Under the pieces are notes generated by a model, which saw nothing but the letters and a program-made list of their open reading frames with translations, ran no database searches and had not been told where the DNA came from. DNA of 64,000 bases from Alkalimarinus sediminis (GTDB lineage Bacteria > Pseudomonadota > Gammaproteobacteria > Pseudomonadales > Oleiphilaceae), in the NCBI RefSeq assembly GCF_026427595.1, contig NZ_CP101527.1, positions 1,373,001 through 1,437,000 of the forward strand, given 5' to 3'. The position numbers and the translations under genes were made by a program. The number at the start of each line of letters is the position of its first letter. Within the stretch, counting starts at the first letter, position 1. Below, piece after piece: positions 1-64,000 of the stretch.

Positions 1-2
1 AT

Positions 3-215
3 TTTCATAGTTTTGATTTAAATTATTATGAATCACTTGTCAAGCAGGCAGTTAAAAACAAGGGGTGGCTTATATTGTATACGCATGATGTAAGTGACGA
101 TCCGAGTAAATATGGCTGCACACCTGATGAGTTAGAAAAAATTGTGGATTTAGTTCAAAGTCACAACATTACCTCCTTAACCGTGAATGAGGCAATGTTA
201 AAGTTACTAGGTTAA
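3..215 (+). CDS. Polysaccharide deacetylase, C-terminal end only
   Basis: Last 70 codons of a gene that begins before the window, open from base 3 to the TAA at 213-215. The visible residues include GWLILYTHD and, further on, CTPDELEKIVDLV. NodB-type polysaccharide deacetylases usually end this way, with the last His-bearing strand of the barrel and a closing helix. Such enzymes remove acetyl groups from surface or exported polysaccharides, which fits the exopolysaccharide genes that follow. The metal-binding N-terminal motifs are outside the window, so the call rests on the tail and the neighbourhood. A TCACAAAA...TTTTGTGA inverted repeat lies just after the stop. Confidence 0.6.
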   Translation, partial: FHSFDLNYYESLVKQAVKNKGWLILYTHDVSDDPSKYGCTPDELEKIVDLVQSHNITSLTVNEAMLKLLG

Positions 216-358
216 GTCACAAAACAACTTGGGATCTTTTTGTGATAAGTTATATTGGCATAAGTGTCGTAATAGAAAACCGTCGAAAAAACAAATCGCA
301 GCTTGTGCCGATAATCGGGTTATAATTGCGTTTAGTTAAAAAGGGTATCCGTTAAAAA

Positions 359-1456
359 TTACTCTATAAATAAATCAACTTTCACGGGACATTTTCCACA
401 TATGGTTTTGCCCGTTTGAGTTGTTTCACCCTGAGCATTTGTAACAAATATGTAACTTCCGACTAATTCATCTTCTGGTATTAAACTGACTTTTATATAG
501 TTGTCCTGCCAAACATCAGGTGGAAATATCTTTGGCATTCCATTGCCATTGTAATCACTAACCATCCCTAGTTCTATTCTAGCTAAAGAATTCTCTCCAA
601 CGGCAACGTAAATATTGTCATATATAACATTTGACTTTGATTGGTCGCCATTTCCTGTCCAGCCAGGAAATCTAACTCGATCAAATGAGTTAGATACTAA
701 ACCAGGTGCAAAAATAGGCTTGTCATTTCTATTGTCTACAAAAACACCTTCATCCTTGCTCATTCCACGGAAATAATACTCCCCGTTTTCTGTTGCTGGT
801 GATGCTTTATTTGCTTTTTGCCAGAATGAAATTCTATTTATCTCTTTATAAGAAAACCAAGAACTTGAAATCCAGTCAAATAGAAACTCATTTCCGCCGA
901 CAGCAAAAGAGCCTCTACCTGTATGGCTAGGTACAACTAAATCATAAATACCGTCGTTAGATATCCCTGTACCATCAACAAGCCATGAGAACTTCCAAGA
1001 GCTTACTGATGGCATAGAGTTTACTGTAGACGAACCGGGGAAAGTTGCCCCCTCTGGAATAAAAACATCAAAATTCATGAATATTTCAGTTTGGTCTTTT
1101 GAGAAAATTGTTTCTAGTTGTGCTATTTTGATTTCCCCTCCATTACTAAAATCGTGAATGAGAAAGCCATTGTTTTGATTGTTAATGGCTGTAATTATTG
1201 GCTTTCCGCCGTAAATCCCAAAGTTACTCCATGAGCCTATTTCAGGGCTAGATAGTGATACTTGATCTCCCTCTTTATCTTTTGAAAAAGTGTCAAATAA
1301 AACAACATTTGGACCAACGCCAAAACCAGTACCGTGTATTTCAATAAAATTTTTACCATCACTATTATCTATAGTAATGCTAGTAATTTCAGGAGCCGCG
1401 AAGCAATAAGGTACTGAAAGGGTAAGGCAGATACTAAGAAGCATTTTTTGAGTCAT
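359..1456 (-). CDS. Secreted protein with IPT/TIG-like N-terminal domain, unknown function
   Basis: 365 residues. The start has a GAGGA Shine-Dalgarno about nine bases upstream. Residues 1-20 form a Sec signal peptide ending CFA-AP. Residues 21-60 contain ITSITID...IEIHGTGFGVGPNVVLFD, the pattern of an IPT/TIG immunoglobulin-like domain (a Gly-rich turn after a strand). The remainder is rich in Trp, Phe and Gly and probably forms a beta-sandwich, perhaps lectin-like. A CGKCP pair of cysteines lies near the C-terminus. No catalytic motif and no PEP-CTERM tail are visible. It sits among exopolysaccharide genes, so a role at the cell surface or in matrix binding is likely but inferred only from context. 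Confidence 0.65.
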   Translation of the reverse strand: MTQKMLLSICLTLSVPYCFAAPEITSITIDNSDGKNFIEIHGTGFGVGPNVVLFDTFSKDKEGDQVSLSSPEIGSWSNFGIYGGKPIITAINNQNNGFLIHDFSNGGEIKIAQLETIFSKDQTEIFMNFDVFIPEGATFPGSSTVNSMPSVSSWKFSWLVDGTGISNDGIYDLVVPSHTGRGSFAVGGNEFLFDWISSSWFSYKEINRISFWQKANKASPATENGEYYFRGMSKDEGVFVDNRNDKPIFAPGLVSNSFDRVRFPGWTGNGDQSKSNVIYDNIYVAVGENSLARIELGMVSDYNGNGMPKIFPPDVWQDNYIKVSLIPEDELVGSYIFVTNAQGETTQTGKTICGKCPVKVDLFIE

Positions 1457-1666
1457 GAGTCCAATCCTCGAGAATATACTGTACTTTTTATAGATAATAG
1501 CTCAATTTTTGGTATTAAGCCTGCATTGCCAACAAATAATGTACGAACTTGGTGGCATATCATAAAACAAAAAAACATAACAAATATATAACTATAATAA
1601 CAATAATATTATTGTATGCCCTTGTAAAACATAGAATTGAAAGGGTATTTCCTTTTGTTTATTCTG

Positions 1667-2989
1667 TTATACCGCATTTAACTTGTAGTCATTGATGGTA
1701 GTTAGATACTTTGAACATATTGAACTTATAGATAGTGTTAAGCCAATTGCTAGCCACCAATAAATCTCATATAAATCCATACCAAAAACACCTAATAATA
1801 ATCGAATAATGATAAACGCACGAACAGCACGTCCTACTGAAATACAAAATTCTAAATTCTTAATTTCAGCTGCAAATGAAGTTGTATTCACTAAGCAAAC
1901 AAATAAACTTTTGATTCGATTTAGTTCTCTTTCATTTTTATTAATAGTTTTAAACAACTGAGAGATAAGAAGTATAAAAACAACAAGACCTTGTACCCCT
2001 AAGTTGGTCAAAACTTCGAAATATAGGTTGTGAGTATCTTGTTTTAAACCAAAATACGTTTCTCTCACTGCTGGAAATGCCGCTACACCAACACCAAATG
2101 GATGCTTTAGAAAAATCTCTACAGAATCCTCAAGGATTTTCAATCTAGTACCAGAAGAATTTCCTTCTTTTTCTTCTAAAGTATAAATAGATTCAAAGCG
2201 CTCTATATATTGAGTGGGAATAAAAGAATAAGAAGCAATTAATAGTAATAAAAAAGATGTAAGTACTTTTAATCTATATTTAGATTTATAAATTGCGTAT
2301 CCAAGAAAACCAATTGTTGCTACATAGCCAGTTCTTGAACCAGTAAAAATAATTATTACGATTGCTAGTACTAACAATGCCAATAACGCAACTTTATAAT
2401 AGCGGTTAACAGCAGGAAAAAGGTAGTAAATAAATGGAAGTAGTCCTACTCCAAAACCTGAAAATGAATTCGGGTGTTTTAAAATTGGCGTTGATCCGTG
2501 TAACCTCATTATTCCTTGGTTTTGCCAAACTAAACTCCCAGAATTCCAACCAATAAAGCCTTCTAATGATAATTTTAAACATGCAAGAAGAAACGCGAAG
2601 ATGAATATTTTTAAAGCAGCGGGTGTTTTTATAAAGGTAGAAATAAAGAGCGCTAATAATGAGAATTTAAATACACGATCAATGAATACATCAAAAGAGT
2701 GTTCGACTACTGCTGAAAAGGGTATTTGTATAATTACTATAAAGAAAAATAAATATACGTACTTTGTCAATGGGGCTGTTGCTGATCGGCTTTGAAGTTG
2801 CTTAAATAGTGCCGTTAGGCCTAAGAATGCACCTAATAAAAACTCAAACCTAATAGTGCCTAGTATTGAAACTCGTGTACCTAACTGAAGATACCAGACA
2901 ATAATATAAAGCGAAGTTAGATATACGAAAATATTATTTTTAGAAAATAATTCTAACTTAGCTAATTTTGTTGGTTGATTTGAATCCAT
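1667..2989 (-). CDS. O-antigen ligase/Wzy-type polysaccharide polymerase
   Basis: 440 residues with about ten to twelve hydrophobic segments. A large loop contains the GSTPILKHPNSFSGFG region, followed by TGSRTGY and later HPFGVGVAAFP...DTHNLYFEVLTNLG. The GSR and the DTHN...LGxxG signatures are those of the Wzy_C (O-antigen ligase/polymerase) family. Such proteins polymerise or ligate undecaprenyl-linked repeat units at the periplasmic face of the inner membrane. The gene is divergent from the acetyltransferase gene, with only 68 bases between the two starts. Polymerase fits best because a Wzx-like flippase lies in the same cluster and no lipopolysaccharide core genes are seen; ligase activity cannot be excluded from sequence. 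Confidence 0.8.
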   Translation of the reverse strand: MDSNQPTKLAKLELFSKNNIFVYLTSLYIIVWYLQLGTRVSILGTIRFEFLLGAFLGLTALFKQLQSRSATAPLTKYVYLFFFIVIIQIPFSAVVEHSFDVFIDRVFKFSLLALFISTFIKTPAALKIFIFAFLLACLKLSLEGFIGWNSGSLVWQNQGIMRLHGSTPILKHPNSFSGFGVGLLPFIYYLFPAVNRYYKVALLALLVLAIVIIIFTGSRTGYVATIGFLGYAIYKSKYRLKVLTSFLLLLIASYSFIPTQYIERFESIYTLEEKEGNSSGTRLKILEDSVEIFLKHPFGVGVAAFPAVRETYFGLKQDTHNLYFEVLTNLGVQGLVVFILLISQLFKTINKNERELNRIKSLFVCLVNTTSFAAEIKNLEFCISVGRAVRAFIIIRLLLGVFGMDLYEIYWWLAIGLTLSISSICSKYLTTINDYKLNAV

Positions 2990-3057
2990 TTAATTCTCAT
3001 GTCAGTACATATAAGCTGATTCTAACAGATTAGTTGCCATATTTTAGAGACTTATGA

Positions 3058-4191
3058 ATGAACAGCAAGTTGAACGTGACAATAACGCCTCAAATTAGTG
3101 ATCTTGATTCTCATTCTGAGACTTTTATTTCAAATCAAACCGCTGATTCTTTGTTTAATAGTGTGGCTTGGCAAAACGCATGGTGGTCAAGATGGGGGAG
3201 AGGGCTTGAGTTGACTGTGACAAGGGTTAATGTCGGTGAAGATACGCTATGTAAGTTGCCACTTTATATTGACCCTTTTAAGTTTAAACATATATTCCCA
3301 ATAAGACGCTTACAGTTTATAGGTACTAACTATCAAAATATATCGACCCCAAGAGCTGAGTACTTAGCTTTCTCGACTGTTAAAGGTTACGAAAGTGCAT
3401 TAATGCGAGGTTTAAGCGCGATAGAGCCTCTTAATTGGAATGAGTTTGTTGCTAGAGATATTGTAAAAGGTGAATGTACTGATAAAGCAATAACGCAATG
3501 GGCTAAAGATAAGAACTGGTTAACCCGCGTAATCCATACTGATACTGCCTACTCTATTAATACGACTACTTCATTTGAAGATTATAAAAAGAACCTAGGT
3601 TCAAATACACGCCTTAAACTAATTAATAGACGTAAGTTATTAGAAACGTTTGGTGATGTCGCTATCGAGAACTATTACCCAGACCGAGTTACCGAGTTTT
3701 TTGACTTGATGAATGGTTTTCATGAAAGGCGTTGGGGGGATACCTTTTCATCAAAGACGCTATCTTTCCATCAAGAGATTATAAATAATAGTCAGCAAGG
3801 TGGTTTAGAGGTCGACCTGTCTGTTTTAACTGTTAACGGTCAATGTGAGTCGGTGATGTTTAACTATGTCTTAGGTGGTCGGGTTTACAATATCAATTCA
3901 GGTTTTAACGAACGCTTCAATAAAAAAATTGCCATAGGAATGCTCCACTTTGGATACATGATCGAGGCGGCATTTATAAATCCAGATACTGAAGTGTTTG
4001 ATTTTTTAGCAGGGCACGGTAAGAATTCTAATTACAAATCAGCGCTAGCGACTGACTCTGTAGAACTCTATTCAATACAACTAATACGATCAAGAACGCT
4101 TATTATGCTATATCACTTAAAGACTATATTGGATAACGTTAAGAAAAATATTATGTTATTAAGCAATTTTATTTTTAAATGGGTAAAATAA
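3058..4191 (+). CDS. CelD/BcsL-type GNAT acetyltransferase of the exopolysaccharide locus
   Basis: 377 residues, soluble, no signal peptide. The N-terminal FNSVAWQNAWWSRWG block and the C-terminal SVMFNYVLGGRVYNINSGFN...GMLHFGYMIE...FLAGHGKNSNYKSALA block are typical of the FemAB-related, BioF2-like double-GNAT fold annotated as cellulose biosynthesis protein CelD. Proteins of this type recur in exosortase-linked exopolysaccharide loci and are thought to acylate sugar precursors; the substrate here is unknown. The start at 3058 is preceded by AGAG. An overlapping ATG four bases upstream lies in another frame. It begins a rightward run with the downstream glycosyltransferase. Confidence 0.75.
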   Translation: MNSKLNVTITPQISDLDSHSETFISNQTADSLFNSVAWQNAWWSRWGRGLELTVTRVNVGEDTLCKLPLYIDPFKFKHIFPIRRLQFIGTNYQNISTPRAEYLAFSTVKGYESALMRGLSAIEPLNWNEFVARDIVKGECTDKAITQWAKDKNWLTRVIHTDTAYSINTTTSFEDYKKNLGSNTRLKLINRRKLLETFGDVAIENYYPDRVTEFFDLMNGFHERRWGDTFSSKTLSFHQEIINNSQQGGLEVDLSVLTVNGQCESVMFNYVLGGRVYNINSGFNERFNKKIAIGMLHFGYMIEAAFINPDTEVFDFLAGHGKNSNYKSALATDSVELYSIQLIRSRTLIMLYHLKTILDNVKKNIMLLSNFIFKWVK

Positions 4192-4219
4192 GCATCTAGT
4201 AAATTTAAAGGACTTATTT

Positions 4220-5173
4220 GTGTTACCAATGGATGCCCCCCCTAAAGTCTCAATAATAATCCCTGTCTATAATGCAGAAAAATATATTGTTCAGACGCTT
4301 AACTCTATTTTTGATCAATCTTATAAAAATATAGAAATTATTCTTATTGATGACTGCTCAACAGATCAGTCGAAAAACGTTATAGCACCTTTTTTAAGTG
4401 ACAAGGTAAAATACTTCTGTGAGCCAAAAAATTGTGGTGGGCCTTCAGGCCCAAGAAACACAGGAATAAAACAGGCTAGCGGCGACTTAATCATGATGTT
4501 TGATTCTGACGACATTATGCTACCCAGTAAAATTGAGCGATCTGTAACGTGTTTTATTGATAACCCTGATATCGGTTTACTGTGTACGGGGTTTCAGTCC
4601 ATTGATAATGGCGATAGTCTTATTTCAAACGATTACCTTAAAAATTATACGAGTTTTCGTTCGTCCTTTAACCCAACGGGTTGGAATACTGCATACCTAA
4701 TTAAAGCGTCTGACGCTTATAAACAGTTATTTCATTCTAATTTCGTAGGCACTTCTAGTGTTGTAATACCTAAGGTTGTGTTTGAGCACGTGGGTTATTT
4801 TGATGAAACTATGACTAATGCTGATGATTGGGATATGTGGTTTAGAATTGCTAAGCATTATGACTTCATATTTCTTGACGAGGTCTTACACCAATATAGA
4901 ATCTCACCTGGGGGGATAAGTGCTCGCGGGGGGATTAATGCCTTAAATAAGATAAAGGTACTGAATAAGCAGGATGTAACCCCTTTAGGATCTGCCGAAA
5001 AGCAACAGTTACATTACCTGATGTCTTTGAACTACACGGCTTTAGCTCGATACTATCTTTCTATAGAAAGTCGAAAACAGGCAAGAGCTCATTTATGGCA
5101 GTCATTTAAATTTAAACCCTCCATTTATGCGTTTAAGCTTTATATTAAAGCTATTTTAGGGTTAAAAGCATAA
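4220..5173 (+). CDS. Family 2 glycosyltransferase
   Basis: 317 residues. The GT-A fold opens with VSIIIPVYNAEKYI, has the IEIILIDDCSTD nucleotide-binding segment near residue 45, and MMFDSDDIML as the DxD metal site near residue 95. NADDWDMWFRIA provides the acceptor-side ED/WD motif. It transfers a sugar from a nucleotide donor to a lipid-linked intermediate on the cytoplasmic face. The start is GTG at 4220 with AAAGGA eight bases upstream; ATG at 4229 is the alternative. The gene follows the acetyltransferase by 28 bases, so the two are probably co-transcribed. Confidence 0.88.
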   Translation: MLPMDAPPKVSIIIPVYNAEKYIVQTLNSIFDQSYKNIEIILIDDCSTDQSKNVIAPFLSDKVKYFCEPKNCGGPSGPRNTGIKQASGDLIMMFDSDDIMLPSKIERSVTCFIDNPDIGLLCTGFQSIDNGDSLISNDYLKNYTSFRSSFNPTGWNTAYLIKASDAYKQLFHSNFVGTSSVVIPKVVFEHVGYFDETMTNADDWDMWFRIAKHYDFIFLDEVLHQYRISPGGISARGGINALNKIKVLNKQDVTPLGSAEKQQLHYLMSLNYTALARYYLSIESRKQARAHLWQSFKFKPSIYAFKLYIKAILGLKA

Positions 5174-5315
5174 AATTATTGCGCTGTAACTTAACAAGCG
5201 TTATTAGCCTAATATTAAATGCCTAGTGCGGTTGGTTAGTGGTAAAATAAATCAAATTTTAATCGACTAAGGCAATAATGGCTTTAGTTTAAAAATTAGC
5301 AATAAGGATTATTGA

Positions 5316-7121
5316 ATGTGCGGTATTGCCGGAATTGTTTCTCCAAGAATTGGTAGCTTACAAGGTAATTTGGAGAAAATGAGGGATGCGATACTTGAGC
5401 GCGGTCCTGACGGATCTGGTATTAAAGTTTATGGCACCTGTGGCTTAGTGCATACCCGATTAAGCATTGTCGATATAGCCGGTGGTTCGCAGCCAATGAC
5501 CACCCACGATAACCGGTACACCATCACATTTAATGGTGAACTTTATGGTTATAAAGACTTAAAGCGGTCGCTCGATTACCCATTTAAAACAGACTCTGAT
5601 ACCGAAGTAGTTTTAGCGTTATACGTAAAGCATGGTGCGTCTATGCTTAAGTTCATAAACGGTATGTTTGCTTTTGCTATTTGGGATAACAAAGAAAAGA
5701 CGTTATTTTGTGCGCGAGATAGATTTGGAGAAAAACCTTTCTATTATGCTATCAATCAACAAAGGGAGTTTTCCTTCTCGTCTTCAAGTAGGTCATTATT
5801 AGAAAGTGGGATTCCTACCACAAACATTAATAGCAAAGCGATAGGCCATTTTCTTCAAAAGTTATATGTCCATCCCTCCGAGTCAATATACCAAGACATT
5901 AATACACTTCAGGCTGGTCAATATCTTATTTATACCGATTCAAAACTGACGGTAAAAAGTTACTGGACTATGCCTTCTACTGATGAAACGGTTGGCTTGT
6001 CAGAGGCGTCTGAAAAGCTGACCTATTTACTTTATGAATCAGTAAAAAAACAATTGGTTGCTGACGTACCATTGGGGGCATTTTTAAGTGGGGGCCTTGA
6101 CTCTAGTACCATCGTGGCCTCTGCTGCAAAACTTTGCCCCCAACTTACTACACTAACATATCGTATGGGGGGCGGGTTAGACGAAGGAGATTATGCTCGC
6201 TTGGTCGCAAACCAATATCAAACAAATCATATAGAAATGTTTGATGAGTCTTACCACCTGCCAGATCTGATGTTAAAAATGGCTGAGGTTTACGATGAGC
6301 CTTTCGCTGATTCGTCAAATATACCTACATATTTGATCTGTAAAGAGGCTAGAAAGCATTGCAAGGTTGTCTTAACTGGTGATGGTGCAGACGAGCTATT
6401 TGGTGGTTATACCGGTCGTTATCGGCCATTAGTGTACATGAATGCAGTCAATAACTCTTCACAAGTAAGTAAGTTGGCTCAGTTTATAGCGGTTAAACTC
6501 ATAAACAAAATTAGACCATCACAACAGCTGTGGCAGCGATCATTAGGCTTGCAATATAGTTTAACAGGTAAGACTGTAACTGATGCGCTAGATGCATCGT
6601 ACAACTTTTTTTCTGGCTCTGAGTTATCGGCATTTGGTTTCAATAAGCGCACTTTTGAATATCCGTTGGCGTTAGAAGGTAATGTAAACGATGGACTTAA
6701 AATTGACGCGTCTAACTATATGCCTGGCGATATACTCGTAAAGACAGATAAGGCATCAATGGCCCACGGCCTAGAATTAAGAAGTCCATTTCTAGATAAA
6801 GAGCTTGCAGAGTTTGTAATCTCATTACCCAGTAACTTAAAGATAGATCATGAGAGAGATAAAATTTTACTCAGAAATACTTATGAACACCTTTGGCCGA
6901 AAAAGGTTCAGGGTAGAAGCAAGCAAGGTTTTGGCTCGCCTGTTGAAAAATGGTTAAAATCTGATGAAATAAAAAGTATGGCTCATAATTATCTAGCTAA
7001 CGACAAGAAAATTCACTCATACGTACCTTCAGGGCTTATAGATAAATATAAAAACCAATCGAGCTATCAGACATGGGCTTTATTGAATTTATCCATTTGG
7101 CTTGAGCAGGCTAGCTTATGA
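5316..7121 (+). CDS. asnB: Asparagine synthase (glutamine-hydrolysing)-like amidotransferase
   Basis: 601 residues, the usual AsnB length. MCGIAGIV places the nucleophile Cys2 of the class II glutaminase domain (residues 1 to about 210, with RGPDGSG and NGELYGY). The synthase domain carries the PP-loop FLSGGLDSS near residue 257 and later LTGDGADELFGGY and SKQGFGSPVEKWL. The family uses glutamine nitrogen to amidate a carboxylate. In exosortase loci a dedicated paralogue is thought to amidate a uronic acid or amino-sugar residue of the polymer, so free asparagine synthesis may not be its main job. AAGGA precedes the start. It is flanked by a glycosyltransferase and the flippase. Confidence 0.88.
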   Translation: MCGIAGIVSPRIGSLQGNLEKMRDAILERGPDGSGIKVYGTCGLVHTRLSIVDIAGGSQPMTTHDNRYTITFNGELYGYKDLKRSLDYPFKTDSDTEVVLALYVKHGASMLKFINGMFAFAIWDNKEKTLFCARDRFGEKPFYYAINQQREFSFSSSSRSLLESGIPTTNINSKAIGHFLQKLYVHPSESIYQDINTLQAGQYLIYTDSKLTVKSYWTMPSTDETVGLSEASEKLTYLLYESVKKQLVADVPLGAFLSGGLDSSTIVASAAKLCPQLTTLTYRMGGGLDEGDYARLVANQYQTNHIEMFDESYHLPDLMLKMAEVYDEPFADSSNIPTYLICKEARKHCKVVLTGDGADELFGGYTGRYRPLVYMNAVNNSSQVSKLAQFIAVKLINKIRPSQQLWQRSLGLQYSLTGKTVTDALDASYNFFSGSELSAFGFNKRTFEYPLALEGNVNDGLKIDASNYMPGDILVKTDKASMAHGLELRSPFLDKELAEFVISLPSNLKIDHERDKILLRNTYEHLWPKKVQGRSKQGFGSPVEKWLKSDEIKSMAHNYLANDKKIHSYVPSGLIDKYKNQSSYQTWALLNLSIWLEQASL

Positions 7122-7226
7122 ATACAATTTTGTTTTAGGCATTGTTAATGGTCACTTACAATTACTTAATGGCTAACATATTCTTAGCACAATTTTTCTC
7201 CTACAACTCCATGAATAAATATAACT

Positions 7227-8792
7227 ATGGCACAATCGTTATCAAACCGTTTTTTAAAAAGTTCTCTTTTAAGAACAATTGAAACCTTACTTTCAATTGT
7301 TGTCGGTTTCTTTATGCTCCCGTTTATGGTCTCCAGTCTTGGCGAGCATTTATATGGCATTTGGATTATTGTATCTAGTATAACGGGCGTGCTCTATATA
7401 TTTGACCTTGGTTTCGCGACTGCAGTTACGCGCTTCATTTCAAAATCTCTTGCTGTTGATGACAGAAAAGAAACGAGCAAAATTGTCTCTTCTGCCTTTT
7501 TTATCTATTTTATATTAGCGCTAATCATCATGGTTGTTTCATTGGCGGCTAGTTTTTTTGCTTCCCATTGGGATGTTGATGGCAGTAATGCAAATTTAAT
7601 ACAAATATTGGTCATTATTACGGGTGTTAATATTGCGCTAGAATTTCCATTCAAAGCGTTTTCTGGTATCGCGGCTTATCACATGCGTTATGACTTATTA
7701 GCGCTGTCTCGTATCATTTTTAAATTACTTTCAACGGCTTTTATTGTCTGGGCCGTGATGACGGGCTATCAATTGATAGCCATTGCAATAATTGGGCTGT
7801 TAGCATCTGTATTGTCTAATATTACGTTTTACTCTATAGCCAAATATCTTGAGCCAGATGTTAAGGTAAAAGTTAGGTATATTAATAAGTCTATTATTAA
7901 GTCGTTGTCTGGGTATAGTGCTTGGGCATTTTTTATTGATACGTCTCGCCTGTTAAAAGAAAGAGGTGACTTGTGGATTATTGGTTATCTATTGAGTGCT
8001 GCTCAGCTAACGGTATATTATGTTGCTTTAAGGTTGGTTGAATACGCGACCCAAATCTTATTTAGCGCAGTTAATATGACTACGCCGCTCTTAACTGCAG
8101 ACTTTTCAAAGGGCGATTTTAAAGCGTTTGAGCAAAAACTTTACCTGTTTACCCGACTTAATTCTGTACTAGGGTTGATCACCATATTTGGCTTTATTCT
8201 ATTTGCCAATGAGCTATTTACTTTTTGGATGGGTGATAAATTTGATGCTGACACGGCTTTTCTTATTTGCTGTGTAGTGCTGGCAGGTAAAATGGTTGCG
8301 TTTTTCGCAGCTCCGATTGGCAATGGATTAATGGCAATAAACAAGCCTCGTACGTTATCAATGGTAGTTGCGTTCGAGGCTGTCGTATCGCTGGTGACCG
8401 CCTACTTTTTGATTCTTTCTTATGGCTTAACTGGCGCCGCATTCGGAGTAGTTTTACCGTTTTTGTTCACGCGTACCTTTTTAATTTTTTACCTTCTCCA
8501 AAAGGATATTAAATTCTCTATACTTTCAATCTATCAAAAACTAGTAAAGAGTTTTGTCGTATTGAGTTTACCTTTTATGGCTGTTTTTTATATCAAATAT
8601 CAACTATCTAGCTCGTTAAGCTTGCTTTACTTTTTCGCATTGATATTACTTTATGGCTTGTTAACCTATTTGGTTTTACCACTGTTATTTACGCTAGATG
8701 AAAAAAGAGATCTTAAAAAAATACTTCCTCACAAAATATACTTGCTTCTTTTTGGTGTAGGCGAAAGGCTTAGAGCAAGCATAACTGGCTAG
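7227..8792 (+). CDS. Wzx-type oligosaccharide flippase
   Basis: 521 residues with about 12-14 hydrophobic segments of the MOP/MATE-like polysaccharide exporter fold. The N-terminal pattern SSLLRTIETLLSIVVGFFMLP followed by LGEHLYGIW and DLGFATAVTRFIS is characteristic of Wzx/RfbX proteins. The protein should move undecaprenyl-diphosphate-linked repeat units from the cytoplasmic to the periplasmic leaflet for the polymerase encoded at 1667-2989. The C-terminal tail is basic and short. It lies 105 bases after the asnB-like gene; no terminator is visible between them. Confidence 0.85.
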   Translation: MAQSLSNRFLKSSLLRTIETLLSIVVGFFMLPFMVSSLGEHLYGIWIIVSSITGVLYIFDLGFATAVTRFISKSLAVDDRKETSKIVSSAFFIYFILALIIMVVSLAASFFASHWDVDGSNANLIQILVIITGVNIALEFPFKAFSGIAAYHMRYDLLALSRIIFKLLSTAFIVWAVMTGYQLIAIAIIGLLASVLSNITFYSIAKYLEPDVKVKVRYINKSIIKSLSGYSAWAFFIDTSRLLKERGDLWIIGYLLSAAQLTVYYVALRLVEYATQILFSAVNMTTPLLTADFSKGDFKAFEQKLYLFTRLNSVLGLITIFGFILFANELFTFWMGDKFDADTAFLICCVVLAGKMVAFFAAPIGNGLMAINKPRTLSMVVAFEAVVSLVTAYFLILSYGLTGAAFGVVLPFLFTRTFLIFYLLQKDIKFSILSIYQKLVKSFVVLSLPFMAVFYIKYQLSSSLSLLYFFALILLYGLLTYLVLPLLFTLDEKRDLKKILPHKIYLLLFGVGERLRASITG

Positions 8793-8893
8793 CTCGAACT
8801 CTAGAGGCTGTAGAAATAATGCCTAGGTCTTTATTATAATGGCGTGTAATACAAAAAAATTTCAACTTAACATTGAACCTTGTGAGCCTATCA

Positions 8894-10102
8894 ATGACAT
8901 TGGCAAATAATAGATCGGTAAAGGCTGTATGTATATTTTGCGATTGTAAGAATAGAGGGGGTGTTCTTTCATATTCTTTGCATTTGTCTAAGGGCTTAAA
9001 AAGCCTTGGTTATACTGTTACTTTTATTAGTTATACGCCAGAAACCCCAGCTATGCACGAAATAGTGGCTGATATGGAAAGCAACTCTAGCGGTGTTCAT
9101 TTGATAAGTCGCTCACTGCCATTGTTTGAAAAAATAGGGGCAATAAGACAATATATACAACAAACATCACCGCACTTTTTTATTCCAAATTATAAAATTG
9201 ATTCATATGCAGCTTGTTGTGGGCTTAAACACAGCGCTGTCAAAATAATAGGTGTTTGCCATAGCGACAATAAAGATGAGTACTTTACGCTTTCTCGATA
9301 CGCTTCAGTTATTGATGCGTTCGTTTGTCCTGCTGAGAAATCTTTTAGTACATTAAACACTAAATTAAATCATCGATCTAAAGATATCTACCACATACCT
9401 CATTGCATAGAAACCACCGACTCTAATGTTAAATTTGAGGGTGGACAGTTAAAGCTTGTTTATCACGGTAGAATTACTGATGTGGCAAAGCGTGTATCGT
9501 TATTGTTAACGTTGGCTATGCGTTTAAAAGTTAACCAAGTTCCATTTAAACTTACACTCATTGGTGATGGCGACACAAAAGGGTATTTGGCTTTTCTAAA
9601 AAAGAACGACCTTTTAGATTATGTTGAATTTAAGGACGCTATGAGCGGACCTGCTTTATTTGAAGAGCTCACTCATCACCATGTTGAGCTATTAGTATCT
9701 GAGTATGAGGGGTTTTGCCTTAGCTTGGCTGAATCGATGGGTTTAGGGTTGCCAGGTGTTGCGCTAGAGTGCGGGGGGGTTATTAACGAATATTTAATTG
9801 ATGGCGTTACGGGCTATTTAATTGAAGGTAGCGACATAAATAGAATGGCTGAGCAGTTGTCATTGATTCAATCTAACCCGGAATTATGGAAGACTCTTTC
9901 AAACCAAGCGGCTGAGAGTATTAAAGAAAAATATAGCAAAGAAAAGTTTATAAATGGTTACCATAATGCCTTCGTGGCTATCCCGAAGGGTGATTTCACT
10001 AAAGGCTGGCCGTTATGTAGGCCCAGTTATATTAATCATATTCGTTTTTCTTTTAGGGACTTAGTTGAATATGCAGGTAAGAAATTAGGCATGTGGAGCT
10101 AA
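8894..10102 (+). CDS. Family 4 glycosyltransferase
   Basis: 402 residues from ATG 8894. An in-frame TTG at 8873 would add seven residues but lacks a Shine-Dalgarno, while GTGAG stands nine bases before 8894. The C-terminal GT-B domain carries LKLVYHGRITDVAKRV, LTLIGDGD and SEYEGFCLSLAESMGLGLPG, with the E-x7-E retaining GT4 motif (EGFCLSLAE) near residue 290, then VTGYLIE. It adds a sugar with retention of configuration. The acyltransferase gene follows after 12 bases, which suggests a shared transcript. Confidence 0.85.
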   Translation: MTLANNRSVKAVCIFCDCKNRGGVLSYSLHLSKGLKSLGYTVTFISYTPETPAMHEIVADMESNSSGVHLISRSLPLFEKIGAIRQYIQQTSPHFFIPNYKIDSYAACCGLKHSAVKIIGVCHSDNKDEYFTLSRYASVIDAFVCPAEKSFSTLNTKLNHRSKDIYHIPHCIETTDSNVKFEGGQLKLVYHGRITDVAKRVSLLLTLAMRLKVNQVPFKLTLIGDGDTKGYLAFLKKNDLLDYVEFKDAMSGPALFEELTHHHVELLVSEYEGFCLSLAESMGLGLPGVALECGGVINEYLIDGVTGYLIEGSDINRMAEQLSLIQSNPELWKTLSNQAAESIKEKYSKEKFINGYHNAFVAIPKGDFTKGWPLCRPSYINHIRFSFRDLVEYAGKKLGMWS

Positions 10103-10114
10103 AGTGACTTAATT

Positions 10115-11149
10115 ATGTTATGGATTGATGGTGTAAGAGCAGTTGCGATATTTATGGTGGTGTTACTGCATAGTGCCGCACCTTTGCTTTATAAATACAA
10201 TGAAGTGCCCCTAGAGTATTGGTTTACTGGTAATGTTTATGATTCGCTGGTTAGGAGTTGTGTTCCGTTATTCTTTATGGTCTCAGGTGCGTTACTACTG
10301 AAAAGGGATGAACCAATTACGGACTTTATTCGCAAACGTTTTAGTAAAGTTATCATCCCTTTTGTTTTTTGGTCACTATTTTTTGTTTTCTGGGCCTCGC
10401 TTTATGAGCTTCGCTCAGGGATATTTGCTTCTTCGTTTTATAGTTTAGTGTTTCAACCTAGCTATTATCACCTATGGTTTTTGTATACCTTAGTGGGCCT
10501 CTACCTCTACATGCCTATTCTTCGTAAAATTGTTAATAATTCTAACAATTCGTTATTAGTCTATTTTATTATTTTATGGTTTGTTGCAGTTGCAGTCGTT
10601 CCATCTGGTGAAAGAGTCAGTGGGCTAGATAGTTTTGTCGACCTAAGTTCTATCTCAGGTTATGTTGGCTATCTTGTATTAGGGCTTTTACTTAGTAAGA
10701 AGACCTATAATTTGAAGCAGGCAACCCTAGCAATGGCTGCCTTTGTAATAGCAGTTTGTGTGACTATATTTGGAACTTATTACTTAGCTGCTCAAAATGA
10801 AGGCGTTTTTGACGGCTATTTTTATGAAAATCTTTCACCAAATGTAATAGTGGCTTCAGGCTCTCTTTTTGTACTAATTAAATTCTCAATAGAAAGCCTT
10901 TTTAAGGGAGGCGAAACTTGTATTTCTAAATCAATTCGGTCGGTAAGTGCTTGTAGTTTTGGAATATATTTTATACACGTTGTTTTTCTTTATTTGCTTA
11001 AAAATGGCGATTTGGGTCTTACACTATCTGCTTTTGTGGGTGACCCTGTATATTCTGTTCCAGCCACTGCTATTGTTGTTTTTATAGCTTCATATAGCAC
11101 TGTCTTACTGATGAAAAATATACCGTTCATTAAAAATATTGTACCTTAA
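10115..11149 (+). CDS. Acyltransferase 3 family membrane protein
   Basis: 344 residues, about ten membrane segments. It opens with MLWIDGVRAVAIFMVVLLHSAAP, where the Arg and the LH pair match the N-terminal R-x10-H signature of acyltransferase-3/OafA proteins. PSYYHLWFLYTLVGLYLYMPIL is the second conserved block. The family transfers acyl groups, usually acetyl or succinyl, to polysaccharides in the inner membrane. The sequence starts directly at the family motif, so the start is secure; an upstream GTG is closed by a stop. Its end lies only ten bases from the end of the convergent glycosyltransferase gene, with no clear terminator between. Confidence 0.85.
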   Translation: MLWIDGVRAVAIFMVVLLHSAAPLLYKYNEVPLEYWFTGNVYDSLVRSCVPLFFMVSGALLLKRDEPITDFIRKRFSKVIIPFVFWSLFFVFWASLYELRSGIFASSFYSLVFQPSYYHLWFLYTLVGLYLYMPILRKIVNNSNNSLLVYFIILWFVAVAVVPSGERVSGLDSFVDLSSISGYVGYLVLGLLLSKKTYNLKQATLAMAAFVIAVCVTIFGTYYLAAQNEGVFDGYFYENLSPNVIVASGSLFVLIKFSIESLFKGGETCISKSIRSVSACSFGIYFIHVVFLYLLKNGDLGLTLSAFVGDPVYSVPATAIVVFIASYSTVLLMKNIPFIKNIVP

Positions 11150-11159
11150 ATTACGTTGC

Positions 11160-12089
11160 CTAACTCTGTTGAGCTATTATTCGTGACTGATGTATTTGCC
11201 CTCGAATGAAATGGTAACGAACAAAATGACTAAAGTATTGCGTGTGTTGAGTTTTCAATCTCGAAGAAATCATCAACAATTTGTGGGCCAGTAGTTTTTT
11301 GTATAAAAAGCGTGGTGCGCCAAATAATATCTTTTGCTTTGCTTGATCGGTATTGGTAACAGCGGCATTGCCTTTACCATGTCTAAATGCTCGGCCAGCC
11401 AGCCACTCTAATGAAAGTTGATTTTGTCGAATTTGATGTTTAACGACGGCTTTAGGTAGAAACACACTTGAGTGGCCTGCTTTGGCAGCTCTAAGTAAAA
11501 ACTCGGTTTCACTTCCCATTACATAGTCTTGGCCATTTGGTCCGATGTTAGGGTTAAAATTAATACCAGAATCAATGATTTTTCGTCTGATGGCCATGTT
11601 CGGGCCCCATATCTTTCCAGCCCTTATTTCACCTTCTTTCAGTTTGGTGTCCGTCACCACATAAGCATCATTAATAAAGTGATGATTTAGGTTTATACGA
11701 GGGTCTATTGGGTGGTCTGGATAGTGTGGTTTTATGGTACCACCAAACATGTCGTAAGCTGGATAGCGTTCTGCACCACTCCATAACTCTTCAAGCCAGT
11801 CTGGATGTGCGATGATGTCGTCATCCGTAAATACTAATAGGTCGCCTTGTGCACTAGGTAGCGCTTTAATTAAAGCATTATTTTTGCCGGGGGTAGCTTC
11901 TGTGAGGTAGGTGATTGGTAGCATGTCTTTGTAAGAGTTAACCAGAGTTTTAGTCTGCTGTCTCACAGCGTTATCTACTACGATAACTTCCCAAGCAAAA
12001 TTTCGAGTGGCTAGATGAGTAAAACTATCTAGTGTGTTTTTGAGAATATCATCCCTATTACATGTGGCAAATATAACTGAAACATCCAT
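11160..12089 (-). CDS. Family 2 glycosyltransferase
   Basis: 309 residues. VSVIFATCNRDDILKNTLDSF and FAWEVIVVDNAVR form the donor-binding half, LLVFTDDDIIAHPDWLEEL gives the DDD metal site near residue 92, and GSETEFLLRAAKAGHSSVFLP is the C-terminal ED-like motif. No membrane anchor is visible apart from a basic C-terminal region. This subgroup recurs in exosortase-type exopolysaccharide loci. The gene lies 114 bases downstream of the large Kelch/BACON gene in the same direction and may share its transcript. Confidence 0.87.
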   Translation of the reverse strand: MDVSVIFATCNRDDILKNTLDSFTHLATRNFAWEVIVVDNAVRQQTKTLVNSYKDMLPITYLTEATPGKNNALIKALPSAQGDLLVFTDDDIIAHPDWLEELWSGAERYPAYDMFGGTIKPHYPDHPIDPRINLNHHFINDAYVVTDTKLKEGEIRAGKIWGPNMAIRRKIIDSGINFNPNIGPNGQDYVMGSETEFLLRAAKAGHSSVFLPKAVVKHQIRQNQLSLEWLAGRAFRHGKGNAAVTNTDQAKQKILFGAPRFLYKKLLAHKLLMISSRLKTQHTQYFSHFVRYHFIRGQIHQSRIIAQQS

Positions 12090-12203
12090 AAATCAAATAA
12101 TACTCTATATCATTAAGCTTTAAATGGGTGTTGTAGTTTACAGATATTAGGGGAGGAAAGAAATGAGGGGACTCAGGTGTCACCCTCATTTGGTTTTGGT
12201 CAA

Positions 12204-15200
12204 TTAACGAGTAAAACTCTCAGTGGTGTTGGTAAACGAGCTTCCACCTCTCTCGCCGCCTCCGTTTATGTAAAGCACATTATTAATCGTTGAAAATGCA
12301 GCACCATGACGAGGGTAGGGTGTAGCTGGTAGTGACGTCCAAGTGTTTAATATTGGATCATACTCTTCATTTTGATTAAAAATAAAGTCAGTATCAGTTG
12401 GATTATATTCCCCGCCGATAACTTGTATTTTTTCGTTAACTGTACTAGTAATCATTGTTCTTCTGCCAGTAGGCATACTGGCTATATAGCTCCAGCTGTT
12501 GTTAGCTGGGTCATAAACTTCAGCTGACGATTTGGTACCATTTATGGTTGTGCCACTACTAGTGCGCTCACGCCCTCCAATAACATAGAGTTTACCGTTA
12601 ATCACTGCTGTACCTGGGTTGTCTCTCACTTCATTCATTGAGGTGCCGGATGACCAGCTATTGGTAGCGGGGTTGTATATCTCTAAAGTATTAATCGATT
12701 GGCCTGATGCATCCATACCACCGGCGATATAGATTAAACCATTAATGACTTCGGCCCGGATGCCGCCTCTTGCTGTTGGCATCGGTGAGATAGGGCTCCA
12801 GATACCGCTGCTAATATCGTACTTGTATGCGTCTGTTACTGCCCCGGAAAAGGGTTGTGTCGAACCCCCAAACACATAGATAACATTATTTAATGCAACT
12901 GCTGCAGGGTTTTCGACCGCTAGTCCCGGTTTATCGGCTAATTGCGTCCATGTATCTGTGCTAGTTGAGTACTGGTAAACGCTATTTACAGGCCCTTGTG
13001 GTGTCTTTCCGCCTATGGTGTACATAAAGCCATTAGATGATGCGCTACCAGGGTCTAGTAGTGCTGTAGGCGAGCTGGACAAAGTTGACCAACAACCATT
13101 GGAGATAAGTCTAAGTGATGTTATTTTACCGTTACCAAATTCAGCTACGAATAAATCGCCAGTTGAGTTTTCTGATAAGGTCAATGGGTCATTAAAGCTG
13201 CCAACCAGGCTATCTTGTCGGAGCACTGTATCACCCGTTTCATTAAGAACAACTCTAACTACGTTATCACCCAATGAGTAGTTGGTGATGAGTAGGTTTC
13301 CTTTTAACTGCCCGCAGGCTTTATCAGATTTATATTCAATTATACCGTTTGATGAGGTATGAGTGCCCATGATAGCCATTGGTGGTTCATAGTTAAGCGA
13401 GGGGCTAACACCTTGATAGCTGCCGTCTTTAAACACGCATTCGCCAATTGAGGGGTTGGGGTGACCGTAGTATTTGCCATCTATTAGTTTTAGCAATAGG
13501 TCTGGCTGTTCTCCAGGGTTTTGCCCGCCAGCATTCCATGGGTCTGCACTCGCAAAACCTGAACAGTCTGGGTAGGGTTGTGCAGGGAATGCTCCTGTTA
13601 CACCAAGACCGTTATCTGGGGCATAGATATGGCCACCAGAGTGGAAGACAAAGTCATAAGTATTTCGTAACCCTGTAGAGTAGGTCACCACATCACAAGG
13701 TGCAGGGCCGTATATGTTTGCATTATTTGCACATGTTCCATCAAAGCTTGGTGCAAATACATCGGCGACTACAAGCGCAGCAGAAAGTGGTTGTTCTTCT
13801 CTGTCTCCAAATTCAGTTGGCACTGTAACAGGTGCACCGGCACCGGTATTACCACCGATAGCAATATATAAACGATCATCAGGGCCAAAGTGTAAACTGT
13901 TTGGTGCATGGTTAGCTTTAGCTCTTGGTAGACCCGTTATAATGTCTTCTACTATTGTAAAGCCCGGACCGCTAAGTTTGGTAACACCTCCTGAATTTGC
14001 AACACCGTTGTCAATAGATGGGCTGGAGTGTGACACCCACAAAGAAAAGTCATTAGGGTCGTTCGGGTTATCGTGGTAAACCGTTATACCTAACGTTAGT
14101 CTGCCTCCGTGAGTGTCGGTTAGCGAGTTGATAACTTGATCATCGATAACATTGAGGTCGCTGTCATAAGTTAGAGCATGAATAGTACCAAACAATTCTG
14201 TTACATATAATTTGCCATCTGGAGCCCATACCATACTGGTTGGGAAGCTGAGACTATGAGATTTACGGGTGAAGTCTAGTGCCGCTCCATCTGGGGGCGT
14301 TAAACTCTCGACAATAGTGAAGTGATCAAAAGTATAAGTTATAGGTGTTGTACTGTTGCGACTTGTGGCAAAAACACCTGCAAACGTTCGAGTACCGATT
14401 TCAGGGTCGATGCCAGCTGCATCAAAACTAAACATTTCTGGAGAAACCGTGAAGGTATCGACTTTATGTTCTTCACCGCCATTAATTGAGTAGTAGCCTG
14501 TTATAGTTTTACTAGACGGGGTGGCGATTAATCTGAAAGTCACATTTGATGCCGATACATCTGAAATGTTCTTCGATGTTGACTTCTCGATGACGGCACT
14601 ATTCTCATACGCGAACTCTATTTTTGACCCTGAAGGTGTTGATAAGATAATGAGTTTTACATAATGGTCATCATCAAACCCGAGCCATAGGCCCGCTTGC
14701 TCAAATTTACCTTCTCCTTGCGGCGGCGATACTAAGGTTGTTGAGATATCTGCAATTTGATTCGGGCCAGCAAACCCAACCCCTAGTGCATTGTTAAGGT
14801 TGTTGTTATTAAGGTATTGAATACCTTGAGTGGCGGTTATGTTAAGCGTACCCAAGGACGAGTTTACCTCTGTGTTACTAGGTAGTAGACCGCCACCGTT
14901 GCTACTAGGTTGGATGTAAGTAAAACCAGTGCCGATATTATTTTTATCGTTAATATGCCCGTTATCGGTGTCAAAATTTAGTTCGAAAGGTAAGGGTACT
15001 TTAATATTCGAGCAGATGACGGGAGCACACTTATTACTGCTGCTAATTGTAACGTTTACGTTTACTAATAGCGGTTCAAAGTTATTGGCTGATATGGTTA
15101 AGACCCCTTGGTAGTTTCCATCAGTTAAACTGCTAGTATCAACATTAACCGTAATATCGTCAGGGGTAGTGCCGCTGACAGGGTTGCTGGTTAACCAAGC

Positions 15201-16673
15201 GGAATCACTGCTAACCGTATAATTATTAACAGAGTTATCACTCGCTGTTAAGTTTAGTGTGCGACTAACCATACCAACGTTAGACTGGCTGCTAATGTTT
15301 AGGTTTTGGTTATTAACCTGAAGAGTGTGGCCAAACTGTGAAACCACTAACGTAACCGGCAGAGACGCCGTATCAAACCCAGGTGATGCAACCTGAATGG
15401 CCCCGCTGTGTGTGCCTGTAGGCAGTGTGCTAGGGTCAAGCGTGACGATGAGTGTTTCGGGGGCGTTTGCATTGGTAGGGCTAACCGTTAACCATGATGC
15501 GTTGCTACTGGCTGTATATGGTGGGCTTGACCCATCTGCTGCCGCGTTCAGCCCCAAAAGCACGTTTATGTTGATTGGGCTTGCACCGGTTATGGCGGAT
15601 TCGTTAATGGCCGAAGGAGAGAATATAAAGCCATTGGCGCTGTTTGTAGTATTAAAATGTGCAGTAACAATCTCTTCACTTGAGTCAGTTAATATAACTT
15701 TTGCATGAAGAGTATGTTGGCCATCTGACAGGGTGTTGGTATCAAAAGGTATGGCGTTGTTGTTGGTTTTAGTGCCCCCTAAGTCGTATGGCTTAACATT
15801 TTCGATCTTGGTTGCTGTGGTTGTAGGCGATTTATCTAAAAAGAACTGTACCTGTTTGATATTGTTTTCTGGCGCAACAAATATATGAGTATCACCTCTT
15901 AAGGTGGCTCCTTCTAATACAACGGGGGATGACCGATCATCACTTATGCTGGTTAATAGTTGATAACTACTTGAACTCTTCGTTGTTACAGACAAATTGA
16001 CAGTCAGTTGTGCTGAAGCAAAACCCGCTGCAGTAAAGCTAATAGTACCCTGATATTCACCCGGAGCCAGGGAGGCTGTTGATAATAATATATCTATGTT
16101 AGCTGGTGTGGTAGTTGATGAGGTTGAGACATCTAACCACGAAATAGACTCTGAAACGGCAAAACTCGAAGCGCTGCCATTATTGGTCGCTATTGATGTG
16201 TTGAGCTGTACTGAGTTTGTTCCTTCAGTAATGCTAGCACTTAATGCAGTGTCGCTTAGTGTTAATCTAGGTTCGTTATTAGTGACTAAAAACTGAGACT
16301 CTAAGACTTCGATAATGCCAACATTATCTTCTAGCTCAACGGTCATCGTGTGATAACCATCAACTAGGGTACGAGTGTCAAAGGCGATACCGCTATCGTC
16401 AGCGGCAGTGCCCCCAAAATCATAAGGGCTAAGGTTTTCTATCTTGGTGGGCGGTGCGCTAGTGCTGCTATCAAGGTAAAAGCGTACCTGTTTGGTTGAG
16501 CTTTGAGTCGACTGAGCGTAGATGTAGGTGTTACCAGATAAAGAGGCGCCTTCTAATAATACAGAAGCGCTTCGATCAGGGTTTGAGCTTACGCGTAGTT
16601 CTGATGCATTTGCTTGCACGAGCAGGATTGTGGATAGAAAGATAAGTGATACAACCGTTTTTATTATTTGCAT
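12204..16673 (-). CDS. Very large secreted protein: Ig-like/BACON repeats, beta-propeller and Kelch repeats
   Basis: 1489 residues from ATG 16673, which has GAGGGA seven bases upstream; the longer frame to 16724 lacks this and would bury the signal peptide. Residues 1-24 are a Sec signal ending ANA-SE. Two Ig-like units (each with PYDxGG...FDT and DGxHT) alternate with BACON-type units carrying WLTVSP or WLTSNP and an SLPTGTHSG-like strand; a third BACON unit follows. A concanavalin-like region comes next (about 555-790). Then a glucose/sorbosone-dehydrogenase-like propeller with PTSMVWAPDGKLYVTE, NHAPNSLHFGPDDRLYIAIGG and STGLRNTYD. Residues after about 1190 contain five Kelch repeats (for example VIYVFGG, LIYIAGG, KLYVIGG). 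No PEP-CTERM tail is present. Probably a surface or matrix carbohydrate-binding protein; catalytic activity is unproven. Confidence 0.75.
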   Translation of the reverse strand: MQIIKTVVSLIFLSTILLVQANASELRVSSNPDRSASVLLEGASLSGNTYIYAQSTQSSTKQVRFYLDSSTSAPPTKIENLSPYDFGGTAADDSGIAFDTRTLVDGYHTMTVELEDNVGIIEVLESQFLVTNNEPRLTLSDTALSASITEGTNSVQLNTSIATNNGSASSFAVSESISWLDVSTSSTTTPANIDILLSTASLAPGEYQGTISFTAAGFASAQLTVNLSVTTKSSSSYQLLTSISDDRSSPVVLEGATLRGDTHIFVAPENNIKQVQFFLDKSPTTTATKIENVKPYDLGGTKTNNNAIPFDTNTLSDGQHTLHAKVILTDSSEEIVTAHFNTTNSANGFIFSPSAINESAITGASPININVLLGLNAAADGSSPPYTASSNASWLTVSPTNANAPETLIVTLDPSTLPTGTHSGAIQVASPGFDTASLPVTLVVSQFGHTLQVNNQNLNISSQSNVGMVSRTLNLTASDNSVNNYTVSSDSAWLTSNPVSGTTPDDITVNVDTSSLTDGNYQGVLTISANNFEPLLVNVNVTISSSNKCAPVICSNIKVPLPFELNFDTDNGHINDKNNIGTGFTYIQPSSNGGGLLPSNTEVNSSLGTLNITATQGIQYLNNNNLNNALGVGFAGPNQIADISTTLVSPPQGEGKFEQAGLWLGFDDDHYVKLIILSTPSGSKIEFAYENSAVIEKSTSKNISDVSASNVTFRLIATPSSKTITGYYSINGGEEHKVDTFTVSPEMFSFDAAGIDPEIGTRTFAGVFATSRNSTTPITYTFDHFTIVESLTPPDGAALDFTRKSHSLSFPTSMVWAPDGKLYVTELFGTIHALTYDSDLNVIDDQVINSLTDTHGGRLTLGITVYHDNPNDPNDFSLWVSHSSPSIDNGVANSGGVTKLSGPGFTIVEDIITGLPRAKANHAPNSLHFGPDDRLYIAIGGNTGAGAPVTVPTEFGDREEQPLSAALVVADVFAPSFDGTCANNANIYGPAPCDVVTYSTGLRNTYDFVFHSGGHIYAPDNGLGVTGAFPAQPYPDCSGFASADPWNAGGQNPGEQPDLLLKLIDGKYYGHPNPSIGECVFKDGSYQGVSPSLNYEPPMAIMGTHTSSNGIIEYKSDKACGQLKGNLLITNYSLGDNVVRVVLNETGDTVLRQDSLVGSFNDPLTLSENSTGDLFVAEFGNGKITSLRLISNGCWSTLSSSPTALLDPGSASSNGFMYTIGGKTPQGPVNSVYQYSTSTDTWTQLADKPGLAVENPAAVALNNVIYVFGGSTQPFSGAVTDAYKYDISSGIWSPISPMPTARGGIRAEVINGLIYIAGGMDASGQSINTLEIYNPATNSWSSGTSMNEVRDNPGTAVINGKLYVIGGRERTSSGTTINGTKSSAEVYDPANNSWSYIASMPTGRRTMITSTVNEKIQVIGGEYNPTDTDFIFNQNEEYDPILNTWTSLPATPYPRHGAAFSTINNVLYINGGGERGGSSFTNTTESFTR

Positions 16674-16799
16674 TGTATTTCCCTCATGTTGGTAGCGGAA
16701 ATATGTGCAAAAAATGGTCAGCAATGAATCAAAACATTACTAAACATAGGGTTATACTTTTATATCTATCAATCCGAGTGAATAGATTGACCTATGTGT

Positions 16800-16824
16800 A
16801 AAAAAATGTGACAAGAGTCACATT
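16800..16824 (-). terminator. Intrinsic terminator after the exosortase gene
   Basis: Perfect 8-bp stem AATGTGAC/GTCACATT with an AAGA loop at 16805-16824. On the minus strand it is followed by seven T residues (A-run 16800-16806). It begins four bases beyond the stop codon of the exosortase gene, so it separates that gene from the large Kelch/BACON gene. Confidence 0.85.
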
Positions 16825-16827
16825 GAG

Positions 16828-18360
16828 CTAATGGTCACTGCTACTGCTTTTAAAGTGAGTGAGTTGCGAGTAATTGTTATGAATAAATTCACTCATTATT
16901 GGCAACTCGGCAGTGCAGTCTGCAGTACATCTTATTCTTGTATAGATAAGGGTTGAGGTAGGACTGCCGATCAGAGGGCGTATAATCTCTAATAGCTTGG
17001 CCATAACTCGGTTACTAGTTGCCATGTTTGCCACAAGGTATTGATAGCCAATCAACTCAAGCTTCTTGTCTTTGCCCTTAATAATTAAATAGTTAAAGTC
17101 GTTATTGGGTATACCTAGTGAACCGGCATCATGATTAATGAATGTGCTCTGATCGTATAATCGGTTGTTAAAGTTTATAAGTTCCTTCCCTTGAGCTTGT
17201 TGTATATAGCTTCTAATCGATAGCTGTATGTTGTGGGTGCCATCTGAGTAAATTGCATCAAACTCACCATCGGGTGTTGTGAACTTTGGTGGAGATATAA
17301 GGTTGGCTTTAAGATAGCTTCGTTGCCACTGGTCTAATGCTGCACCCATTTCTATGTCAATCGAATAACTACTGTTTGTATTGTTGTTTTTCGAATATGA
17401 CGCATATATAGGTACTGCTATCGCGGCTGAGAGAGTGATTAGCGTAAAGAGTAGGGCATAAGCAGGGCTAATATTGGCATTGGATTGAGTGTTTTCTGCG
17501 GCTTTTTCTTGTCCTGGCTGCTGAGAAGTATGCTCAACATTGCTTTCAAGTTTATGAGCCAGAAAAAACAATGGTATTAGGGTTATCGCAAACACTAGCC
17601 AGCCAAAGTGGTCATGCTCGTTGATGAGTGAGCTCTCCATGTTAGTGAAGTGCCCTGCAAGAATAATAATAAAGACTCTTATCCAGTTTGCGAATAGAGC
17701 TAAAAGTATACCAACAATAATGAGCGTGGCAGCTGATTTAGCCCGTGAGTAATTCAGGTAACTATAGAGCGAGGTAAGGGTGATGCTGATGATTAAATAT
17801 CTTAGACCAGAGCAACCGCCCGCAATTTCGAATTTGCCGACCGAGATGGTCACGAATACGTCTTCGATATGTGCTTCTACCCCGACAAGCGCTAAGAGAA
17901 AACCATTCACATCTGTGGTGATATATTGCAGCGGCTCTGTTAAAACATCCCAGATTGGGATCGCAAAATAGAGAAATCCGACTGGAAATAAAAGCTTTTT
18001 AGCCGTATGCCAACCCAGCAGAGAGTAGCAGAAGAGCCAAATCACCCAAGGCAATAAGACGTGTTGAATGGCTTCTATATGAGCGTAGAACGCTAAAACC
18101 CATAGTATGCTAGAGCCTAAAAGGAGTGCAGGACCAAACCAACAAGGGTTAACTGCTAGCGAGGGGATAGCTCTTAGCTGAACGAAAAGATAAAAAGCAC
18201 TGATGGCTAAAACAAGCATGCCATGTGAGTATGACTCGTCAAATTTGTTCCATCTTACCCATAAATCAAGAATAGTCGGGTAGTAGGCGTAAACGAACAG
18301 AGCCAAAAAGCCAATCAATAAGATTGGAAATATTTTCTTATGTACTGCTAGATGCTGCAT
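16828..18360 (-). CDS. xrtA: Exosortase A with fused EpsI domain
   Basis: 510 residues. Residues 10-270 contain about eight membrane segments and the exosortase active-site motifs: GGCSGLRY with Cys183, ANWIRVF with Arg228, and NEHDHFGW with His249/251. This is the EpsH/XrtA arrangement of a membrane transpeptidase that cleaves PEP-CTERM tails. Residues from about 330 to 510 form a periplasmic EpsI/DUF3485-like domain (WQRSYL, YSDGTHNIQLSI, LELIGYQYLV), found either fused or as a separate gene in other loci. It is followed by a strong terminator. The substrate-like gene lies directly upstream, and PrsT/PrsR/PrsK genes complete the system. Confidence 0.92.
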   Translation of the reverse strand: MQHLAVHKKIFPILLIGFLALFVYAYYPTILDLWVRWNKFDESYSHGMLVLAISAFYLFVQLRAIPSLAVNPCWFGPALLLGSSILWVLAFYAHIEAIQHVLLPWVIWLFCYSLLGWHTAKKLLFPVGFLYFAIPIWDVLTEPLQYITTDVNGFLLALVGVEAHIEDVFVTISVGKFEIAGGCSGLRYLIISITLTSLYSYLNYSRAKSAATLIIVGILLALFANWIRVFIIILAGHFTNMESSLINEHDHFGWLVFAITLIPLFFLAHKLESNVEHTSQQPGQEKAAENTQSNANISPAYALLFTLITLSAAIAVPIYASYSKNNNTNSSYSIDIEMGAALDQWQRSYLKANLISPPKFTTPDGEFDAIYSDGTHNIQLSIRSYIQQAQGKELINFNNRLYDQSTFINHDAGSLGIPNNDFNYLIIKGKDKKLELIGYQYLVANMATSNRVMAKLLEIIRPLIGSPTSTLIYTRIRCTADCTAELPIMSEFIHNNYSQLTHFKSSSSDH

Positions 18361-18540
18361 CGTCCTTTACCTGTTGGGAACTTCCAGTGTCAGAACAGAA
18401 TCTAGCAGATGTTTGCTGGGTGTTAAAGAGGGCACTCCTTTATTTTGCGTTTGTTGACTATTTGACCGTGATACATGATATAAATAACAACATATTATGC
18501 TGCATTAGGGTTAAGTAGGTGCGACAGTTAGTTGTGTAAT

Positions 18541-19254
18541 TTACTTGCGAGTGTTATTTCTTAGACAATTGCCATAAATTAATAGTAATCCAATGATCAA
18601 CAAAGGAAGTGTCGAAGGTGTTGGCACTTCAAGTGGTCGCACCACAGCAGAAAAACTGCCAAAATTATACTCTGCACTCCAATTCATTCTTTGGTCTTGG
18701 TAGCTAAATATGCCATACCCAAACCTTATAGCTGTAAGCATATACTCCGCTAGGTTTGGTTCTGCCTCTAAATCTTTAAGTAAAATACTTTTACCGCAAC
18801 ATATTCCGGCCACATCAACTAGGGAAAATTCCCCGTTGTTGCTCAGTCCGCCAATAAAGATTCCGCTATCATGATAACTTATCGTGTCTGTTGGTGGGGC
18901 TCCATTTTCTCCTATAAATATAGCACTACTAGAACTATTAGAATTGGATACTATAACTGAATTCAGTTTATGCAAAGAAAAGCTGCTAATACCGCCCTCC
19001 ATACTCATACTAGCTACTGTTGGAGAACCGCTTTCTGTGGAAGGTAATGTTGTTATTATTCTTTGAGCGTTTATGAGATCTGTGTCCATGGTCCAACTTG
19101 CAAAAACTAAGTCTCCCTCAGAAAGCCCGATTATTTCACTTGTCCCTCCCAAGTTTGATACTGTTCCCTCTATAGAAAAGTCAATAAGTATTGCCTGTGC
19201 GTTAATTGAAACTAGCAGGATGCATAGTATTAGTGGTACTTTTATTGTTCGCAT
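18541..19254 (-). CDS. PEP-CTERM-like exosortase substrate, variant PTP tail
   Basis: 237 residues. The signal peptide is residues 1-21 (MRTIKVPLILCILLVSINAQA). The body is beta-rich and Ser/Asn-rich, with no recognisable enzyme motif. The C-terminus has VPTPSTLPL, a hydrophobic helix and then a basic end, the tripartite PEP-CTERM sorting signal. The usual PEP is replaced by PTP and the helix is followed by NCLRNNTRK. Position next to xrtA makes it the obvious substrate candidate. AAGGA precedes the start. It is the only gene in this window with a PEP-CTERM-like tail. Confidence 0.75.
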   Translation of the reverse strand: MRTIKVPLILCILLVSINAQAILIDFSIEGTVSNLGGTSEIIGLSEGDLVFASWTMDTDLINAQRIITTLPSTESGSPTVASMSMEGGISSFSLHKLNSVIVSNSNSSSSAIFIGENGAPPTDTISYHDSGIFIGGLSNNGEFSLVDVAGICCGKSILLKDLEAEPNLAEYMLTAIRFGYGIFSYQDQRMNWSAEYNFGSFSAVVRPLEVPTPSTLPLLIIGLLLIYGNCLRNNTRK

Positions 19255-19304
19255 TGTATATCCTTATACTTCAGATTAAGTGTTTTTTCTCAGTTAAATG
19301 AATC

Positions 19305-19335
19305 GGTAGGCTTAGGATGACTATGATAGCCTACC
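19305..19335 (-). terminator. Stem-loop downstream of the PA14 lipoprotein gene
   Basis: Perfect 7-bp stem GGTAGGC/GCCTACC with a 17-base loop. It lies between the PA14 lipoprotein gene (ends 19396) and the PEP-CTERM-like gene (starts 19254). The following tract on the minus strand, GATTCATTT, is only weakly T-rich, so termination may be partial. Confidence 0.5.
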
Positions 19336-19395
19336 TTTTACAACTAATTAAACTAGATTCCTAAAACAGTTTAATAGCGCTCATTAACTAGTGCT

Positions 19396-22014
19396 TTACT
19401 TTAAGGTCGCTCTAATTGGTTTGGATGCAGGCCCTGTGCGCCTCTCCGTATCAGTCACTTTAATATAAAAATCATAAACACCCGGTAACAGATCTTGGTA
19501 AGTATGTGTTAGTTGATAAGGTGGTATTGGGGCTGCTTCTACCGCCGGAGCTGAGTCTTTAATATATCCTACAGTGTAATTCGCAATTTCATTTGAAGGT
19601 AAGTTTGTACCATCAACTCGCTTAGTAGGTGGGTTCCAGCTTAATGTTACCGTGCCGGTTGTTATAATAATACCTTCACCTCCTGTTGGTGGGGGGGTGA
19701 CAACAGGTGGAGGTGTAACTTCAGTTGGGGGTGTTCCATCGCCAGACCCTATAGGTGGGGCTACAAGGCCGGTAGAACCTGGATCGGTATTATTGGTGAA
19801 CTCCTGCAGGTTGTTGACACCGTCTCCATCATTATCTAACGCTGCGTCATTGCTATTGAGCGGGCTTAAACCATATTGAATTTCCCAATGGTCTGCTATG
19901 CCATCATTATCCGTATCGGTGGTAAAGTCATTAGCCATATCTGTAAAGGCGGTGAATTCGTTACTTACAACCGCTCTGGGTTGACTAGCAGACTCCCACT
20001 CTAACTTAATGAATGCACTGCCAGAGCCCTCTGCATACTCTAAGATAAGGTCATAGGTTTCGCCTGCGGTTAAGCTAAATTGCCCTGTATAAGTATTGGT
20101 AGAACCTTGCTCCCAGTGTTCTACCACAACATTGCCGTTGATATATAGCCTTGCGTAATCGTTAGCGGTTACATAAAAAGTGTAATCCTCAGTACCTGTT
20201 TTATGAGCAGGTGTTAACCGTGATAAAAAGCGTACTGAAAAGTTATCTGCGGGTACTTCTGAGTATGGGCTTAATCTACTCCAGTCAAAGTCGATAGCAG
20301 GTTCCTGCTTAACTAAGAGGATCTTGTTCATCTCAATACCTGAAAAGTACTGTGCGGTAAAACCTGGTAGCTGAGGTACAGACTTGATTGAGTCTAGGTA
20401 TGTTGTCAGGTTGTCGACCCCATCATTGTTAACATCTCCGCTAGCATCTGCAGGGTTAAAAGGGTCTGTACCGTTAACAAGCTCCCAATAGTCTGGAATC
20501 TTATCACCATCGGAGTCGGTATGTTTGTCGTTTACCGTATCTATGGTGCTCACGTATTTGCTATCAAGTAGGGTTGGTTGTTGACCGGGCGCTTGCCAGT
20601 GTAGCTTGATAACCGCACTACCTTGACCTTCTGCGTATTCGAGTTTTATGGGGTATTCTTTACCTTGATCTAGATTGATTGTACCGCTATGGACTTTTGT
20701 AGAGCCCGTATTCCAGTAGTCGATTACCAGTTTGTCGCCTACCCATAGTTTCACAAAGTCGTTAGCAGTAGCTTGGAATGTATAAGTGCCTTGCTGGGTA
20801 GCTTTAATAAAGCCTGAAAATCGAACTGAGAAGTTATCACTGGGTACGCCTGACTCTGGGGCCCCTTTTGCCCAGTCGAAATTGATACTGTTGTCATTCC
20901 TAAAGCTTATAGGGTCGATTAATACGCCGGTGCCAAAAAACTGTGTTGACCAACCTTCGACTAGACGTTTTTCAGGTGCTGGTGGCTCTGGAGGTGCCGG
21001 TTTGGATGCGCTATCGTTTATATCAGATCCGGCTATATATTCTTCATAGTTGGAGGATCCGTCTTGGTCTAAGTCTTGAATCGCATCTGAAGAGTTTAGC
21101 GCATTGAGGCCGTAAGCCGCTTCATACCCGTCATCGATGCCGTCTCCGTCTGTGTCTTTGTTGAAGCTATCGGTTCTAAGGAGGTACTCGTCAAGATTGG
21201 TTAACAAGTCTCCGTCTGAATCGAGTGCTGCATCGGCTTTATTGAGTGGATCAAGACCAACAGCGAGTTCATAGCTATCGGGTAGACCATCTGCGTCACT
21301 ATCGGTTGGTGGGTAAGAGTCGTTATATGGCTGTTGGTAGCTTCCGTCATAATAGCCAAGGCGATAGCCGCTAGAATAGCCTGAGCCTTTTTCTTCGGTG
21401 ATCATGCTAATAGGTGATAGATTATTACCTGGAATAACTTGTTTGGAGACCCCTGGGCCTTCCCAATATACGGCAATTTGATCGCTTCCACTGCCTTGTT
21501 TCTGTAGCGCTTCAATATAGTAGGCTTGGCCGGATTCCAAGATAATAGGGGTGGATTTTTGCGTAGGGTATTTACTTGTATCGCCAGGAGTTGCCCAACC
21601 GTCCATATATGCTACTAGTCTTTTCTTGTCTGGGTTTTCGCCTGTTGATATCCAAAGCTCGCTAGAATCGTTGCTTGAGATATAAAATGTGTAAGAGCCT
21701 GTTGTATCAGGGTACAAATAACCACGAATTCGACTGCCATAGTTAGTTGCTATGTTGGTAGCCCCCTGAAAGCTATTAAGTTCTAGTAGGGAGCTGGATT
21801 CGCCCGTGAAATTTGTAGATTTTGTTAAATCTCTTACGGTTGTGCCCTCGATGTTATTCCAAAACTCTTGAATAATTTTGCCCCGATTTTTGGCATCAGG
21901 CCCTGAGGCTGTCGGGGGCAGGGTGGTTAAATCTATATCGTCTTCTGATGTGCCCAGAATTGAACAACCGGACAAAACGCTTAGTAAAATTGGTATAAGG
22001 ATAAAGTAGCGCAT
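19396..22014 (-). CDS. Lipoprotein with three PA14 domains, calcium-type repeats and fibronectin III end
   Basis: 872 residues. The lipobox LSGC puts the acylated cysteine at residue 17. PA14-type beta-barrel domains lie near 40-185 ([19 protein letters not shown]), 345-475 ([19 protein letters not shown]) and 545-690 ([19 protein letters not shown]). Between them are thrombospondin-3/EF-like acidic repeats such as [12 protein letters not shown] and [12 protein letters not shown], expected to bind calcium. A Pro-rich linker leads to a fibronectin type III-like C-terminus. PA14 domains commonly bind carbohydrate. A lipid-anchored polysaccharide-binding role at the outer membrane is inferred from domains and location. 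It lies between prsT and the PEP-CTERM-like gene. Confidence 0.82.
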
Positions 22015-22224
22015 AATAGGAGTCCTAATATTATGTGTTCATAATTCGAACTATTTATGTTTGTAAGTTTTAGTTAAGAAAGGTAACTAATCAAGTTTGA
22101 GGCAGGTAATGGGCTAACTGTTTTGTTATGAGAAGGTAGCGGAATATAGGGATTGGTTATTTCAGGGCGAGTATTTAGGTAGGGGAGAGTTCTGGTTTTG
22201 ACGGTTTTTAATCTAGAAAGAGGG

Positions 22225-22254
22225 TTAGATTAGGAGCCTAAACTCCTAATCTAA
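22225..22254 (-). terminator. Hairpin after prsT
   Basis: Perfect 12-bp stem TTAGATTAGGAG/CTCCTAATCTAA with a 6-base loop, eight bases beyond the prsT stop. It is followed on the minus strand by CCCTCTTTC. A strong stem but a modest U-tract, so terminator or mRNA 3'-end stabiliser. Confidence 0.65.
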
Positions 22255-22262
22255 TGAGGGTT

Positions 22263-24947
22263 TTACTTAAAGTCGGCTTCGTTAAAGGTTTTACCTATTG
22301 CCTTATACACAGCAAGCAAGTGTTCTTTTATTTCAGCGGAACTTTGATCTAAACCGTAGGCTTTTTCGAGTATTTTCGATGCTTCTTCGGCTTTTCCATT
22401 TTCAAAAAGAATCCAACCATATGTATCTAAGATTGCTGGATTGCCCGGTGCAATTTCGGACGCCTTTTTAGCGAGCTCTTCAGCTTTTGGGTTACGCTTT
22501 TCATGATATAGCCAAGCAAGATTGTTCATTGCGACAGCGTTTGTTGTATGCATGGTTAGCAGCTCTTCATAGGTCGCGATCGCTTGCTCTTTATCGCCCG
22601 TCTCTTGATAGCTCATTGCTAGCATGGTCATGACTCTAGGGCTATTTTTCTCGATAGCTAGCCAGTCTTGTAGCGGTTTAAGCGCTTCATTGCTCTCGAG
22701 GCGTTTTAATGTCTGAGACATCTTAATCGCAAGCAACTCAGATGGTTTTATCTCCCAGGCTTGCGAGTACTCGGCGATTGCGGATTCAAACTCTTGCTTC
22801 TGGAAGTGCTGATTAGCTAAAAACTCATAGGGAAGCGGTGATTCAGGATGACTCTCCTTGAGCTCTTTGATGATGTTTAAGCCTGATGTATCTTCATTAG
22901 ATACATAGTAGATATTGGCTAACAAAAGGCTTAGGTCGATATCGCCGTTTTTCTGCTTAGCTATTAGCCCATCTATAAAGGCTTTAGCTTCTTTTGCTTT
23001 GCCATCAGTTACTAGCTGTTTAGCTTTTTGTTGCGCGCCTGCTTTCAGTAGTTTTTGAGCAACGATGTTATTGTTGAAGCGAGGTTCGCTGACTATGGCT
23101 AAAGACTTATCAATACTGCCCTGCTTTAGATATAGCTCTGCGAGTGCAAGGTGAGGAAGTGTCGCCTCTGGTACTTTTTTAACTAACTGCTGATAGTTGC
23201 TGATAACATCTTCGAGTGGCTGGGTAGCAGTCAAGAAACTGTACAGCATGCGGTTGGTGTCTGGCGAGTCTGGAGCCAAGAGCACTGCTTGATAGAAGGC
23301 GTCGTTAGCCTCTTTAGGCTGTTTGTTGCCCGAGTAGGATTTACCTAAATTCAGCAGGATCAACGGGTTCTTAGCGTCAATGCTTTTAGCTTTCTTGAAT
23401 TGAGCAATTGCAGCTGGATACTGTCTATCGGTGAGATAGAGTGACCCAAGAACCAAATATCCATCCGCGACTTTGCTGTTTTTCTTAATCCAGTCTTTTG
23501 TGACCGCTATAGCTTTGTCGATTTGGTTTGATTCACTGAGGTAGTAACCGTATGCAACTAATAACCGGCCATTATCTGGCGTTTCGTTGAAACTCTTGGT
23601 GATAAACTCAAGTGCTTCCTGCTTTTTACCTGTTGTGGCAAGTGCCTGTGCATACTTAATTTTGAGCTCGATATCGTTAGGCGCTGACTGCATGGCCTCT
23701 TCAATGTTTTTTATCCCTTCATCATTGAGGCCGGACGCAATTTGTGAAATACCGAGTAGGGATATAAGCGATGCATCGGTTTCATGCTTAGTTAAACCTA
23801 ACTGAAGGGTGTTGACCGCTGAAGACGCCTTATTCAGTTTAAGCTGTAACGACGCCAATAATTTGATGACTTCGGGTTTGGTGTTGTCATTAACATAGAG
23901 CGAGAGAATACGCTCTGCTTCTACATAATCACCCTGATAGTTCTTAACAATGCCTAACAAGACTCCACTAGGGTTGTGCGCTGATGAGATATCTAATATG
24001 GCTGTTAGCTCTTTTTCTGCTGCGTCATAGTCGCTATTCTTAAAATACTCCAAGGCAGTTTCAAATCGAAGTTTGATTTCACCAGGTATAGATTGATCAA
24101 GAATCTCTTGATAGCGGCTTGCTTCGGCTATTTTACTCTGCTGTCTGAGAACGAAGATCAGCGAAGATATAGTGGAGTATTTCTGGGGTGTCATGGTGTC
24201 TACTTGAGAGATATCCTCAAGAGCTCTTACGTATGACTCTTCTGCTGCTGCGTAATTTTGTTCTATATGCGCCAAACGAGCTTTCCAAAGCCATGCTTCA
24301 GTCGTTGAGTTCTCTGAATTGGTGATTTTAGATACAATTTCATTGGCTTTATCAGGGTTTTTCTCTAAGAACGCTACTTTTGATAGACCAAGCTGAGCGT
24401 CTGTATTAGCCGTATTAGCGGAAGATACCGCTGTAAAGATCTCTTTCGCTTTCTCAATCTCACCTTTTGCTAAGTATATGTCAGCCTGGAGTAGCTTCTC
24501 TTCAACTGTATTAGTTTTAAAGTTGGCGCTGATGAAGTTTAACTCATCTTGGGCTTTGTCGAGTTTCTGCTGGATATAGAGTGATTTAGCGAGTAAAAAG
24601 TGTAGTTTTTGCTCGTTACCCTGTAGGTTTATGCCTTCTCTGTTAAGTAATTCGTCGATACGGAACTCTACTTCACCAGGGTTACCGGCAAGCAGCATAG
24701 TTTCAAAGATAACAATATAAGGCTGTAAACGGTTAGGATAGAGCTGAATAGCGCTGGTCGACTCTGATACAGAAGCTTTTAATTGCCCTTGGTTCTGATA
24801 GAACTTAGCTTGATCGACATGACTTAAAAACTGCACTTCTTTTGGAGATGGCGCTGACGAACCAGAATCATTACCACAGCCTGACAATGTTGTAAGAGAC
24901 ACGGCCATGACCATTGCCAAAAGAGGAAACCTTGATGTGTTCTTCAT
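22263..24947 (-). CDS. prsT: PEP-CTERM system TPR-repeat lipoprotein PrsT
   Basis: 894 residues. The lipobox LSGC gives the lipidated cysteine at residue 24. The rest is an almost continuous array of tetratricopeptide helix pairs, recognised by repeated A--Y--A-xxxP patterns such as AEESYVRALED, AIAQFKKAKSIDAKNPLILLNLGKSY and AVAMNNLAWLYHEKRNPKAEELAKKA. Length, lipobox and the adjacent PrsR gene match the dedicated PrsT family of exosortase loci. Its precise role is unknown; it probably scaffolds export or assembly at the outer membrane. It starts 12 bases after the prsR stop, so the two are co-transcribed. Confidence 0.9.
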   Translation of the reverse strand: MKNTSRFPLLAMVMAVSLTTLSGCGNDSGSSAPSPKEVQFLSHVDQAKFYQNQGQLKASVSESTSAIQLYPNRLQPYIVIFETMLLAGNPGEVEFRIDELLNREGINLQGNEQKLHFLLAKSLYIQQKLDKAQDELNFISANFKTNTVEEKLLQADIYLAKGEIEKAKEIFTAVSSANTANTDAQLGLSKVAFLEKNPDKANEIVSKITNSENSTTEAWLWKARLAHIEQNYAAAEESYVRALEDISQVDTMTPQKYSTISSLIFVLRQQSKIAEASRYQEILDQSIPGEIKLRFETALEYFKNSDYDAAEKELTAILDISSAHNPSGVLLGIVKNYQGDYVEAERILSLYVNDNTKPEVIKLLASLQLKLNKASSAVNTLQLGLTKHETDASLISLLGISQIASGLNDEGIKNIEEAMQSAPNDIELKIKYAQALATTGKKQEALEFITKSFNETPDNGRLLVAYGYYLSESNQIDKAIAVTKDWIKKNSKVADGYLVLGSLYLTDRQYPAAIAQFKKAKSIDAKNPLILLNLGKSYSGNKQPKEANDAFYQAVLLAPDSPDTNRMLYSFLTATQPLEDVISNYQQLVKKVPEATLPHLALAELYLKQGSIDKSLAIVSEPRFNNNIVAQKLLKAGAQQKAKQLVTDGKAKEAKAFIDGLIAKQKNGDIDLSLLLANIYYVSNEDTSGLNIIKELKESHPESPLPYEFLANQHFQKQEFESAIAEYSQAWEIKPSELLAIKMSQTLKRLESNEALKPLQDWLAIEKNSPRVMTMLAMSYQETGDKEQAIATYEELLTMHTTNAVAMNNLAWLYHEKRNPKAEELAKKASEIAPGNPAILDTYGWILFENGKAEEASKILEKAYGLDQSSAEIKEHLLAVYKAIGKTFNEADFK

Positions 24948-24959
24948 CCTAAATCTCGC

Positions 24960-26327
24960 TTAATCCGTATTTTGTTCATTAGTTGATATTTTGTATTTGT
25001 CGGTCAAGTTATAGAGAGTCGGTCGCGTGACACCCAATAGCCGAGCTGTTTGAGCCATATTATATTTTGAAATCTGCAAAGCATGCTGAATAGCTTGTTT
25101 TTCTGCCGTTTCACGAACTTGTCTGAGATTGAGTACTGAGTCTGTTGTGCTACAGGGCTCACTAAGCTCTAAGTCTTCAGCGGTAACGCGTTTACCGTCT
25201 GCCATTATGGCGGCGCGTTTTACTTTATTGATCATCTCTCGAACATTACCCGGCCAGTTATATTCGCGAATCGCACCAATAGCGTCATCACTAAAGTTAA
25301 GGTTCGGACGATCGAGTTGATTTGAAAAGTTGTGCAGTAATGACTGTGCAATAAGCACTGGGTCGCCCTCTCTATCCTTCAGGGCAGGGATATTAAGCGT
25401 GATTTCACTGACACGATAGTATAAATCTTCACGGAAGTTACCAAGCGATATTAAATTTTGAATATCTTGGTGTGTCGCACATACCACACGAACATCTACA
25501 GGGATCTCGCGAACTCCCCCGACACGTTCAATTACTCGTTCTTGTAAGAAACGGAGTAATTTCGCTTGTAAGGGCATCGGCATGTCACCGATCTCATCTA
25601 AAAAGAGTGTGCCGCCATCAGTCAGTTCTATCTTGCCTTTTTTTGTTTGATTAGCACCGGTAAACGCGCCTTTTTCGTAGCCAAAAAGCTCACTTTCCAG
25701 AAGGTTTTCAGGAATGGCTGCACAATTTATTGCAGAAAAGGCTTTATCTGAACGAGGACTTAAATCGTGCAGAGCCTTGGCGATGACCTCTTTACCGGTT
25801 CCGGTTTCACCTAAAATGAGAGTAGTGACGTCTGCAGGTGCGATTTTCTCAACGGTACGGCATATCTTCAACATTTGCGGGCTGTTGGCGATTAAGCCTT
25901 TTAATGTTGAAGATTGCTGAGAACGGTTAAATTCAATGTTCTCTTTTTCTAGTTCGTAGAGTCGAAATGCTCGATTGACTACGAACGATAAAATATCGGC
26001 ATCGAGGGGCTTTTGATAGAAATCACAGGCACCGTTGCCTACGGCTTTAACAGCATTTTCTTTCTCTTCTCGGCCGGTTACGACAATTATTTTAGTGTTA
26101 GGGGCAAGACGAAGTATTTCATCTAATAGTGCAAACCCCTCTGATGAACCACCAGGGTCGGGGGGTAAACCAAGGTCTAGCGTGACTACTTGAGGTTCTA
26201 CTCGCCTAAGATGAGATAAAGCTGATTCACGGTCGTCGGCTATATAAACTTCGGTATCTTCGAAACACCAACGCATTTGACTTTGAAGACCTGGATCATC
26301 TTCGATTATTAATAGCTTTTTTTTCAC
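24960..26327 (-). CDS. prsR: PEP-CTERM system sigma-54 response regulator PrsR
   Basis: 455 residues from a GTG start. Receiver domain residues 1-120, with acidic pair Glu9/Asp10, phospho-acceptor Asp51 in VVTLDLGLP and Lys106 in YQKPL. The AAA+ domain starts with Walker A GETGTGKE at about 173-180 and keeps an intact GAFTGA loop that contacts sigma-54. The C-terminus is a Fis-type HTH (NMAQTARLLGVTRPTLYNL). This is the PrsR architecture. It should be phosphorylated by PrsK and activate sigma-54 promoters of exopolysaccharide and PEP-CTERM genes. It is followed directly by prsT and separated from prsK by a repeat-filled gap. Confidence 0.92.
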   Translation of the reverse strand: MKKKLLIIEDDPGLQSQMRWCFEDTEVYIADDRESALSHLRRVEPQVVTLDLGLPPDPGGSSEGFALLDEILRLAPNTKIIVVTGREEKENAVKAVGNGACDFYQKPLDADILSFVVNRAFRLYELEKENIEFNRSQQSSTLKGLIANSPQMLKICRTVEKIAPADVTTLILGETGTGKEVIAKALHDLSPRSDKAFSAINCAAIPENLLESELFGYEKGAFTGANQTKKGKIELTDGGTLFLDEIGDMPMPLQAKLLRFLQERVIERVGGVREIPVDVRVVCATHQDIQNLISLGNFREDLYYRVSEITLNIPALKDREGDPVLIAQSLLHNFSNQLDRPNLNFSDDAIGAIREYNWPGNVREMINKVKRAAIMADGKRVTAEDLELSEPCSTTDSVLNLRQVRETAEKQAIQHALQISKYNMAQTARLLGVTRPTLYNLTDKYKISTNEQNTD

Positions 26328-26546
26328 CGGGGAACTATTTCCTTATTTGATCCTGTTACGCTAGATAACAACTTTAACCATTGGAGGGAACGGTTGTGTT
26401 TGTTCCGAAAGGCAGCTTATTATCCTTGCTATTGGTATAGAGTATAAATTAATACATGAGTTTACAATACTCTAGGTCAGCTAAAGCAATGTTAATGAGA
26501 CAATGGTCTTGCTTATACGTATTTTGTGTTAAACAGTATCCATTTA

Positions 26547-26756
26547 TACATAGTTTTTGATGCATAGTCTGTGATGCATAGTCTGTGATGCATAGTTTTT
26601 GATGCATAGTCTGTGATGCATAGTCTGTGATGCATAGTTTTTGATGCATAGTCGGTGATGCATAGTCTGTTATGTAAAGACTGTTATACAAAACTTGATA
26701 AGAATGGCCTGTTATGAATGGCCTGTTAAGCAAAGACTGCTATTAACAATCTGTGT
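26547..26756. repeat. 14-bp minisatellite between prsK and prsR
   Basis: Fifteen consecutive 14-base units. The core 26561-26672 is tight: six units read TGCATAGT followed by CTGTGA or TTTTGA, and the last two core units differ by one base. A third-order pattern (two CTGTGA units then one TTTTGA unit) gives a 42-bp superperiod. Units from 26673 to 26756 decay but keep phase, as in TGTAAAGACTGTTA and TGAATGGCCTGTTA. It fills most of the 473-base gap between prsK and prsR. An open frame on the minus strand (26449-26733) is only the translated repeat. Confidence 0.85.
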
Positions 26757-26800
26757 TGCCTTGTTCGACGTTGTCTTTAATGTCGTTTATAGAGTCGTTT

Positions 26801-28852
26801 TTAATAGGTTGGAATCTTAACACTAAAGCAAGAGCCTATACCTTCCTGGCTGGTGACATCTATTGTGCCACCGAGCTTCTTAATGTATTCCCGACTCTGA
26901 TAGGCGCCTATTCCCATACCTCTAAGCCCCTTGGTACTCTCGAAAGGCTTAAATAGCTGGTGTTTAATAAACTCTTCACTCATGCCTATGCCGGTATCTT
27001 GGATAAAGAGCACAACAAACCCTGGAGTAGTCTTGACTGAAATAGTGACATCACCATCTTTGTCGGTTGCATCTTGTGCATTTTGAACCAAGTGGCCGAG
27101 TACGGTGATGAGTTGTTCTTTGGAGCACTTAACCAGGATTTTCTCCTCTGGCAGTTCTAATTGGGGTACTGGCAGAGACTTGGCCTGATGGGCGGCAACT
27201 TCTTCGACCAATGGGGCTAGCTCAATTAATTCAGGTTGCTCCTCGTCGCTAGGGTTTCGGATCTGCTTGAGCAGGTAGCCCATTTTTTGTACGGCATGGT
27301 CGGTGGTTGAGATCATATCATCAACAAATGCTGGGTTAGTTTTATGCTTGTCTGCATTTTTAACGAGTAACGATAACTGAGCGATGATGGTTTTAAGATC
27401 GTGGACCATAAAGGCTGATGTTCTGTTGACGGCTTCGAACTGTTTCGCTTCTGCTAGACGTTCCTGACTTTGACTTTGTGATAGGTAGCTACAAGCCTGT
27501 CTTGATACTACTTTTATAAGGTCGTAGTTTTCCCAGTTTAACTCCATTCGGGTATAGGGTTGAGCCACTAGAGCAAGCCCCATTAGTTCGTTGCCCAAAA
27601 AGAGTGGAATGATGAGCCAGGGTGAGGGGTGGTTGAGAATGATATCGGGTATTTCCAATAAGTTGTATGTGGTTGGATCGTTGATATATTCGTTAAGGTT
27701 GATGATCCAATCATGCTCTTTGAAATACTCTAATATTTCGGAGTTGGCATCGATAATATCGTGTTTAATGGTTGGGCTATTCAAATAACCTCTGGCTGAA
27801 AAGTGGCCATCATCATCTTTGCACCATAAAACCCCTGCATTACTTTCTACTAATTTGGCTAATATACGAATGATACTGACGGGGAGCTCTTCTTCTGTTG
27901 TTGAAAAAGAGAGCGTTTTAGTGCTTTTAAGCCACTCCTCTCGGTAGTCGTACTTGTAGTGAAAGAAGTTTTGGCTAATAAAGACCATTAATCGTGCGCG
28001 AAGCTTAGGAGAGCTGAGTAATAGTGTAAGGATGGTTACCGCAGTAAAGAAGAATAGGATTTGCAGCGCATCACCCCAGGTGCCGCCGAATGTGCGGAGG
28101 TAATATCCGCCTAATGAAATGATCAGCAGGTATGCGCCTGCTAGCATTAATGTACCGGTATAAAATATAACTTGCCTGGATACTTGAACGTCTATTGGCT
28201 GTTTGCGGCTGTTAATCATCGTTAAAGCGATGAGGGGTGCTACGACAGCATTTACTGCTCCTCTGGAATCCCACATGGGGCTTGAGATTTCCTGGAATAG
28301 GAAGGCATCTGAATACATCAGGAAGTCATAGCCAAATATCGCACCAATAGCGACTGAGAGGTACTTAATACTTGAGCGCCCATAGATGTTGGCATTACGC
28401 CATATTTGCTCGAGTAATACTAAGCCTACTAGCGATAGCGCAATTTGACCGGCTAGTAATACTTTGCCTGATACGACCTCTATCTCCGCGATACCCTCAA
28501 TGAGCGTCGCCACAAGCATTAGCATTAAAACGACCATTGACCCCAGTGACAAAAATCGACGAGAGCTTTCAAGATTGCTAGTGGGGACAAACTTAATACC
28601 GAGCAACGCATACAGCACTCCAAACCAGGCAGCGTTTCGTAAGATTTCAACTGAATATCGAATATAGAAGGGCGGAGTGTCGTAATAGGACTGGTATGCC
28701 AATACGCCTAACCAAAGGCAGGTAATCAGTGATGCAATAAATAGGGAGCGGTCTGTGTTTCTTCGTAAATAGCTCTTCGCAATGAATGCTGATACCAGAA
28801 AGTAAATGCTAAACCCAACTGAATGGCTGAGGGTTCCAAAAGTGATATCCAT
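26801..28852 (-). CDS. prsK: PEP-CTERM system sensor histidine kinase PrsK
   Basis: 683 residues. The N-terminal third has about eight to ten membrane segments. A GAF-like cytoplasmic region follows (about 300-440, VSIIRILAKLVESNAGVLWCKDDDG). The phospho-acceptor helix is AFMVHDLKTIIAQLSLLVKN near residue 470. The HATPase domain shows VLGHLVQNAQDAT (N box), IQDTGIGMSEEF (G1) and GLRGMGIGAYQSREYI (G2). This is the PrsK family of exosortase loci, partner of the PrsR regulator downstream. The two genes are parted by a minisatellite-containing gap, unlike a tight two-component operon. Confidence 0.92.
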   Translation of the reverse strand: MDITFGTLSHSVGFSIYFLVSAFIAKSYLRRNTDRSLFIASLITCLWLGVLAYQSYYDTPPFYIRYSVEILRNAAWFGVLYALLGIKFVPTSNLESSRRFLSLGSMVVLMLMLVATLIEGIAEIEVVSGKVLLAGQIALSLVGLVLLEQIWRNANIYGRSSIKYLSVAIGAIFGYDFLMYSDAFLFQEISSPMWDSRGAVNAVVAPLIALTMINSRKQPIDVQVSRQVIFYTGTLMLAGAYLLIISLGGYYLRTFGGTWGDALQILFFFTAVTILTLLLSSPKLRARLMVFISQNFFHYKYDYREEWLKSTKTLSFSTTEEELPVSIIRILAKLVESNAGVLWCKDDDGHFSARGYLNSPTIKHDIIDANSEILEYFKEHDWIINLNEYINDPTTYNLLEIPDIILNHPSPWLIIPLFLGNELMGLALVAQPYTRMELNWENYDLIKVVSRQACSYLSQSQSQERLAEAKQFEAVNRTSAFMVHDLKTIIAQLSLLVKNADKHKTNPAFVDDMISTTDHAVQKMGYLLKQIRNPSDEEQPELIELAPLVEEVAAHQAKSLPVPQLELPEEKILVKCSKEQLITVLGHLVQNAQDATDKDGDVTISVKTTPGFVVLFIQDTGIGMSEEFIKHQLFKPFESTKGLRGMGIGAYQSREYIKKLGGTIDVTSQEGIGSCFSVKIPTY

Positions 28853-28885
28853 AGTATTGTTAGTCTACCTAGTGCCGCAGCTCTG

Positions 28886-29134
28886 TTAAGTTTCGTCGAG
28901 TATACAAAAAGCGACAAAAGAGGTAAAAAGCAATATCGGAACAACAAATTGAATAAGTGGGCACATTAGCATGATACAGCCCATAACCATCCAAATACTT
29001 TTAACTTTCTCTTTTTTTCGTTGATAACTGGCAGTGAAACGGCGCTGGTAGAAATGACTCGCATCTGGGTGCCGTGATTTTGCCCAATTTGGCATAAGCT
29101 GTTTATAAACCCACTTAATGATGCTCAACATCAT
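28886..29134 (-). CDS. Small membrane protein of unknown function
   Basis: 82 residues, no family recognised. The basic N-terminal half (WVYKQLMPNWAKSRHPDASHFYQRR) is followed by one or two hydrophobic segments in IWMVMGCIMLMCPLIQFVVPILLF, and a short acidic end. The start has a GAGGTGG Shine-Dalgarno five bases upstream, which supports a real gene. It ends 33 bases before prsK in the same direction and may be co-transcribed with it. No function is proposed. Confidence 0.6.
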   Translation of the reverse strand: MMLSIIKWVYKQLMPNWAKSRHPDASHFYQRRFTASYQRKKEKVKSIWMVMGCIMLMCPLIQFVVPILLFTSFVAFCILDET

Positions 29135-29302
29135 TATCCACCTCTACAATTACGCCAGTTTAGACACAGTATTTGCTGCAAAGAGATATTCAAGCTGTTA
29201 TCAATAGCAATATTAGTATAAAAAATGGAGGAGGGGCGTTAGAGAGAACTTTTAAAAAGTGAAGGGTCTGTTTATTTCTGTACGTTCAGCAGAATAAATA
29301 GG

Positions 29303-29395
29303 GTGCGCTTGCGCACAATTAGATGCTGACTGATTAAACCCTAAACGTTGCAGGTTTGACCAATTTAAAAACACAAGCGGTGCGCATGGCGCACC
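29303..29395. repeat. REP-like palindrome pair (BIME-like)
   Basis: Two short G+C-rich palindromes: GTGCGC-TT-GCGCAC at 29303-29316 and GGTGCGC-ATG-GCGCACC at 29379-29395, about 60 bases apart, each next to an AT-rich TATA/CTATA tail. They are the same sequence family as the palindromes in the array after etfA but are arranged with tails outward. They lie after the stop of the SDR gene. Confidence 0.8.
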
Positions 29396-29419
29396 CTATA
29401 GTTGTTATCGGGAGTGAAG

Positions 29420-30364
29420 CTATGAGTTTTTCATCTCACGATAGTATCTGAATATCTCTTTAAGCGGTCGTTTCACTTTATAACCAAAAGTTTTATTAAA
29501 ACTACGGCCATCAATTACCACTGAATACTTAAAGTAATTTATTAGAAAAGCAGGGAATATCTTTAAGTCTAACGCTCTTGCTAAAAAGCGAGGTAGAGCA
29601 GGTGGTATCGACGGAAGCGGTATTTTGCGGCAACCCGACAATTCCAATGCCTGTTGATATGATACCCAGTCATTAGGAGCTACGTTATAGATGCCTGATT
29701 TGTTCTTTTCGTAAGCGAGCACGATAGCATCTGACATGTCGTCAATATGAATGAACTGCATAACCGGCGAGAAGCCGGCTAATACTGGCGCATTCTTACT
29801 GGCGAGTAGTGAGCTCATCGTGTTCTGTACCCCTGGGCCTACGATATTACAGGGGCGTAAAATGGTTATATTAAGATCCCGGTACTTCCAGAGATATATA
29901 TTGGCCAAGTTTTCAAGCTCTACAGAGTCGATGAGGTCCATCGTAAGCTCTGCTGCTTTTAACGGGGCTGTTTCATTGATCAAGGCAGGGTTATAGGCGT
30001 TAGCACCATATACATGATAGGTAGACAGCACGATGACCTTTTCAATACCGTACTTATGGCTCAGCTCTAGCAGTTTTTGGCTACCTAAAACATTGGCATT
30101 GTAACGCCTCATGCGTGTTTCTTCGCTAGAGGTTATTCTGCCTAAGTGAATCACGCCATCGAAATCATACTTGCGAAACAGGTCTTCAAAAACCCGTTTG
30201 TTGAAGTTGATTTGATAACTCGGGATGTCATCACTCAAATAAGTTTGTTTTCTAAAGTCTACGGCAACGATTTGATACCTATCTCGGAGTCGATTTATGA
30301 CTTGTTGAGCAAGTGCGCCGGCAGCACCAGTAATGAGTACGGTTGGTTTTTGTTTTTTAGCCAT
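29420..30364 (-). CDS. NAD-dependent epimerase/dehydratase (extended SDR)
   Basis: 314 residues. The Rossmann motif is VLITGAAGALAQQ (GxxGxxA) near residues 10-20. The active site YxxxK is present as STYHVYGANAY...; the tyrosine at YHVYG is followed by poorly conserved residues, so the catalytic Lys is uncertain. ILRPCNIVGPG is the usual substrate-side motif. Likely substrates are nucleotide sugars or lipid-linked intermediates. It overlaps the stop of the upstream acyltransferase gene by one base (TAATG), so translational coupling is likely, and the two products may act on the same lipid or envelope component. Confidence 0.8.
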   Translation of the reverse strand: MAKKQKPTVLITGAAGALAQQVINRLRDRYQIVAVDFRKQTYLSDDIPSYQINFNKRVFEDLFRKYDFDGVIHLGRITSSEETRMRRYNANVLGSQKLLELSHKYGIEKVIVLSTYHVYGANAYNPALINETAPLKAAELTMDLIDSVELENLANIYLWKYRDLNITILRPCNIVGPGVQNTMSSLLASKNAPVLAGFSPVMQFIHIDDMSDAIVLAYEKNKSGIYNVAPNDWVSYQQALELSGCRKIPLPSIPPALPRFLARALDLKIFPAFLINYFKYSVVIDGRSFNKTFGYKVKRPLKEIFRYYREMKNS

Positions 30365-31179
30365 TAGAAAAGCCTTTTCCTCTCACTTAATCCTTTATCA
30401 ATCAGGTCGCTGATAACAGATTTAACCTGTTCAACACGTCGGGTTACTTCTTCTTCAGTGGTGTCTCCCCCTTCGAACTTCATCGGCTTGCCAAAATTCA
30501 AATGCACTTTAGCTGGCAGAACAACGGGCAGTGTCACTGGGACATAAGGAATACCGAGCATTTTGGCGAGTGGCTTGATATTGGCAATTGCAGGGATGGT
30601 CTCTTCGCACCCAACAATACCCACAGGTACAATGGTAGCGTTGTGCTGCATGGCAAGGTGCATAAAGCCATTGCCGAACCGTTTTAGTTGATAGCGGTCT
30701 TTATAGAGTTTACCTGAACCTCTAATGCCTTCAGGAAAAACAATAACCGCTTCATCATTCTCGAGCATTCTTGCGCAGTTTACCGGGTCACCTAAGACTG
30801 CCCCTGCCTGATTAAGTAAGTTCCCTAAAAATGGTACGGTTGGGAAAAATCGCTCGATCATCGCTCTCGGAATACGGGGAGCCTTTTCTCTTGTTGCTAT
30901 AGCGTAGCCTACTAACGTGCCATCTATAGGGAGTTGCCCGCTATGATTGCCTACAATTAATACAGGGCCTTTGGCTGGAATATTGTCGATGCCATCTGCT
31001 TGCACTCGAAAGTATTTGTTATAGATGCCTTTGAACAAGGCTAGCATTACCTTATTCGTTTCTGCGTTGAACCCCCAAGGATCATAACCGAGAGAACCGA
31101 CTGGCTTTTCAATTTTGTCTAACTGCGCATCAAACTCTTTTGATACGAACTTTTCCTTTAGATAAGACTTCAGATTCAT
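30364..31179 (-). CDS. PlsC-like lysophospholipid acyltransferase
   Basis: 271 residues. VLIVGNHSGQLPIDGTLVGYA holds the catalytic His with an aspartate seven residues on, as in the NHSG-LP-D variant of the PlsC/DGAT-like family. VIVFPEGIRGSGK is motif III (FPEGxR), and ATIVPVGIVGCEE is motif IV. The enzyme should transfer an acyl group to a glycerol-phosphate or related lipid at the membrane. It is coupled to the following SDR gene by a one-base overlap. A separate small-RNA-like element ends about 150 bases upstream of its start. Confidence 0.85.
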   Translation of the reverse strand: MNLKSYLKEKFVSKEFDAQLDKIEKPVGSLGYDPWGFNAETNKVMLALFKGIYNKYFRVQADGIDNIPAKGPVLIVGNHSGQLPIDGTLVGYAIATREKAPRIPRAMIERFFPTVPFLGNLLNQAGAVLGDPVNCARMLENDEAVIVFPEGIRGSGKLYKDRYQLKRFGNGFMHLAMQHNATIVPVGIVGCEETIPAIANIKPLAKMLGIPYVPVTLPVVLPAKVHLNFGKPMKFEGGDTTEEEVTRRVEQVKSVISDLIDKGLSERKRLF

Positions 31180-31329
31180 GAGTCCTTTTCCTGTCTTCTG
31201 AATTTTTGAGTATTACTGAGTTTTTATTCTATAACGACGTTTTGTTGTATAAACGTGCTTTATTATTAGGAACGAGTATATCCATTAGAGGAGAATATAT
31301 CTATTTGAAGAGGGGGTTACTAACATTGA

Positions 31330-31450
31330 TCAAAAAAAACCCGGATACCTGGGGAAGGCAGCCGGGAAGAGTGTGAGTAGTATCCATGAAAGACTTCCTA
31401 CTAGACCGGTAGCAGGGTTATGCAAACCAGTCACCCCTAAGTATTGACTA
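31330..31450 (-). ncRNA. Candidate small RNA or leader ending at the 31332 terminator
   Basis: The 490-base gap 31180-31671 holds no protein gene. Before the terminator the minus strand carries a G+C-richer block (CCCTGCTACCGGTCTAGTAGG and neighbours, with several GGA triplets) inside otherwise AT-rich spacer. ACTAGACCGGTAG-type complementarity suggests further pairing. I recognise no Rfam family. Boundaries are estimates: 3' end at the T-run, 5' end in the AT-rich sequence near 31450. Confidence 0.35.
31332..31366 (-). terminator. Strong intrinsic terminator of an unassigned leftward transcript
   Basis: Minus strand reads CCCGG-C-TGCCT, loop, AGGTA-T-CCGGG, followed by eight T residues (A-run 31332-31339). 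Two 5-bp helices are separated by one mismatch. No protein gene ends just upstream on this strand, since the next one (31672-32610) stops about 300 bases earlier. It therefore belongs to a long 3'UTR, a leader attenuator for the acyltransferase gene, or a small RNA. Confidence 0.75.
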
Positions 31451-31671
31451 AGTTCTCAAATATACAAATCAAAACTGTATATATTTTAATCACATTTGCG
31501 CATAAATTTACAGCTCGATAGCCCATTACGAAATAACGATTATGGTATTAGGATAAGCCATCGTTGAGGCGTACATTTTAAGAAATTGTCTAAGTGATGT
31601 TTAGGCTTTATGTGGGGAAGACCAGGACCGGGTTATCGCTTAGAAATCAACAGTTCGCTTTTGTTGGATCG

Positions 31672-32610
31672 CTAGTTTTTTTTATCATTTTTGTTCTGTT
31701 CTGCGTTTCTAGTATTTGTGTTTTCAGTTTCGGCGCTTGTATTTTGAGTTTCGGTGTTAGTGTTTACAACTCCGGCGTTAGTATTTTCAACAATATAGTG
31801 CCCCTGTTCATGAGTCGGTAGTATTCCCTCTCGGGTCCAGGGCATTAACCGGTAGTGAGGTTTGCTGTTTGAGTAGTCTATGAATGGATATTTAATAATG
31901 TCGAAGTAGGGGGAGTAATCAAAATCGCTTGGCGTACAGAGCTTTGGGTTCCGACGATAGACTTTTATTTCGTTCTGATCATCTCGTTTGACTAGAGGTA
32001 ATATGGGATATTGTATTGAGGCAAATGCCTCTGCAATCATTGTGGAGCATACTGTTTTGGTGGCTAAGCCAACATTGTGTTGAAAAATACTCGAACGCCA
32101 ACGTCGAGGCATAACCCACCATGGGAATAAAAACCTCGCCAGGTCAAATATTTGTCTGATATCGTAGTCAGATCCAAGCCTGCTGACGGCATAGTTGATA
32201 ACGCATTGCATGTCTTGATAGGTTAGATCCCGTGGGCGGCAGATGCGTATGTGGTCCCGATCATAAGAGGTTAATGGGCGAACAATTGTCCCTCTACCGA
32301 GTTCGCTTTCTACAATAAGCTGCACATCGGGCTGACCGTCAAAAAAGGATTTAACCCGCTCGCGGCTCATGGGATGGTTTATCTCATGCAATCGACCCAG
32401 ATAGAGGGCAGCATGAGACCAGCGACTCTGGGTAAGCAGCTTTATAACATCACTCACGCGGGTTCGACCCTCTACGAGTATTACATCGCCAGGTTTTATC
32501 TCATAGCGTACGCGCTCGAAATCACTAAGAGGTATTTCTCTAGGTGGATGCTCACGATTAAGCCACTTTATTACTAATTCAATGAGAGTATATTTTGCTC
32601 TCATTCCCAT
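31672..32610 (-). CDS. YiiX/YebB-like NlpC/P60 cysteine hydrolase
   Basis: 312 residues from ATG 32610, which has AAAGGTG eight bases upstream; a GTG three codons earlier overlaps that site. GDVILVEGRTRVSDVIKLLT and WSHAALYLGRL supply the His strand, and TKTVCSTMIAEAFASI the nucleophilic Cys helix, in the permuted papain-like order of YiiX-type enzymes. The last 45 residues are a low-complexity Thr/Asn/Glu tail, encoded by a degenerate repeat of about 24 bases. Members act on lipids or peptides of the envelope; the substrate here is unknown. No signal peptide is evident. Confidence 0.75.
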   Translation of the reverse strand: MGMRAKYTLIELVIKWLNREHPPREIPLSDFERVRYEIKPGDVILVEGRTRVSDVIKLLTQSRWSHAALYLGRLHEINHPMSRERVKSFFDGQPDVQLIVESELGRGTIVRPLTSYDRDHIRICRPRDLTYQDMQCVINYAVSRLGSDYDIRQIFDLARFLFPWWVMPRRWRSSIFQHNVGLATKTVCSTMIAEAFASIQYPILPLVKRDDQNEIKVYRRNPKLCTPSDFDYSPYFDIIKYPFIDYSNSKPHYRLMPWTREGILPTHEQGHYIVENTNAGVVNTNTETQNTSAETENTNTRNAEQNKNDKKN

Positions 32611-32819
32611 TATTAGCACCTTTGAGTTAGTTCTGTTTTTATGTTGTTTTATAAATTTATAGTTAATAAATCTAAATTGAACAATTTAATTGCTGTAAAC
32701 GAGACATATAGGCGATATTTAATTGCTTTTAGAGTGAGAAAAGTAAGCTGTTGATTTAGAATAACCGGAACAGGCCGTTTTGAGCCCCAATGTTTGTTAG
32801 TCCTGAGGTTTTGTTGGAT

Positions 32820-33233
32820 ATGACCGATAAAGATAATTTTAAAGATACTCGCGCTGAAGAACTTTCAGATGAGAATCAGCTTTCTAATAAGATTAAAGAT
32901 TCTGCTCGTCAAATATGGTTGGCTGGATTAGGTGCCTATAACAAGGCAGAGGAAGATGCGGGTAAGATCTTTGATAAGCTAGTCAAAGAAGGTGAAGAGA
33001 TCGAACACATGACTCGTGGTGTGGTCGAAAAACGCATTAAGGTTGTTGAAGACACCGTTGAGGGTGTGAAAGAGAAAGCTAACGGTACCATTGGCAAGCT
33101 CGAAAGTGTATTTGATCAGAGAGTATCAAAAGCGCTGCAAAAAATGGGTATTCCGACACGAGCGGAAATAAAAGCATTAGAGGCACAGATTGAAGAGCTC
33201 AAAAAGCAGTTAAAAGAGGGTGGCAAGGGATAG
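32820..33233 (+). CDS. Phasin family protein (polyhydroxyalkanoate granule-associated)
   Basis: 137 residues from ATG 32820, with GAGG eleven bases upstream; ATG 32790 is a weaker alternative. SARQIWLAGLGAYNKAEEDAGKIFDKLVKEGEEIE is the hallmark helix of PhaF/PhaI-like phasins. It is followed by amphipathic coiled-coil sequence ending EAQIEELKKQLKEGGKG. Phasins coat storage-polyester granules and control their size. A TetR gene resembling PhaD lies convergently downstream, which supports a PHA role, although no synthase is in the window. Confidence 0.88.
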   Translation: MTDKDNFKDTRAEELSDENQLSNKIKDSARQIWLAGLGAYNKAEEDAGKIFDKLVKEGEEIEHMTRGVVEKRIKVVEDTVEGVKEKANGTIGKLESVFDQRVSKALQKMGIPTRAEIKALEAQIEELKKQLKEGGKG

Positions 33234-33286
33234 TCAGTGTAAAGTGCATGGTCAGTGTAAAGTTCATGGTCAGTGTAAAGTTCATG
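33233..33286. repeat. 18-bp tandem repeat, three copies, starting at the phasin stop codon
   Basis: Three units of GTCAGTGTAAAGTTCATG (first with TGCATG) at 33233-33250, 33251-33268 and 33269-33286, then a partial unit. The first unit begins on the last base of the TAG stop. Confidence 0.9.
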
Positions 33287-33426
33287 GTCAGGGCAGAAAG
33301 CCCCCTCTGAACCTGACCTGTTGGAACATAAAAGGTACGCTGATCACCTTATTCACACTCTGACCTGTATTAGTCCCGCCTTAATCTGACCCGCATAATC
33401 ACAATAATTTCGTCCCCAATAATCAC

Positions 33427-33466
33427 GCACCATCAAATCTAGACGCTGATGGTGCTTTATTGTTTT
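33427..33466 (+). terminator. Terminator after phasin
   Basis: Stem GCACCATC (33427-33434) / GATGGTGC (33448-33455) with a 13-base loop, followed by TTTATTGTTTT. Located between the convergent phasin and TetR genes. Confidence 0.7.
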
Positions 33467-33469
33467 GTG

Positions 33470-34084
33470 CTATAGGTAGGCTTCCCCCATCTCTCGTAAT
33501 ATTGCGCGCTCTTCTTCCCTTAAATAGGGCAGCACTAGCGTCATTACTTGATAAACACCCTGGTTTAAGGTGTCATCACTCTGCTCGCCATCTATAACGG
33601 TTGAGAAGCTAATCCAATAGGTTGCGGTTAATACGATGCTTTTGCATAGGGCATCTACTTCTTTGGGTGTGGCTTTTAATACACCTTGCTGGGCAAGGTT
33701 CTGGCAAATTTGGCGGGAGGCATTTGTTTTCTTTGCGATGACGCGCTTAAACTTGCCGGCGAGTCTTTCGTGTCGAGACATTACGTTGACTAGATCTTGG
33801 TATAGAAAGCGATACCGAGCGATCACCTCAAAGACTAAGTGTAAGAACAACCATTGGTCTTCAATATCCAGACTTGTTTCAGGGACGTCTAAAATCTCCC
33901 CAATCTCTTTCTCATACCACTCAAAAAGCTCACTGAGTATTTCTGTTTTATTTTTGAAATGGTAATAGAGGTTGCCTGGACTAATATCCAGTTCGTCTGC
34001 TATTTGAAGGGTGGTGACATTAGGCTCACCACACTCATTAAAAAGTTCAAGTGTAGTGTGTAATATCCGATCACGGGTTTTCAT
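33470..34084 (-). CDS. TetR family regulator, PhaD-like
   Basis: 204 residues. The N-terminal HTH reads TRDRILHTTLELFNECGEPNVTTLQIADELDISPGNLYYHFKNKTEIL, residues 3-52, close in wording to the PhaD group of polyhydroxyalkanoate-locus regulators. The C-terminal ligand-binding domain is helical, with no other family motif. PhaD of pseudomonads activates PHA genes in response to a fatty-acid-derived ligand. The phasin gene next door supports such a role but other TetR subfamilies share the N-terminus. Convergent to phasin. Confidence 0.85.
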   Translation of the reverse strand: MKTRDRILHTTLELFNECGEPNVTTLQIADELDISPGNLYYHFKNKTEILSELFEWYEKEIGEILDVPETSLDIEDQWLFLHLVFEVIARYRFLYQDLVNVMSRHERLAGKFKRVIAKKTNASRQICQNLAQQGVLKATPKEVDALCKSIVLTATYWISFSTVIDGEQSDDTLNQGVYQVMTLVLPYLREEERAILREMGEAYL

Positions 34085-34242
34085 TATCTTAAATACATCC
34101 TGTAACTATAGGATCATAATAACCTGTTTAAATCATCGAATACAAAGAGCTTAATCAAAGTAGTATAAAATAGGATAACTACCTCACATCATAAGCCCTT
34201 TCTGGTGATGTACTGCTTACCTATATTGCTATTTTAAAGCGG

Positions 34243-34275
34243 GATAACCTCTAACATTACTATTTAGAGGTTATC
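34243..34275 (-). terminator. Hairpin after xthA
   Basis: Perfect 11-bp stem GATAACCTCTA/TAGAGGTTATC with an 11-base loop, about six bases beyond the xthA stop. The downstream U-tract is weak (CCCGCTTTAAAA). Confidence 0.6.
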
Positions 34276-34280
34276 TACTG

Positions 34281-35093
34281 TCACAGATTAAAATCAGACC
34301 AAATAGGGCAGTGGTCGGATGGTTTTTCCATTGCGCGAATATCGTAGTAGATACCTGCCGCGCTCAGCGTTGCAACTAGTGATGGGGTGGCCCAGATTTG
34401 ATCGATACGCAAGCCTCGTTTGGGTTCTCGATCGAACCCTTTACTACGATAGTCAAACCAGCTAAACAGTGCGTCTTCTGTTGGGTGAAGCACTCGGAAG
34501 CTATCTTGCAACCCCCAACCTTTTAGCCTTGCTAGCCACTCACGCTCTTCGGGTAAGAAGCTGCATTTGCCTGTTCTCAACCACCTCTTTGCATTATCTG
34601 GCCCAATACCGATATCAATATCTTCCGGAGAGATATTGAGATCTCCCATCACAACCACATGTTGGTTGCTAGCGTATTGCTCTTCTAATAGGTTTTGCAG
34701 ATCTTGATAGAACTTTTGTTTAGCGGGGAATTTGGTCGGATGGTCGCGACTTTCGCCTTGAGGGAAGTAGCCGTTCATGACCACAAGTTCTTTCCCGTCG
34801 AGGTCAAAGTGACCAATAATCATTCGTTTCTGAGACTCTTCGTCATCTTGAGGAAAGCCCTTGATCACTTTTGTAGGCTTCAGTTTAGAGAGCATGGCAA
34901 CGCCGTAATGCCCCTTCTGGCCGAAAAATTCGACATGGTAGCCTAGCTGCTCGACCTGCTCTAAGGGGAATTCAGGGTCGTGAACTTTTGTTTCTTGTAA
35001 CCCAATAATGTCAGGAGAGTAGGTTGATACAAGTGCTTCAAGTTGATGAAGTCTTGAGCGGATACCGTTTACGTTGAAAGATACTATTTTCAT
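34281..35093 (-). CDS. xthA: Exodeoxyribonuclease III
   Basis: 270 residues, the typical length. [15 protein letters not shown] opens the endonuclease/exonuclease/phosphatase fold. IIGLQETK carries the metal-binding Glu, [11 protein letters not shown] the Asp/Asn pair, LRIDQIWAT the substrate-side Asp, and [11 protein letters not shown] the catalytic Asp-His. It repairs abasic sites and degrades double-stranded DNA 3' to 5'. There is only a weak Shine-Dalgarno. Stands alone between the TetR and HD genes. Confidence 0.95.
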
Positions 35094-35242
35094 AAAAATT
35101 CTTAATTTAAGGGGCTAGTGAGTTTAAATAACCTGTTTAAAATGAGCGACAATAAAACGCTGTTCTAGTTTTAGTTCTAGTTCTGGTTTTAGCTCTAAAT
35201 CCAGCTGCTATTGCTATTTCTTTCGGCCTTCATATGCTGTGT

Positions 35243-36706
35243 TTATGCGATCGTCAAGCGCTTGGGCTTAAGGTAAAAGTGGATGATGGTACCATCAGTA
35301 AACTTGTTAAAAAACGTACTTACCTCGGGGATGAGTTTAAGTTGATGCTGATGGGTAATAGCGTCTTTTACCAAGACCTTCATTTGATCAAAATCTTCTC
35401 TTATTTTTGAAAACTTAGCATTCATTGTACAGGAAACGACGTTGCTATGATCAACATTGAGTTGTGTAGCTAGAGTTTGTTTACGAGTGTCTATCTCGGT
35501 AGGTGTCAGATCAAACTGTGTGTCGATATGCTTCAGCTTTTCACGGTTAATAATACAGTAAGCATAACTATTGGGGTTGTTGCGGGCGTGGTGTCTAAAG
35601 CACTCCCAAAAATAGTTATCGGTAAGGTGTCTAAACTCGTTTAAGTCTGTTAAACACTGCCTTACATAGGTTTCTATAGTGTGATCCTCTAGTACCTCGT
35701 TTATTGCTTCCCGTAACAGCCAATCGAACCCTAGTGCAGTTTTATGGGCGTATACATGCCGATACATCTGGTTGCGGCTATAAACAAAATCTTCGAGTGC
35801 GCTTAACCCTTTTGAGGTTATTGCTAGTCCTAACCAGGGTGTTTTTGGGTCCCAGCCAAATCGGAGGTTGCTTAACAGGTGGTCAAGGTTGAATCCGCCT
35901 ATGGTTACTGAGGAGTGGAAACCGTCCCGTAGCATATAGTCAGCTCGGTCTGCATCTACTTCTCCTGAAATAATAGAAGATAGCAACTGAGCAACGAGTT
36001 CAGGAGCGGAGGTTGAGGTTTTCCAATTGATTACCTCTGTACCGGCTATAAATTGCCAAAAGTGTTCAGCATGGGTGTTGAAAATGTCACTGGTGTGGGC
36101 GGTTGTTGTTTCCATTATCGCGAGTACATCCACAGGGTTTATGCCCGATGCTTCTATGTGGGTATCATGCAGCAGTTGATGAGCGCAGCGAATTGAATAG
36201 TGTTCATGCTCGATGATATCAGGGGCTGTATCATAGAGGTTATGAGTATCAATACCTTGCCAGAGTTGCTCAAATAGACCTGACGACTCCATCATCTCTT
36301 TAATTTTTGATGTGCGAGTAAATTGATGTGAAAAGCTCGAGTGACCGCAGTCGTGTAACAGACATGCTAACCTAATGATCTTATTAAAATAGTCGATTGC
36401 GAAAAATTGCTCTTTAGTCGTACTCATTTGAGACTTGTAGCGTCTGGATTCAAGATAGCTTTTAACCATCGACAAAAAGATTCTTTCCCCTACATGCATT
36501 ACGCCTATGCTGTGCAGAAAGCGGGAGTGGGTAGCGCCTGGAAATACTAATGACAAAATGTCGTTTTGGCAGATGTTACGCAACCTTTGAAACAGCGGAT
36601 GATCTATAATGGCCACCTCATGAGGGAATAACGGTATCCCTCCGTGAACAGGGTCCATAATAAGTTTGGTATGTGCGCCTAGCAAGTCTTCGGGAAAGTA
36701 ATCCAT
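35243..36706 (-). CDS. HD-domain phosphohydrolase (SAMHD1/dGTPase-like, COG1078 type)
   Basis: 487 residues. The metal site is HSRFLHSIGVMHVGERIF and ACLLHDCGHSSFSHQFT (H...HD), with SGEVDADRADYMLRDGFHSSV providing the distal Asp. This is the pattern of COG1078 HD phosphohydrolases, related to SAMHD1 and Dgt, that hydrolyse nucleotides or signalling nucleotides. The C-terminal part (about 300-487) is helical with a basic end (KRLTIA). The substrate cannot be read from sequence. It is divergent from the response regulator gene across a 411-base gap. Confidence 0.85.
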   Translation of the reverse strand: MDYFPEDLLGAHTKLIMDPVHGGIPLFPHEVAIIDHPLFQRLRNICQNDILSLVFPGATHSRFLHSIGVMHVGERIFLSMVKSYLESRRYKSQMSTTKEQFFAIDYFNKIIRLACLLHDCGHSSFSHQFTRTSKIKEMMESSGLFEQLWQGIDTHNLYDTAPDIIEHEHYSIRCAHQLLHDTHIEASGINPVDVLAIMETTTAHTSDIFNTHAEHFWQFIAGTEVINWKTSTSAPELVAQLLSSIISGEVDADRADYMLRDGFHSSVTIGGFNLDHLLSNLRFGWDPKTPWLGLAITSKGLSALEDFVYSRNQMYRHVYAHKTALGFDWLLREAINEVLEDHTIETYVRQCLTDLNEFRHLTDNYFWECFRHHARNNPNSYAYCIINREKLKHIDTQFDLTPTEIDTRKQTLATQLNVDHSNVVSCTMNAKFSKIREDFDQMKVLVKDAITHQHQLKLIPEVSTFFNKFTDGTIIHFYLKPKRLTIA

Positions 36707-37117
36707 GTCTGATCGCGTTACCTAGTCGTGAGTTATAAGGCCAATTTAGCTGACTGTTTGGTATGACTAAGACTAAGGTCTTAGCTAAATTAGTATGCAT
36801 ACTCTAAATTATGAGCATAATCTCAGAATCGTCTGCTCTTATAGTTAATTTACAGACTTTCTAGCCGATAAAGTAAGAAAATTTAACAACAATAATATAT
36901 CGATAATCCCATGAATTTAACAATACCGTCCGCTACTATTAAAAATTTTGTTAACTCGTGTGATGTTCTAATGAGTTGTGACCCTATTCACGGTATTCGC
37001 TGCTATGAACGTTAACCTGTGTAAACGTTATAATAAAGTTAGACTTGTTATGGGCGAAGCCTATAATGAAATGCATATAAACCCGATACTTAACTGTGCG
37101 TTTGTGGTTGCCTAGAT
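36707..37117. other. Divergent intergenic region
   Basis: No gene seen. It holds an inverted repeat CTAAGAC-TAAG-GTCTTAG at 36767-36784, a 12-bp palindrome AGTATGCATACT at 36792-36803, and a TATAAT hexamer at 37029-37034 that could be a -10 box for the rightward gene, though a convincing -35 was not found. Confidence 0.5.
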
Positions 37118-38296
37118 ATGTCAAGTCATGCTGAGCGGATGTTGGTCATCGATAAAGACGATAGTTGTCGGCAGTATCTGTCGCGCGGTCTTCTAGCTAT
37201 CGGCTATTACGTTGTATCTGTAAGTTCAATAAAAGAAGCTCTCGTTAGTATTGCAAATGGCCGCCCTGATCTAATTTTTGGTGACCTTTCAACTGACGAA
37301 ATCAGCATGCTATCCAAGCTTAAAGACCCTGATTTTCCTCCTTCACCCGTCGTTGCATTCTCACATACCGAAGAAGCCGCTGATGTCGTAACGGCTTTAA
37401 GGGCGGGCGCTTCAGACTTTATCATCAAGCCTATTAATGACTTCTCTCTGGTAGAAGAGGTGATTAAACGAATTTTTGAGCAGATACGAGTTGTAAGGCT
37501 CAATCAGCGTTACCGTGTTGAGCTAGAAGATGCCAACCGAGAGCTTAAAGCAGGTATAGCCGAACTTAAAGCAGACCAGAAAGCGGGTTTGAAGGTTCAG
37601 ATGAAGATGCTGCCAGAGCGAGAAAAAAAGCTCAAAGGCATAGAGTGCGACTATTTTATCAAACCTTCGCTCTTTCTGAGTGGCGACTTTTTAGATTATT
37701 TTAAAATCGATAGCAAACGTGCGATCTTTTATATTGCTGATGTATCTGGGCATGGTGCTTCTTCTGCGTTTGTAACAGTATTATTGAAGAATTTATCTAA
37801 TCGCCTGCTAAGGAACTTTAAAAGAGGTTCTACGGACGAGATCTTGTACCCAGATCGAATGCTTCATCGCATCAACCGAGAACTACTCGAAACCGAGTTT
37901 GGCAAACACTTAACAATGTTTGTCGGGATACTTGAAAACGATACCAACCGATTGACCTACTCGGTCGGGGCGCACTTTCCCATGCCCGTGTTAATGACCG
38001 ATGACGGTGTTGAGTATCTTGAGGGGAGTGGAATGCCTGTTGGGTTATTTGAAGATCCCACCTATCGGGTATACGATAGGGTCTTGCCAAAAAAGTTTGC
38101 ACTATGGTTGTTTTCAGATGGGATACTCGAAGTGATTAACGCCAGTAGCCTGGCAGACAAAGAGCAGCAGTTATTAAGTTTGGTAGAAGATAGCGATAAT
38201 AGTATTGAAAAGTTGTCGAACGCATTGCAGCTTAATCGTATGGAAGAGTTGCCAGACGATATTGCTATTTTGACTGTTTCCGGTGTAGGTAATTAA
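37118..38296 (+). CDS. Response regulator with PP2C/SpoIIE phosphatase domain, HsbR-like
   Basis: 392 residues. The receiver domain spans about 8-120, with Asp pair DKDD and LIFGDLSTD as phospho-acceptor loop. A coiled-coil linker (ELEDANRELKAGIAELKADQ) leads to a SpoIIE-type PP2C domain at about 190-390, with metal motifs SGDFLDYFKID, FYIADVSGHG, GAHFPMP and LFSDGILEV. Such proteins dephosphorylate an anti-sigma antagonist. The STAS gene three bases downstream is the evident partner. The pair recalls HsbR/HsbA of pseudomonads. The protein is shorter than HsbR and lacks the extra C-terminal kinase-like domain, and no HptB gene is adjacent. Confidence 0.82.
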   Translation: MSSHAERMLVIDKDDSCRQYLSRGLLAIGYYVVSVSSIKEALVSIANGRPDLIFGDLSTDEISMLSKLKDPDFPPSPVVAFSHTEEAADVVTALRAGASDFIIKPINDFSLVEEVIKRIFEQIRVVRLNQRYRVELEDANRELKAGIAELKADQKAGLKVQMKMLPEREKKLKGIECDYFIKPSLFLSGDFLDYFKIDSKRAIFYIADVSGHGASSAFVTVLLKNLSNRLLRNFKRGSTDEILYPDRMLHRINRELLETEFGKHLTMFVGILENDTNRLTYSVGAHFPMPVLMTDDGVEYLEGSGMPVGLFEDPTYRVYDRVLPKKFALWLFSDGILEVINASSLADKEQQLLSLVEDSDNSIEKLSNALQLNRMEELPDDIAILTVSGVGN

Positions 38297-38298
38297 AG

Positions 38299-38811
38299 AT
38301 GGCTAGTTATAAGATTTTGCAGGCAGAGCAGCAGGGCATTTATGTGCTTAAGTTTGTTGGTGAAATTCGCCTGTATTTATGTTCTACCTTAGATATTATT
38401 ATCGACTCAATGGCCGCTAACCCGGAGTTTAAAACTGTCGTAATAGACCTTACAGAGACGACGGTAATCGATAGTACAACCCTTGGCTTGCTGGCAAAGG
38501 TGGCGGTATTGGCGCGTAAAAAGAGCTCTTACCTTCCAACGATTATATCGACTAACCCCGATGTGACCCGCATCATCCAAACGATGGGGTTTGGTGAGAT
38601 ATTTATTATTATGGCCGAACCAGCGGTTGAGTTATCTGAACTCGAAGAAATACCGATACTAAAAGCAACTGAGCAAGAGGTGAGGGAGAAAGTACTTGAT
38701 GCCCACCTTACGTTAATGAACCTTAACGACTCGAACCGCAAAGAGTTTAAAGATCTTGTTCAGGCTTTAGAGTGTGAAAATAAATTAGAGCAATCCGCGC
38801 TAAGTCATTGA
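38299..38811 (+). CDS. STAS-domain anti-sigma factor antagonist, HsbA-like
   Basis: 170 residues. STAS fold in residues 1-110: GIYVLKFVGEIRLYLCSTLD, TVVIDLTETTVIDSTTLGLLAKV. The phosphorylatable serine is expected in the IDSTTLG segment (Ser-Thr). Residues 110-170 are an acidic, helical extension not needed for the fold. It starts three bases after the phosphatase stop, so the two are translationally coupled. The family sequesters an anti-sigma factor or, for HsbA, links to a diguanylate cyclase and motility/biofilm choice. Confidence 0.83.
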   Translation: MASYKILQAEQQGIYVLKFVGEIRLYLCSTLDIIIDSMAANPEFKTVVIDLTETTVIDSTTLGLLAKVAVLARKKSSYLPTIISTNPDVTRIIQTMGFGEIFIIMAEPAVELSELEEIPILKATEQEVREKVLDAHLTLMNLNDSNRKEFKDLVQALECENKLEQSALSH

Positions 38812-38942
38812 ATTAGTCAAAATACTTCTAGATACTGTTAAATAAGATGGTGCAAGTGTTGCATCTCCCTTGTTCTTTCCCATACTGGGCACAATAACGT
38901 TAGTATTATATTTTTCCTTATAACTTTGACTCTGGTTTTGAT

Positions 38943-39971
38943 ATGTCAGTTACTAGAACAGTTACAGTTCTCGGTGGTGGTAGTTTTGGTACCGCAATAG
39001 CCAACATCGCCGCGACAAACGGTCATCGTGCATTTTTATGGATGAGAGATGCGAAACGAGCCGTAGAAGTACAAGAAACACGAGAAAACAAGCGCTATAT
39101 GCCAGGCTATCACCTGCATGAAAATTTAACCGCCACCACCGATATAGAGCATGCGTTAAACAGTAGCGATATTATTTTTGTCTCTATACCCAGTAAATCG
39201 TTTCGTACAGTAGTCGAAAATGCGCGGCAGTATATTAAACCCCATCAGATTGTTGTAAGCACGACTAAAGGTATTGAAAGCGGTAGCTTTTTGCTTATGA
39301 GTCAGATTCTTGAGGAGTTACTCCCCAAAAATCCGATTGGTGTTTTAAGTGGCCCAAATCTCGCAAAAGAGATAGCGCAGAAAACCCTGACGGCAACGGT
39401 TATCGCTAGTGAGTCTTCTGATGTTCGTAACAGTATTCAAGATTTACTTGGTTGCAGCTATTTTCGTGTATACGCTAACCTTGACACCTATGGTGTAGAG
39501 CTAGGTGGCGCACTAAAGAATATCTATGCCATTATGTCTGGTTTAGCAGAAGCCTATGGTATGGGTGAAAATACCAAGTCGATGCTGGTAACGAGAAGTT
39601 TGGCTGAAATGAGCCGATTTGCGGTTTGTTTAGGTGCTAATCCGATGACTTTTCTAGGCTTGGCTGGAGTCGGTGACTTAATGGTTACCTGTAACTCTTC
39701 GCTAAGTCGTAACTACCGTGTTGGGTATGCCGTCGGTAAAGGTAAGAAGCTTGAAGATGCGATTGAAGAGTTAGGTGAAGTGGCAGAAGGTATTAATACA
39801 CTGCGTTCGGTTAAAGCCAAAGCTGATGAGCTAGAGGTCTATATGCCTTTAGTGCAAGGGCTTTATGCCATCTTGATAGAGCAGCATGAGATAAAAGATA
39901 TTATTAGTGGCATGATGTTGGCGCAACAAAGCACCGATGTAGAGTTTATTTTGCCACGACACGAAGTTTAA
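38943..39971 (+). CDS. gpsA: Glycerol-3-phosphate dehydrogenase [NAD(P)+]
   Basis: 342 residues. Rossmann motif [12 protein letters not shown] (residues 9-20), STTKGIE and [12 protein letters not shown], and the catalytic Lys in [17 protein letters not shown]. The C-terminal domain has [24 protein letters not shown], the classic GpsA signature. It reduces dihydroxyacetone phosphate to sn-glycerol-3-phosphate for phospholipid synthesis in the cytoplasm. It starts a probable short operon with the DUF4389 gene (35 bases downstream). Confidence 0.96.
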
Positions 39972-40006
39972 TCAATTAACAAAGATTACGTTAAAAAGAG
40001 ATTGGT

Positions 40007-40276
40007 ATGTCTAACAATAGTGGATACGACAAAGACGCACATTGGCTCAGAATTTTATATATGATTGGGTTTTATGTGGTTTATAAAGTAACGGATTTAG
40101 TGATTATAATAATGCTTATACTGCAGGCTATCGTCACCACCTTTGGTAATGGCCCTAACCCTCGGTTAACCAAATTTGGGGCATCATTGGCAACTTATGT
40201 CTCTCAGATAGTTCGCTTTTTGAGTTATGCAGATGAAAAGAAACCTTACCCATTTTCTGAGTGGCCAAAGAAATAA
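40007..40276 (+). CDS. DUF4389 membrane protein
   Basis: 89 residues. WLRILYMIGFYVVYKVTDLVI and LILQAIVTTFGNGPNPRLTKFGASLATYVSQIVRFLSYADEKKPYPFSEWP match the DUF4389 pattern: a first membrane helix, an FG-G-NP loop, a second amphipathic segment and a P-PFSxWP end. Function unknown. Placed between gpsA and sixA, an arrangement that suggests co-transcription. Confidence 0.88.
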   Translation: MSNNSGYDKDAHWLRILYMIGFYVVYKVTDLVIIIMLILQAIVTTFGNGPNPRLTKFGASLATYVSQIVRFLSYADEKKPYPFSEWPKK

Positions 40277-40337
40277 TCTTCTGATTATTAAATAATGCTT
40301 GGTTAAGCTAGGATTAGGCTGATTTTAGGAGGCTAGG

Positions 40338-40802
40338 TTGGACGTCTACATTATGCGTCACGGTGAAGCGTCATTTAATGCCGATAGTGATATTAATCGG
40401 GAGTTGACGGATCGTGGTCGAAAAGAAGTGCTAAGTACCATCAACGCGCTTGTGGATGGTGCTTGTGTAATAGATGAAGTTTGGTCTAGCCCATATTTAA
40501 GAGCCAAGCAAACCGCTCAAATAGCCGTTAAAGAGCTGGGTATACCATTAAATATTCAGCCTCGTTTAACGCCTGACTACAACCCTGCAAAAGTCACCGA
40601 TTGGTTGTATCAGCTAAATGATTCAATTGATTCAGTACTGATTACCTCTCATATGCCGCTAGTGGGTAAGCTTGTGAGTTTAATGGTAGAGGGGGATCAG
40701 CATCATCAAATACCCTTTGCTACAGGCATGGCCGTTCACCTTCACGCTGATAGCCCTTTTGATGGCTGTTTTACCCTTAAAAAGACCTTTTCTATTCGCT
40801 AA
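40338..40802 (+). CDS. sixA: Phosphohistidine phosphatase SixA
   Basis: 154 residues from a TTG start, chosen because AGGAGG lies five bases upstream and MDVYIMRHGEAS begins at the family's first strand. His8 in RHGEAS is the phospho-acceptor, followed by Arg in SSPYLRAKQTA and the second His in TSHMPLVG. It removes phosphate from His in phosphorelay HPt domains. Length fits SixA. Confidence 0.93.
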   Translation: MDVYIMRHGEASFNADSDINRELTDRGRKEVLSTINALVDGACVIDEVWSSPYLRAKQTAQIAVKELGIPLNIQPRLTPDYNPAKVTDWLYQLNDSIDSVLITSHMPLVGKLVSLMVEGDQHHQIPFATGMAVHLHADSPFDGCFTLKKTFSIR

Positions 40803-41177
40803 GTTAAGCAGTGTCAGCCTTCTTTACCCCTTCATAGTCCTGTTATTAGGCTAATAACCCTATATTAATAATGGACTTAAACTGTTTATATTGAATTTAA
40901 CCGGTAATTCTTAGGTATTAGCTGTCAGCTTTAATTACTCTTTGCAAGGCACACTGTAGACTTTTTTGCTCTGCTAACCTTTTAGGGCCGTTAAAATAGC
41001 CATTTTAGATGGGTTGGCACACATTTAGCTGACTTAGGGCACAGAATAATATTAAAGGCAGTATGACTGGCGCTGTTAGGTTCAGCTAATCATCATCAAT
41101 GATGAGGGTAACCAGTTAAGTGTGAGCAGTATTTTTTATTTTGTAATAAAAAACACAAGCACTATAAGGATATTACT
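40803..41177. other. Intergenic region before the sigma-54 activator
   Basis: No gene seen. Contains a 17-base inverted repeat GTTATTA-GGC-TAATAAC at 40842-40858 soon after sixA, a -24/-12 candidate at 41015-41030, and an A/T hairpin TTTTTTATT/AATAAAAAA near 41132-41153 just before the activator start. Confidence 0.5.
41015..41030 (+). promoter_or_regulatory. Candidate sigma-54 (-24/-12) promoter
   Basis: TGGCAC-ACATT-TAGCT. GG and GC are exactly ten bases apart, and only one base of the TTGCW box differs. It lies 147 bases before the VpsR-like activator start, so it could serve autoregulation. Confidence 0.5.
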
Positions 41178-42548
41178 ATGCGCTCACTGATCTATCTCGA
41201 TATTTCTAGTTCAGGGCATGATTCTCACTCACAGGATGGAATCGAAGAAGGCCAGTTACCTAATTGGACTATTACAAGAACCTCTTCAATTCAAGCTACT
41301 GAAAAGCTGTTAGAAAACAATACAATTTCTATCTGTGTTGTATGCATTAATCAAAATCTTATCGTTAAAAACAGGGCTCAGTTTGAGGCTGTTGTAAACG
41401 GGTTCCCATCTGTAGAGTGGTTAGCCATTTCCCCCTCGTCGCTACTAAAACAATCGAGTGTTTGTCAGTTCATTAAAAATAATTTTTACGATTATCACGT
41501 GTTTCCGCTTGATTATAAGCGACTTAACACATCCCTAGGTCATGCGTTTGGCATGGCAAACCTCATTGTATCTACGGTCAGCGAGATTAAAGAGCAGGTA
41601 ACACCTCCGACTATGATTGGGCAAAGCGTCCAATTAAAAAGGGTAACCGCACTTATCGCTAAAATAGCCCCTGTTGATGCCTCGGTATTAATTACTGGTG
41701 AAAGTGGCACCGGTAAAGAGCTGGTCGCCCGTGCCATTCATAGTTACTCTGGTCGCGCGGATAAGCCTTTTGTAGCAATAAATTGCGGGGCTATTCCGGA
41801 AAATTTGATTCAAAGTGAGTTATTTGGTCATGAAAAAGGTGCGTTTACCGGTGCCAATCAAAAAAGAATTGGGCGTCTTGAGGCGGCCAATGGGGGGACT
41901 CTGTTTCTTGACGAAATAGGTGACTTGCCGTTCAAGCTACAGGTAAACCTATTGAGGTGTCTGCAGGAAGGTATTATTGAAAGAGTAGGCGGAGGGCAAA
42001 AGATTAACCTTGACCTGAGAGTAATCGCAGCGACTAATGTAGATTTAGAGCAAGCCATCACCGAGGGGTTATTTAGAGAGGATCTTTATTACCGCATCAA
42101 CGTGTTTAATATCGCTATGCCGCCTTTAAGAGAGCGGGGCGCTGACGCAAAGTTGTTGGCTCATCACTACTTAACAAAGTGGAGCAGTAACGGCGCTAAT
42201 AAGCCCATCACATTTAGTAAAAAGTCAGAGCAGATAATCACAAGTTATGGCTGGCCTGGAAATATTCGAGAACTAACCAACCGAGTTAAGCGAGCGGTTC
42301 TGCTGTGCGATTCGTCTCAAATAACGCCCGAAGATCTTGGTTTTTCAGAAGAGTTAGATAGCTCACAACAGGTGATGACCCTTGCTGACGCGAGAGAAGA
42401 GGCTGATAAATCAGTGATTGCACAAAGTTTAGCGTGTACCGATCACAACATAACAGCGGCCTCAAAGCTGCTTGATATATCTCGACTTTCACTCTACAGG
42501 CTGATGAGCAAATATGCACTAGACTCCAAACAGCCGAATACCCATTAA
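41178..42548 (+). CDS. VpsR-like sigma-54-dependent transcriptional activator
   Basis: 456 residues. The N-terminal domain (1-130) resembles a receiver but lacks a clear phospho-acceptor Asp. The run VEWLAISPSSLL...VCQFIKNNFYDYHVFP and LNTSLGHAFGM is close to the N-terminus of VpsR, the c-di-GMP-responsive matrix activator. The AAA+ domain has Walker A GESGTGKE near 173-180, an intact GAFTGA loop (VpsR itself deviates here) and LFLDEIGDLP. The C-terminal Fis HTH is NITAASKLLDISRLSLYRL. An ATAAGGA-type Shine-Dalgarno precedes the start. Its position next to the amyloid-like genes makes these its likely targets. Confidence 0.85.
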   Translation: MRSLIYLDISSSGHDSHSQDGIEEGQLPNWTITRTSSIQATEKLLENNTISICVVCINQNLIVKNRAQFEAVVNGFPSVEWLAISPSSLLKQSSVCQFIKNNFYDYHVFPLDYKRLNTSLGHAFGMANLIVSTVSEIKEQVTPPTMIGQSVQLKRVTALIAKIAPVDASVLITGESGTGKELVARAIHSYSGRADKPFVAINCGAIPENLIQSELFGHEKGAFTGANQKRIGRLEAANGGTLFLDEIGDLPFKLQVNLLRCLQEGIIERVGGGQKINLDLRVIAATNVDLEQAITEGLFREDLYYRINVFNIAMPPLRERGADAKLLAHHYLTKWSSNGANKPITFSKKSEQIITSYGWPGNIRELTNRVKRAVLLCDSSQITPEDLGFSEELDSSQQVMTLADAREEADKSVIAQSLACTDHNITAASKLLDISRLSLYRLMSKYALDSKQPNTH

Positions 42549-42639
42549 GGTAAAACACTGTAAGCGCTTAGGCAGCCAGTCTGTTGTTGGCTGATATAAA
42601 TATAAAAATTCATGCTAAAACAAGACTGGGAGCAAAGCC

Positions 42640-43722
42640 ATGTCAATAGAACGGATAGGGGGGATACTTCTGCTAGGGCTATTTGGTTTTTCTAGTTCCG
42701 TGCAGAGTAATGAGGAGGTTGACAGTGCTAGTCAGCCAGCTCCGGCAGTAAAGAGCAAAGGTAGCGGTGAAGGAGAGGGGCGGCGTTTAAATGAGATAGT
42801 AACGGTGTTTGAAGATAGGGGGATTCTAACCTCTGAAGGGGTTTTTGTAATTGAACCCTCATTCTCTTATGCCCACTCGACATCTACTGTGGTAGCCATT
42901 GAAGGTTTTACGGTAATTCCTTCGTTAATCGTTGGGCTAATCAATATTAGTCAGGCTCAGCGGGATATTTTTAATGCTTCGTTATCGGTGAGGTATGGCA
43001 TATCTAGCTATCTAGAGGTGGGTGTTAAAGTACCGTATGTACAAATTGATGAGAGTATACGTGAGAGGGAGGTTTTAAAAGGCACCCCTATAGATGTGAT
43101 CAATGATGCTTCTGGTAGTGGCCTGGGTGATGTTGAACTCTCAATTGGGTACCAGTTAAATGATGGTTTAGACGGCTACCCGTACTTTGTTTCGAACCTA
43201 AGAATAAAGTCTGACACCGGTAAAAGCCCGTTTGAAACCTCACGAAGGCAGCTCAAAAACGAAGATGGTGATGTAATCGGGGTTGTGTTTGATGAGAAAG
43301 CAACTGGCTCTGGCTTCTGGTCTGTCCAACCTGGAATTACCGCTATGTACCCATCAGACCCTGCGGTTTTGTACGGGAGTGTAAGCTATCTCTGGAATTT
43401 AGAAGACGACAAAGGTGTAGAAAACGGAGGCGTTATTGACCCCGGAGATGCCATTGGCTTTAGTTTTGGTATCGGTTTTTCAGTCAACGAAAAAACCTCA
43501 TTCAGTCTTGGATATGATCACAATATTATTTTGAATACTAAAATAGAAAACTCGCCTGATTTGAGCGATTCAACGTTTGATAGATTCCATTCTGGCTCGT
43601 TCTTAGTGGGTATATCACAAGCAGTCGCTAAATCGACCAGTGTGAATTTGTCGTTAAGCATTGGTGTAACAGAGTATGCACCTGATATGCAGTTAACACT
43701 CCGTGCGCCATTCGCAATTTAA
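42640..43722 (+). CDS. Outer-membrane beta-barrel, FapF/transporter-like
   Basis: 360 residues. Signal peptide 1-23, then a charged Pro/Lys/Gly linker (residues 24-50). The rest alternates in the manner of beta strands: VFEDRGILTSEGVFVIEPSFSYAHS, LSVRYGISSYLEVGVKVPYV, GSGLGDVELSIGYQL, GFWSVQPGITAMYPSDPAVLYG, FSFGIGFSVNEKTSFSLGYDHN, and an aromatic-ending last strand LRAPFAI. This wording is that of the outer-membrane transporter family that includes FapF, the channel for Pseudomonas functional amyloid. It follows the activator gene. The convergent neighbours encode a C39 peptidase and candidate subunits, as expected for a Fap-like system. Confidence 0.72.
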   Translation: MSIERIGGILLLGLFGFSSSVQSNEEVDSASQPAPAVKSKGSGEGEGRRLNEIVTVFEDRGILTSEGVFVIEPSFSYAHSTSTVVAIEGFTVIPSLIVGLINISQAQRDIFNASLSVRYGISSYLEVGVKVPYVQIDESIREREVLKGTPIDVINDASGSGLGDVELSIGYQLNDGLDGYPYFVSNLRIKSDTGKSPFETSRRQLKNEDGDVIGVVFDEKATGSGFWSVQPGITAMYPSDPAVLYGSVSYLWNLEDDKGVENGGVIDPGDAIGFSFGIGFSVNEKTSFSLGYDHNIILNTKIENSPDLSDSTFDRFHSGSFLVGISQAVAKSTSVNLSLSIGVTEYAPDMQLTLRAPFAI

Positions 43723-43793
43723 ATGATCGATGTTATCTTTTTGCTATATAAGTGGCATACGTTGTATAGCCTGCACTATTAGTAAAGAAAAAA

Positions 43794-43820
43794 GCCCTAT
43801 GAGAGTTCATAGGGCTTTTT
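43794..43820. terminator. Bidirectional terminator between barrel gene and amyloid-like operon
   Basis: Stem GCCCTAT (43794-43800) / ATAGGGC (43809-43815), 8-base loop, flanked by A-run before and TTTTT after. It serves both convergent transcripts. Confidence 0.9.
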
Positions 43821-43867
43821 CAGATAGTTTGCTTGCTCCTTATGCTCGCTAAGATGTTTAGCTACCT

Positions 43868-44629
43868 TTAGCGTAGTGAGTTTATAATTTGAGGGAGTAC
43901 CAGAGTATTAACGCTTCTACTTCTGTACTGTCCTAAGTTATCTATTTTTATGTTGAGCATCTGAAAACTTTGTATCAGCGAACTGTCTTGAGTGTTCATT
44001 ACTACACTGGTCAGGGTTGTTGGTAGTGAAGTGGAGGTGGAAGATGCTGTAGAGGGGGCAGAAGTTGATGAGTGTGTGCTACTTAGCATGCTTAATAGTG
44101 CATCGGTATAATCGTCGTCACTCAAGTTTTGTTTGGTGGTTAAGGATGTTGACTCGTGTTGCTCTGTTGTGTGAGGTAGTGGCTGTTTAAGTGTGTCGGC
44201 TACCGTGTTAATACTGCCTGTTGCTGCATCCTGCTCCGCTTGAGTGCTTTCACCATCGTACTCTTTTTTATTAAGCTTTTCTCTCAGTGTGTTCATGGTT
44301 AGCGCTAAATCCTTAACGTTATTGTTATTTCGTTTAGCTAAATTTAGTTCAGGGATATAAAACCGAGCTTTTGCTTCTAACCTGCCGTTAACGACCACTA
44401 CTTTCTCAAAGCCGATACTAATCTTAAACCCACTCTTATCGATAAACCCGCCTCGTTGTTGGTCCAACTGAGATCGAGTTAATGCAATGCTATTTTTGAA
44501 TATAGTAGACACGCTGCTTTCAGAAACAATCTGGCTGCTAATGTAAGGCTGTTGATTGACCTCCGCCATGCAGTTGGCCGAAATAAATACGCTATAAAGT
44601 ATTAATTGAGACTTTGCTGAGTTAAACAT
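43868..44629 (-). CDS. Secreted accessory protein of the amyloid-like locus, ELxxxRGG-type motif
   Basis: 253 residues, family not firmly recognised. Residues 1-22 are a Sec-type signal (ending CMA-EV). SQLDQQRGGF at residues 53-62 is followed by FKISIGFEKVVVVNGRLEAKARFYIPEL, a block I associate with proteins encoded beside C39 peptidases in gammaproteobacteria. Leu55 and Gly60-Gly61 have the spacing of a double-glycine leader site. A Ser/Thr-rich low-complexity region (about 180-225) precedes a C-terminus of small hydrophobics. It starts nine bases after the C39 peptidase stop, last gene of the leftward operon. May correspond in role to FapA or FapE, but this is not shown by the sequence. 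Confidence 0.6.
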   Translation of the reverse strand: MFNSAKSQLILYSVFISANCMAEVNQQPYISSQIVSESSVSTIFKNSIALTRSQLDQQRGGFIDKSGFKISIGFEKVVVVNGRLEAKARFYIPELNLAKRNNNNVKDLALTMNTLREKLNKKEYDGESTQAEQDAATGSINTVADTLKQPLPHTTEQHESTSLTTKQNLSDDDYTDALLSMLSSTHSSTSAPSTASSTSTSLPTTLTSVVMNTQDSSLIQSFQMLNIKIDNLGQYRSRSVNTLVLPQIINSLR

Positions 44630-44638
44630 GACGCTCTC

Positions 44639-45352
44639 CTAAAAATCTAATGGACCTGGCAAAGTCATTGAGAACTGGGCAAGGCCTTTGTTTGTGAGCG
44701 CAGTTCCAAAAGGTGCTTTGGCTCTAACGTTCCATTCTTCTGCTTTGTTATAGTTAGCTCGACCTAAGACAGCATGACTTTTGATAATAAATACCAATCC
44801 GTTCCAACCTTTTTCAAATGCCTCTCTTTCAATTACTCGTGAACCTTGAGCCGGGTCTGCGACCAGTACCTCTGTAGGCGTAACGCCTTTAACAATGACG
44901 AAGTGACTGTAACCGTTAGTATTAATCAGGGTGATCGCAGGTATTTTCGCTTTATTCTGTATTTTATCGAGCCCTATTTGGTAGCCATCAGAGCGATATC
45001 CTCGTTTTGTTAGAAAGTCTTTCATATCTAACATTGAAAACCCTTCACGATTGATTTTCTCTTGATCACCGTCTGCATACATCGCTTCAAAAATGGTCTT
45101 TTCGTCAATTGGGTCATCGTAGTGATAGGTCAATAAGCTCGCTAACGCTGCGCTGCCACAGCTAAAGTCATACTCTTGCTTGATGACAGATTTAAACCGA
45201 GCTTCTTTGTAACTGGTAACTTTTAGTTGATGAAAACTCCCCACACCAGGGATAGATACTGTGCCGGCAGAGAGTATTGAAGAGATCTGTAAGGCTGCTA
45301 TAAGTGAGCAGGTTCTGACAATTAAACGATGATTGTGATTGACGGTGTTCAT
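44639..45352 (-). CDS. C39-family cysteine peptidase, FapD-like
   Basis: 237 residues. A hydrophobic N-terminal segment (about 10-29) exports the protein. The C39 catalytic set is complete: Cys65 in EYDFSCGSAALASLL (with the upstream Gln59 as oxyanion residue), His150 in GYSHFVIVKG and Asp166 in VADPAQG. C39 enzymes cleave after double-glycine-type leaders. No ABC-transporter domains are fused, as in FapD of Pseudomonas amyloid loci. Two of the other secreted products in this operon carry an ELxxxRG(G/R) motif that could be its cleavage site. Confidence 0.85.
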   Translation of the reverse strand: MNTVNHNHRLIVRTCSLIAALQISSILSAGTVSIPGVGSFHQLKVTSYKEARFKSVIKQEYDFSCGSAALASLLTYHYDDPIDEKTIFEAMYADGDQEKINREGFSMLDMKDFLTKRGYRSDGYQIGLDKIQNKAKIPAITLINTNGYSHFVIVKGVTPTEVLVADPAQGSRVIEREAFEKGWNGLVFIIKSHAVLGRANYNKAEEWNVRAKAPFGTALTNKGLAQFSMTLPGPLDF

Positions 45353-45450
45353 CTTGTACTCTGCCTTGATTGTTTGGTTGTTAGCGCTTGCTATAAAGAG
45401 CTTGTTCTATGATCGTTAGACCGGTTACTCGCTTAGCCGCGTAACGAATG

Positions 45451-45489
45451 CTTCCCCTTTTTTGGTAACTAAGACCAATCAAGGGGAAG
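45451..45489 (-). promoter_or_regulatory. Strong intercistronic hairpin after the 120-residue subunit gene
   Basis: Outer 9-bp stem CTTCCCCTT (45451-45459) / AAGGGGAAG (45481-45489) with an inner 5-bp stem TTGGT (45462-45466) / ACCAA (45474-45478). It begins three bases past the stop codon. No U-tract follows on the minus strand, so stabilisation or attenuation of the mRNA is more likely than full termination. Confidence 0.75.
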
Positions 45490-45492
45490 TAG

Positions 45493-45855
45493 CTATTGGT
45501 TGATTAGTACATTAACCATCGTTGTATCTTGTATGATGACTTGGTTGCCTGTGTTTTGTATGACCGTTGCAATACCCGACATACCAGAAAATGCATTGCC
45601 AGAAATCGTGTTGCTTCCTGTTCCTTCTGAGTGAAGTGTATTCTGTTGCATAAGAGCGTTCTGATCTGAATCATTAGTTTGAAAAACTAAATCGAGGTCT
45701 GCTCGGCCTCTGTGTGATTCTAGCTCTTGGTCTGAAACCAGTGCGTTAGATAATCCAAGTTCGTCGTCTAATACATCTGCAGAGAGTGGTGGTGTAACGC
45801 TAACACTCAATAGCAGTAGGGTTATTAATGTACTTGACCTTATTAAAGCGCTCAT
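45493..45855 (-). CDS. Small secreted amyloid-like subunit with RG motif
   Basis: 120 residues. GGGAG precedes the start by seven bases. Signal peptide about 1-26 (LSA-DV). DQELESHRGRADL (residues 42-54) has Leu45 and Arg49-Gly50 at the spacing of the motif in the 43868 gene product. The C-terminal 45 residues read SNTISGNAFSG...GIATVIQNTGNQVIIQ...MVNVLIN, alternating small, Asn/Gln and branched residues like a curlin/Fap strand-turn unit. The same NxISG...VxQNTG motif ends the 389-residue repeat protein encoded upstream. Interpreted as nucleator or minor subunit (FapB-like) by position and size; not demonstrated. Confidence 0.62.
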   Translation of the reverse strand: MSALIRSSTLITLLLLSVSVTPPLSADVLDDELGLSNALVSDQELESHRGRADLDLVFQTNDSDQNALMQQNTLHSEGTGSNTISGNAFSGMSGIATVIQNTGNQVIIQDTTMVNVLINQ

Positions 45856-45896
45856 TCTTTTTCTCCCAATTAGTGTCTTCTAGTAAAACCAGAAGA

Positions 45897-45921
45897 AAGA
45901 GACTAGAAAATCTAGTCTCTT
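45897..45921 (-). promoter_or_regulatory. Intercistronic hairpin after the repeat-protein gene
   Basis: Perfect 11-bp stem AAGAGACTAGA (45897-45907) / TCTAGTCTCTT (45911-45921) with a 3-base loop, starting ten bases after the stop codon of the 389-residue repeat protein. TCTTCTGG follows on the minus strand. Partial terminator or 3'-end stabiliser. Confidence 0.75.
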
Positions 45922-45931
45922 CTAAAGGGTG

Positions 45932-47101
45932 TTATTCGAATGATAGGTTCGACATTACGTTAATCGAATTCTGGTTAGAGGCCATCGCTCCGGTGTTTTG
46001 GTTAACTATTGCTACACCAGTAGTGCTAGTTCCGCCAGAAATATTGTTGTCAGCTTGGTATCTTACTGTTCCGCTTTCACCGGAATTGTCCAGTGTCAGC
46101 GCATTGCCTGATACCGTAGCACTTAGCGCCGTTGTATTGGCAGCAACATCGAGGCTAATGTCACCAATAGTGACGCTTTGATCGTTCGTGGTTGTGGTAG
46201 TAGTTGTAGTAGTCGTAACTTGACTGTTATCAGTCATGCTGTTATCTGAGTTATCGCTGTTGTCTGAATTATCAGTCATGCGATTATCAGAATTATCGCT
46301 GTTATCTGAGTTGTCAGTCATGCGATTATCCGAATTGTCACTGTTGTTGGAATTGTCGCTGTTATTGGAATTGTCGCTGTTATTGGAATTGTCGCTGTGG
46401 TTTGAATTGTCACTGTGGTTGCTGCTATCGTCGTTGTCTTGGAACGAATCATTAACCGCTAGGTCAACATCGTTGTTAGTGCTGCTATTGCTATTGTTGG
46501 TGTTATCGCTGTTATTCGAATTGTCACTGTTGTTGGAGTTGTCGCTATGATTCGAATTGTCACTGTTATTACTGGCATCGTCATTATCTTGGAATGAATC
46601 ACTTACCGCTAAATCAACAGCTGAGTTAGTGCTGTTATCACTGTTATTAGTGTTGTCACTATTATTGGTGTTGTCACTATTGTTGGTGTTGTCGGTGTTG
46701 TCCTGGAATGAGTCAGCCACATCGACTGCAAGGTCGTTACTAGCATCTGTATTAGTGCTGTTATCACTGTTATTAGTGTTGTCACTATTATTGGTATTGT
46801 CAGAGTTGTCCTGGAATGAGTCAGCCACATCAACTGCTAGGTCGTTACTAGAATCAGAGGTGGAGCTGTTATCACTGTTGTTGCTGTTATCGCTATTATT
46901 GGTGTTGTTCGTATTGTCCTGAAACGAATCTGCTACACCAAGGTCAACGTCAGTCGTGCTATTGTCTAGCAAGTTGTCGTCATCCATAGCGATTGATTGA
47001 TCGTTTGCAGCGTTATTGTGGTCTTGTTCAGCCCAGCCCTGACTTGAAAGACCCAAACTTAACACAATGGCGGAGGCTAGTAGTGTTTTTTGAAATTTCA
47101 T
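45932..47101 (-). CDS. Low-complexity Asn/Ser/Asp repeat protein, candidate major amyloid subunit
   Basis: 389 residues from ATG 47101, which has AGGAATAAGG upstream; ATG 47116 overlaps that ribosome site. Signal peptide about 1-25 (SQGWAEQ). Residues 45-290 are almost entirely NSDN-type repeats with Thr/His variants. Five DSFQDN markers, each usually preceded by DLAV, set a superperiod of roughly 36-45 residues. RMTDNSDNSDNSDN units and a run of ten Thr follow. The last 80 residues differ: VSGNALTLDNSGESG, then NNISGG...GVAIVNQNTGAMASNQ, sharing NxISG...VxQNTG with the 120-residue subunit. FapC-like major fibre subunit or matrix spacer protein is the best reading; related repeats are known to be poorly conserved, so homology may not be detectable. 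Confidence 0.65.
   Translation of the reverse strand: MKFQKTLLASAIVLSLGLSSQGWAEQDHNNAANDQSIAMDDDNLLDNSTTDVDLGVADSFQDNTNNTNNSDNSNNSDNSSTSDSSNDLAVDVADSFQDNSDNTNNSDNTNNSDNSTNTDASNDLAVDVADSFQDNTDNTNNSDNTNNSDNTNNSDNSTNSAVDLAVSDSFQDNDDASNNSDNSNHSDNSNNSDNSNNSDNTNNSNSSTNNDVDLAVNDSFQDNDDSSNHSDNSNHSDNSNNSDNSNNSDNSNNSDNSDNRMTDNSDNSDNSDNRMTDNSDNSDNSDNSMTDNSQVTTTTTTTTTTNDQSVTIGDISLDVAANTTALSATVSGNALTLDNSGESGTVRYQADNNISGGTSTTGVAIVNQNTGAMASNQNSINVMSNLSFE
46236..46960. repeat. Coding microsatellite-like repeat tract
   Basis: Short-period (6-, 12- and 18-base) repeats of the NSDN codons, for example repeated GAATTGTCGCTGTTATTG on the plus strand, with a superperiod of about 110-135 bases set by the DSFQDN codons. 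Such tracts can gain or lose units. Open frames read on the plus strand here (Leu/Ser-rich) are artefacts. Confidence 0.85.
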
Positions 47102-47215
47102 GACCTTATTCCTCATATCTTATAAAAATAATTTAGTTTTATTATCTTTTTGATATCCACGGATCTTAGTATTGAAAATACAGCCGACCATCGCGATATA
47201 TACCTCGAGGTGTAG

Positions 47216-47231
47216 TACATTAAGCGTGCCA
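47216..47231 (-). promoter_or_regulatory. Candidate sigma-54 (-24/-12) promoter of the amyloid-like operon
   Basis: Minus strand TGGCACG-CTTA-ATGTA. The -24 half is a perfect TGGCACG; the -12 half keeps T and A but has GT for the usual GC. It lies about 115 bases before the start of the repeat-protein gene, in the correct orientation. Confidence 0.45.
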
Positions 47232-47407
47232 TTATTGACCTACGAGACTTAACTAGCTGTTTTATAGATGAAAAATAAGCGGCAGTGTTGGCTAAGGCGA
47301 ATATGCTTTTTACGCTATTGTTACTTAGATGAAACACCAAACGTATCGAGAATCAAACAGGGGGGAGGTAAATAACAATATAAACAGGGGGTTAGGATGA
47401 AAAGGTC

Positions 47408-47431
47408 GACTGTTAACCTAGGTTAACAGTC
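47408..47431. promoter_or_regulatory. Perfect 24-bp palindrome
   Basis: Arms GACTGTTAACCT / AGGTTAACAGTC without spacer. It is 22 bases beyond the stop of the aminotransferase gene and about 300 bases upstream of the repeat-protein start. It may be a terminator stem or a dimeric-regulator operator; no T-run follows on the minus strand beyond CCTTTTC. Confidence 0.6.
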
Positions 47432-47452
47432 ATAAAAGTGTAGGGTAAACGT

Positions 47453-48574
47453 TTATTTAATTAAGCTTTTTAGTATCCTAATAGCATTATCGATAACAGA
47501 TTTGGGGGTATAAAAGTGAGGAGAAAATCTTACCCCACCCCCTCTACAAGCACAGATCACCTTTGCCTGCATAAGCTGAGAATAGAGGGTTTCAGAGTTG
47601 ATGTCGGCAACTTTGAAGGTAACAATACCTCCGCGCTCTGCTTTGCTAGTTGGGGATAATATCTCCACGTTGGGTAGACTGCTCAACTGTTCGATTAGGT
47701 AGCTAATATTGCTTTGTAGCTGTTGCTCTATTTTATCTATACCTATCTCTTCAATTAGCGAAAGGCTTGCATTGAGAGCATGAATACCAAGCATGTTGGG
47801 GCTGCCGCACTCAAAACGTGTTGCATCGGGAGCTACCTCCCATGTGCTGCGAGTGTAGTCGCCTCGATGTTTAACCATGTGCCAACCATATTGCGAAAGT
47901 GAGATCTTATCCCGCACGTCTGGCTTTACATAAAGTAGTGCTAAACCTTCTGGCCCCATCATCCATTTATGACCGTCAGCAACCACGAAGTCTGCGTGAT
48001 TATGTTCAACGTTAAAGGGGAGCGCTCCCAAACTCTGAATGGCATCAATACAGTACAGTATGTTGCTCTCGCGGCAAACCTTACCCAGTCGATCAATATC
48101 TATCTTGAGGCCTGATGCGTATTGAACTGAGCTGATAGAGACTAATTTGGTTTGGGGTGTGATCTCTTTGGCAATAGCTTCTACAGCATTACCTTTACTA
48201 ATATCAGCAATTTTTAAGTTAACGCCTTTGTTGGCTAAAGACTCCCAAACAATTCTATTAGATGGGAACTCCTGATTACTAATAATGATCTCATCACCTG
48301 GAAACCACTCTAAACCATAAGCAATAATCGACAGTGCTTCGGACGTGCTTTTTGATAGTGCAATGTCAGACGGAGAGGCGGCTCCTATAAGATTTGAGAG
48401 TCTTTTTCTAAGAGCTTCTTCAATCTTAATCCACTCAAGGTAGTGGCTTGCTCCAAATGTGGTGTTTTCTTCTGCAAACTTGGAAACTGCTAACTGAGCA
48501 CGTTTGGGCCACGGTGAGACTGCGGCATGATTTAAGTAGCTAATGTGCTCATGAAGAGGAAATTCTGCATTCAT
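47453..48574 (-). CDS. Class V aminotransferase-fold PLP enzyme
   Basis: 373 residues from ATG 48574; a TTG 14 codons earlier is possible but is not supported by a Shine-Dalgarno. YLNHAAVSPWP opens the fold, LSKSTSEALSIIAYGL binds the cofactor phosphate, YCIDAIQSLGALPFNV contains the Asp-Ala-x-Gln that contacts the pyridine, and VADGHKWMMGPEGLALL carries the Schiff-base Lys. The C-terminus has CRGGGVRFSPHFY. The family includes cysteine desulfurases, isopenicillin-N epimerase-like enzymes and others. The SufS/IscS cysteine loop is absent, so the substrate remains open. Stands alone. Confidence 0.85.
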   Translation of the reverse strand: MNAEFPLHEHISYLNHAAVSPWPKRAQLAVSKFAEENTTFGASHYLEWIKIEEALRKRLSNLIGAASPSDIALSKSTSEALSIIAYGLEWFPGDEIIISNQEFPSNRIVWESLANKGVNLKIADISKGNAVEAIAKEITPQTKLVSISSVQYASGLKIDIDRLGKVCRESNILYCIDAIQSLGALPFNVEHNHADFVVADGHKWMMGPEGLALLYVKPDVRDKISLSQYGWHMVKHRGDYTRSTWEVAPDATRFECGSPNMLGIHALNASLSLIEEIGIDKIEQQLQSNISYLIEQLSSLPNVEILSPTSKAERGGIVTFKVADINSETLYSQLMQAKVICACRGGGVRFSPHFYTPKSVIDNAIRILKSLIK

Positions 48575-48917
48575 GGTTGCGCTATCCTGTTGTGGAGGAG
48601 TATTCCGATTTAACAAATACTTTACTCGTAAAAACTAATGGCATGATTAGGTGATTGTAATAGCCGACTGATAGTAATAGTAGCCCGTTGGAAATATTAG
48701 ACTGATAGTAATAGTAGGTCGATAGTATTTAGTGGGTCGATAGTATTTAGTGGGTCGATAGTATTTAGTAGATAGACATTACCAGTAGGTAGACAGTTCT
48801 AATAGACTAATTGTCCCCCAGTATAAGCCTGACCAATAATAGGCCGCAGCAGAATGTCTAGCGTGTTATAATCTACTCATTATTATTTTTAGTTTCTATT
48901 AGTGAGTTTTAAACGCG
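48575..48917. repeat. Gap with 34-bp duplication and 18-bp tandem repeats
   Basis: GACTGATAGTAATAGTAG occurs at 48666-48683 and again at 48700-48717, 34 bases apart. Three 18-base units GGTCGATAGTATTTAGTG then fill 48717-48770 (the last ends in TA). A TATAAT at 48867-48872 may be the -10 box of the radical SAM gene. No gene seen. Confidence 0.85.
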
Positions 48918-49814
48918 ATGAATTATCTTCCTATTGACTATATCGAGCCGGTTTTTCGTCCACCCTCTGAAGCCAAATCTCTTATTCTTCAGGTTGCAAA
49001 TGGCTGCTCTTACAACAACTGTACGTTTTGCGATATGTATACGGCTCCTCAGAAAAAATTTAGGCCTAAACCGATAGCTGAGGTTGAAAAAGAGGTGCAA
49101 GCAGTCGCTGCCAGAATGCCAAATTTAGGCCGTATATTCTTAGCCGATGGTGATGCGATGACCTTGTCATTTAGGCGTTTAAAGGAGATTCTTGAATGCA
49201 TTAATCAGTACTTTCCCAGTATTGAGCGGGTTACAGCCTATTGTCTACCGAGAAACATTAAAAACAAAACAGTAGAGGAGCTTGCAGAGCTAAGATCAAT
49301 GGGCCTTAAAATGGTCTATGTTGGTTGTGAGTCTGGCGATGACAAAGTGCTTGAGTGTGTGCAGAAAGGCGAAACCTTTGAGTCATCCAAGGCGGCACTA
49401 GTAAAGCTCAAACAAGCCGGTATTAAGTCGTCTGTGATGATTCTAAACGGCTTAGGTGGTCGAAAGTTTTCTGAGCAGCATGCGGTTAATACAGCACGCT
49501 TAATGAATGAAACACAGCCAGAATTTGTTTCGACTCTAGTTGTCTCTTTCCCAATGGGGGATGAGCGCTTTAAAGCTGGTTTTAATGGCGATTACGAGCC
49601 TTTACAGCAGAGCGAGCTGTTTCAAGAGATTCGTACATTTATTGCCAATCTAGAATTGAATAATACAGTTTTTCGTTCTGATCACGCTTCTAACTATCTG
49701 GTTCTGAAAGGTAACTTGGGAGCTGATAAGCAGGCGATGTTAGATAAGATTGACCTTGCCTTGAATAAACCGGGTGCGATTCCACTACGCCAGGAGTGGC
49801 AAAGAGGGCTTTAG
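48918..49814 (+). CDS. Radical SAM protein
   Basis: 298 residues. The cluster motif is VANGCSYNNCTFCDMYT, a C-x4-C-x2-C arrangement used by the RGCPxNxCTFC-type COG1032-like subgroup. IFLADGDAMTLSF, CLPRNIKNKTVEELAELRSMGLKMVYVGCESGDDKVLECVQKG and IKSSVMILNGLGGR follow as usual for the TIM-barrel strands. It should bind a [4Fe-4S] cluster and S-adenosylmethionine; the reaction is unknown. The DUF1285 gene begins 31 bases downstream. Confidence 0.9.
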   Translation: MNYLPIDYIEPVFRPPSEAKSLILQVANGCSYNNCTFCDMYTAPQKKFRPKPIAEVEKEVQAVAARMPNLGRIFLADGDAMTLSFRRLKEILECINQYFPSIERVTAYCLPRNIKNKTVEELAELRSMGLKMVYVGCESGDDKVLECVQKGETFESSKAALVKLKQAGIKSSVMILNGLGGRKFSEQHAVNTARLMNETQPEFVSTLVVSFPMGDERFKAGFNGDYEPLQQSELFQEIRTFIANLELNNTVFRSDHASNYLVLKGNLGADKQAMLDKIDLALNKPGAIPLRQEWQRGL

Positions 49815-49845
49815 CCGTCGCTCACACGAAGGATTAGGGGTATTT

Positions 49846-50439
49846 ATGACAGCGAATAAAACTCACTCTGATAACCAGGGTACACAGCTTGAAAAAACGA
49901 TGCAGGTGGTCGCAGATATCGAAGCTAGTAAAAAGGGTGGGGGCTATCCGCCGGTTGAAAAGTGGCACCCTGAAGTGGTGGGTGAGATTGATATACGAAT
50001 AGACCGAGAAGGCATTTGGTATTACCAAGGTGATCAAATGGCCCGAAAAGAGATGGTTAAACTATTCTCTTCTATTCTTCGTTTGGATGAAGGTGACGGT
50101 TACTATTTGGTTACCCCTGTTGAAAAAATGAAGATCTCAGTCGATGTTGCACCGTTTTCGATTGTAGATTTTCGTGTTGAAAATAGAGATGGCAAGCCTA
50201 TGCTGGTTTTTAAAGATAGTGTAGGGGAAGATGTTTTACTGAATAAGCAAGACCAGCTATTGGTTAGTCAGTCTGAGTCGGGTGAACCTATCCCATTGAT
50301 AACCGTACGGCGAAACTTAAAAGGCTTAGTCAACCGAAACGTTTTTTATCGTCTAGTAGATATCGCAGACAGCCACACTGTTGATGGTAAAGAGTTGATT
50401 GGTGTTTGGAGTAGTGGTTTGTTTTTCCCTCTTCAGTAA
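49846..50439 (+). CDS. DUF1285 domain protein
   Basis: 197 residues from ATG 49846, preceded by AGGGGT; the frame is open further upstream but overlaps the radical SAM gene. YPPVEKWHPEVVGEIDIRIDREGIWYYQGDQMARKEMVKLFSSIL followed by DGYYLVTPVEKMKISVDVAPF is the DUF1285 signature. RNLKGLVNRNVFYRLVDIA and a short hydrophobic end follow. Cytoplasmic, function unknown. Probably co-transcribed with the radical SAM gene. Confidence 0.9.
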   Translation: MTANKTHSDNQGTQLEKTMQVVADIEASKKGGGYPPVEKWHPEVVGEIDIRIDREGIWYYQGDQMARKEMVKLFSSILRLDEGDGYYLVTPVEKMKISVDVAPFSIVDFRVENRDGKPMLVFKDSVGEDVLLNKQDQLLVSQSESGEPIPLITVRRNLKGLVNRNVFYRLVDIADSHTVDGKELIGVWSSGLFFPLQ

Positions 50440-50546
50440 GGTGTCTGATAAACCCTGATATCAAGGCTGTTTATGGGGTGAATTATGCTTTGTATCAGTT
50501 ATGAAAGGAGGCATGACTGTAATCAAGGTAGGGTAAGCGAGTGGCA

Positions 50547-50586
50547 TAAAAAAAGGGCTTCATAAAAATATGAGGCCCTTTTTTGT
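50547..50586. terminator. Bidirectional terminator
   Basis: AAAAAAAGGGC...TTCATA, short A-rich loop, TATGAGGCCC followed by TTTTTT. Serves DUF1285 (+) and ETF-QO (-), which converge here. Confidence 0.9.
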
Positions 50587-50600
50587 TATGTAGCGTGAGC

Positions 50601-52256
50601 TTACATATTTGGATAGTTTGGACCGCCGCCACCTTCTGGTGTTACCCAGGTGATGTTCTGTGCAGGGTCTTTGATATCACATGTCTTACAGTGTACACAG
50701 TTCTGAGAGTTGATTTGGAAACGCTTAGAACCATCATCATTCTCAACTACTTCGTATACGCCAGCTGGGCAGTATCTCTGCGCAGGCTCGTCAAACTTAG
50801 GTAAGTTATCACGAATGGGTAACTCTGGGTCTTTAAGCTTGAGGTGACAACGCTGATCTTCTTCGTGGTTAGTATTAGAGATAAATACAGATGAAAGACG
50901 ATCAAATGTTAATACGTTGTCTGGCTTAGGGTAGGTGATTTTTTTACACTCAGATGCTGGTTTCATCTGTGCGTGATCCAGATGGGTGTCATGCAGTGTA
51001 AAAGGTAGGCTACCGCGCAAGATGTTCTGCTCAAAGAATGCTACCGCACCACCAATCATGCTACCGAACTTATGCATGGCTGGGCCGAAGTTACGAGAGT
51101 CGTATAGCTCTTTATAGACAGAAGATGCTTTGAACTTCTCTGTATATGCGGTTAGATCGTCACCGCCTGTAGAGCCGCCTTTAATAGCTTCAAATACTGT
51201 TTCAGCACCCAGCATACCAGACTTCATTGCTGTGTGAGAACCTTTGATTTTTGAGAAGTTAAGTGTGCCGGCATCACAACCTAGGATTAGACCACCAGGG
51301 AATGTCATCTTAGGCAGAGCGTTGAAACCACCTTTAGTGATTGCTCTTGCACCATAAGATATACGCTTACCACCTTCTAAATACTTCTTAATCTCTTTGT
51401 TTGTTTTCAGGCGCTGAAATTCTTCAAACGGGCTGAGGTGAGGGTTAGAGTAGTTAAGGTCGGTGATTAAGCCTACATATACTTGGTTGTTTTCTAGGTG
51501 ATAAAGGAAAGAACCACCGCTTGCACCATTTTCATCTAATGGCCAGCCTGCAGTATGAACAACTAGGCCTGGCTCGTGTTTAGCTGGGTCAATATCCCAA
51601 AGTTCTTTAATACCGATACCGTAGTGCTGAGGGTCTGAATCTTTATCAAGTTCAAACTTCTCAATCAACTGCTTACCTAAGTGACCTCGGCATCCTTCGG
51701 TGAAAAGCGTGTACTTTGCTAATAGCTCCATACCAGGCATGTATGTGTCTTTTGGGTTGCCTGCTTCATCTACACCCATGTCACCAGTCAAGATACCGCG
51801 AACACTGCCGTCTTCGTTATAGAGTACTTCTGAAGCAGCAAAACCTGGATACACTTCTGCGCCCATGCCTTCAGCTTGTTCTGCTAACCAACGGCAAACG
51901 TTACCAAGGCTGACGATGTAATTGCCATCGTTATGCATGTTTTTAGGAACAAATGCGTTTGGCACTTTAACCGCTTTCTCTTCGCTCTTTAGAACAAAGA
52001 TATCGTCTCTTGTAACGGGCGTGTTTAATGGTGCACCAAGTTCTTTCCAGTTTGGAAATAGCTCATTTAGCGCGCTTGGTTCAAAAACAGTCCCCGCTAA
52101 AATATGGGCACCTACTTCTGATCCTTTTTCTACAACACAGACGGTTAGCTCGTCACCAGACTCCTGTGCTAGCTGTAGTATTCGACAGGCAGCAGATAGA
52201 CCTGCTGGGCCGGCGCCTACGATTAGGACGTCAAATTCCATTGATTCGCGTTCCAT
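50601..52256 (-). CDS. Electron transfer flavoprotein-ubiquinone oxidoreductase
   Basis: 551 residues, full length. The FAD-binding GxGxxG is VLIVGAGPAGLSAACR (residues 10-25). GGSFLYHLENNQVYVGLI is conserved in the quinone region. The C-terminal ferredoxin-like domain has RYCPAGVYEVV and INSQNCVHCKTCDIKDPAQNITW, giving the four cysteines of the [4Fe-4S] cluster, and ends EGGGGPNYPNM. It passes electrons from reduced ETF to ubiquinone at the inner membrane during fatty-acid and amino-acid oxidation. AGGAG lies eight bases before the start. Divergent from etfBA. Confidence 0.96.
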   Translation of the reverse strand: MERESMEFDVLIVGAGPAGLSAACRILQLAQESGDELTVCVVEKGSEVGAHILAGTVFEPSALNELFPNWKELGAPLNTPVTRDDIFVLKSEEKAVKVPNAFVPKNMHNDGNYIVSLGNVCRWLAEQAEGMGAEVYPGFAASEVLYNEDGSVRGILTGDMGVDEAGNPKDTYMPGMELLAKYTLFTEGCRGHLGKQLIEKFELDKDSDPQHYGIGIKELWDIDPAKHEPGLVVHTAGWPLDENGASGGSFLYHLENNQVYVGLITDLNYSNPHLSPFEEFQRLKTNKEIKKYLEGGKRISYGARAITKGGFNALPKMTFPGGLILGCDAGTLNFSKIKGSHTAMKSGMLGAETVFEAIKGGSTGGDDLTAYTEKFKASSVYKELYDSRNFGPAMHKFGSMIGGAVAFFEQNILRGSLPFTLHDTHLDHAQMKPASECKKITYPKPDNVLTFDRLSSVFISNTNHEEDQRCHLKLKDPELPIRDNLPKFDEPAQRYCPAGVYEVVENDDGSKRFQINSQNCVHCKTCDIKDPAQNITWVTPEGGGGPNYPNM

Positions 52257-52438
52257 AATAGGTCTCCTCGGTCGTCTCTCTCTAGTTTAAGTAATATAAG
52301 TAGGTTCTTACGATAATTAGGCTACTTATGACTTTTATAAAATCGTATTAACTATTAATAGGGCCGTAATGCATAGAAACCCAATTTATGGACGCGGATT
52401 ATAACGTCCTGATCATTAAAAGGATATACTAAAACCTG

Positions 52439-52462
52439 TTTCAAACAAACGTTTGTTTGAAA
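52439..52462. promoter_or_regulatory. Perfect 24-bp palindrome between ETF-QO and etfB, PsrA-like operator candidate
   Basis: Arms TTTCAAACAAAC / GTTTGTTTGAAA with no spacer, in the 518-base divergent region 52257-52774, about 180 bases before ETF-QO and 310 before etfB. The nested CAAAC...GTTTG half-sites resemble the operators of PsrA, a TetR regulator of ETF genes in Pseudomonas. Apart from this the gap shows no gene or repeat. Confidence 0.6.
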
Positions 52463-52774
52463 TCTGACTTGGCTTACATCAATATTTATTTAAATAATTC
52501 AAACATCAATGACTTACGAGACATATTGTGGATGTCTCTAGGGACATGAAATGAACAGGTGTATCGCTTTTTTTGCTTAAAAACGCCCATTTTTTGCTCT
52601 GAATTGACTGTTTAGTATTGACCAAAACGAATTTTATAGTCAGTATTAGGGCGCTTTGCGTAGGGTGGAGATTTACTGAGTATGCCCACTTGCTTAATTA
52701 AGTGAAGGGTATTTTGCTTTTTTCCCCGTTCGTAAGAGCCAACAATCAATCAATCGCTAATAAACGAGGAATCT

Positions 52775-53524
52775 ATGAAGGTTCTGGTCGCTGTTAAACG
52801 TGTAATCGACTACAACGTCAAGGTTCGAGTAAAACCTGATAATACAGGTGTTGATCTGACAAATGTCAAGATGGCAATGAACCCCTTTTGTGAAATCGCT
52901 GTTGAAGAAGCGGTTCGCTTAAAAGAGAAGGGCGTAGTCAGTGAGATCGTAGTTGTCTCAATCGGTCCTAAAGTAGCTCAAGAGCAAGTTCGTACTTCTC
53001 TAGCATTGGGCGCAGACCGCGGTATCCTTATCGAAACTGATGAAGAAGTTCAGGCGCTAGATGTTGCTAAGCTTCTTAAAGCTGTTGTTGAAAAAGAACA
53101 GCCAAACCTAGTTATTCTAGGTAAGCAGTCTATCGACTCTGATAACAATCAGACTGGTCAGATGCTTGCTGCTTTAACGGGTATGCCTCAGGGAACATTC
53201 GCTTCAGAAGTTGCTGTAGATGGCGACAAAGTAAATGTTACTCGTGAAATCGATGGTGGTTTGGTAACTGTTGCACTTAACATGCCTGCAGTTGTTACAA
53301 CCGACCTTCGCCTAAACGAGCCGCGTTACGCTTCACTACCTAACATCATGAAAGCTAAGAAGAAGCCACTAGAAATGACTTCTCCAGCTGATTTGGGTGT
53401 TGAGCTCAAGCCAAGCCTAACTACGCTTAAGGTTGAAGAACCTGCTACGCGTCAGGCAGGTATTAAAGTGGCTGACGTTGCTGAACTAGTAGACAAATTG
53501 AAAAACGAAGCGAAGGTGATCTAA
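52775..53524 (+). CDS. etfB: Electron transfer flavoprotein subunit beta
   Basis: 249 residues. [22 protein letters not shown] is the conserved opening, [11 protein letters not shown] and [23 protein letters not shown] the ETF domain, and [35 protein letters not shown] the AMP-binding and ETF-beta signature. It forms a heterodimer with EtfA and passes electrons from acyl-CoA dehydrogenases. GAGGA precedes the ATG. etfA follows immediately, with the two genes abutting. Confidence 0.97.
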
Positions 53525-54454
53525 ATGAGCATTCTTGTTATTGCTGATCATGAAAATGGTGGCTTGAAAGCTGCTACTTTAAACGTCGTTTCTGCAGCTA
53601 AAGCTATTGGTGGTGACGTAGACCTGCTTGTTGCTGGCGAAAACTGTGGTTCTGCCGCAGAAGCTGCAGCAAAAGTAGAAGGTGTAAATAAGGTTTTAGT
53701 TGCTGATAATGCAGCTTACGGTCACCAGTTGGCTGAAAACCTATCTTTATTAGTTGCTGACCTTGGTAAAGGTTACAGCCACGTTGTTGCTTCTGCAGGA
53801 ACAACTGGTAAAGACTTTTTACCACGTGTAGCGGCTCTTTTAGATGTTGCTCAAGTATCAGATATTGTTGCAGTTGAGTCTGCAGATACTTTTAAGCGTC
53901 CTATTTATGCAGGTAACGCAATTGCTACTGTACAGTCTTCTGACAGTATAAAAGTAATTACTGTTCGTACTACTGCATTTGATCCTGTTGCTGCTGAAGG
54001 CGGTTCTGCTGCGATCGAAAACGTAGATGCTGCTCAAGATGCAGGTACTTCTGCATTTGTAAGCGCTGAAATTGCTAAGTCTGACCGTCCTGAACTAACT
54101 AGTGCAGCAATCGTTGTGTCTGGTGGTCGTGGTATGCAGAACGGCGAAAACTTCAAGATGCTTGAAGGTATCGCTGACAAGCTAGGCGCAGCAGTAGGTG
54201 CATCTCGTGCCGCTGTAGATGCTGGTTTTGTTCCTAACGACATGCAGGTAGGCCAAACAGGTAAGATCGTAGCACCTAACCTTTACATTGCTGTTGGTAT
54301 CTCTGGTGCGATTCAGCACTTGGCAGGTATGTCTGGCAGTAAAGTTATTGTTGCTATCAACAAAGACGAAGAAGCACCTATTTTCCAGGTTGCTGACTAC
54401 GGCTTAGTTGCAGATCTGTTTGAAGCAGTACCAGAGCTTGATAAAGCCCTGTAA
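53525..54454 (+). CDS. etfA: Electron transfer flavoprotein subunit alpha
   Basis: 309 residues. The C-terminal FAD domain carries [64 protein letters not shown] and [26 protein letters not shown], the full EtfA signature. ATG directly follows the etfB stop. The last 33 coding bases (from 54416) are the source of a copy found in every unit of the downstream 213-bp array. Confidence 0.97.
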
Positions 54455-54512
54455 GTAATGCTTTATTAGTATAAGAAATTACATTAGTAAAACCTTATAA
54501 CTAATTGAAAAA

Positions 54513-54535
54513 GCCCGACTTGTTCGGGCTTTTTT
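54513..54535 (+). terminator. Intrinsic terminator of etfBA
   Basis: Stem GCCCGA (54513-54518) / TCGGGC (54524-54529), loop CTTGT, followed by TTTTTT. Confidence 0.92.
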
Positions 54536-55894
54536 GTGCGAGAAGAGTAATGTGACTTGCTGCCAACTCGATGACCTGTCCGTCACTATGTGAAGGTGCG
54601 CAAGCGCACCCTATATGTTAGATATTGCTTGTTGCGAGTGTTTTGTACGTTGTATAAACCATCATCTATAGGGTGCGCCGTGCGCACCGGGTTGACTGTT
54701 TGAAGCAATACCAGTGCTTGACAAAGCTAGGCTTGTTCGGGCTTTTTTGTGCGAGAAGAGTAATGTGACTTGCTGCCAACTCGAAGACCTGTCCGTTACT
54801 ATGCGAAGGTGCGCAAGCGCACCCTATATGTTAGATATTAGTTGTTGCGAGTGTTTTGTACGTCGTTTGAGCCATCAACTATAGGGTGCGCTGTGCGCAC
54901 CGGTTTGACTGTTTGAAGCAATGCCAATGCTTGATAAAGCTAGGCTTGTTCGGGCTTTTTTGTGCGAGAAGAGTAATGTGACTTGCTGCTAACTCGATGA
55001 CCTGTCCGTCACTATGCGAAGGTGCGCAAGCGCACCCTATATGTTAGATATCACTGGTTGCGAGTGTTTTGTACGTTGTATGAACCATCAGTTATAGGGT
55101 GCGCCGTGCGCACCGGTTTGACTGTTTGAAGCACTACCAGTGCTTCAAAAAGCCCGACTTGTTCGGGCTTTTTTGTGCGAGAAGAGTAATGTGACTTGCT
55201 GCCAGCTCGATGACCTGTCCGTTACTATGCGAAGGTGCGCAAGCGCACCCTATATGTTAGATATTAGTTGTTGCGAGTGTTTTGTACGTTGTATGAACCA
55301 TCAGTTATAGGGTGCGCCGTGCGCACCGGTTTGACTGTTTGAAGCAATACCAGTGCTTGATAAAGCTAGGCTTGTTCGGGCTTTTTTGTGCGAGAAGAGT
55401 AATGTGACTTGCTGCTAACTCGATGACCTGTCCGTTACTATGCGAAGGTGCGCAAGCGCACCCTATATGTTAGATATTACTTGTCGCTAGTGTTTTGTAC
55501 GTTGTATGAACCATCAGTTATAGGGTGCGCCGTGCGCACCGGTTTGACTGTTTGAAGCAATACCAGTGCTTGATAAAGCTAGGCTTGTTCGGGCTTTTTT
55601 GTGCGAGAAGAGTAATGTGACTTGCTGTCAACTCGCTGACCTGTCCGTCACTATGTGAAGGTGCGCAAGCGCACCCTATATGTTAGATATTACTTGTCGC
55701 TAGTGTTTTGTACGTTGTATGAACCATCAGTTATAGGGTGCGCCGTGCGCACCGGTTTGACTGTTTGAAGCACTACCAGTGCTTGATAAAGCTAGGCTTG
55801 TTCGGGCTTTTTTGTGCGAGAAGAGTAATGTGACTTGCTGCCAACTCGATGACCTGTCCGTTACTATGCCAAGGTGCGCAAGCGCACCCTATAT
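54521..55894. repeat. 213-bp tandem array with REP-like palindromes, six full units and one truncated
   Basis: The string TGTTCGGGCTTTTTTGTGCG recurs at 54521, 54734, 54947, 55160, 55373, 55586 and 55799, always exactly 213 bases apart with no insertions or deletions. Each unit holds the right arm of the etfA terminator, GGTGCGC-AA-GCGCACC and GGTGCGC-CGT-GCGCACC about 60 bases apart with CTATA tails facing inward, and a closing segment CTGTTTGAAGCA...GATAAAGC that copies the end of etfA. Unit 4 has an intact terminator stem (GCCCGA...TCGGGC); the others read AAGCTAGGCTTGTTCGGG. The seventh unit is cut after its first palindrome by the Tn3 end at 55895. Confidence 0.97.
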
Positions 55895-56026
55895 GGGGTC
55901 CTAGGGATTTTGCCTCCATATATTGCAAAAACCTCTGAAGCCCCCGTCTGCCGTGGCTTGTAGAGGGGTATCAACTTTCATTTCTAGGTGGGGTCCTAGG
56001 GATTTTGCCTCCATATATTGCAAAAA
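55895..56026. repeat. Two extra copies of the transposon left end
   Basis: Copy 1, 55895-55989 (95 bases), is identical to the first 95 bases of the element at 56027-56121, including the last codons of the transposase. Copy 2, 55990-56026 (37 bases), is only the terminal core GGGGTCCTAGGGATTTTGCC to GCAAAAA, about the usual Tn3-family inverted repeat length. Confidence 0.95.
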
Positions 56027-56102
56027 GGGGTCCTAGGGATTTTGCCTCCATATATTGCAAAAACCTCTGAAGCCCCCGTCTGCCGTGGCTTGTAGAGGGG
56101 TA

Positions 56103-59100
56103 TCAACTTTCATTTCTAGGTCGATAGCCCTCAATCGGTGCCATTAAGTCCTCCAGTTTTGGCAGTTCGCCCGTCGGCGCGAACGTGTATGTACCCCGGA
56201 AGTTGATGTTCTCCCAAGCTACCGGTGAGGCCCGCTTGACTGTTTCCTGGTATCTGTCATTGCGCTGTTCCTCGAAGCTGTCCAGCAGGTTACTGAGTAC
56301 TTTCGAGTTGAAGTAGATGATGGCATTAGCCACCAGTCGGGCACTTTCGTTCCAGATTTGGATCTCCTCATCGCTATTGCCTCGGAACCGGTCGCCGTTG
56401 ACGTTGCTGATCGCCCGACGCAACTGGTGATAAGCTTCACCCCGGTTCAGCGCTCGCTGCACATGGTTTCTAAGGCTGGCGTCATCGATGTAGTTCAGCA
56501 GATACTGGGCCTTCAGTAACCGGTTGTATTCAGTCAGAGCCTCCAGTAACGGGTGGTTGTGCTTGTAGCCGGAGAGTTTACGCACCAACGTAGCTTGGCT
56601 GGTTTTCCGCTGGGCTAGAGAGACTGCGATCCGCTGGATGGTGTCCCAGTGGTCTATGATGCGTTTCGTGTTGATCGGCTTGCGCAACGATAGTTTCACG
56701 CGCTGATTTTCGTCTTCGGTGATGTTGAACAGCTCATTGATGACCTTGCCAACCCGGGCATATCGGGGGGCGAACCGATAACCGAACAGATCGAGCAAGG
56801 CAAAGTTCACATGATTTACCCCATGAGTGTCAGTTGAGAGCATGTCCGGGATAATCTCAGTACTGTTGTTCATCAACAGGTCAAAGATGTAATGGGATTC
56901 ATGTTCGTTGGCGCCGATAACCCGGGCATTGATGGCCATATGATTGGCATTCAGACTGACCGCCGAGACGCCTTTGCTGGTACCGAAGTATTTTGAGGAA
57001 TACCGTGTACGGAACGTCTCGCGCTTGGCTTCGAACTTCTGACCATCGGCACTGGCATGCAGACTGTCATCCTGGATGTTGTAGTGCTTGAAGATGCTCA
57101 GTCGTGTGGTAGCGTTGTTGATACGGTCATTGGCCGCATTCAGGGTTTCCAGCCGAAGGTAGTTCGCCTGGATAGTGCTGAGCTGATCATAGGTCCGATC
57201 GGAGATCTGAGCGATGCCATAGATGCCCTGATTAGTGGCATTGGCGATCAAGATCGCCAACAGGTCCACTTCGTATTGACGGCTTTTCGAGTTCATGCCC
57301 AGCACATGCTCGAAGTCGTCAATGAATCCGGTATCCTGATCCACCACGCGCAAGACATCGGCAACGCTGATCGCTCTCATTTGTTGGAAGAACGGATTAT
57401 TCACCAGGTGTTTCTTACTGGCTGTAGGCAACCGCCAAAGGTGTTTGCCGCCTTTCGGGCGCAGTATCACGTCCCGATTGTCCGAACGTTCCAAGTATTC
57501 GCTGACCTCGTGTAACCGAAGGGTCAGCTCATCCGCCATACGCGGGATCAGTCGCGTCGGATCCTTGGAGATTTTCGGTTGCTGCGTACCCTCGACCAAG
57601 ACCTGCTTCTGGTTTTTCCAGGTCTGTGGCTTCACCAGATCATCCTCTAACGCCCGATATCGAATGACTTCCGGCAGCATTAGCTGGCCGTTTAACCGGT
57701 TGGGAATCTGCAGGTACAGGAACCATTCATACCTGGCTTTATCTATACTGCCATCGGGTTTTAGCAATAGTGGTCGTGTGGCTTTCGGCGGTAGACGCTG
57801 ATCAATGCAGGCATCGCCGAGCATATTGCCGGCGACCAGATCCAACCGAGCTTGGTCTAAGATCCGGGCTAACCGTTGCGTTTTGTCGGTGCCTTCCATG
57901 CGCAGACAGCAAAAGAGCGACCGTAACAGGCCGGTTCGCAATGTGGATTCCGTGTCCAGGTGTTGCCAGAACGCTTCCTCCGCTGACTGTTTCTGATTGC
58001 TCAGGTATCGGCAGACCGAGTTCAGGTCGTTGGCACTGAGAAACTGGAAAGCCTGTTGCTGTACCGCGTGGAAGGAAGTATTAGGGTCGATGCGGTCATC
58101 CACGAACAGGTGCAGGATCTCAGCGGCTTTACTCACGTTGCGGGCTGCCTTTTGCCAGTCTTGATAAACCCGTTCCTGCGCCATCTGATGCGCTCGTTGC
58201 TTCACCTGTCGAGTGTGATGGATGAACCCTTCCGCAATGCGCTCCAAGCCCTGCTGGTACCGAGACTGCAGATAGCACAGCAGGTACAAGCATTGGTTAG
58301 CAGGCGACTGACGCTTAAGTTTAGCACCGTAATAATCAACCCGTTCGGCATAGTGATGCTGGTTTTTCTGGGACAGAGAAAGCGAGTCGAGTACAGTCGT
58401 CACATCCTCCATTAGCGGTTGAATATGGTTATACACCGCCAGCTCTTTCTGCAGCTCGGTACCGGTGAAGTTGCGAGCGCTCCCGCGCAGCTGCTTCAAT
58501 GTAAAGTGGTCTTCATCGGAAACCAGTGTCTGCAGCATATTCTTTAAGCTTTGGCTGCAAGCGGCATTGATCTGATCATACAATCGTTGCTGATGTTGAT
58601 TAATCACCTGACTGACGATCTTCTGCAGGGTACTATAGGCAGGAATGGCGATCTTCTGGTGGGCCAGGTACTCGATTGCTGCGTCAAAGAGTGCGCGGGG
58701 TGCCACCCAGCTTTCAGCGCAGACCAGCAAATGTTCAACAAGCCGGGGTTGATGTTGCTTATCTTTCCAGCTGTTGACTCCAGCAATTGATAAAACACGC
58801 TCATAGATGCGGGATTTTTGGTCCGCTTTCAAACTAAAGCGCCGAAACTTGAGGTCTTTAAAGTGAAATCGCGCAATAAATGCCAAGTCATCCTGCATGG
58901 ATTTATAACTCGGGTTGAGCAGGATCGGTTTGCATTTGAAGTAGCCCAACAATGCAACGGCAACACAACGGTACTTGCGTTGCCGTATTCTGGATAGCTC
59001 CGCAAGTTCTTTATCATTTAGCGCGAAGTAAAACCGCTGATAAGACTCGTTGAAGGAAGGAACGCTGTATAAATCCTCGATTTCCGCGGCAGTGAGAATT

Positions 59101-59123
59101 GATAGCCGTTTGTCTCTGCTCAT
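56103..59123 (-). CDS. tnpA: Tn3-family transposase
   Basis: 1006 residues, normal for the family. The N-terminal DUF4158-like region begins LSILTAAEIEDLYSVPSF. The DDE catalytic set is visible: Asp in LHASADGQKFEAK, Asp in DMLSTDTHGVNHVNFALLDLFGYRFAPRYA, and Glu in IWNESARLVANAIIYFNS near the C-terminus. The stop codon lies inside the region repeated at the element's left end. Upstream of the ATG, CTTTGACC-TAAA-GGTCAAAG overlaps the expected ribosome site. Codons are clearly G+C-richer than those of the genes to the left, which supports recent acquisition. Confidence 0.95.
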   Translation of the reverse strand: MSRDKRLSILTAAEIEDLYSVPSFNESYQRFYFALNDKELAELSRIRQRKYRCVAVALLGYFKCKPILLNPSYKSMQDDLAFIARFHFKDLKFRRFSLKADQKSRIYERVLSIAGVNSWKDKQHQPRLVEHLLVCAESWVAPRALFDAAIEYLAHQKIAIPAYSTLQKIVSQVINQHQQRLYDQINAACSQSLKNMLQTLVSDEDHFTLKQLRGSARNFTGTELQKELAVYNHIQPLMEDVTTVLDSLSLSQKNQHHYAERVDYYGAKLKRQSPANQCLYLLCYLQSRYQQGLERIAEGFIHHTRQVKQRAHQMAQERVYQDWQKAARNVSKAAEILHLFVDDRIDPNTSFHAVQQQAFQFLSANDLNSVCRYLSNQKQSAEEAFWQHLDTESTLRTGLLRSLFCCLRMEGTDKTQRLARILDQARLDLVAGNMLGDACIDQRLPPKATRPLLLKPDGSIDKARYEWFLYLQIPNRLNGQLMLPEVIRYRALEDDLVKPQTWKNQKQVLVEGTQQPKISKDPTRLIPRMADELTLRLHEVSEYLERSDNRDVILRPKGGKHLWRLPTASKKHLVNNPFFQQMRAISVADVLRVVDQDTGFIDDFEHVLGMNSKSRQYEVDLLAILIANATNQGIYGIAQISDRTYDQLSTIQANYLRLETLNAANDRINNATTRLSIFKHYNIQDDSLHASADGQKFEAKRETFRTRYSSKYFGTSKGVSAVSLNANHMAINARVIGANEHESHYIFDLLMNNSTEIIPDMLSTDTHGVNHVNFALLDLFGYRFAPRYARVGKVINELFNITEDENQRVKLSLRKPINTKRIIDHWDTIQRIAVSLAQRKTSQATLVRKLSGYKHNHPLLEALTEYNRLLKAQYLLNYIDDASLRNHVQRALNRGEAYHQLRRAISNVNGDRFRGNSDEEIQIWNESARLVANAIIYFNSKVLSNLLDSFEEQRNDRYQETVKRASPVAWENINFRGTYTFAPTGELPKLEDLMAPIEGYRPRNES

Positions 59124-59125
59124 TC

Positions 59126-59145
59126 TTTGACCTAAAGGTCAAAGA
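59126..59145. promoter_or_regulatory. Inverted repeat before the transposase start
   Basis: Arms CTTTGACC / GGTCAAAG around a 4-base spacer, two or three bases upstream of the transposase ATG. It may be an operator or an RNA hairpin masking the ribosome site, either of which would limit transposase translation. Confidence 0.6.
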
Positions 59146-59268
59146 AGATAACAAATTTTTGGTGAATTAGAAATTAATAGCCCTCTACAGGCCACGGCAG
59201 ACGGGAGCTTCAGAGGGTTTTGCGATATATGGAGGCAAAATCCCTAGGACCCCTAGTAGTTGAACGAT

Positions 59269-59314
59269 TGTACCATCTAAGGGTACATTAGGCTGTGTAC
59301 CTTATCGTGGTACA
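59269..59314 (+). promoter_or_regulatory. Twin operator dyads of the XRE regulator
   Basis: TGTACC-N7-GGTACA occurs at 59269-59287 and again at 59296-59314, centres 27 bases apart. The second dyad touches the ATG at 59315. TACAAT at 59311-59316 could be a -10 box overlapping the start codon. Confidence 0.8.
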
Positions 59315-59563
59315 ATGCAAAAGGCAATCACATCCCAAAACTACATAAATTTAACTTCATACCTCAAAAAGCGCAGGCTTGAACTGGGTTTGAGTATGCG
59401 TGATTTAGGCGAGCGTATTGATCAACCCCACAGTTTTGTTCAAAAACTTGAGGATGGCCAGAAAAAGCTTGATATATACCAGTATGTGCAATACTGCGAG
59501 GCTTTGGAGTTGGACGCGCCAGAGACTCTAAGGATATTGGTTGTTCAGCCAATGCCCTTCTGA
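59315..59563 (+). CDS. Small XRE-family HTH regulator
   Basis: 82 residues. The HTH runs about 14-70: YLKKRRLELGLSMRDLGERIDQPHSFVQKLEDGQKKLDIYQYVQYCEAL. It is the size of a Cro/C-protein-like repressor without a ligand domain. Two perfect dyads precede it, one abutting the start codon, and no Shine-Dalgarno fits between, so a leaderless transcript is plausible. It lies 61 bases right of the Tn3 element. No partner toxin, restriction or methyltransferase gene is seen. Confidence 0.82.
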   Translation: MQKAITSQNYINLTSYLKKRRLELGLSMRDLGERIDQPHSFVQKLEDGQKKLDIYQYVQYCEALELDAPETLRILVVQPMPF

Positions 59564-59736
59564 TAGAACGCTCTGTGTTTTCACTTTTATGTCTCAGTTG
59601 TTTGTAAGTGTCCAGACTCTAACCAGGTGTCTTACGTTTGGATTACTGAAATATCGACAAGCGATATTCGCATTCAAACCGTTGAGCGTTCTTGCCATTT
59701 TGAAGAGACAACGTTCAAGCAGCGTAAGGATGGCTG

Positions 59737-60294
59737 TCACAAAGATGGCCGAACTTGTATTCTGGAGGTCTCTCCATATCTTTTCTTGTACTCTTTTTCT
59801 AAATGGGTGCATGCATCAACGCAAAGTTCGGCGATGGACCAAGACCATTCCCTATAGGCTTTTACTCTCTCCGGCTCCCAAGATTCAGGTATTGCTGAGA
59901 TATTACTGCAGTGATCTGCAAGCTTAATCGCTTTATATTCGATGGATTTGGCTGGCAGCTCCCTGATCTGCTTATCTCGGCGCTCTTGAAGGGTAAGAGT
60001 TTTGTCATCAGTTAGTTCAGATACAAGATCTGCGACCTTGCGACCAAACAACTCGGTGAGTTCCTCGTGTGATACCGGAGTATCCTCCAAAATGTCATGC
60101 AGAAGAGATGCTATTAGGACATCTGAGTCTGCGATATTTTCTTTGCTAGCCAACAGGTTAGCAACCTCTATCAGATGATTTATATAGGGTGAGCCATCGT
60201 ACTTACGCCGCTGTGCTTTGTGGGCATTAGCAGCGAACTGAAGCGCATAGAGAAGCTTTTGTGAGCTATTCGAATATTCTTCAACTAACGGCAT
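59737..60294 (-). CDS. HD-domain hydrolase, MESH1/SpoT-hydrolase-like
   Basis: 185 residues from ATG 60294 (MPLVEEYSNSS); an upstream ATG at 60351 would add 19 residues without homology wording. AHKAQRRKYDGSPYINHLIEVANLL, VLIASLLHDILEDTPVSHEELTELFG and AIKLADHCSNI form the RelA/SpoT-type HD site (H, HD-ED, D). A stand-alone domain of this length resembles MESH1 small alarmone hydrolases. Convergent with the XRE gene across 174 bases that show no gene. Whether ppGpp or another nucleotide is hydrolysed is unknown. Confidence 0.8.
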   Translation of the reverse strand: MPLVEEYSNSSQKLLYALQFAANAHKAQRRKYDGSPYINHLIEVANLLASKENIADSDVLIASLLHDILEDTPVSHEELTELFGRKVADLVSELTDDKTLTLQERRDKQIRELPAKSIEYKAIKLADHCSNISAIPESWEPERVKAYREWSWSIAELCVDACTHLEKEYKKRYGETSRIQVRPSL

Positions 60295-60414
60295 AGATAC
60301 TAAATTCCATACGGTAGAAATCTTACAAGGGTACAGTGCAGCCTGATTCATGAGGGATCATTGGAATTACGATGCCAATTCATGAGCTTAAGTGATTAGA
60401 ATGGCGACCGTAGA

Positions 60415-60534
60415 CTATGAAACCATGCACTTTTCGGCCAACTTCGATTTTGCCTCGGGCGCACTGGCCTTGCCTGTTGCAATACGGAGCATATCAGCTT
60501 TGCGGCGAACTTCGGAGTAATCAAACTTTTTCAT
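60415..60534 (-). CDS. Possible 39-residue ORF, unknown
   Basis: An ATG-to-TAG frame reading MKKFDYSEVRRKADML...ASAPEAKSKLAEKCMVS. It is charged and helical, with no family recognised. The Shine-Dalgarno is weak (GAGAA, 11 bases). The G+C-richer composition of this stretch against its AT-rich flank mildly favours coding. It may be the relic of a mobile-element gene. Confidence 0.3.
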   Translation of the reverse strand: MKKFDYSEVRRKADMLRIATGKASAPEAKSKLAEKCMVS

Positions 60535-61088
60535 AATGCTTATTCTCGTCTTTCAAAGGGTGGGGGCGTGGCGCCTTCTGTCGAGAAAGATGGATACACT
60601 CAAAACTGTATCGTTCAAAGGGTATATGGGTTCAAATTCGAGATTTTAGAAACCTGTTCGCGGGAGATGGATGATTATACTCTTTTATACACCCGCTATA
60701 TAAATTATATATCCAGAGTATAATTGAGTGGTTTTTGATCAGTTTATGGTTTTTTAGCTACGAATTTCGCGTTACTAGCACAAAAGTATCGAATTATTGA
60801 GAACGCGGCGTGACGATTTACTGCAAGGCATTGACCTTTTTCAGGAAATTAAACACTTGCACAGTTGGAGCGAGTAAGTGCAATTCACTTTCAGATATTT
60901 GACTGAGCTAATTTGCAGGCTCAAATGAGCGAGTTTCGCACTAGTTCCCGTGGGTAATCGGTGATTTCTGGGAGCAGGATTTGCGTATTTTAAGCCGATT
61001 CACATTTCTTTTAACCATTTGTTTTGTGAGGATTTCTGCAGTTCGCTGTGAGTTCTATCTTTTGATGCGTTTAAAGGGGGGAGTGGTT
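60535..61088. other. Gap without recognised gene
   Basis: AT-rich around 60690-60725, with TATATAAATTATATA-like sequence and a TATAAT at 60719-60724. The open frame from TTG 60981 into the AraC-type gene overlaps its right end. Nothing else supported. Confidence 0.4.
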
Positions 61089-61529
61089 GTGAGTCAAAAT
61101 CATGCAGATTGCCAAGAGGACGCTTGGTTACTAATGGACAAAACGCCGCCAAAACTAAGTGATATTCGTAAAACGGCTAGGAGCTATCGATTAAGAAATC
61201 TGAGTTCGGAACGATTGGTGGAGTTTGTGGAGAGTATCCTTGTAAATGAATTGCCGAAGATCCCTACTGTGAGGGCCATATCGGAGTATTTATTCACAAC
61301 TCCTAGGACACTTGGGCGTAGACTCTCTTTGGCGGGTACTACCTATCGTCAAATTGTAAACGACGTAAGGCTGCGGCAGGCTAAGAAAGGGCTGGCAAAT
61401 TCGGCAATGAGTATTTCTCAAGTTTCTGTGGCTAATGGCTACAGAGATGCTTCAAATTTTAGTAAGGCTTTCAAGTTAAAAACAGGACAATCTCCAAGTC
61501 AGTACCGCGCTATTTTGAGAAGTGAATAA
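61089..61529 (+). CDS. AraC-family HTH protein lacking a sensor domain
   Basis: 146 residues from GTG 61089, which has the strong Shine-Dalgarno AAAGGGGGGAG five bases upstream; a TTG at 60981 (GGAG upstream) would give 182 residues. The C-terminal double HTH is clear: PTVRAISEYLFTTPRTLGRRLSLAGTTYRQIVNDVRLRQAKKGLANSAMSISQVSVANGYRDASNFSKAFKLKTGQSPSQYR. The N-terminal ligand-binding half of normal AraC proteins is missing, either truncated on transfer or naturally short. It lies 197 bases before the glycyl radical enzyme and may control it. Confidence 0.75.
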   Translation: MSQNHADCQEDAWLLMDKTPPKLSDIRKTARSYRLRNLSSERLVEFVESILVNELPKIPTVRAISEYLFTTPRTLGRRLSLAGTTYRQIVNDVRLRQAKKGLANSAMSISQVSVANGYRDASNFSKAFKLKTGQSPSQYRAILRSE

Positions 61530-61726
61530 TAGCTGTTCGATAGCCTTAGAATTGTTACTACTAAGACTGTTAAAGGCCTTGATCCGGGATTTCCCTTAAA
61601 AAGGCACATCAACTATAAGCTGATTTGCATGTATTTTGTCGTCAGCTAAGTAGAAAGTGATAGCGTCGAGAACGGATCCGGTGTGATTGTCGGTTCTGTA
61701 ACTGGGGTGAATACTAGGAGAATAAG

Positions 61727-64000
61727 ATGAATGCTCTTGTGAAATTAGCTGATAGAGAAATGGCGGTCGAGACTTCTATGGAAGTATCGAACCGTGTTGA
61801 GCGCCTGAAAAAAGCAGTGCAAGCCGAAACCAATGGTGCATGCATTGAGCGTCCTATGCTTTGGACCAAATACCATCGTAACAAGGCCAACAGCGATAAG
61901 ACGACCAACGTGAAAATGGCCGAAGCTGTGCGCTATGTGCTCAATAACAAGACTGTGCGTATTTACGATGATGAGTTGATTGTTGGCAACTTCACCTCCA
62001 AACGCGTCGCTGGCTTCTGCTATCCAGAGTTGAGTGGCTTGGAACCCATGTCCCAAGTATTCAATATGCCTTCTCGAAAGGTAAATCCCCTCGAAATCAG
62101 TTTGAAAGACCGCTTTAAGCTATTTTCACAGATTCCCTTCTGGCTAAACAAAAATACATCGACTCTGGCGTTCGACGGCATGAAAGAAGGAATGCGTTTC
62201 GCCAAAGAACAGTCGGAAGCCTTACAGTACCAAATCTATGAAGCTGGTGGTATCTCTCATATCGCTCCTAACTACGAGAAAATAGTCAACGTTGGTGCTC
62301 AAGGAATTATTGAAGAAGTAGAAGCACTTGAGAGCGAAACCGATGATTCTGAAAAATTGGATTTCTACAAGGCCGTCAAAATTTCTATGAAGGGTATGGC
62401 GGAATTCGGTGATCGCTACGCCGCTGAAGCCAGCAAAATGGCCTCTGTTGAAACCGATCCGGTAAGAAAGCAAGAGCTGTTGGAGATTGCTTCCATTTGT
62501 GCCCGTGTACCTCGCTTTGGTGCCACCAGCTTCTACGAAGCGGTTCAGTCCATGACGCTGGCACACATCTGTATCTTTATGGAAACCTTTGGTGAAACTA
62601 CATGCCCAGGTCGTATCGATCAGTTCCTAAATCCGTTCTATGAGAAAGATGTGGCCGCTGGCAATATTTCTCGTGAGAGAGCTAAAGAAATCCTCGGCGC
62701 GTTCTGCGTCAAACTGTGTGAAACCATTCCAATGCACGGTGAAGTCGGTACCAGCACTCTGGGCGGTTTGACCAGTTGGGAAGTTGTGACTATCGGCGGT
62801 CAGGATAAAGACGGCAACGACGCCACCAACGAGCTGAGCTTTGTATTGCTGGAATTAGCCGATGAGCTGCGTATGCGTCAGCCTAACTTTCATGTGCGTA
62901 TTCATAAAAATACCCCCAAAGCGTTCTACGACGAGGTGATTCGCATTAACTTCGGCCCTGGTTCTGCTCCTGCCATGTACAACGATGAGACCATTATCGA
63001 GTCCATGACCGATATCGGTTATTCTCTGGAAGACGCACGCAACTACGTGGCTATTGGCTGTGTAGAGCCTACCGCGCCAGGCAAAACTCTGGCTTCCACT
63101 GATGCCGCTATGTACAACATGCCGTTGGCGATTGAATTGCTCCTTAATGAAGGTCGTCAGTTTGGTTCTAAAAAGCAAATTGGTGCTAAAACCCCTCCAG
63201 TGTCCGAAATGAAAACCATGGACGATGTGGTTGCGGCTTACGATACCCAAGTGAAGCATCAGCTGGGTAAACTGCGCAGAGACCTGGAAGCGGTAGAAAA
63301 ATTCCATGCCAAGCATCATCCCACCCCGATCAGCAGTGCGCTGCTGGAGGGATGTGTGGAAACAGGTGTTTGCTCTACCAAAGGTGGCGCTGTCTATAAT
63401 TTCTCTGGTATTCAGGGCTGTGGTATGGCGGCCACTGCGGATTCATTGCGCTGCATTGAAAAAGCAGTATTTGAAGATGGTTGGATTTCCCTGGAAGGGC
63501 TGGTCGATCAGCTGAAAGACGATATCAGCGATGAGAAGGTGTTCACTAAACTAAATGCCATTGATAAATTCGGTAACGATATTCCGGAAGCCGATAAGTG
63601 GATGATCTGGGTTGGTGAGCACTACGCTGATAACATTAAGGCACTGGGTAAAAATACCCGTGGCGGCAACCACAATGCCGGTGTTTATTCCAATACGTCA
63701 CACACGCACTTCGGTGGTCTTGTGAACGCGCTGCCTAACGGTCGTCGTGCCGGTGAAACTTTTGCGTCTGGCTTTGCTCCTGAAAATGGCGCAGACAAGC
63801 GTGGTACCACCGCACTATTGAATTCCATGAACAAGATTAACTACAAGAACTTTGCCAACGGCATCAACTTCAATATCAAGTTAGACGCTTCCAGCTATGA
63901 GTGTGATGACGGCAAGAGTGCCTTGGGCAGCTTGTACAAGGTGTTCTTCAAGCGTGAAGGTATGCAGGTTCAGGCCAATATGCTGGATCCTAAGATTCTG
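61727..64000 (+). CDS. Glycyl radical enzyme (PFL/dehydratase/lyase family), 3' end outside the window
   Basis: 758 codons from ATG 61727 (AGGAG upstream), open to the window edge. PFL-like N-terminal domain with RPMLWTKYH, VRIYDDELIVGN and PGRIDQFLNPFYEKD. The active-site loop is YVAIGCVEPTAPGKT, with thiyl Cys445 and Glu447 in the GCVEP form shared by glycyl radical dehydratases and C-N/C-S lyases rather than true pyruvate formate-lyase. RGGNHNAGVYSNTSHTHFGG and ALPNGRRAGE follow; the radical-bearing glycine loop lies beyond 64000. The substrate is not assignable here. Such enzymes need an activating radical SAM partner, expected just outside the window. Base composition is higher in G+C than the left half. 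Confidence 0.82.
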   Translation, partial: MNALVKLADREMAVETSMEVSNRVERLKKAVQAETNGACIERPMLWTKYHRNKANSDKTTNVKMAEAVRYVLNNKTVRIYDDELIVGNFTSKRVAGFCYPELSGLEPMSQVFNMPSRKVNPLEISLKDRFKLFSQIPFWLNKNTSTLAFDGMKEGMRFAKEQSEALQYQIYEAGGISHIAPNYEKIVNVGAQGIIEEVEALESETDDSEKLDFYKAVKISMKGMAEFGDRYAAEASKMASVETDPVRKQELLEIASICARVPRFGATSFYEAVQSMTLAHICIFMETFGETTCPGRIDQFLNPFYEKDVAAGNISRERAKEILGAFCVKLCETIPMHGEVGTSTLGGLTSWEVVTIGGQDKDGNDATNELSFVLLELADELRMRQPNFHVRIHKNTPKAFYDEVIRINFGPGSAPAMYNDETIIESMTDIGYSLEDARNYVAIGCVEPTAPGKTLASTDAAMYNMPLAIELLLNEGRQFGSKKQIGAKTPPVSEMKTMDDVVAAYDTQVKHQLGKLRRDLEAVEKFHAKHHPTPISSALLEGCVETGVCSTKGGAVYNFSGIQGCGMAATADSLRCIEKAVFEDGWISLEGLVDQLKDDISDEKVFTKLNAIDKFGNDIPEADKWMIWVGEHYADNIKALGKNTRGGNHNAGVYSNTSHTHFGGLVNALPNGRRAGETFASGFAPENGADKRGTTALLNSMNKINYKNFANGINFNIKLDASSYECDDGKSALGSLYKVFFKREGMQVQANMLDPKIL

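Follow-up and report, generated by a model that had tools for sequence, protein, structure and literature searches.

A six-gene locus of Alkalimarinus sediminis as a probable member of a sister branch of the Fap fibre-secretion system

Overall organization of the locus

Six neighbouring genes in the window, i.e. the whole stretch of 64,000 nucleotides of A. sediminis DNA that we analysed, probably form a complete fibre-secretion locus belonging to a sister branch of the functional amyloid (Fap) system. Homology was found to every needed part of that system: FapF, FapD, FapE and the repeat module of the subunits. An earlier note on this DNA had named an activator, an outer-membrane barrel, a C39 peptidase and two secreted proteins, and all of these are present in the window. 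The sixth gene, coding for a FapE-like protein, was absent from that note. For the coordinates of all features see Table 1.

Table 1. Genes and sequence elements of the locus (positions in the window)
Feature	Position	Strand	Support
-24/-12 (sigma-54) promoter-like site TGGCACACATTTAGCT, upstream of the activator gene	41015..41030	+	10/12 scored consensus positions, GG + GC core
VpsR/BrfA-type sigma-54 enhancer-binding activator, 456 aa, GAFTGA loop intact	41178..42548	+	PF00158 6e-73, PF20161 VpsR 2.6e-17
FapF-like outer-membrane barrel, 360 aa; N-terminus too short to accommodate canonical coiled coil + linker	42640..43722	+	PDB 5o67
FapE-like secreted protein, 253 aa, with double-glycine leader	43868..44629	-	hhalign to canonical FapE
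Double-glycine leader LTRSQLDQQRGG, residues 50-61, predicted C39 cut after G61 (before F)	44447..44482	-	
FapD-like C39 cysteine peptidase, 237 aa; signal-like N-terminus (by eye)	44639..45352	-	PF03412 2.6e-21
s120, small FapB-like secreted protein, one C-terminal repeat	45493..45855	-	74 sequences aligned
Leader-like motif VSDQELESHRGR, s120 residues 40-51, GR in place of GG	45703..45738	-	
s394, NSDN-rich, strongly acidic major-subunit candidate, 394 aa, one C-terminal repeat	45932..47116	-	
C-terminal repeat-like module of s394 (NNISGG...VNQNTG...SINVMSNLSFE)	45935..46048	-	
-24/-12-like site TGGCACGCTTAATGTA, 115 bases upstream of the s394 start	47216..47231	-	10/12 positions; -12 element GT, not GC

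The earlier note saw the logic of Pseudomonas fap in a different gene order. The first part holds in so far as there are homologues of FapF, FapD, FapE and, weakly, of the FapB/FapC repeat, but the locus lies outside Fap proper. The barrel gene is indeed convergent with the rest; this arrangement is, however, not peculiar to this genome. In our comparison set of 90 loci (51 of them from Marinobacter) the genes for s120, the C39 peptidase and the FapE-like protein are kept together in one orientation, and the barrel and activator genes are convergent with them, in the exact order of the window, in 55 loci including the window itself. A scan of genome contigs with the peptidase alone confirmed no relative, and a scan with the s120 profile did. 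Window-type loci occur in gamma- and betaproteobacteria, in MAGs of deltaproteobacteria, in Geobacteraceae and on two alphaproteobacterial plasmids. The convergent order and the low-complexity subunit are traits of a widespread sister branch.

Some of the compared loci may be among the co-localised fapD/fapF homologues that PMC6173800 reports from five additional phyla outside its Fap census. There, too, peptidase and barrel genes are close to each other; the passage on these homologues contains no subunits, leaders or gene order. The window locus is missing from four of four congeneric genomes, in which the flanking genes are adjacent, and a foreign base composition was sought for the island and not seen (GC 0.40-0.45 inside and outside).

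Barrel and peptidase

The barrel had been called FapF-like, and it matches the FapF structure (PDB 5o67) at 2.2e-33 over residues 55-358. The likeness of the peptidase to FapD is likewise borne out by the NCBIfam FapD model (2.3e-42) in addition to its C39 domain. Cys65, His150 and Asp166 sit in conserved C39 motifs, which regular expressions detected in 80, 87 and 81 of 89 cases, respectively. Both proteins nevertheless score far below the NCBIfam cut-offs, with 151.3 bits against 700 for FapF and 144.8 bits against 330 for FapD. In trees, 18 canonical peptidase rows and 17 canonical barrel rows stand apart from the peptidases of 32 and the barrels of 28 window-type loci, the window-type groups having a support of only 90-92. 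Checked for membership in the canonical clades, exclusion from which the earlier note had named as refuting its reading, the window barrel falls outside the FapF group (support 92 for the window-type and 97 for the canonical group) and the peptidase outside the 18-row FapD group (support 97-98). Because both proteins lie outside the canonical groups and far below the cut-offs, "sister system" describes the locus better than "Fap proper".

It is very unlikely that the locus is merely a divergent Fap operon of the ordinary kind (fapBCDEF lacking fapA) that escapes standard searches. Such an operon would fit known variations, namely loss of fapA, separation of fapF and a Vibrio FapB with one repeat, as described in PMC3792158, and its activator type is common to canonical fap loci. 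The separate tree groups argue against it, as does a genome (G087) that contains both a three-repeat fap locus and a window-type locus. Furthermore, the repeat number is one instead of three, the NCBIfam models of FapB and FapC found no match in the window locus, and the FapE model did not match the window FapE-like protein. The FapA model gave no match among the six genes. As a candidate for FapA, s120 was rejected (only 3% against the FapA profile).

The chance that the locus is instead a Fil-type putative pilus locus, akin to FilB/FilC of Acinetobacter, is close to nil. The Fil system (NCBIfam FilB/FilC) also has a secreted C39 peptidase adjoining a related barrel, and the window proteins reach 105 bits with FilB and 66 bits with FilC. 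The FapD and FapF models score higher, however, the Fil cut-offs are 475 and 630 bits, and nine FilB-like peptidases form a group of their own (support 99), so that a Fil identity was rejected. The genome has its own Fil-like locus elsewhere (G000:C1:1694-1696 kb), with a FadL-like and a 426-aa protein as neighbours. A double-glycine leader, sought with one pattern in the ORFs of this locus (L003), was not found.

The barrel model begins at residue 52 in the window protein as compared with residues 80-169 in 17 canonical-type barrels. Judged by length alone, this would leave no room for the periplasmic coiled coil, which is essential in Pseudomonas according to PMC5557850. A PTG motif was sought in the window barrel and not found, DTG and ATG being present instead; at least one PTG occurs in 81 of 84 window-type and in 17 of 17 canonical-type barrels.

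FapE-like protein and predicted cleavage site

The FapE-like protein is related to canonical FapE (hhalign probability 95%, P 2.3e-8; 54 homologues against 13 canonical sequences), and the alignment runs through the leader. The leader consensus, L-12 S/T-11 D-10 E-8 L-7 R-3 G-2 G-1 F+1, agrees with the double-glycine leader consensus LSXXELXXIXGG given in PMC6181422 at positions -12, -11, -8, -7, -2 and -1, and the leader of the FapE-like protein is of this type and ends in GG. The pattern [LMIFV]xxxRGG[FYIL] is present in 82 of 87 FapE-like proteins, a set biased to leader-bearing members by a profile that spans the leader, and, among the 2853 remaining ORFs of these loci, in 20. At the aligned place, canonical FapE has [LMIFV]xxxRG[RK]↓[YF] (arrow: predicted cut) in 15 of 17 loci; the other two read TGKY and HGKF. 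From the textbook leader of the FapE-like protein together with the aligned motif in canonical FapE we predict both the FapD substrate and its cut site. The comparison of the two branches thus probably indicates where the helper protease cuts.

These predictions touch on published work in Pseudomonas. PMC5557850 and PMC6173800 report that the active-site Cys of FapD is needed for secretion, and state that the substrate of FapD was undetermined and that Fap proteins are devoid of canonical C39 sequences. In the same two papers FapE is the protein without detected N-terminal peptides; for FapA-D, PMC5557850 found peptides throughout and no processing. About 70 residues are missing from FapE, too many to be accounted for by cleavage at the leader alone, and processing of the FapF linker is possible as well (PMC5557850).

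We consider it unlikely that the C39 protein is a non-cleaving chaperone, or a cutter only of the barrel or another partner, with the RGG segment as a conserved binding motif. Non-proteolytic C39-like domains do exist (PMC6173800, PMC5135000), PMC5557850 proposed the FapF linker as a target in Pseudomonas, and the site in canonical FapE reads RG[RK] and not GG. Against this stand the retained catalytic motifs, the match of the leader to the C39 consensus and a Pseudomonas Cys variant that blocks secretion (PMC5557850). A peptidase that cleaves at the leader is the reading we follow.

Double-glycine leaders and C39 catalytic motifs are otherwise shared with the export of bacteriocins and microcins by PCAT transporters. 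Differently from these, the window peptidase is free-standing and looks exported, its predicted substrate, the FapE-like protein, also looks Sec-exported from its signal-like N-terminus, and there is no ABC transporter among the six genes.

AlphaFold models of the FapE-like protein and s120 have a mean pLDDT of 63 and 56, respectively, and contain no beta-solenoid. With low confidence, both place a helix right before the proposed site (residues 52-59 in the FapE-like protein and 42-49 in s120). A Foldseek search of the PDB with the FapE-like model found no match at E 0.001 or better.

Secreted subunits

The earlier note described one subunit as rich in NSDN with five DSFQDN markers. Accordingly, s394 contains exactly five DSFQDN and 21 NSDN; residue shuffles had a mean of 0.7 NSDN, and any DSFQDN appeared in one of 2000. 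The view of this subunit as novel could not be upheld: homologous C-termini were found in 62 of 89 loci scanned, and N+S+D amounts to at least 45% in 44 of these 62 relatives, so that S/D/N-rich subunits are usual. Their middle part varies freely among loci and is S/D/N-rich, G/A-rich or T-rich.

Both secreted proteins carry the C-terminal NxISG...VxQNTG motif ascribed to them, as NTISG...VIQNTG and NNISG...VNQNTG. The C-termini of the big subunits and of s120 are homologous (hhalign 92.8%, P 4.1e-7). The module of the big subunits compares to the canonical Fap repeat with P 0.002, and none of 100 column shuffles scored as high; the s120 repeat compares to FapB with 57% and P 1.1e-4. These values point weakly to homology with the FapB/FapC repeat. 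Each subunit has a single, degenerate repeat at its extreme C-terminus (62 of 62 big subunits, 88 of 88 s120 rows). FapB and FapC, in contrast, almost always have three imperfect repeats according to PMC12392863, and our own canonical repeat profile found mostly three in FapB/FapC of 17 comparison loci. At a domain E-value of 0.05 the same profile gave three matches, all to s120, among 62 big subunits, 88 s120 and 87 FapE-like proteins.

FapB-type proteins are regarded as nucleators. With little more than the repeat module and a leader, s120 has the make-up that a nucleator could have. The pattern L....G[RKG] occurs in 74 of 86 distinct s120 proteins and is missing from 12; position -1 is R in 64, G in six and K in four of the 74, whereas known double-glycine sites end in GG or GA. 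PDB searches with the s120 sequence and with its profile yielded chance matches only.

The single repeat and the variable middle part would also suit a non-amyloid product of the same export machine. In that case s394 would be an acidic matrix or adhesin protein of low complexity, soluble or forming a gel, and the module would serve only as a tag by which the barrel recognises it for export or anchoring. The AlphaFold model of s120, with little beyond two helices and almost no beta structure (low confidence), points in the same direction. We regard such a product as rather doubtful. The module preserves the Gly/Asn/Gln pattern in register with the Fap repeat, and s120 is scarcely larger than module plus leader. 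This counter-argument is weakened by FapF relatives outside fibre systems, the COG4313 uptake channels of PMC6173800.

Proposed mechanism and comparison with Fap

The analysis established directly which genes are present and to what they are homologous, that gene set and order are conserved, and that leaders and promoter-like sites occur. Starting from these findings we envisage a fibre-forming pathway as follows. The secreted parts would reach the periplasm by the Sec pathway, as suggested by signal-like N-termini judged by eye. There, a cut by the C39 peptidase after RGG (residue 61) would free the FapE-like protein of its short double-glycine leader, and s120 would probably be trimmed likewise after RGR (residue 51). 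Processing would license export through the FapF-like barrel. Outside the cell a cross-beta fibre may arise by stacking of the one C-terminal repeat that s394 and s120 each have, possibly joined by that of the FapE-like protein. The acidic, disordered NSDN stretch of s394 might decorate the fibre surface as a hydrated coat within the biofilm.

The locus shares with Pseudomonas Fap (fapABCDEF) a FapF-type barrel, a C39 peptidase, repeat-bearing secreted subunits, a FapE-type protein whose leader-like block lies at the corresponding place, and an adjacent VpsR/BrfA-type activator. It differs in the number of repeats per subunit, in the convergent barrel that is too short for the coiled coil, in the absence of a recognised FapA, in the leader (RGG instead of RG[RK]) and in its separate tree groups and sub-cut-off scores. 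A broader reading has in our estimate an even chance: Fap-type amyloid secretion would have a second, widespread and unnamed lineage that builds its fibres from single-repeat subunits. In it, periplasmic C39 would be a genuine double-glycine protease with a FapE-type protein exported by Sec as its substrate, and FapD of canonical Fap would cut at the same site, there changed to RG[RK]↓[YF].

With the aligned leaders there is a precise target for mutagenesis and an expected N-terminus of the mature protein that can be sought. PMC12822426 pictures Fap as a "fixed" system of three repeats, and the sister branch has a bearing on this view. Searches with FapB/C repeats, as tried with our own profile only, may overlook systems with one degenerate repeat. 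The natural subunits, in which one small amyloid-like module bears very different low-complexity stretches, are of interest for biofilm ecology and materials.

Activator and promoter-like sites

The identification of a VpsR-like sigma-54 activator is confirmed by its two domains (Table 1). The protein is 46.6-49.3% identical over 369-379 residues to the activators adjoining eight canonical fap loci, i.e. those whose FapD passes the cut-off, and the activators there have GAFTGA. This plain loop is absent in most activators of window-type relatives, many of which have GAFTHA or GAFTSA. Vibrio VpsR and Pseudomonas BrfA likewise combine a VpsR domain with a sigma-54 AAA+ domain; both differ from these relatives in the loop, and binding of c-di-GMP by the window protein is only putative. 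PMC9207406 describes brfA as a reverse-oriented, RpoN-dependent activator gene adjoining fap and, for P. fluorescens PF07, a fap operon with a -24/-12 promoter. The window activator together with sigma-54 would switch on the subunit operon, with c-di-GMP as a plausible signal.

In the regions upstream of s394 in relatives, a site of the same strength with a GG/GC core is present in 42 of 61 distinct regions versus 0.60 expected. Marinobacter accounts for 36 of the 42 strong sites; outside this genus six of 24 regions have one. Nearly all Marinobacter loci thus have a -24/-12 site ahead of the major subunit gene, and the corresponding site of the window is weaker. The limits that the earlier note gave for the locus, 41015 and 47231, coincide with the two -24/-12-like sites.

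Locus architecture

The locus comprises six genes in a single-contig genome of 4.23 Mb, in which the window spans C1:1373001-1437000 (see table). The genes for s394 (the major-subunit candidate of 394 residues), s120 (a small, FapB-like secreted protein), the C39 peptidase and the FapE-like protein are convergent with those for the activator and the barrel. The factual claims of the earlier note on this Fap-like locus are correct, including the five DSFQDN markers and the C-terminal motif common to both secreted proteins. Both ends of the interval it assigned are -24/-12-like promoter sites.

Genes of the locus and its flanks (window positions)
Feature	Position	Strand	Remark
SixA-like gene	40338-40802		left flank of the six-gene set; name from sequence reading
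VpsR-domain sigma-54 activator	41178-42548	+	
FapF-like barrel	42640-43722	+	
FapE-like 253-aa protein	43868-44629	-	absent from the list of the earlier note
C39 peptidase	44639-45352	-	
s120	45493-45855	-	
s394, NSDN-rich	45932-47116	-	
Aminotransferase-like gene	47453-48616		right flank of the six-gene set

A comparison with four congeneric genomes identified positions 40803-47452 as a presence/absence island. The SixA-like and aminotransferase genes are separated by 35-157 bases in each of the four, none of which contains a match to s120, while the identical query does match the source genome. Since the flanks adjoin and s120 is missing, the 6.6 kb were either gained in the source genome or lost in its congeners. 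The base composition of the island was inspected for a foreign signature and none was seen. The best peptidase matches in the four genomes (36-37% identity) are Fil-like, Fil being a putative pilus system with a C39 peptidase (FilB) and a barrel (FilC). By sequence reading, a possible partner-switching pair occupies 37118-38811, at a distance of 2.4 kb upstream from the locus: the first gene is response-regulator/phosphatase-like, the second STAS-like.

Homology to Fap and Fil proteins

The barrel matches the solved FapF structure (5o67) at 2.2e-33; with the FapF model of NCBIfam it gives 3.3e-44 and 151 bits, where the cut-off is 700. The peptidase matches PF03412 and scores 145 bits with the FapD model (cut-off 330) and 105 bits with FilB. 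Pfam recognised neither s394 nor s120 nor the 253-aa protein above its cut-off, and the NCBIfam models for FapB, FapC and FapE left all three unmatched at E 1. As a positive control, the NCBIfam models detected FapA, FapB, FapC and FapE of the canonical locus L161 as well as FapC of L162, all above cut-off.

The barrel starts at residue 52 in the window, compared with residues 80-169 in canonical-type loci; long N-termini are present in some window-type loci, e.g. L043 and L102. A search for PTG motifs in the window barrel gave none. Because of this short N-terminus and the missing PTG motifs, export may differ in detail from canonical Fap.

Quick maximum-likelihood trees divided the peptidases into three groups without fixing which are nearest to each other: canonical FapD (18 rows, support 97-98), FilB-like (9 rows, 99) and window-type proteins (32 rows, 90). 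The last value refers to the tree without outgroup; upon rooting with a very distant ABC-transporter C39 the window-type peptidases appear as two label changes and not as a resolved clade. In the barrel tree the window-type and canonical groups have supports of 92 and 97 against one long FilC row.

Elsewhere in the source genome, at C1:1694-1696 kb (L003:5260-10080, region C1:1692-1697 kb), lies a second, Fil-like locus. It encodes a C39 peptidase (37% identity to that of the window) and a related barrel, together with a FadL-like protein and one of 426 residues. Peptidases resembling this one occur in many searched family members.

Range of the sister branch

The window-type set contained 90 loci: the window, L043 and L044 from its family, plasmid loci L047-L051, 79 named contigs (L052-L130) and L178-L180 from Pseudomonadota. 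The named contigs were found by an s120 pattern and taken from the best 80 of 98 confirmed relatives; they hold s120 by construction, the remaining genes being outside that search criterion. Loci duplicating already counted named loci were left out of the branch counts. Marinobacter accounts for 51/90 loci. Other hosts include Nitrosomonas, Paraglaciecola, Colwellia, Neptunomonas, Salinimonas, Luteimonas, Methylocaldum, Methyloversatilis, Oryzomonas, one Geobacteraceae MAG and three MAGs labelled Deltaproteobacteria; the plasmid loci belong to Cupriavidus, Photobacterium, Vibrio, Croceicoccus and Polymorphobacter.

The FapE-like gene adjoins the peptidase gene in 87/90 loci. The arrangement s120-C39-FapE-like, with barrel and activator convergent to it, is found in exactly this form in 55/90; in the remaining 35 the set is rearranged, duplicated, incomplete or at a contig end. 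An even sample of 398 Pseudomonadota genomes gave 13 with a match to the s120 profile and 8 with FapD above its cut-off. Nine more FapD-like loci among those retrieved (205-284 bits) also have three-repeat subunits, which puts both branches at the same order of frequency. One genome (G087) contains both. Parts of the sister branch may have been seen earlier without description, since the available text of PMC6173800 notes that homologues of fapD and fapF co-localise in five additional phyla.

In Marinobacter sp. ATCH36 (L042:6988-12370 and L081) the subunit-s120-C39-FapE-like module is duplicated in tandem; the s120, C39 and FapE-like copies look alike and the major subunits have 303 and 297 residues. 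The locus of Marinobacter changyiensis (L045:7283-7916 and L121) looks degraded, with shortened s120, C39 and barrel frames.

Subunit modules

A canonical-repeat profile found mostly three repeats in FapB and FapC, and one in the FapE protein of 15/17 comparison loci, in agreement with section 2.1 of PMC12392863. When applied at E 0.05 to the window-type set of 62 major subunits, 88 s120 rows and 87 FapE-like proteins, it detected a domain in three only, each of them s120. A window-type profile found a single C-terminal module in 62/62 major subunits and 88/88 s120 proteins and, at E 0.05, in 13/87 FapE-like proteins. Major subunits were detected in 62/89 scanned loci by a rule that requires the C-terminal motif.

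Profile alignment shows homology between the major-subunit module and that of s120 (hhalign 92.8%, P 4.1e-7). Against the canonical repeat, the major-subunit module gave P 0.002 at a low hhalign probability (14%) and the s120 module P 0.0008, also at a low probability (25%). The alignment scores of 16.0 and 18.0, respectively, compare with maxima of 13.1 and 15.7 over 100 column shuffles. With whole FapB, ISGNAFSGMSGIATVIQNTGN of s120 was aligned to IQGDSFSHGNGVLGVNQSAGA (57%, P 1.1e-4). We read the relation between the window-type module and the canonical Fap repeat as distant homology, not as proof of a common fold.

The middle part of the major subunits is variable, with N+S+D of at least 45% in 44/62 and G of at least 25% in 4/62. 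The S/D/N-rich type comprises 35/37 Marinobacter major subunits versus 9/25 elsewhere; canonical FapC also has S/D/N-rich stretches (e.g. L161, L171).

Activator and promoter

The window activator contains GAFTGA and shares 46.6-49.3% identity with the activators of the eight canonical loci with FapD above cut-off (369-379 residues aligned). According to the available text of PMC9207406, fap of Pseudomonas fluorescens PF07 is controlled via a -24/-12 promoter by RpoN and by brfA, an adjacent gene in reverse orientation; that of PMC13101488 reports c-di-GMP sensing by BrfA.

Sites with a GG/GC core and at least 10/12 matches precede the major subunit in 42/61 distinct upstream regions, versus 0.60 expected from mononucleotide shuffles; these 42 are not independent, because 36 come from Marinobacter (36/37 of its regions; 6/24 elsewhere). 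The distance to the ORF start used is 108-120 bases for 23/42 sites. The window does not belong to this set of 42, for the site at -115 matches at 10/12 positions but reads GT at -12.

The sigma-54 contact loop of most window-type activators reads GAFTHA, GAFTSA, GSFTHA or similar. GAFTGA was seen in 11/76 rows (8 were not resolved, and 10 rows are genomes already counted under another locus) in addition to the window, even though Marinobacter loci have strong -24/-12 sites.

A candidate cleavage site in the FapE-like protein

The majority residues of the FapE-like leader are L-12, S-11 (or T), D-10, E-8, L-7, R-3, G-2, G-1 and F+1. They agree with every named position of the C39 leader consensus LSXXELXXIXGG, as given in the available text of PMC6181422, except -4 (L in 32/82). 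The pattern [LMIFV]xxxRGG is present in 82/87 distinct FapE-like proteins, a figure somewhat favoured by the recruiting profile, which spanned the leader region. The five others have RAG (L118, L126, L129), KGG (L088) or the motif in an adjacent ORF fragment (L119). Outside Marinobacter it is found in 33/37 proteins, or 36/37 counting RAG. With F/Y/I/L at +1, the pattern occurs in 20/2853 other ORFs (0.6 expected per shuffled set).

Canonical FapE carries [LMIFV]xxxRG[RK][YF] in 15/17 loci, with TGKY in L177 and HGKF in L175; in 13 aligned sequences the G is invariant and the R is conserved in at least 90%. The profiles superpose LSDxELAxLRGGF on LxDxELAxxRGRY (95%, P 2.3e-8). The s120 leader, which is related and has the consensus LSxDQLxxSGRQG, is found in 74/86 proteins and outside Marinobacter in only 26/37 rows. 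Alignment (97.8%, P 7e-13) shows homology of s120 to the FapE-like proteins in three parts: the N-terminus, the leader and the C-terminus. Anything leader-like was seen in only 2/62 major subunits.

A block resembling a double-glycine leader, LSDxDFxxVxSG-like and with SGG in L168, is present in canonical FapA, the first operon gene product (L161-L168, L171); the available part of the published FapA peptide data indicates no processing.

In the accessible text of a later review (PMC12822426), FapE and FapF, the latter in its periplasmic region, are the proteins that FapD "is thought to" process. PMC5557850, in its available text, cites its Supplementary Fig. 18 for GG/GA motifs. In the openly accessible listings and passages covered, on FapD, FapE and FapF (since 2019) and on C39 peptidases and double-glycine leaders, we saw no mention of the cut site proposed here, and we do not claim priority.

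The sister branch exposes a candidate FapD-type cut site, a double-glycine leader in a FapE-like protein with a signal-like N-terminus. We propose that the free-standing C39 peptidase would cut this leader in the periplasm. In AlphaFold models, whose overall confidence is low, a helix stands directly before the site, at residues 52-59 of the FapE-like protein and 42-49 of s120.
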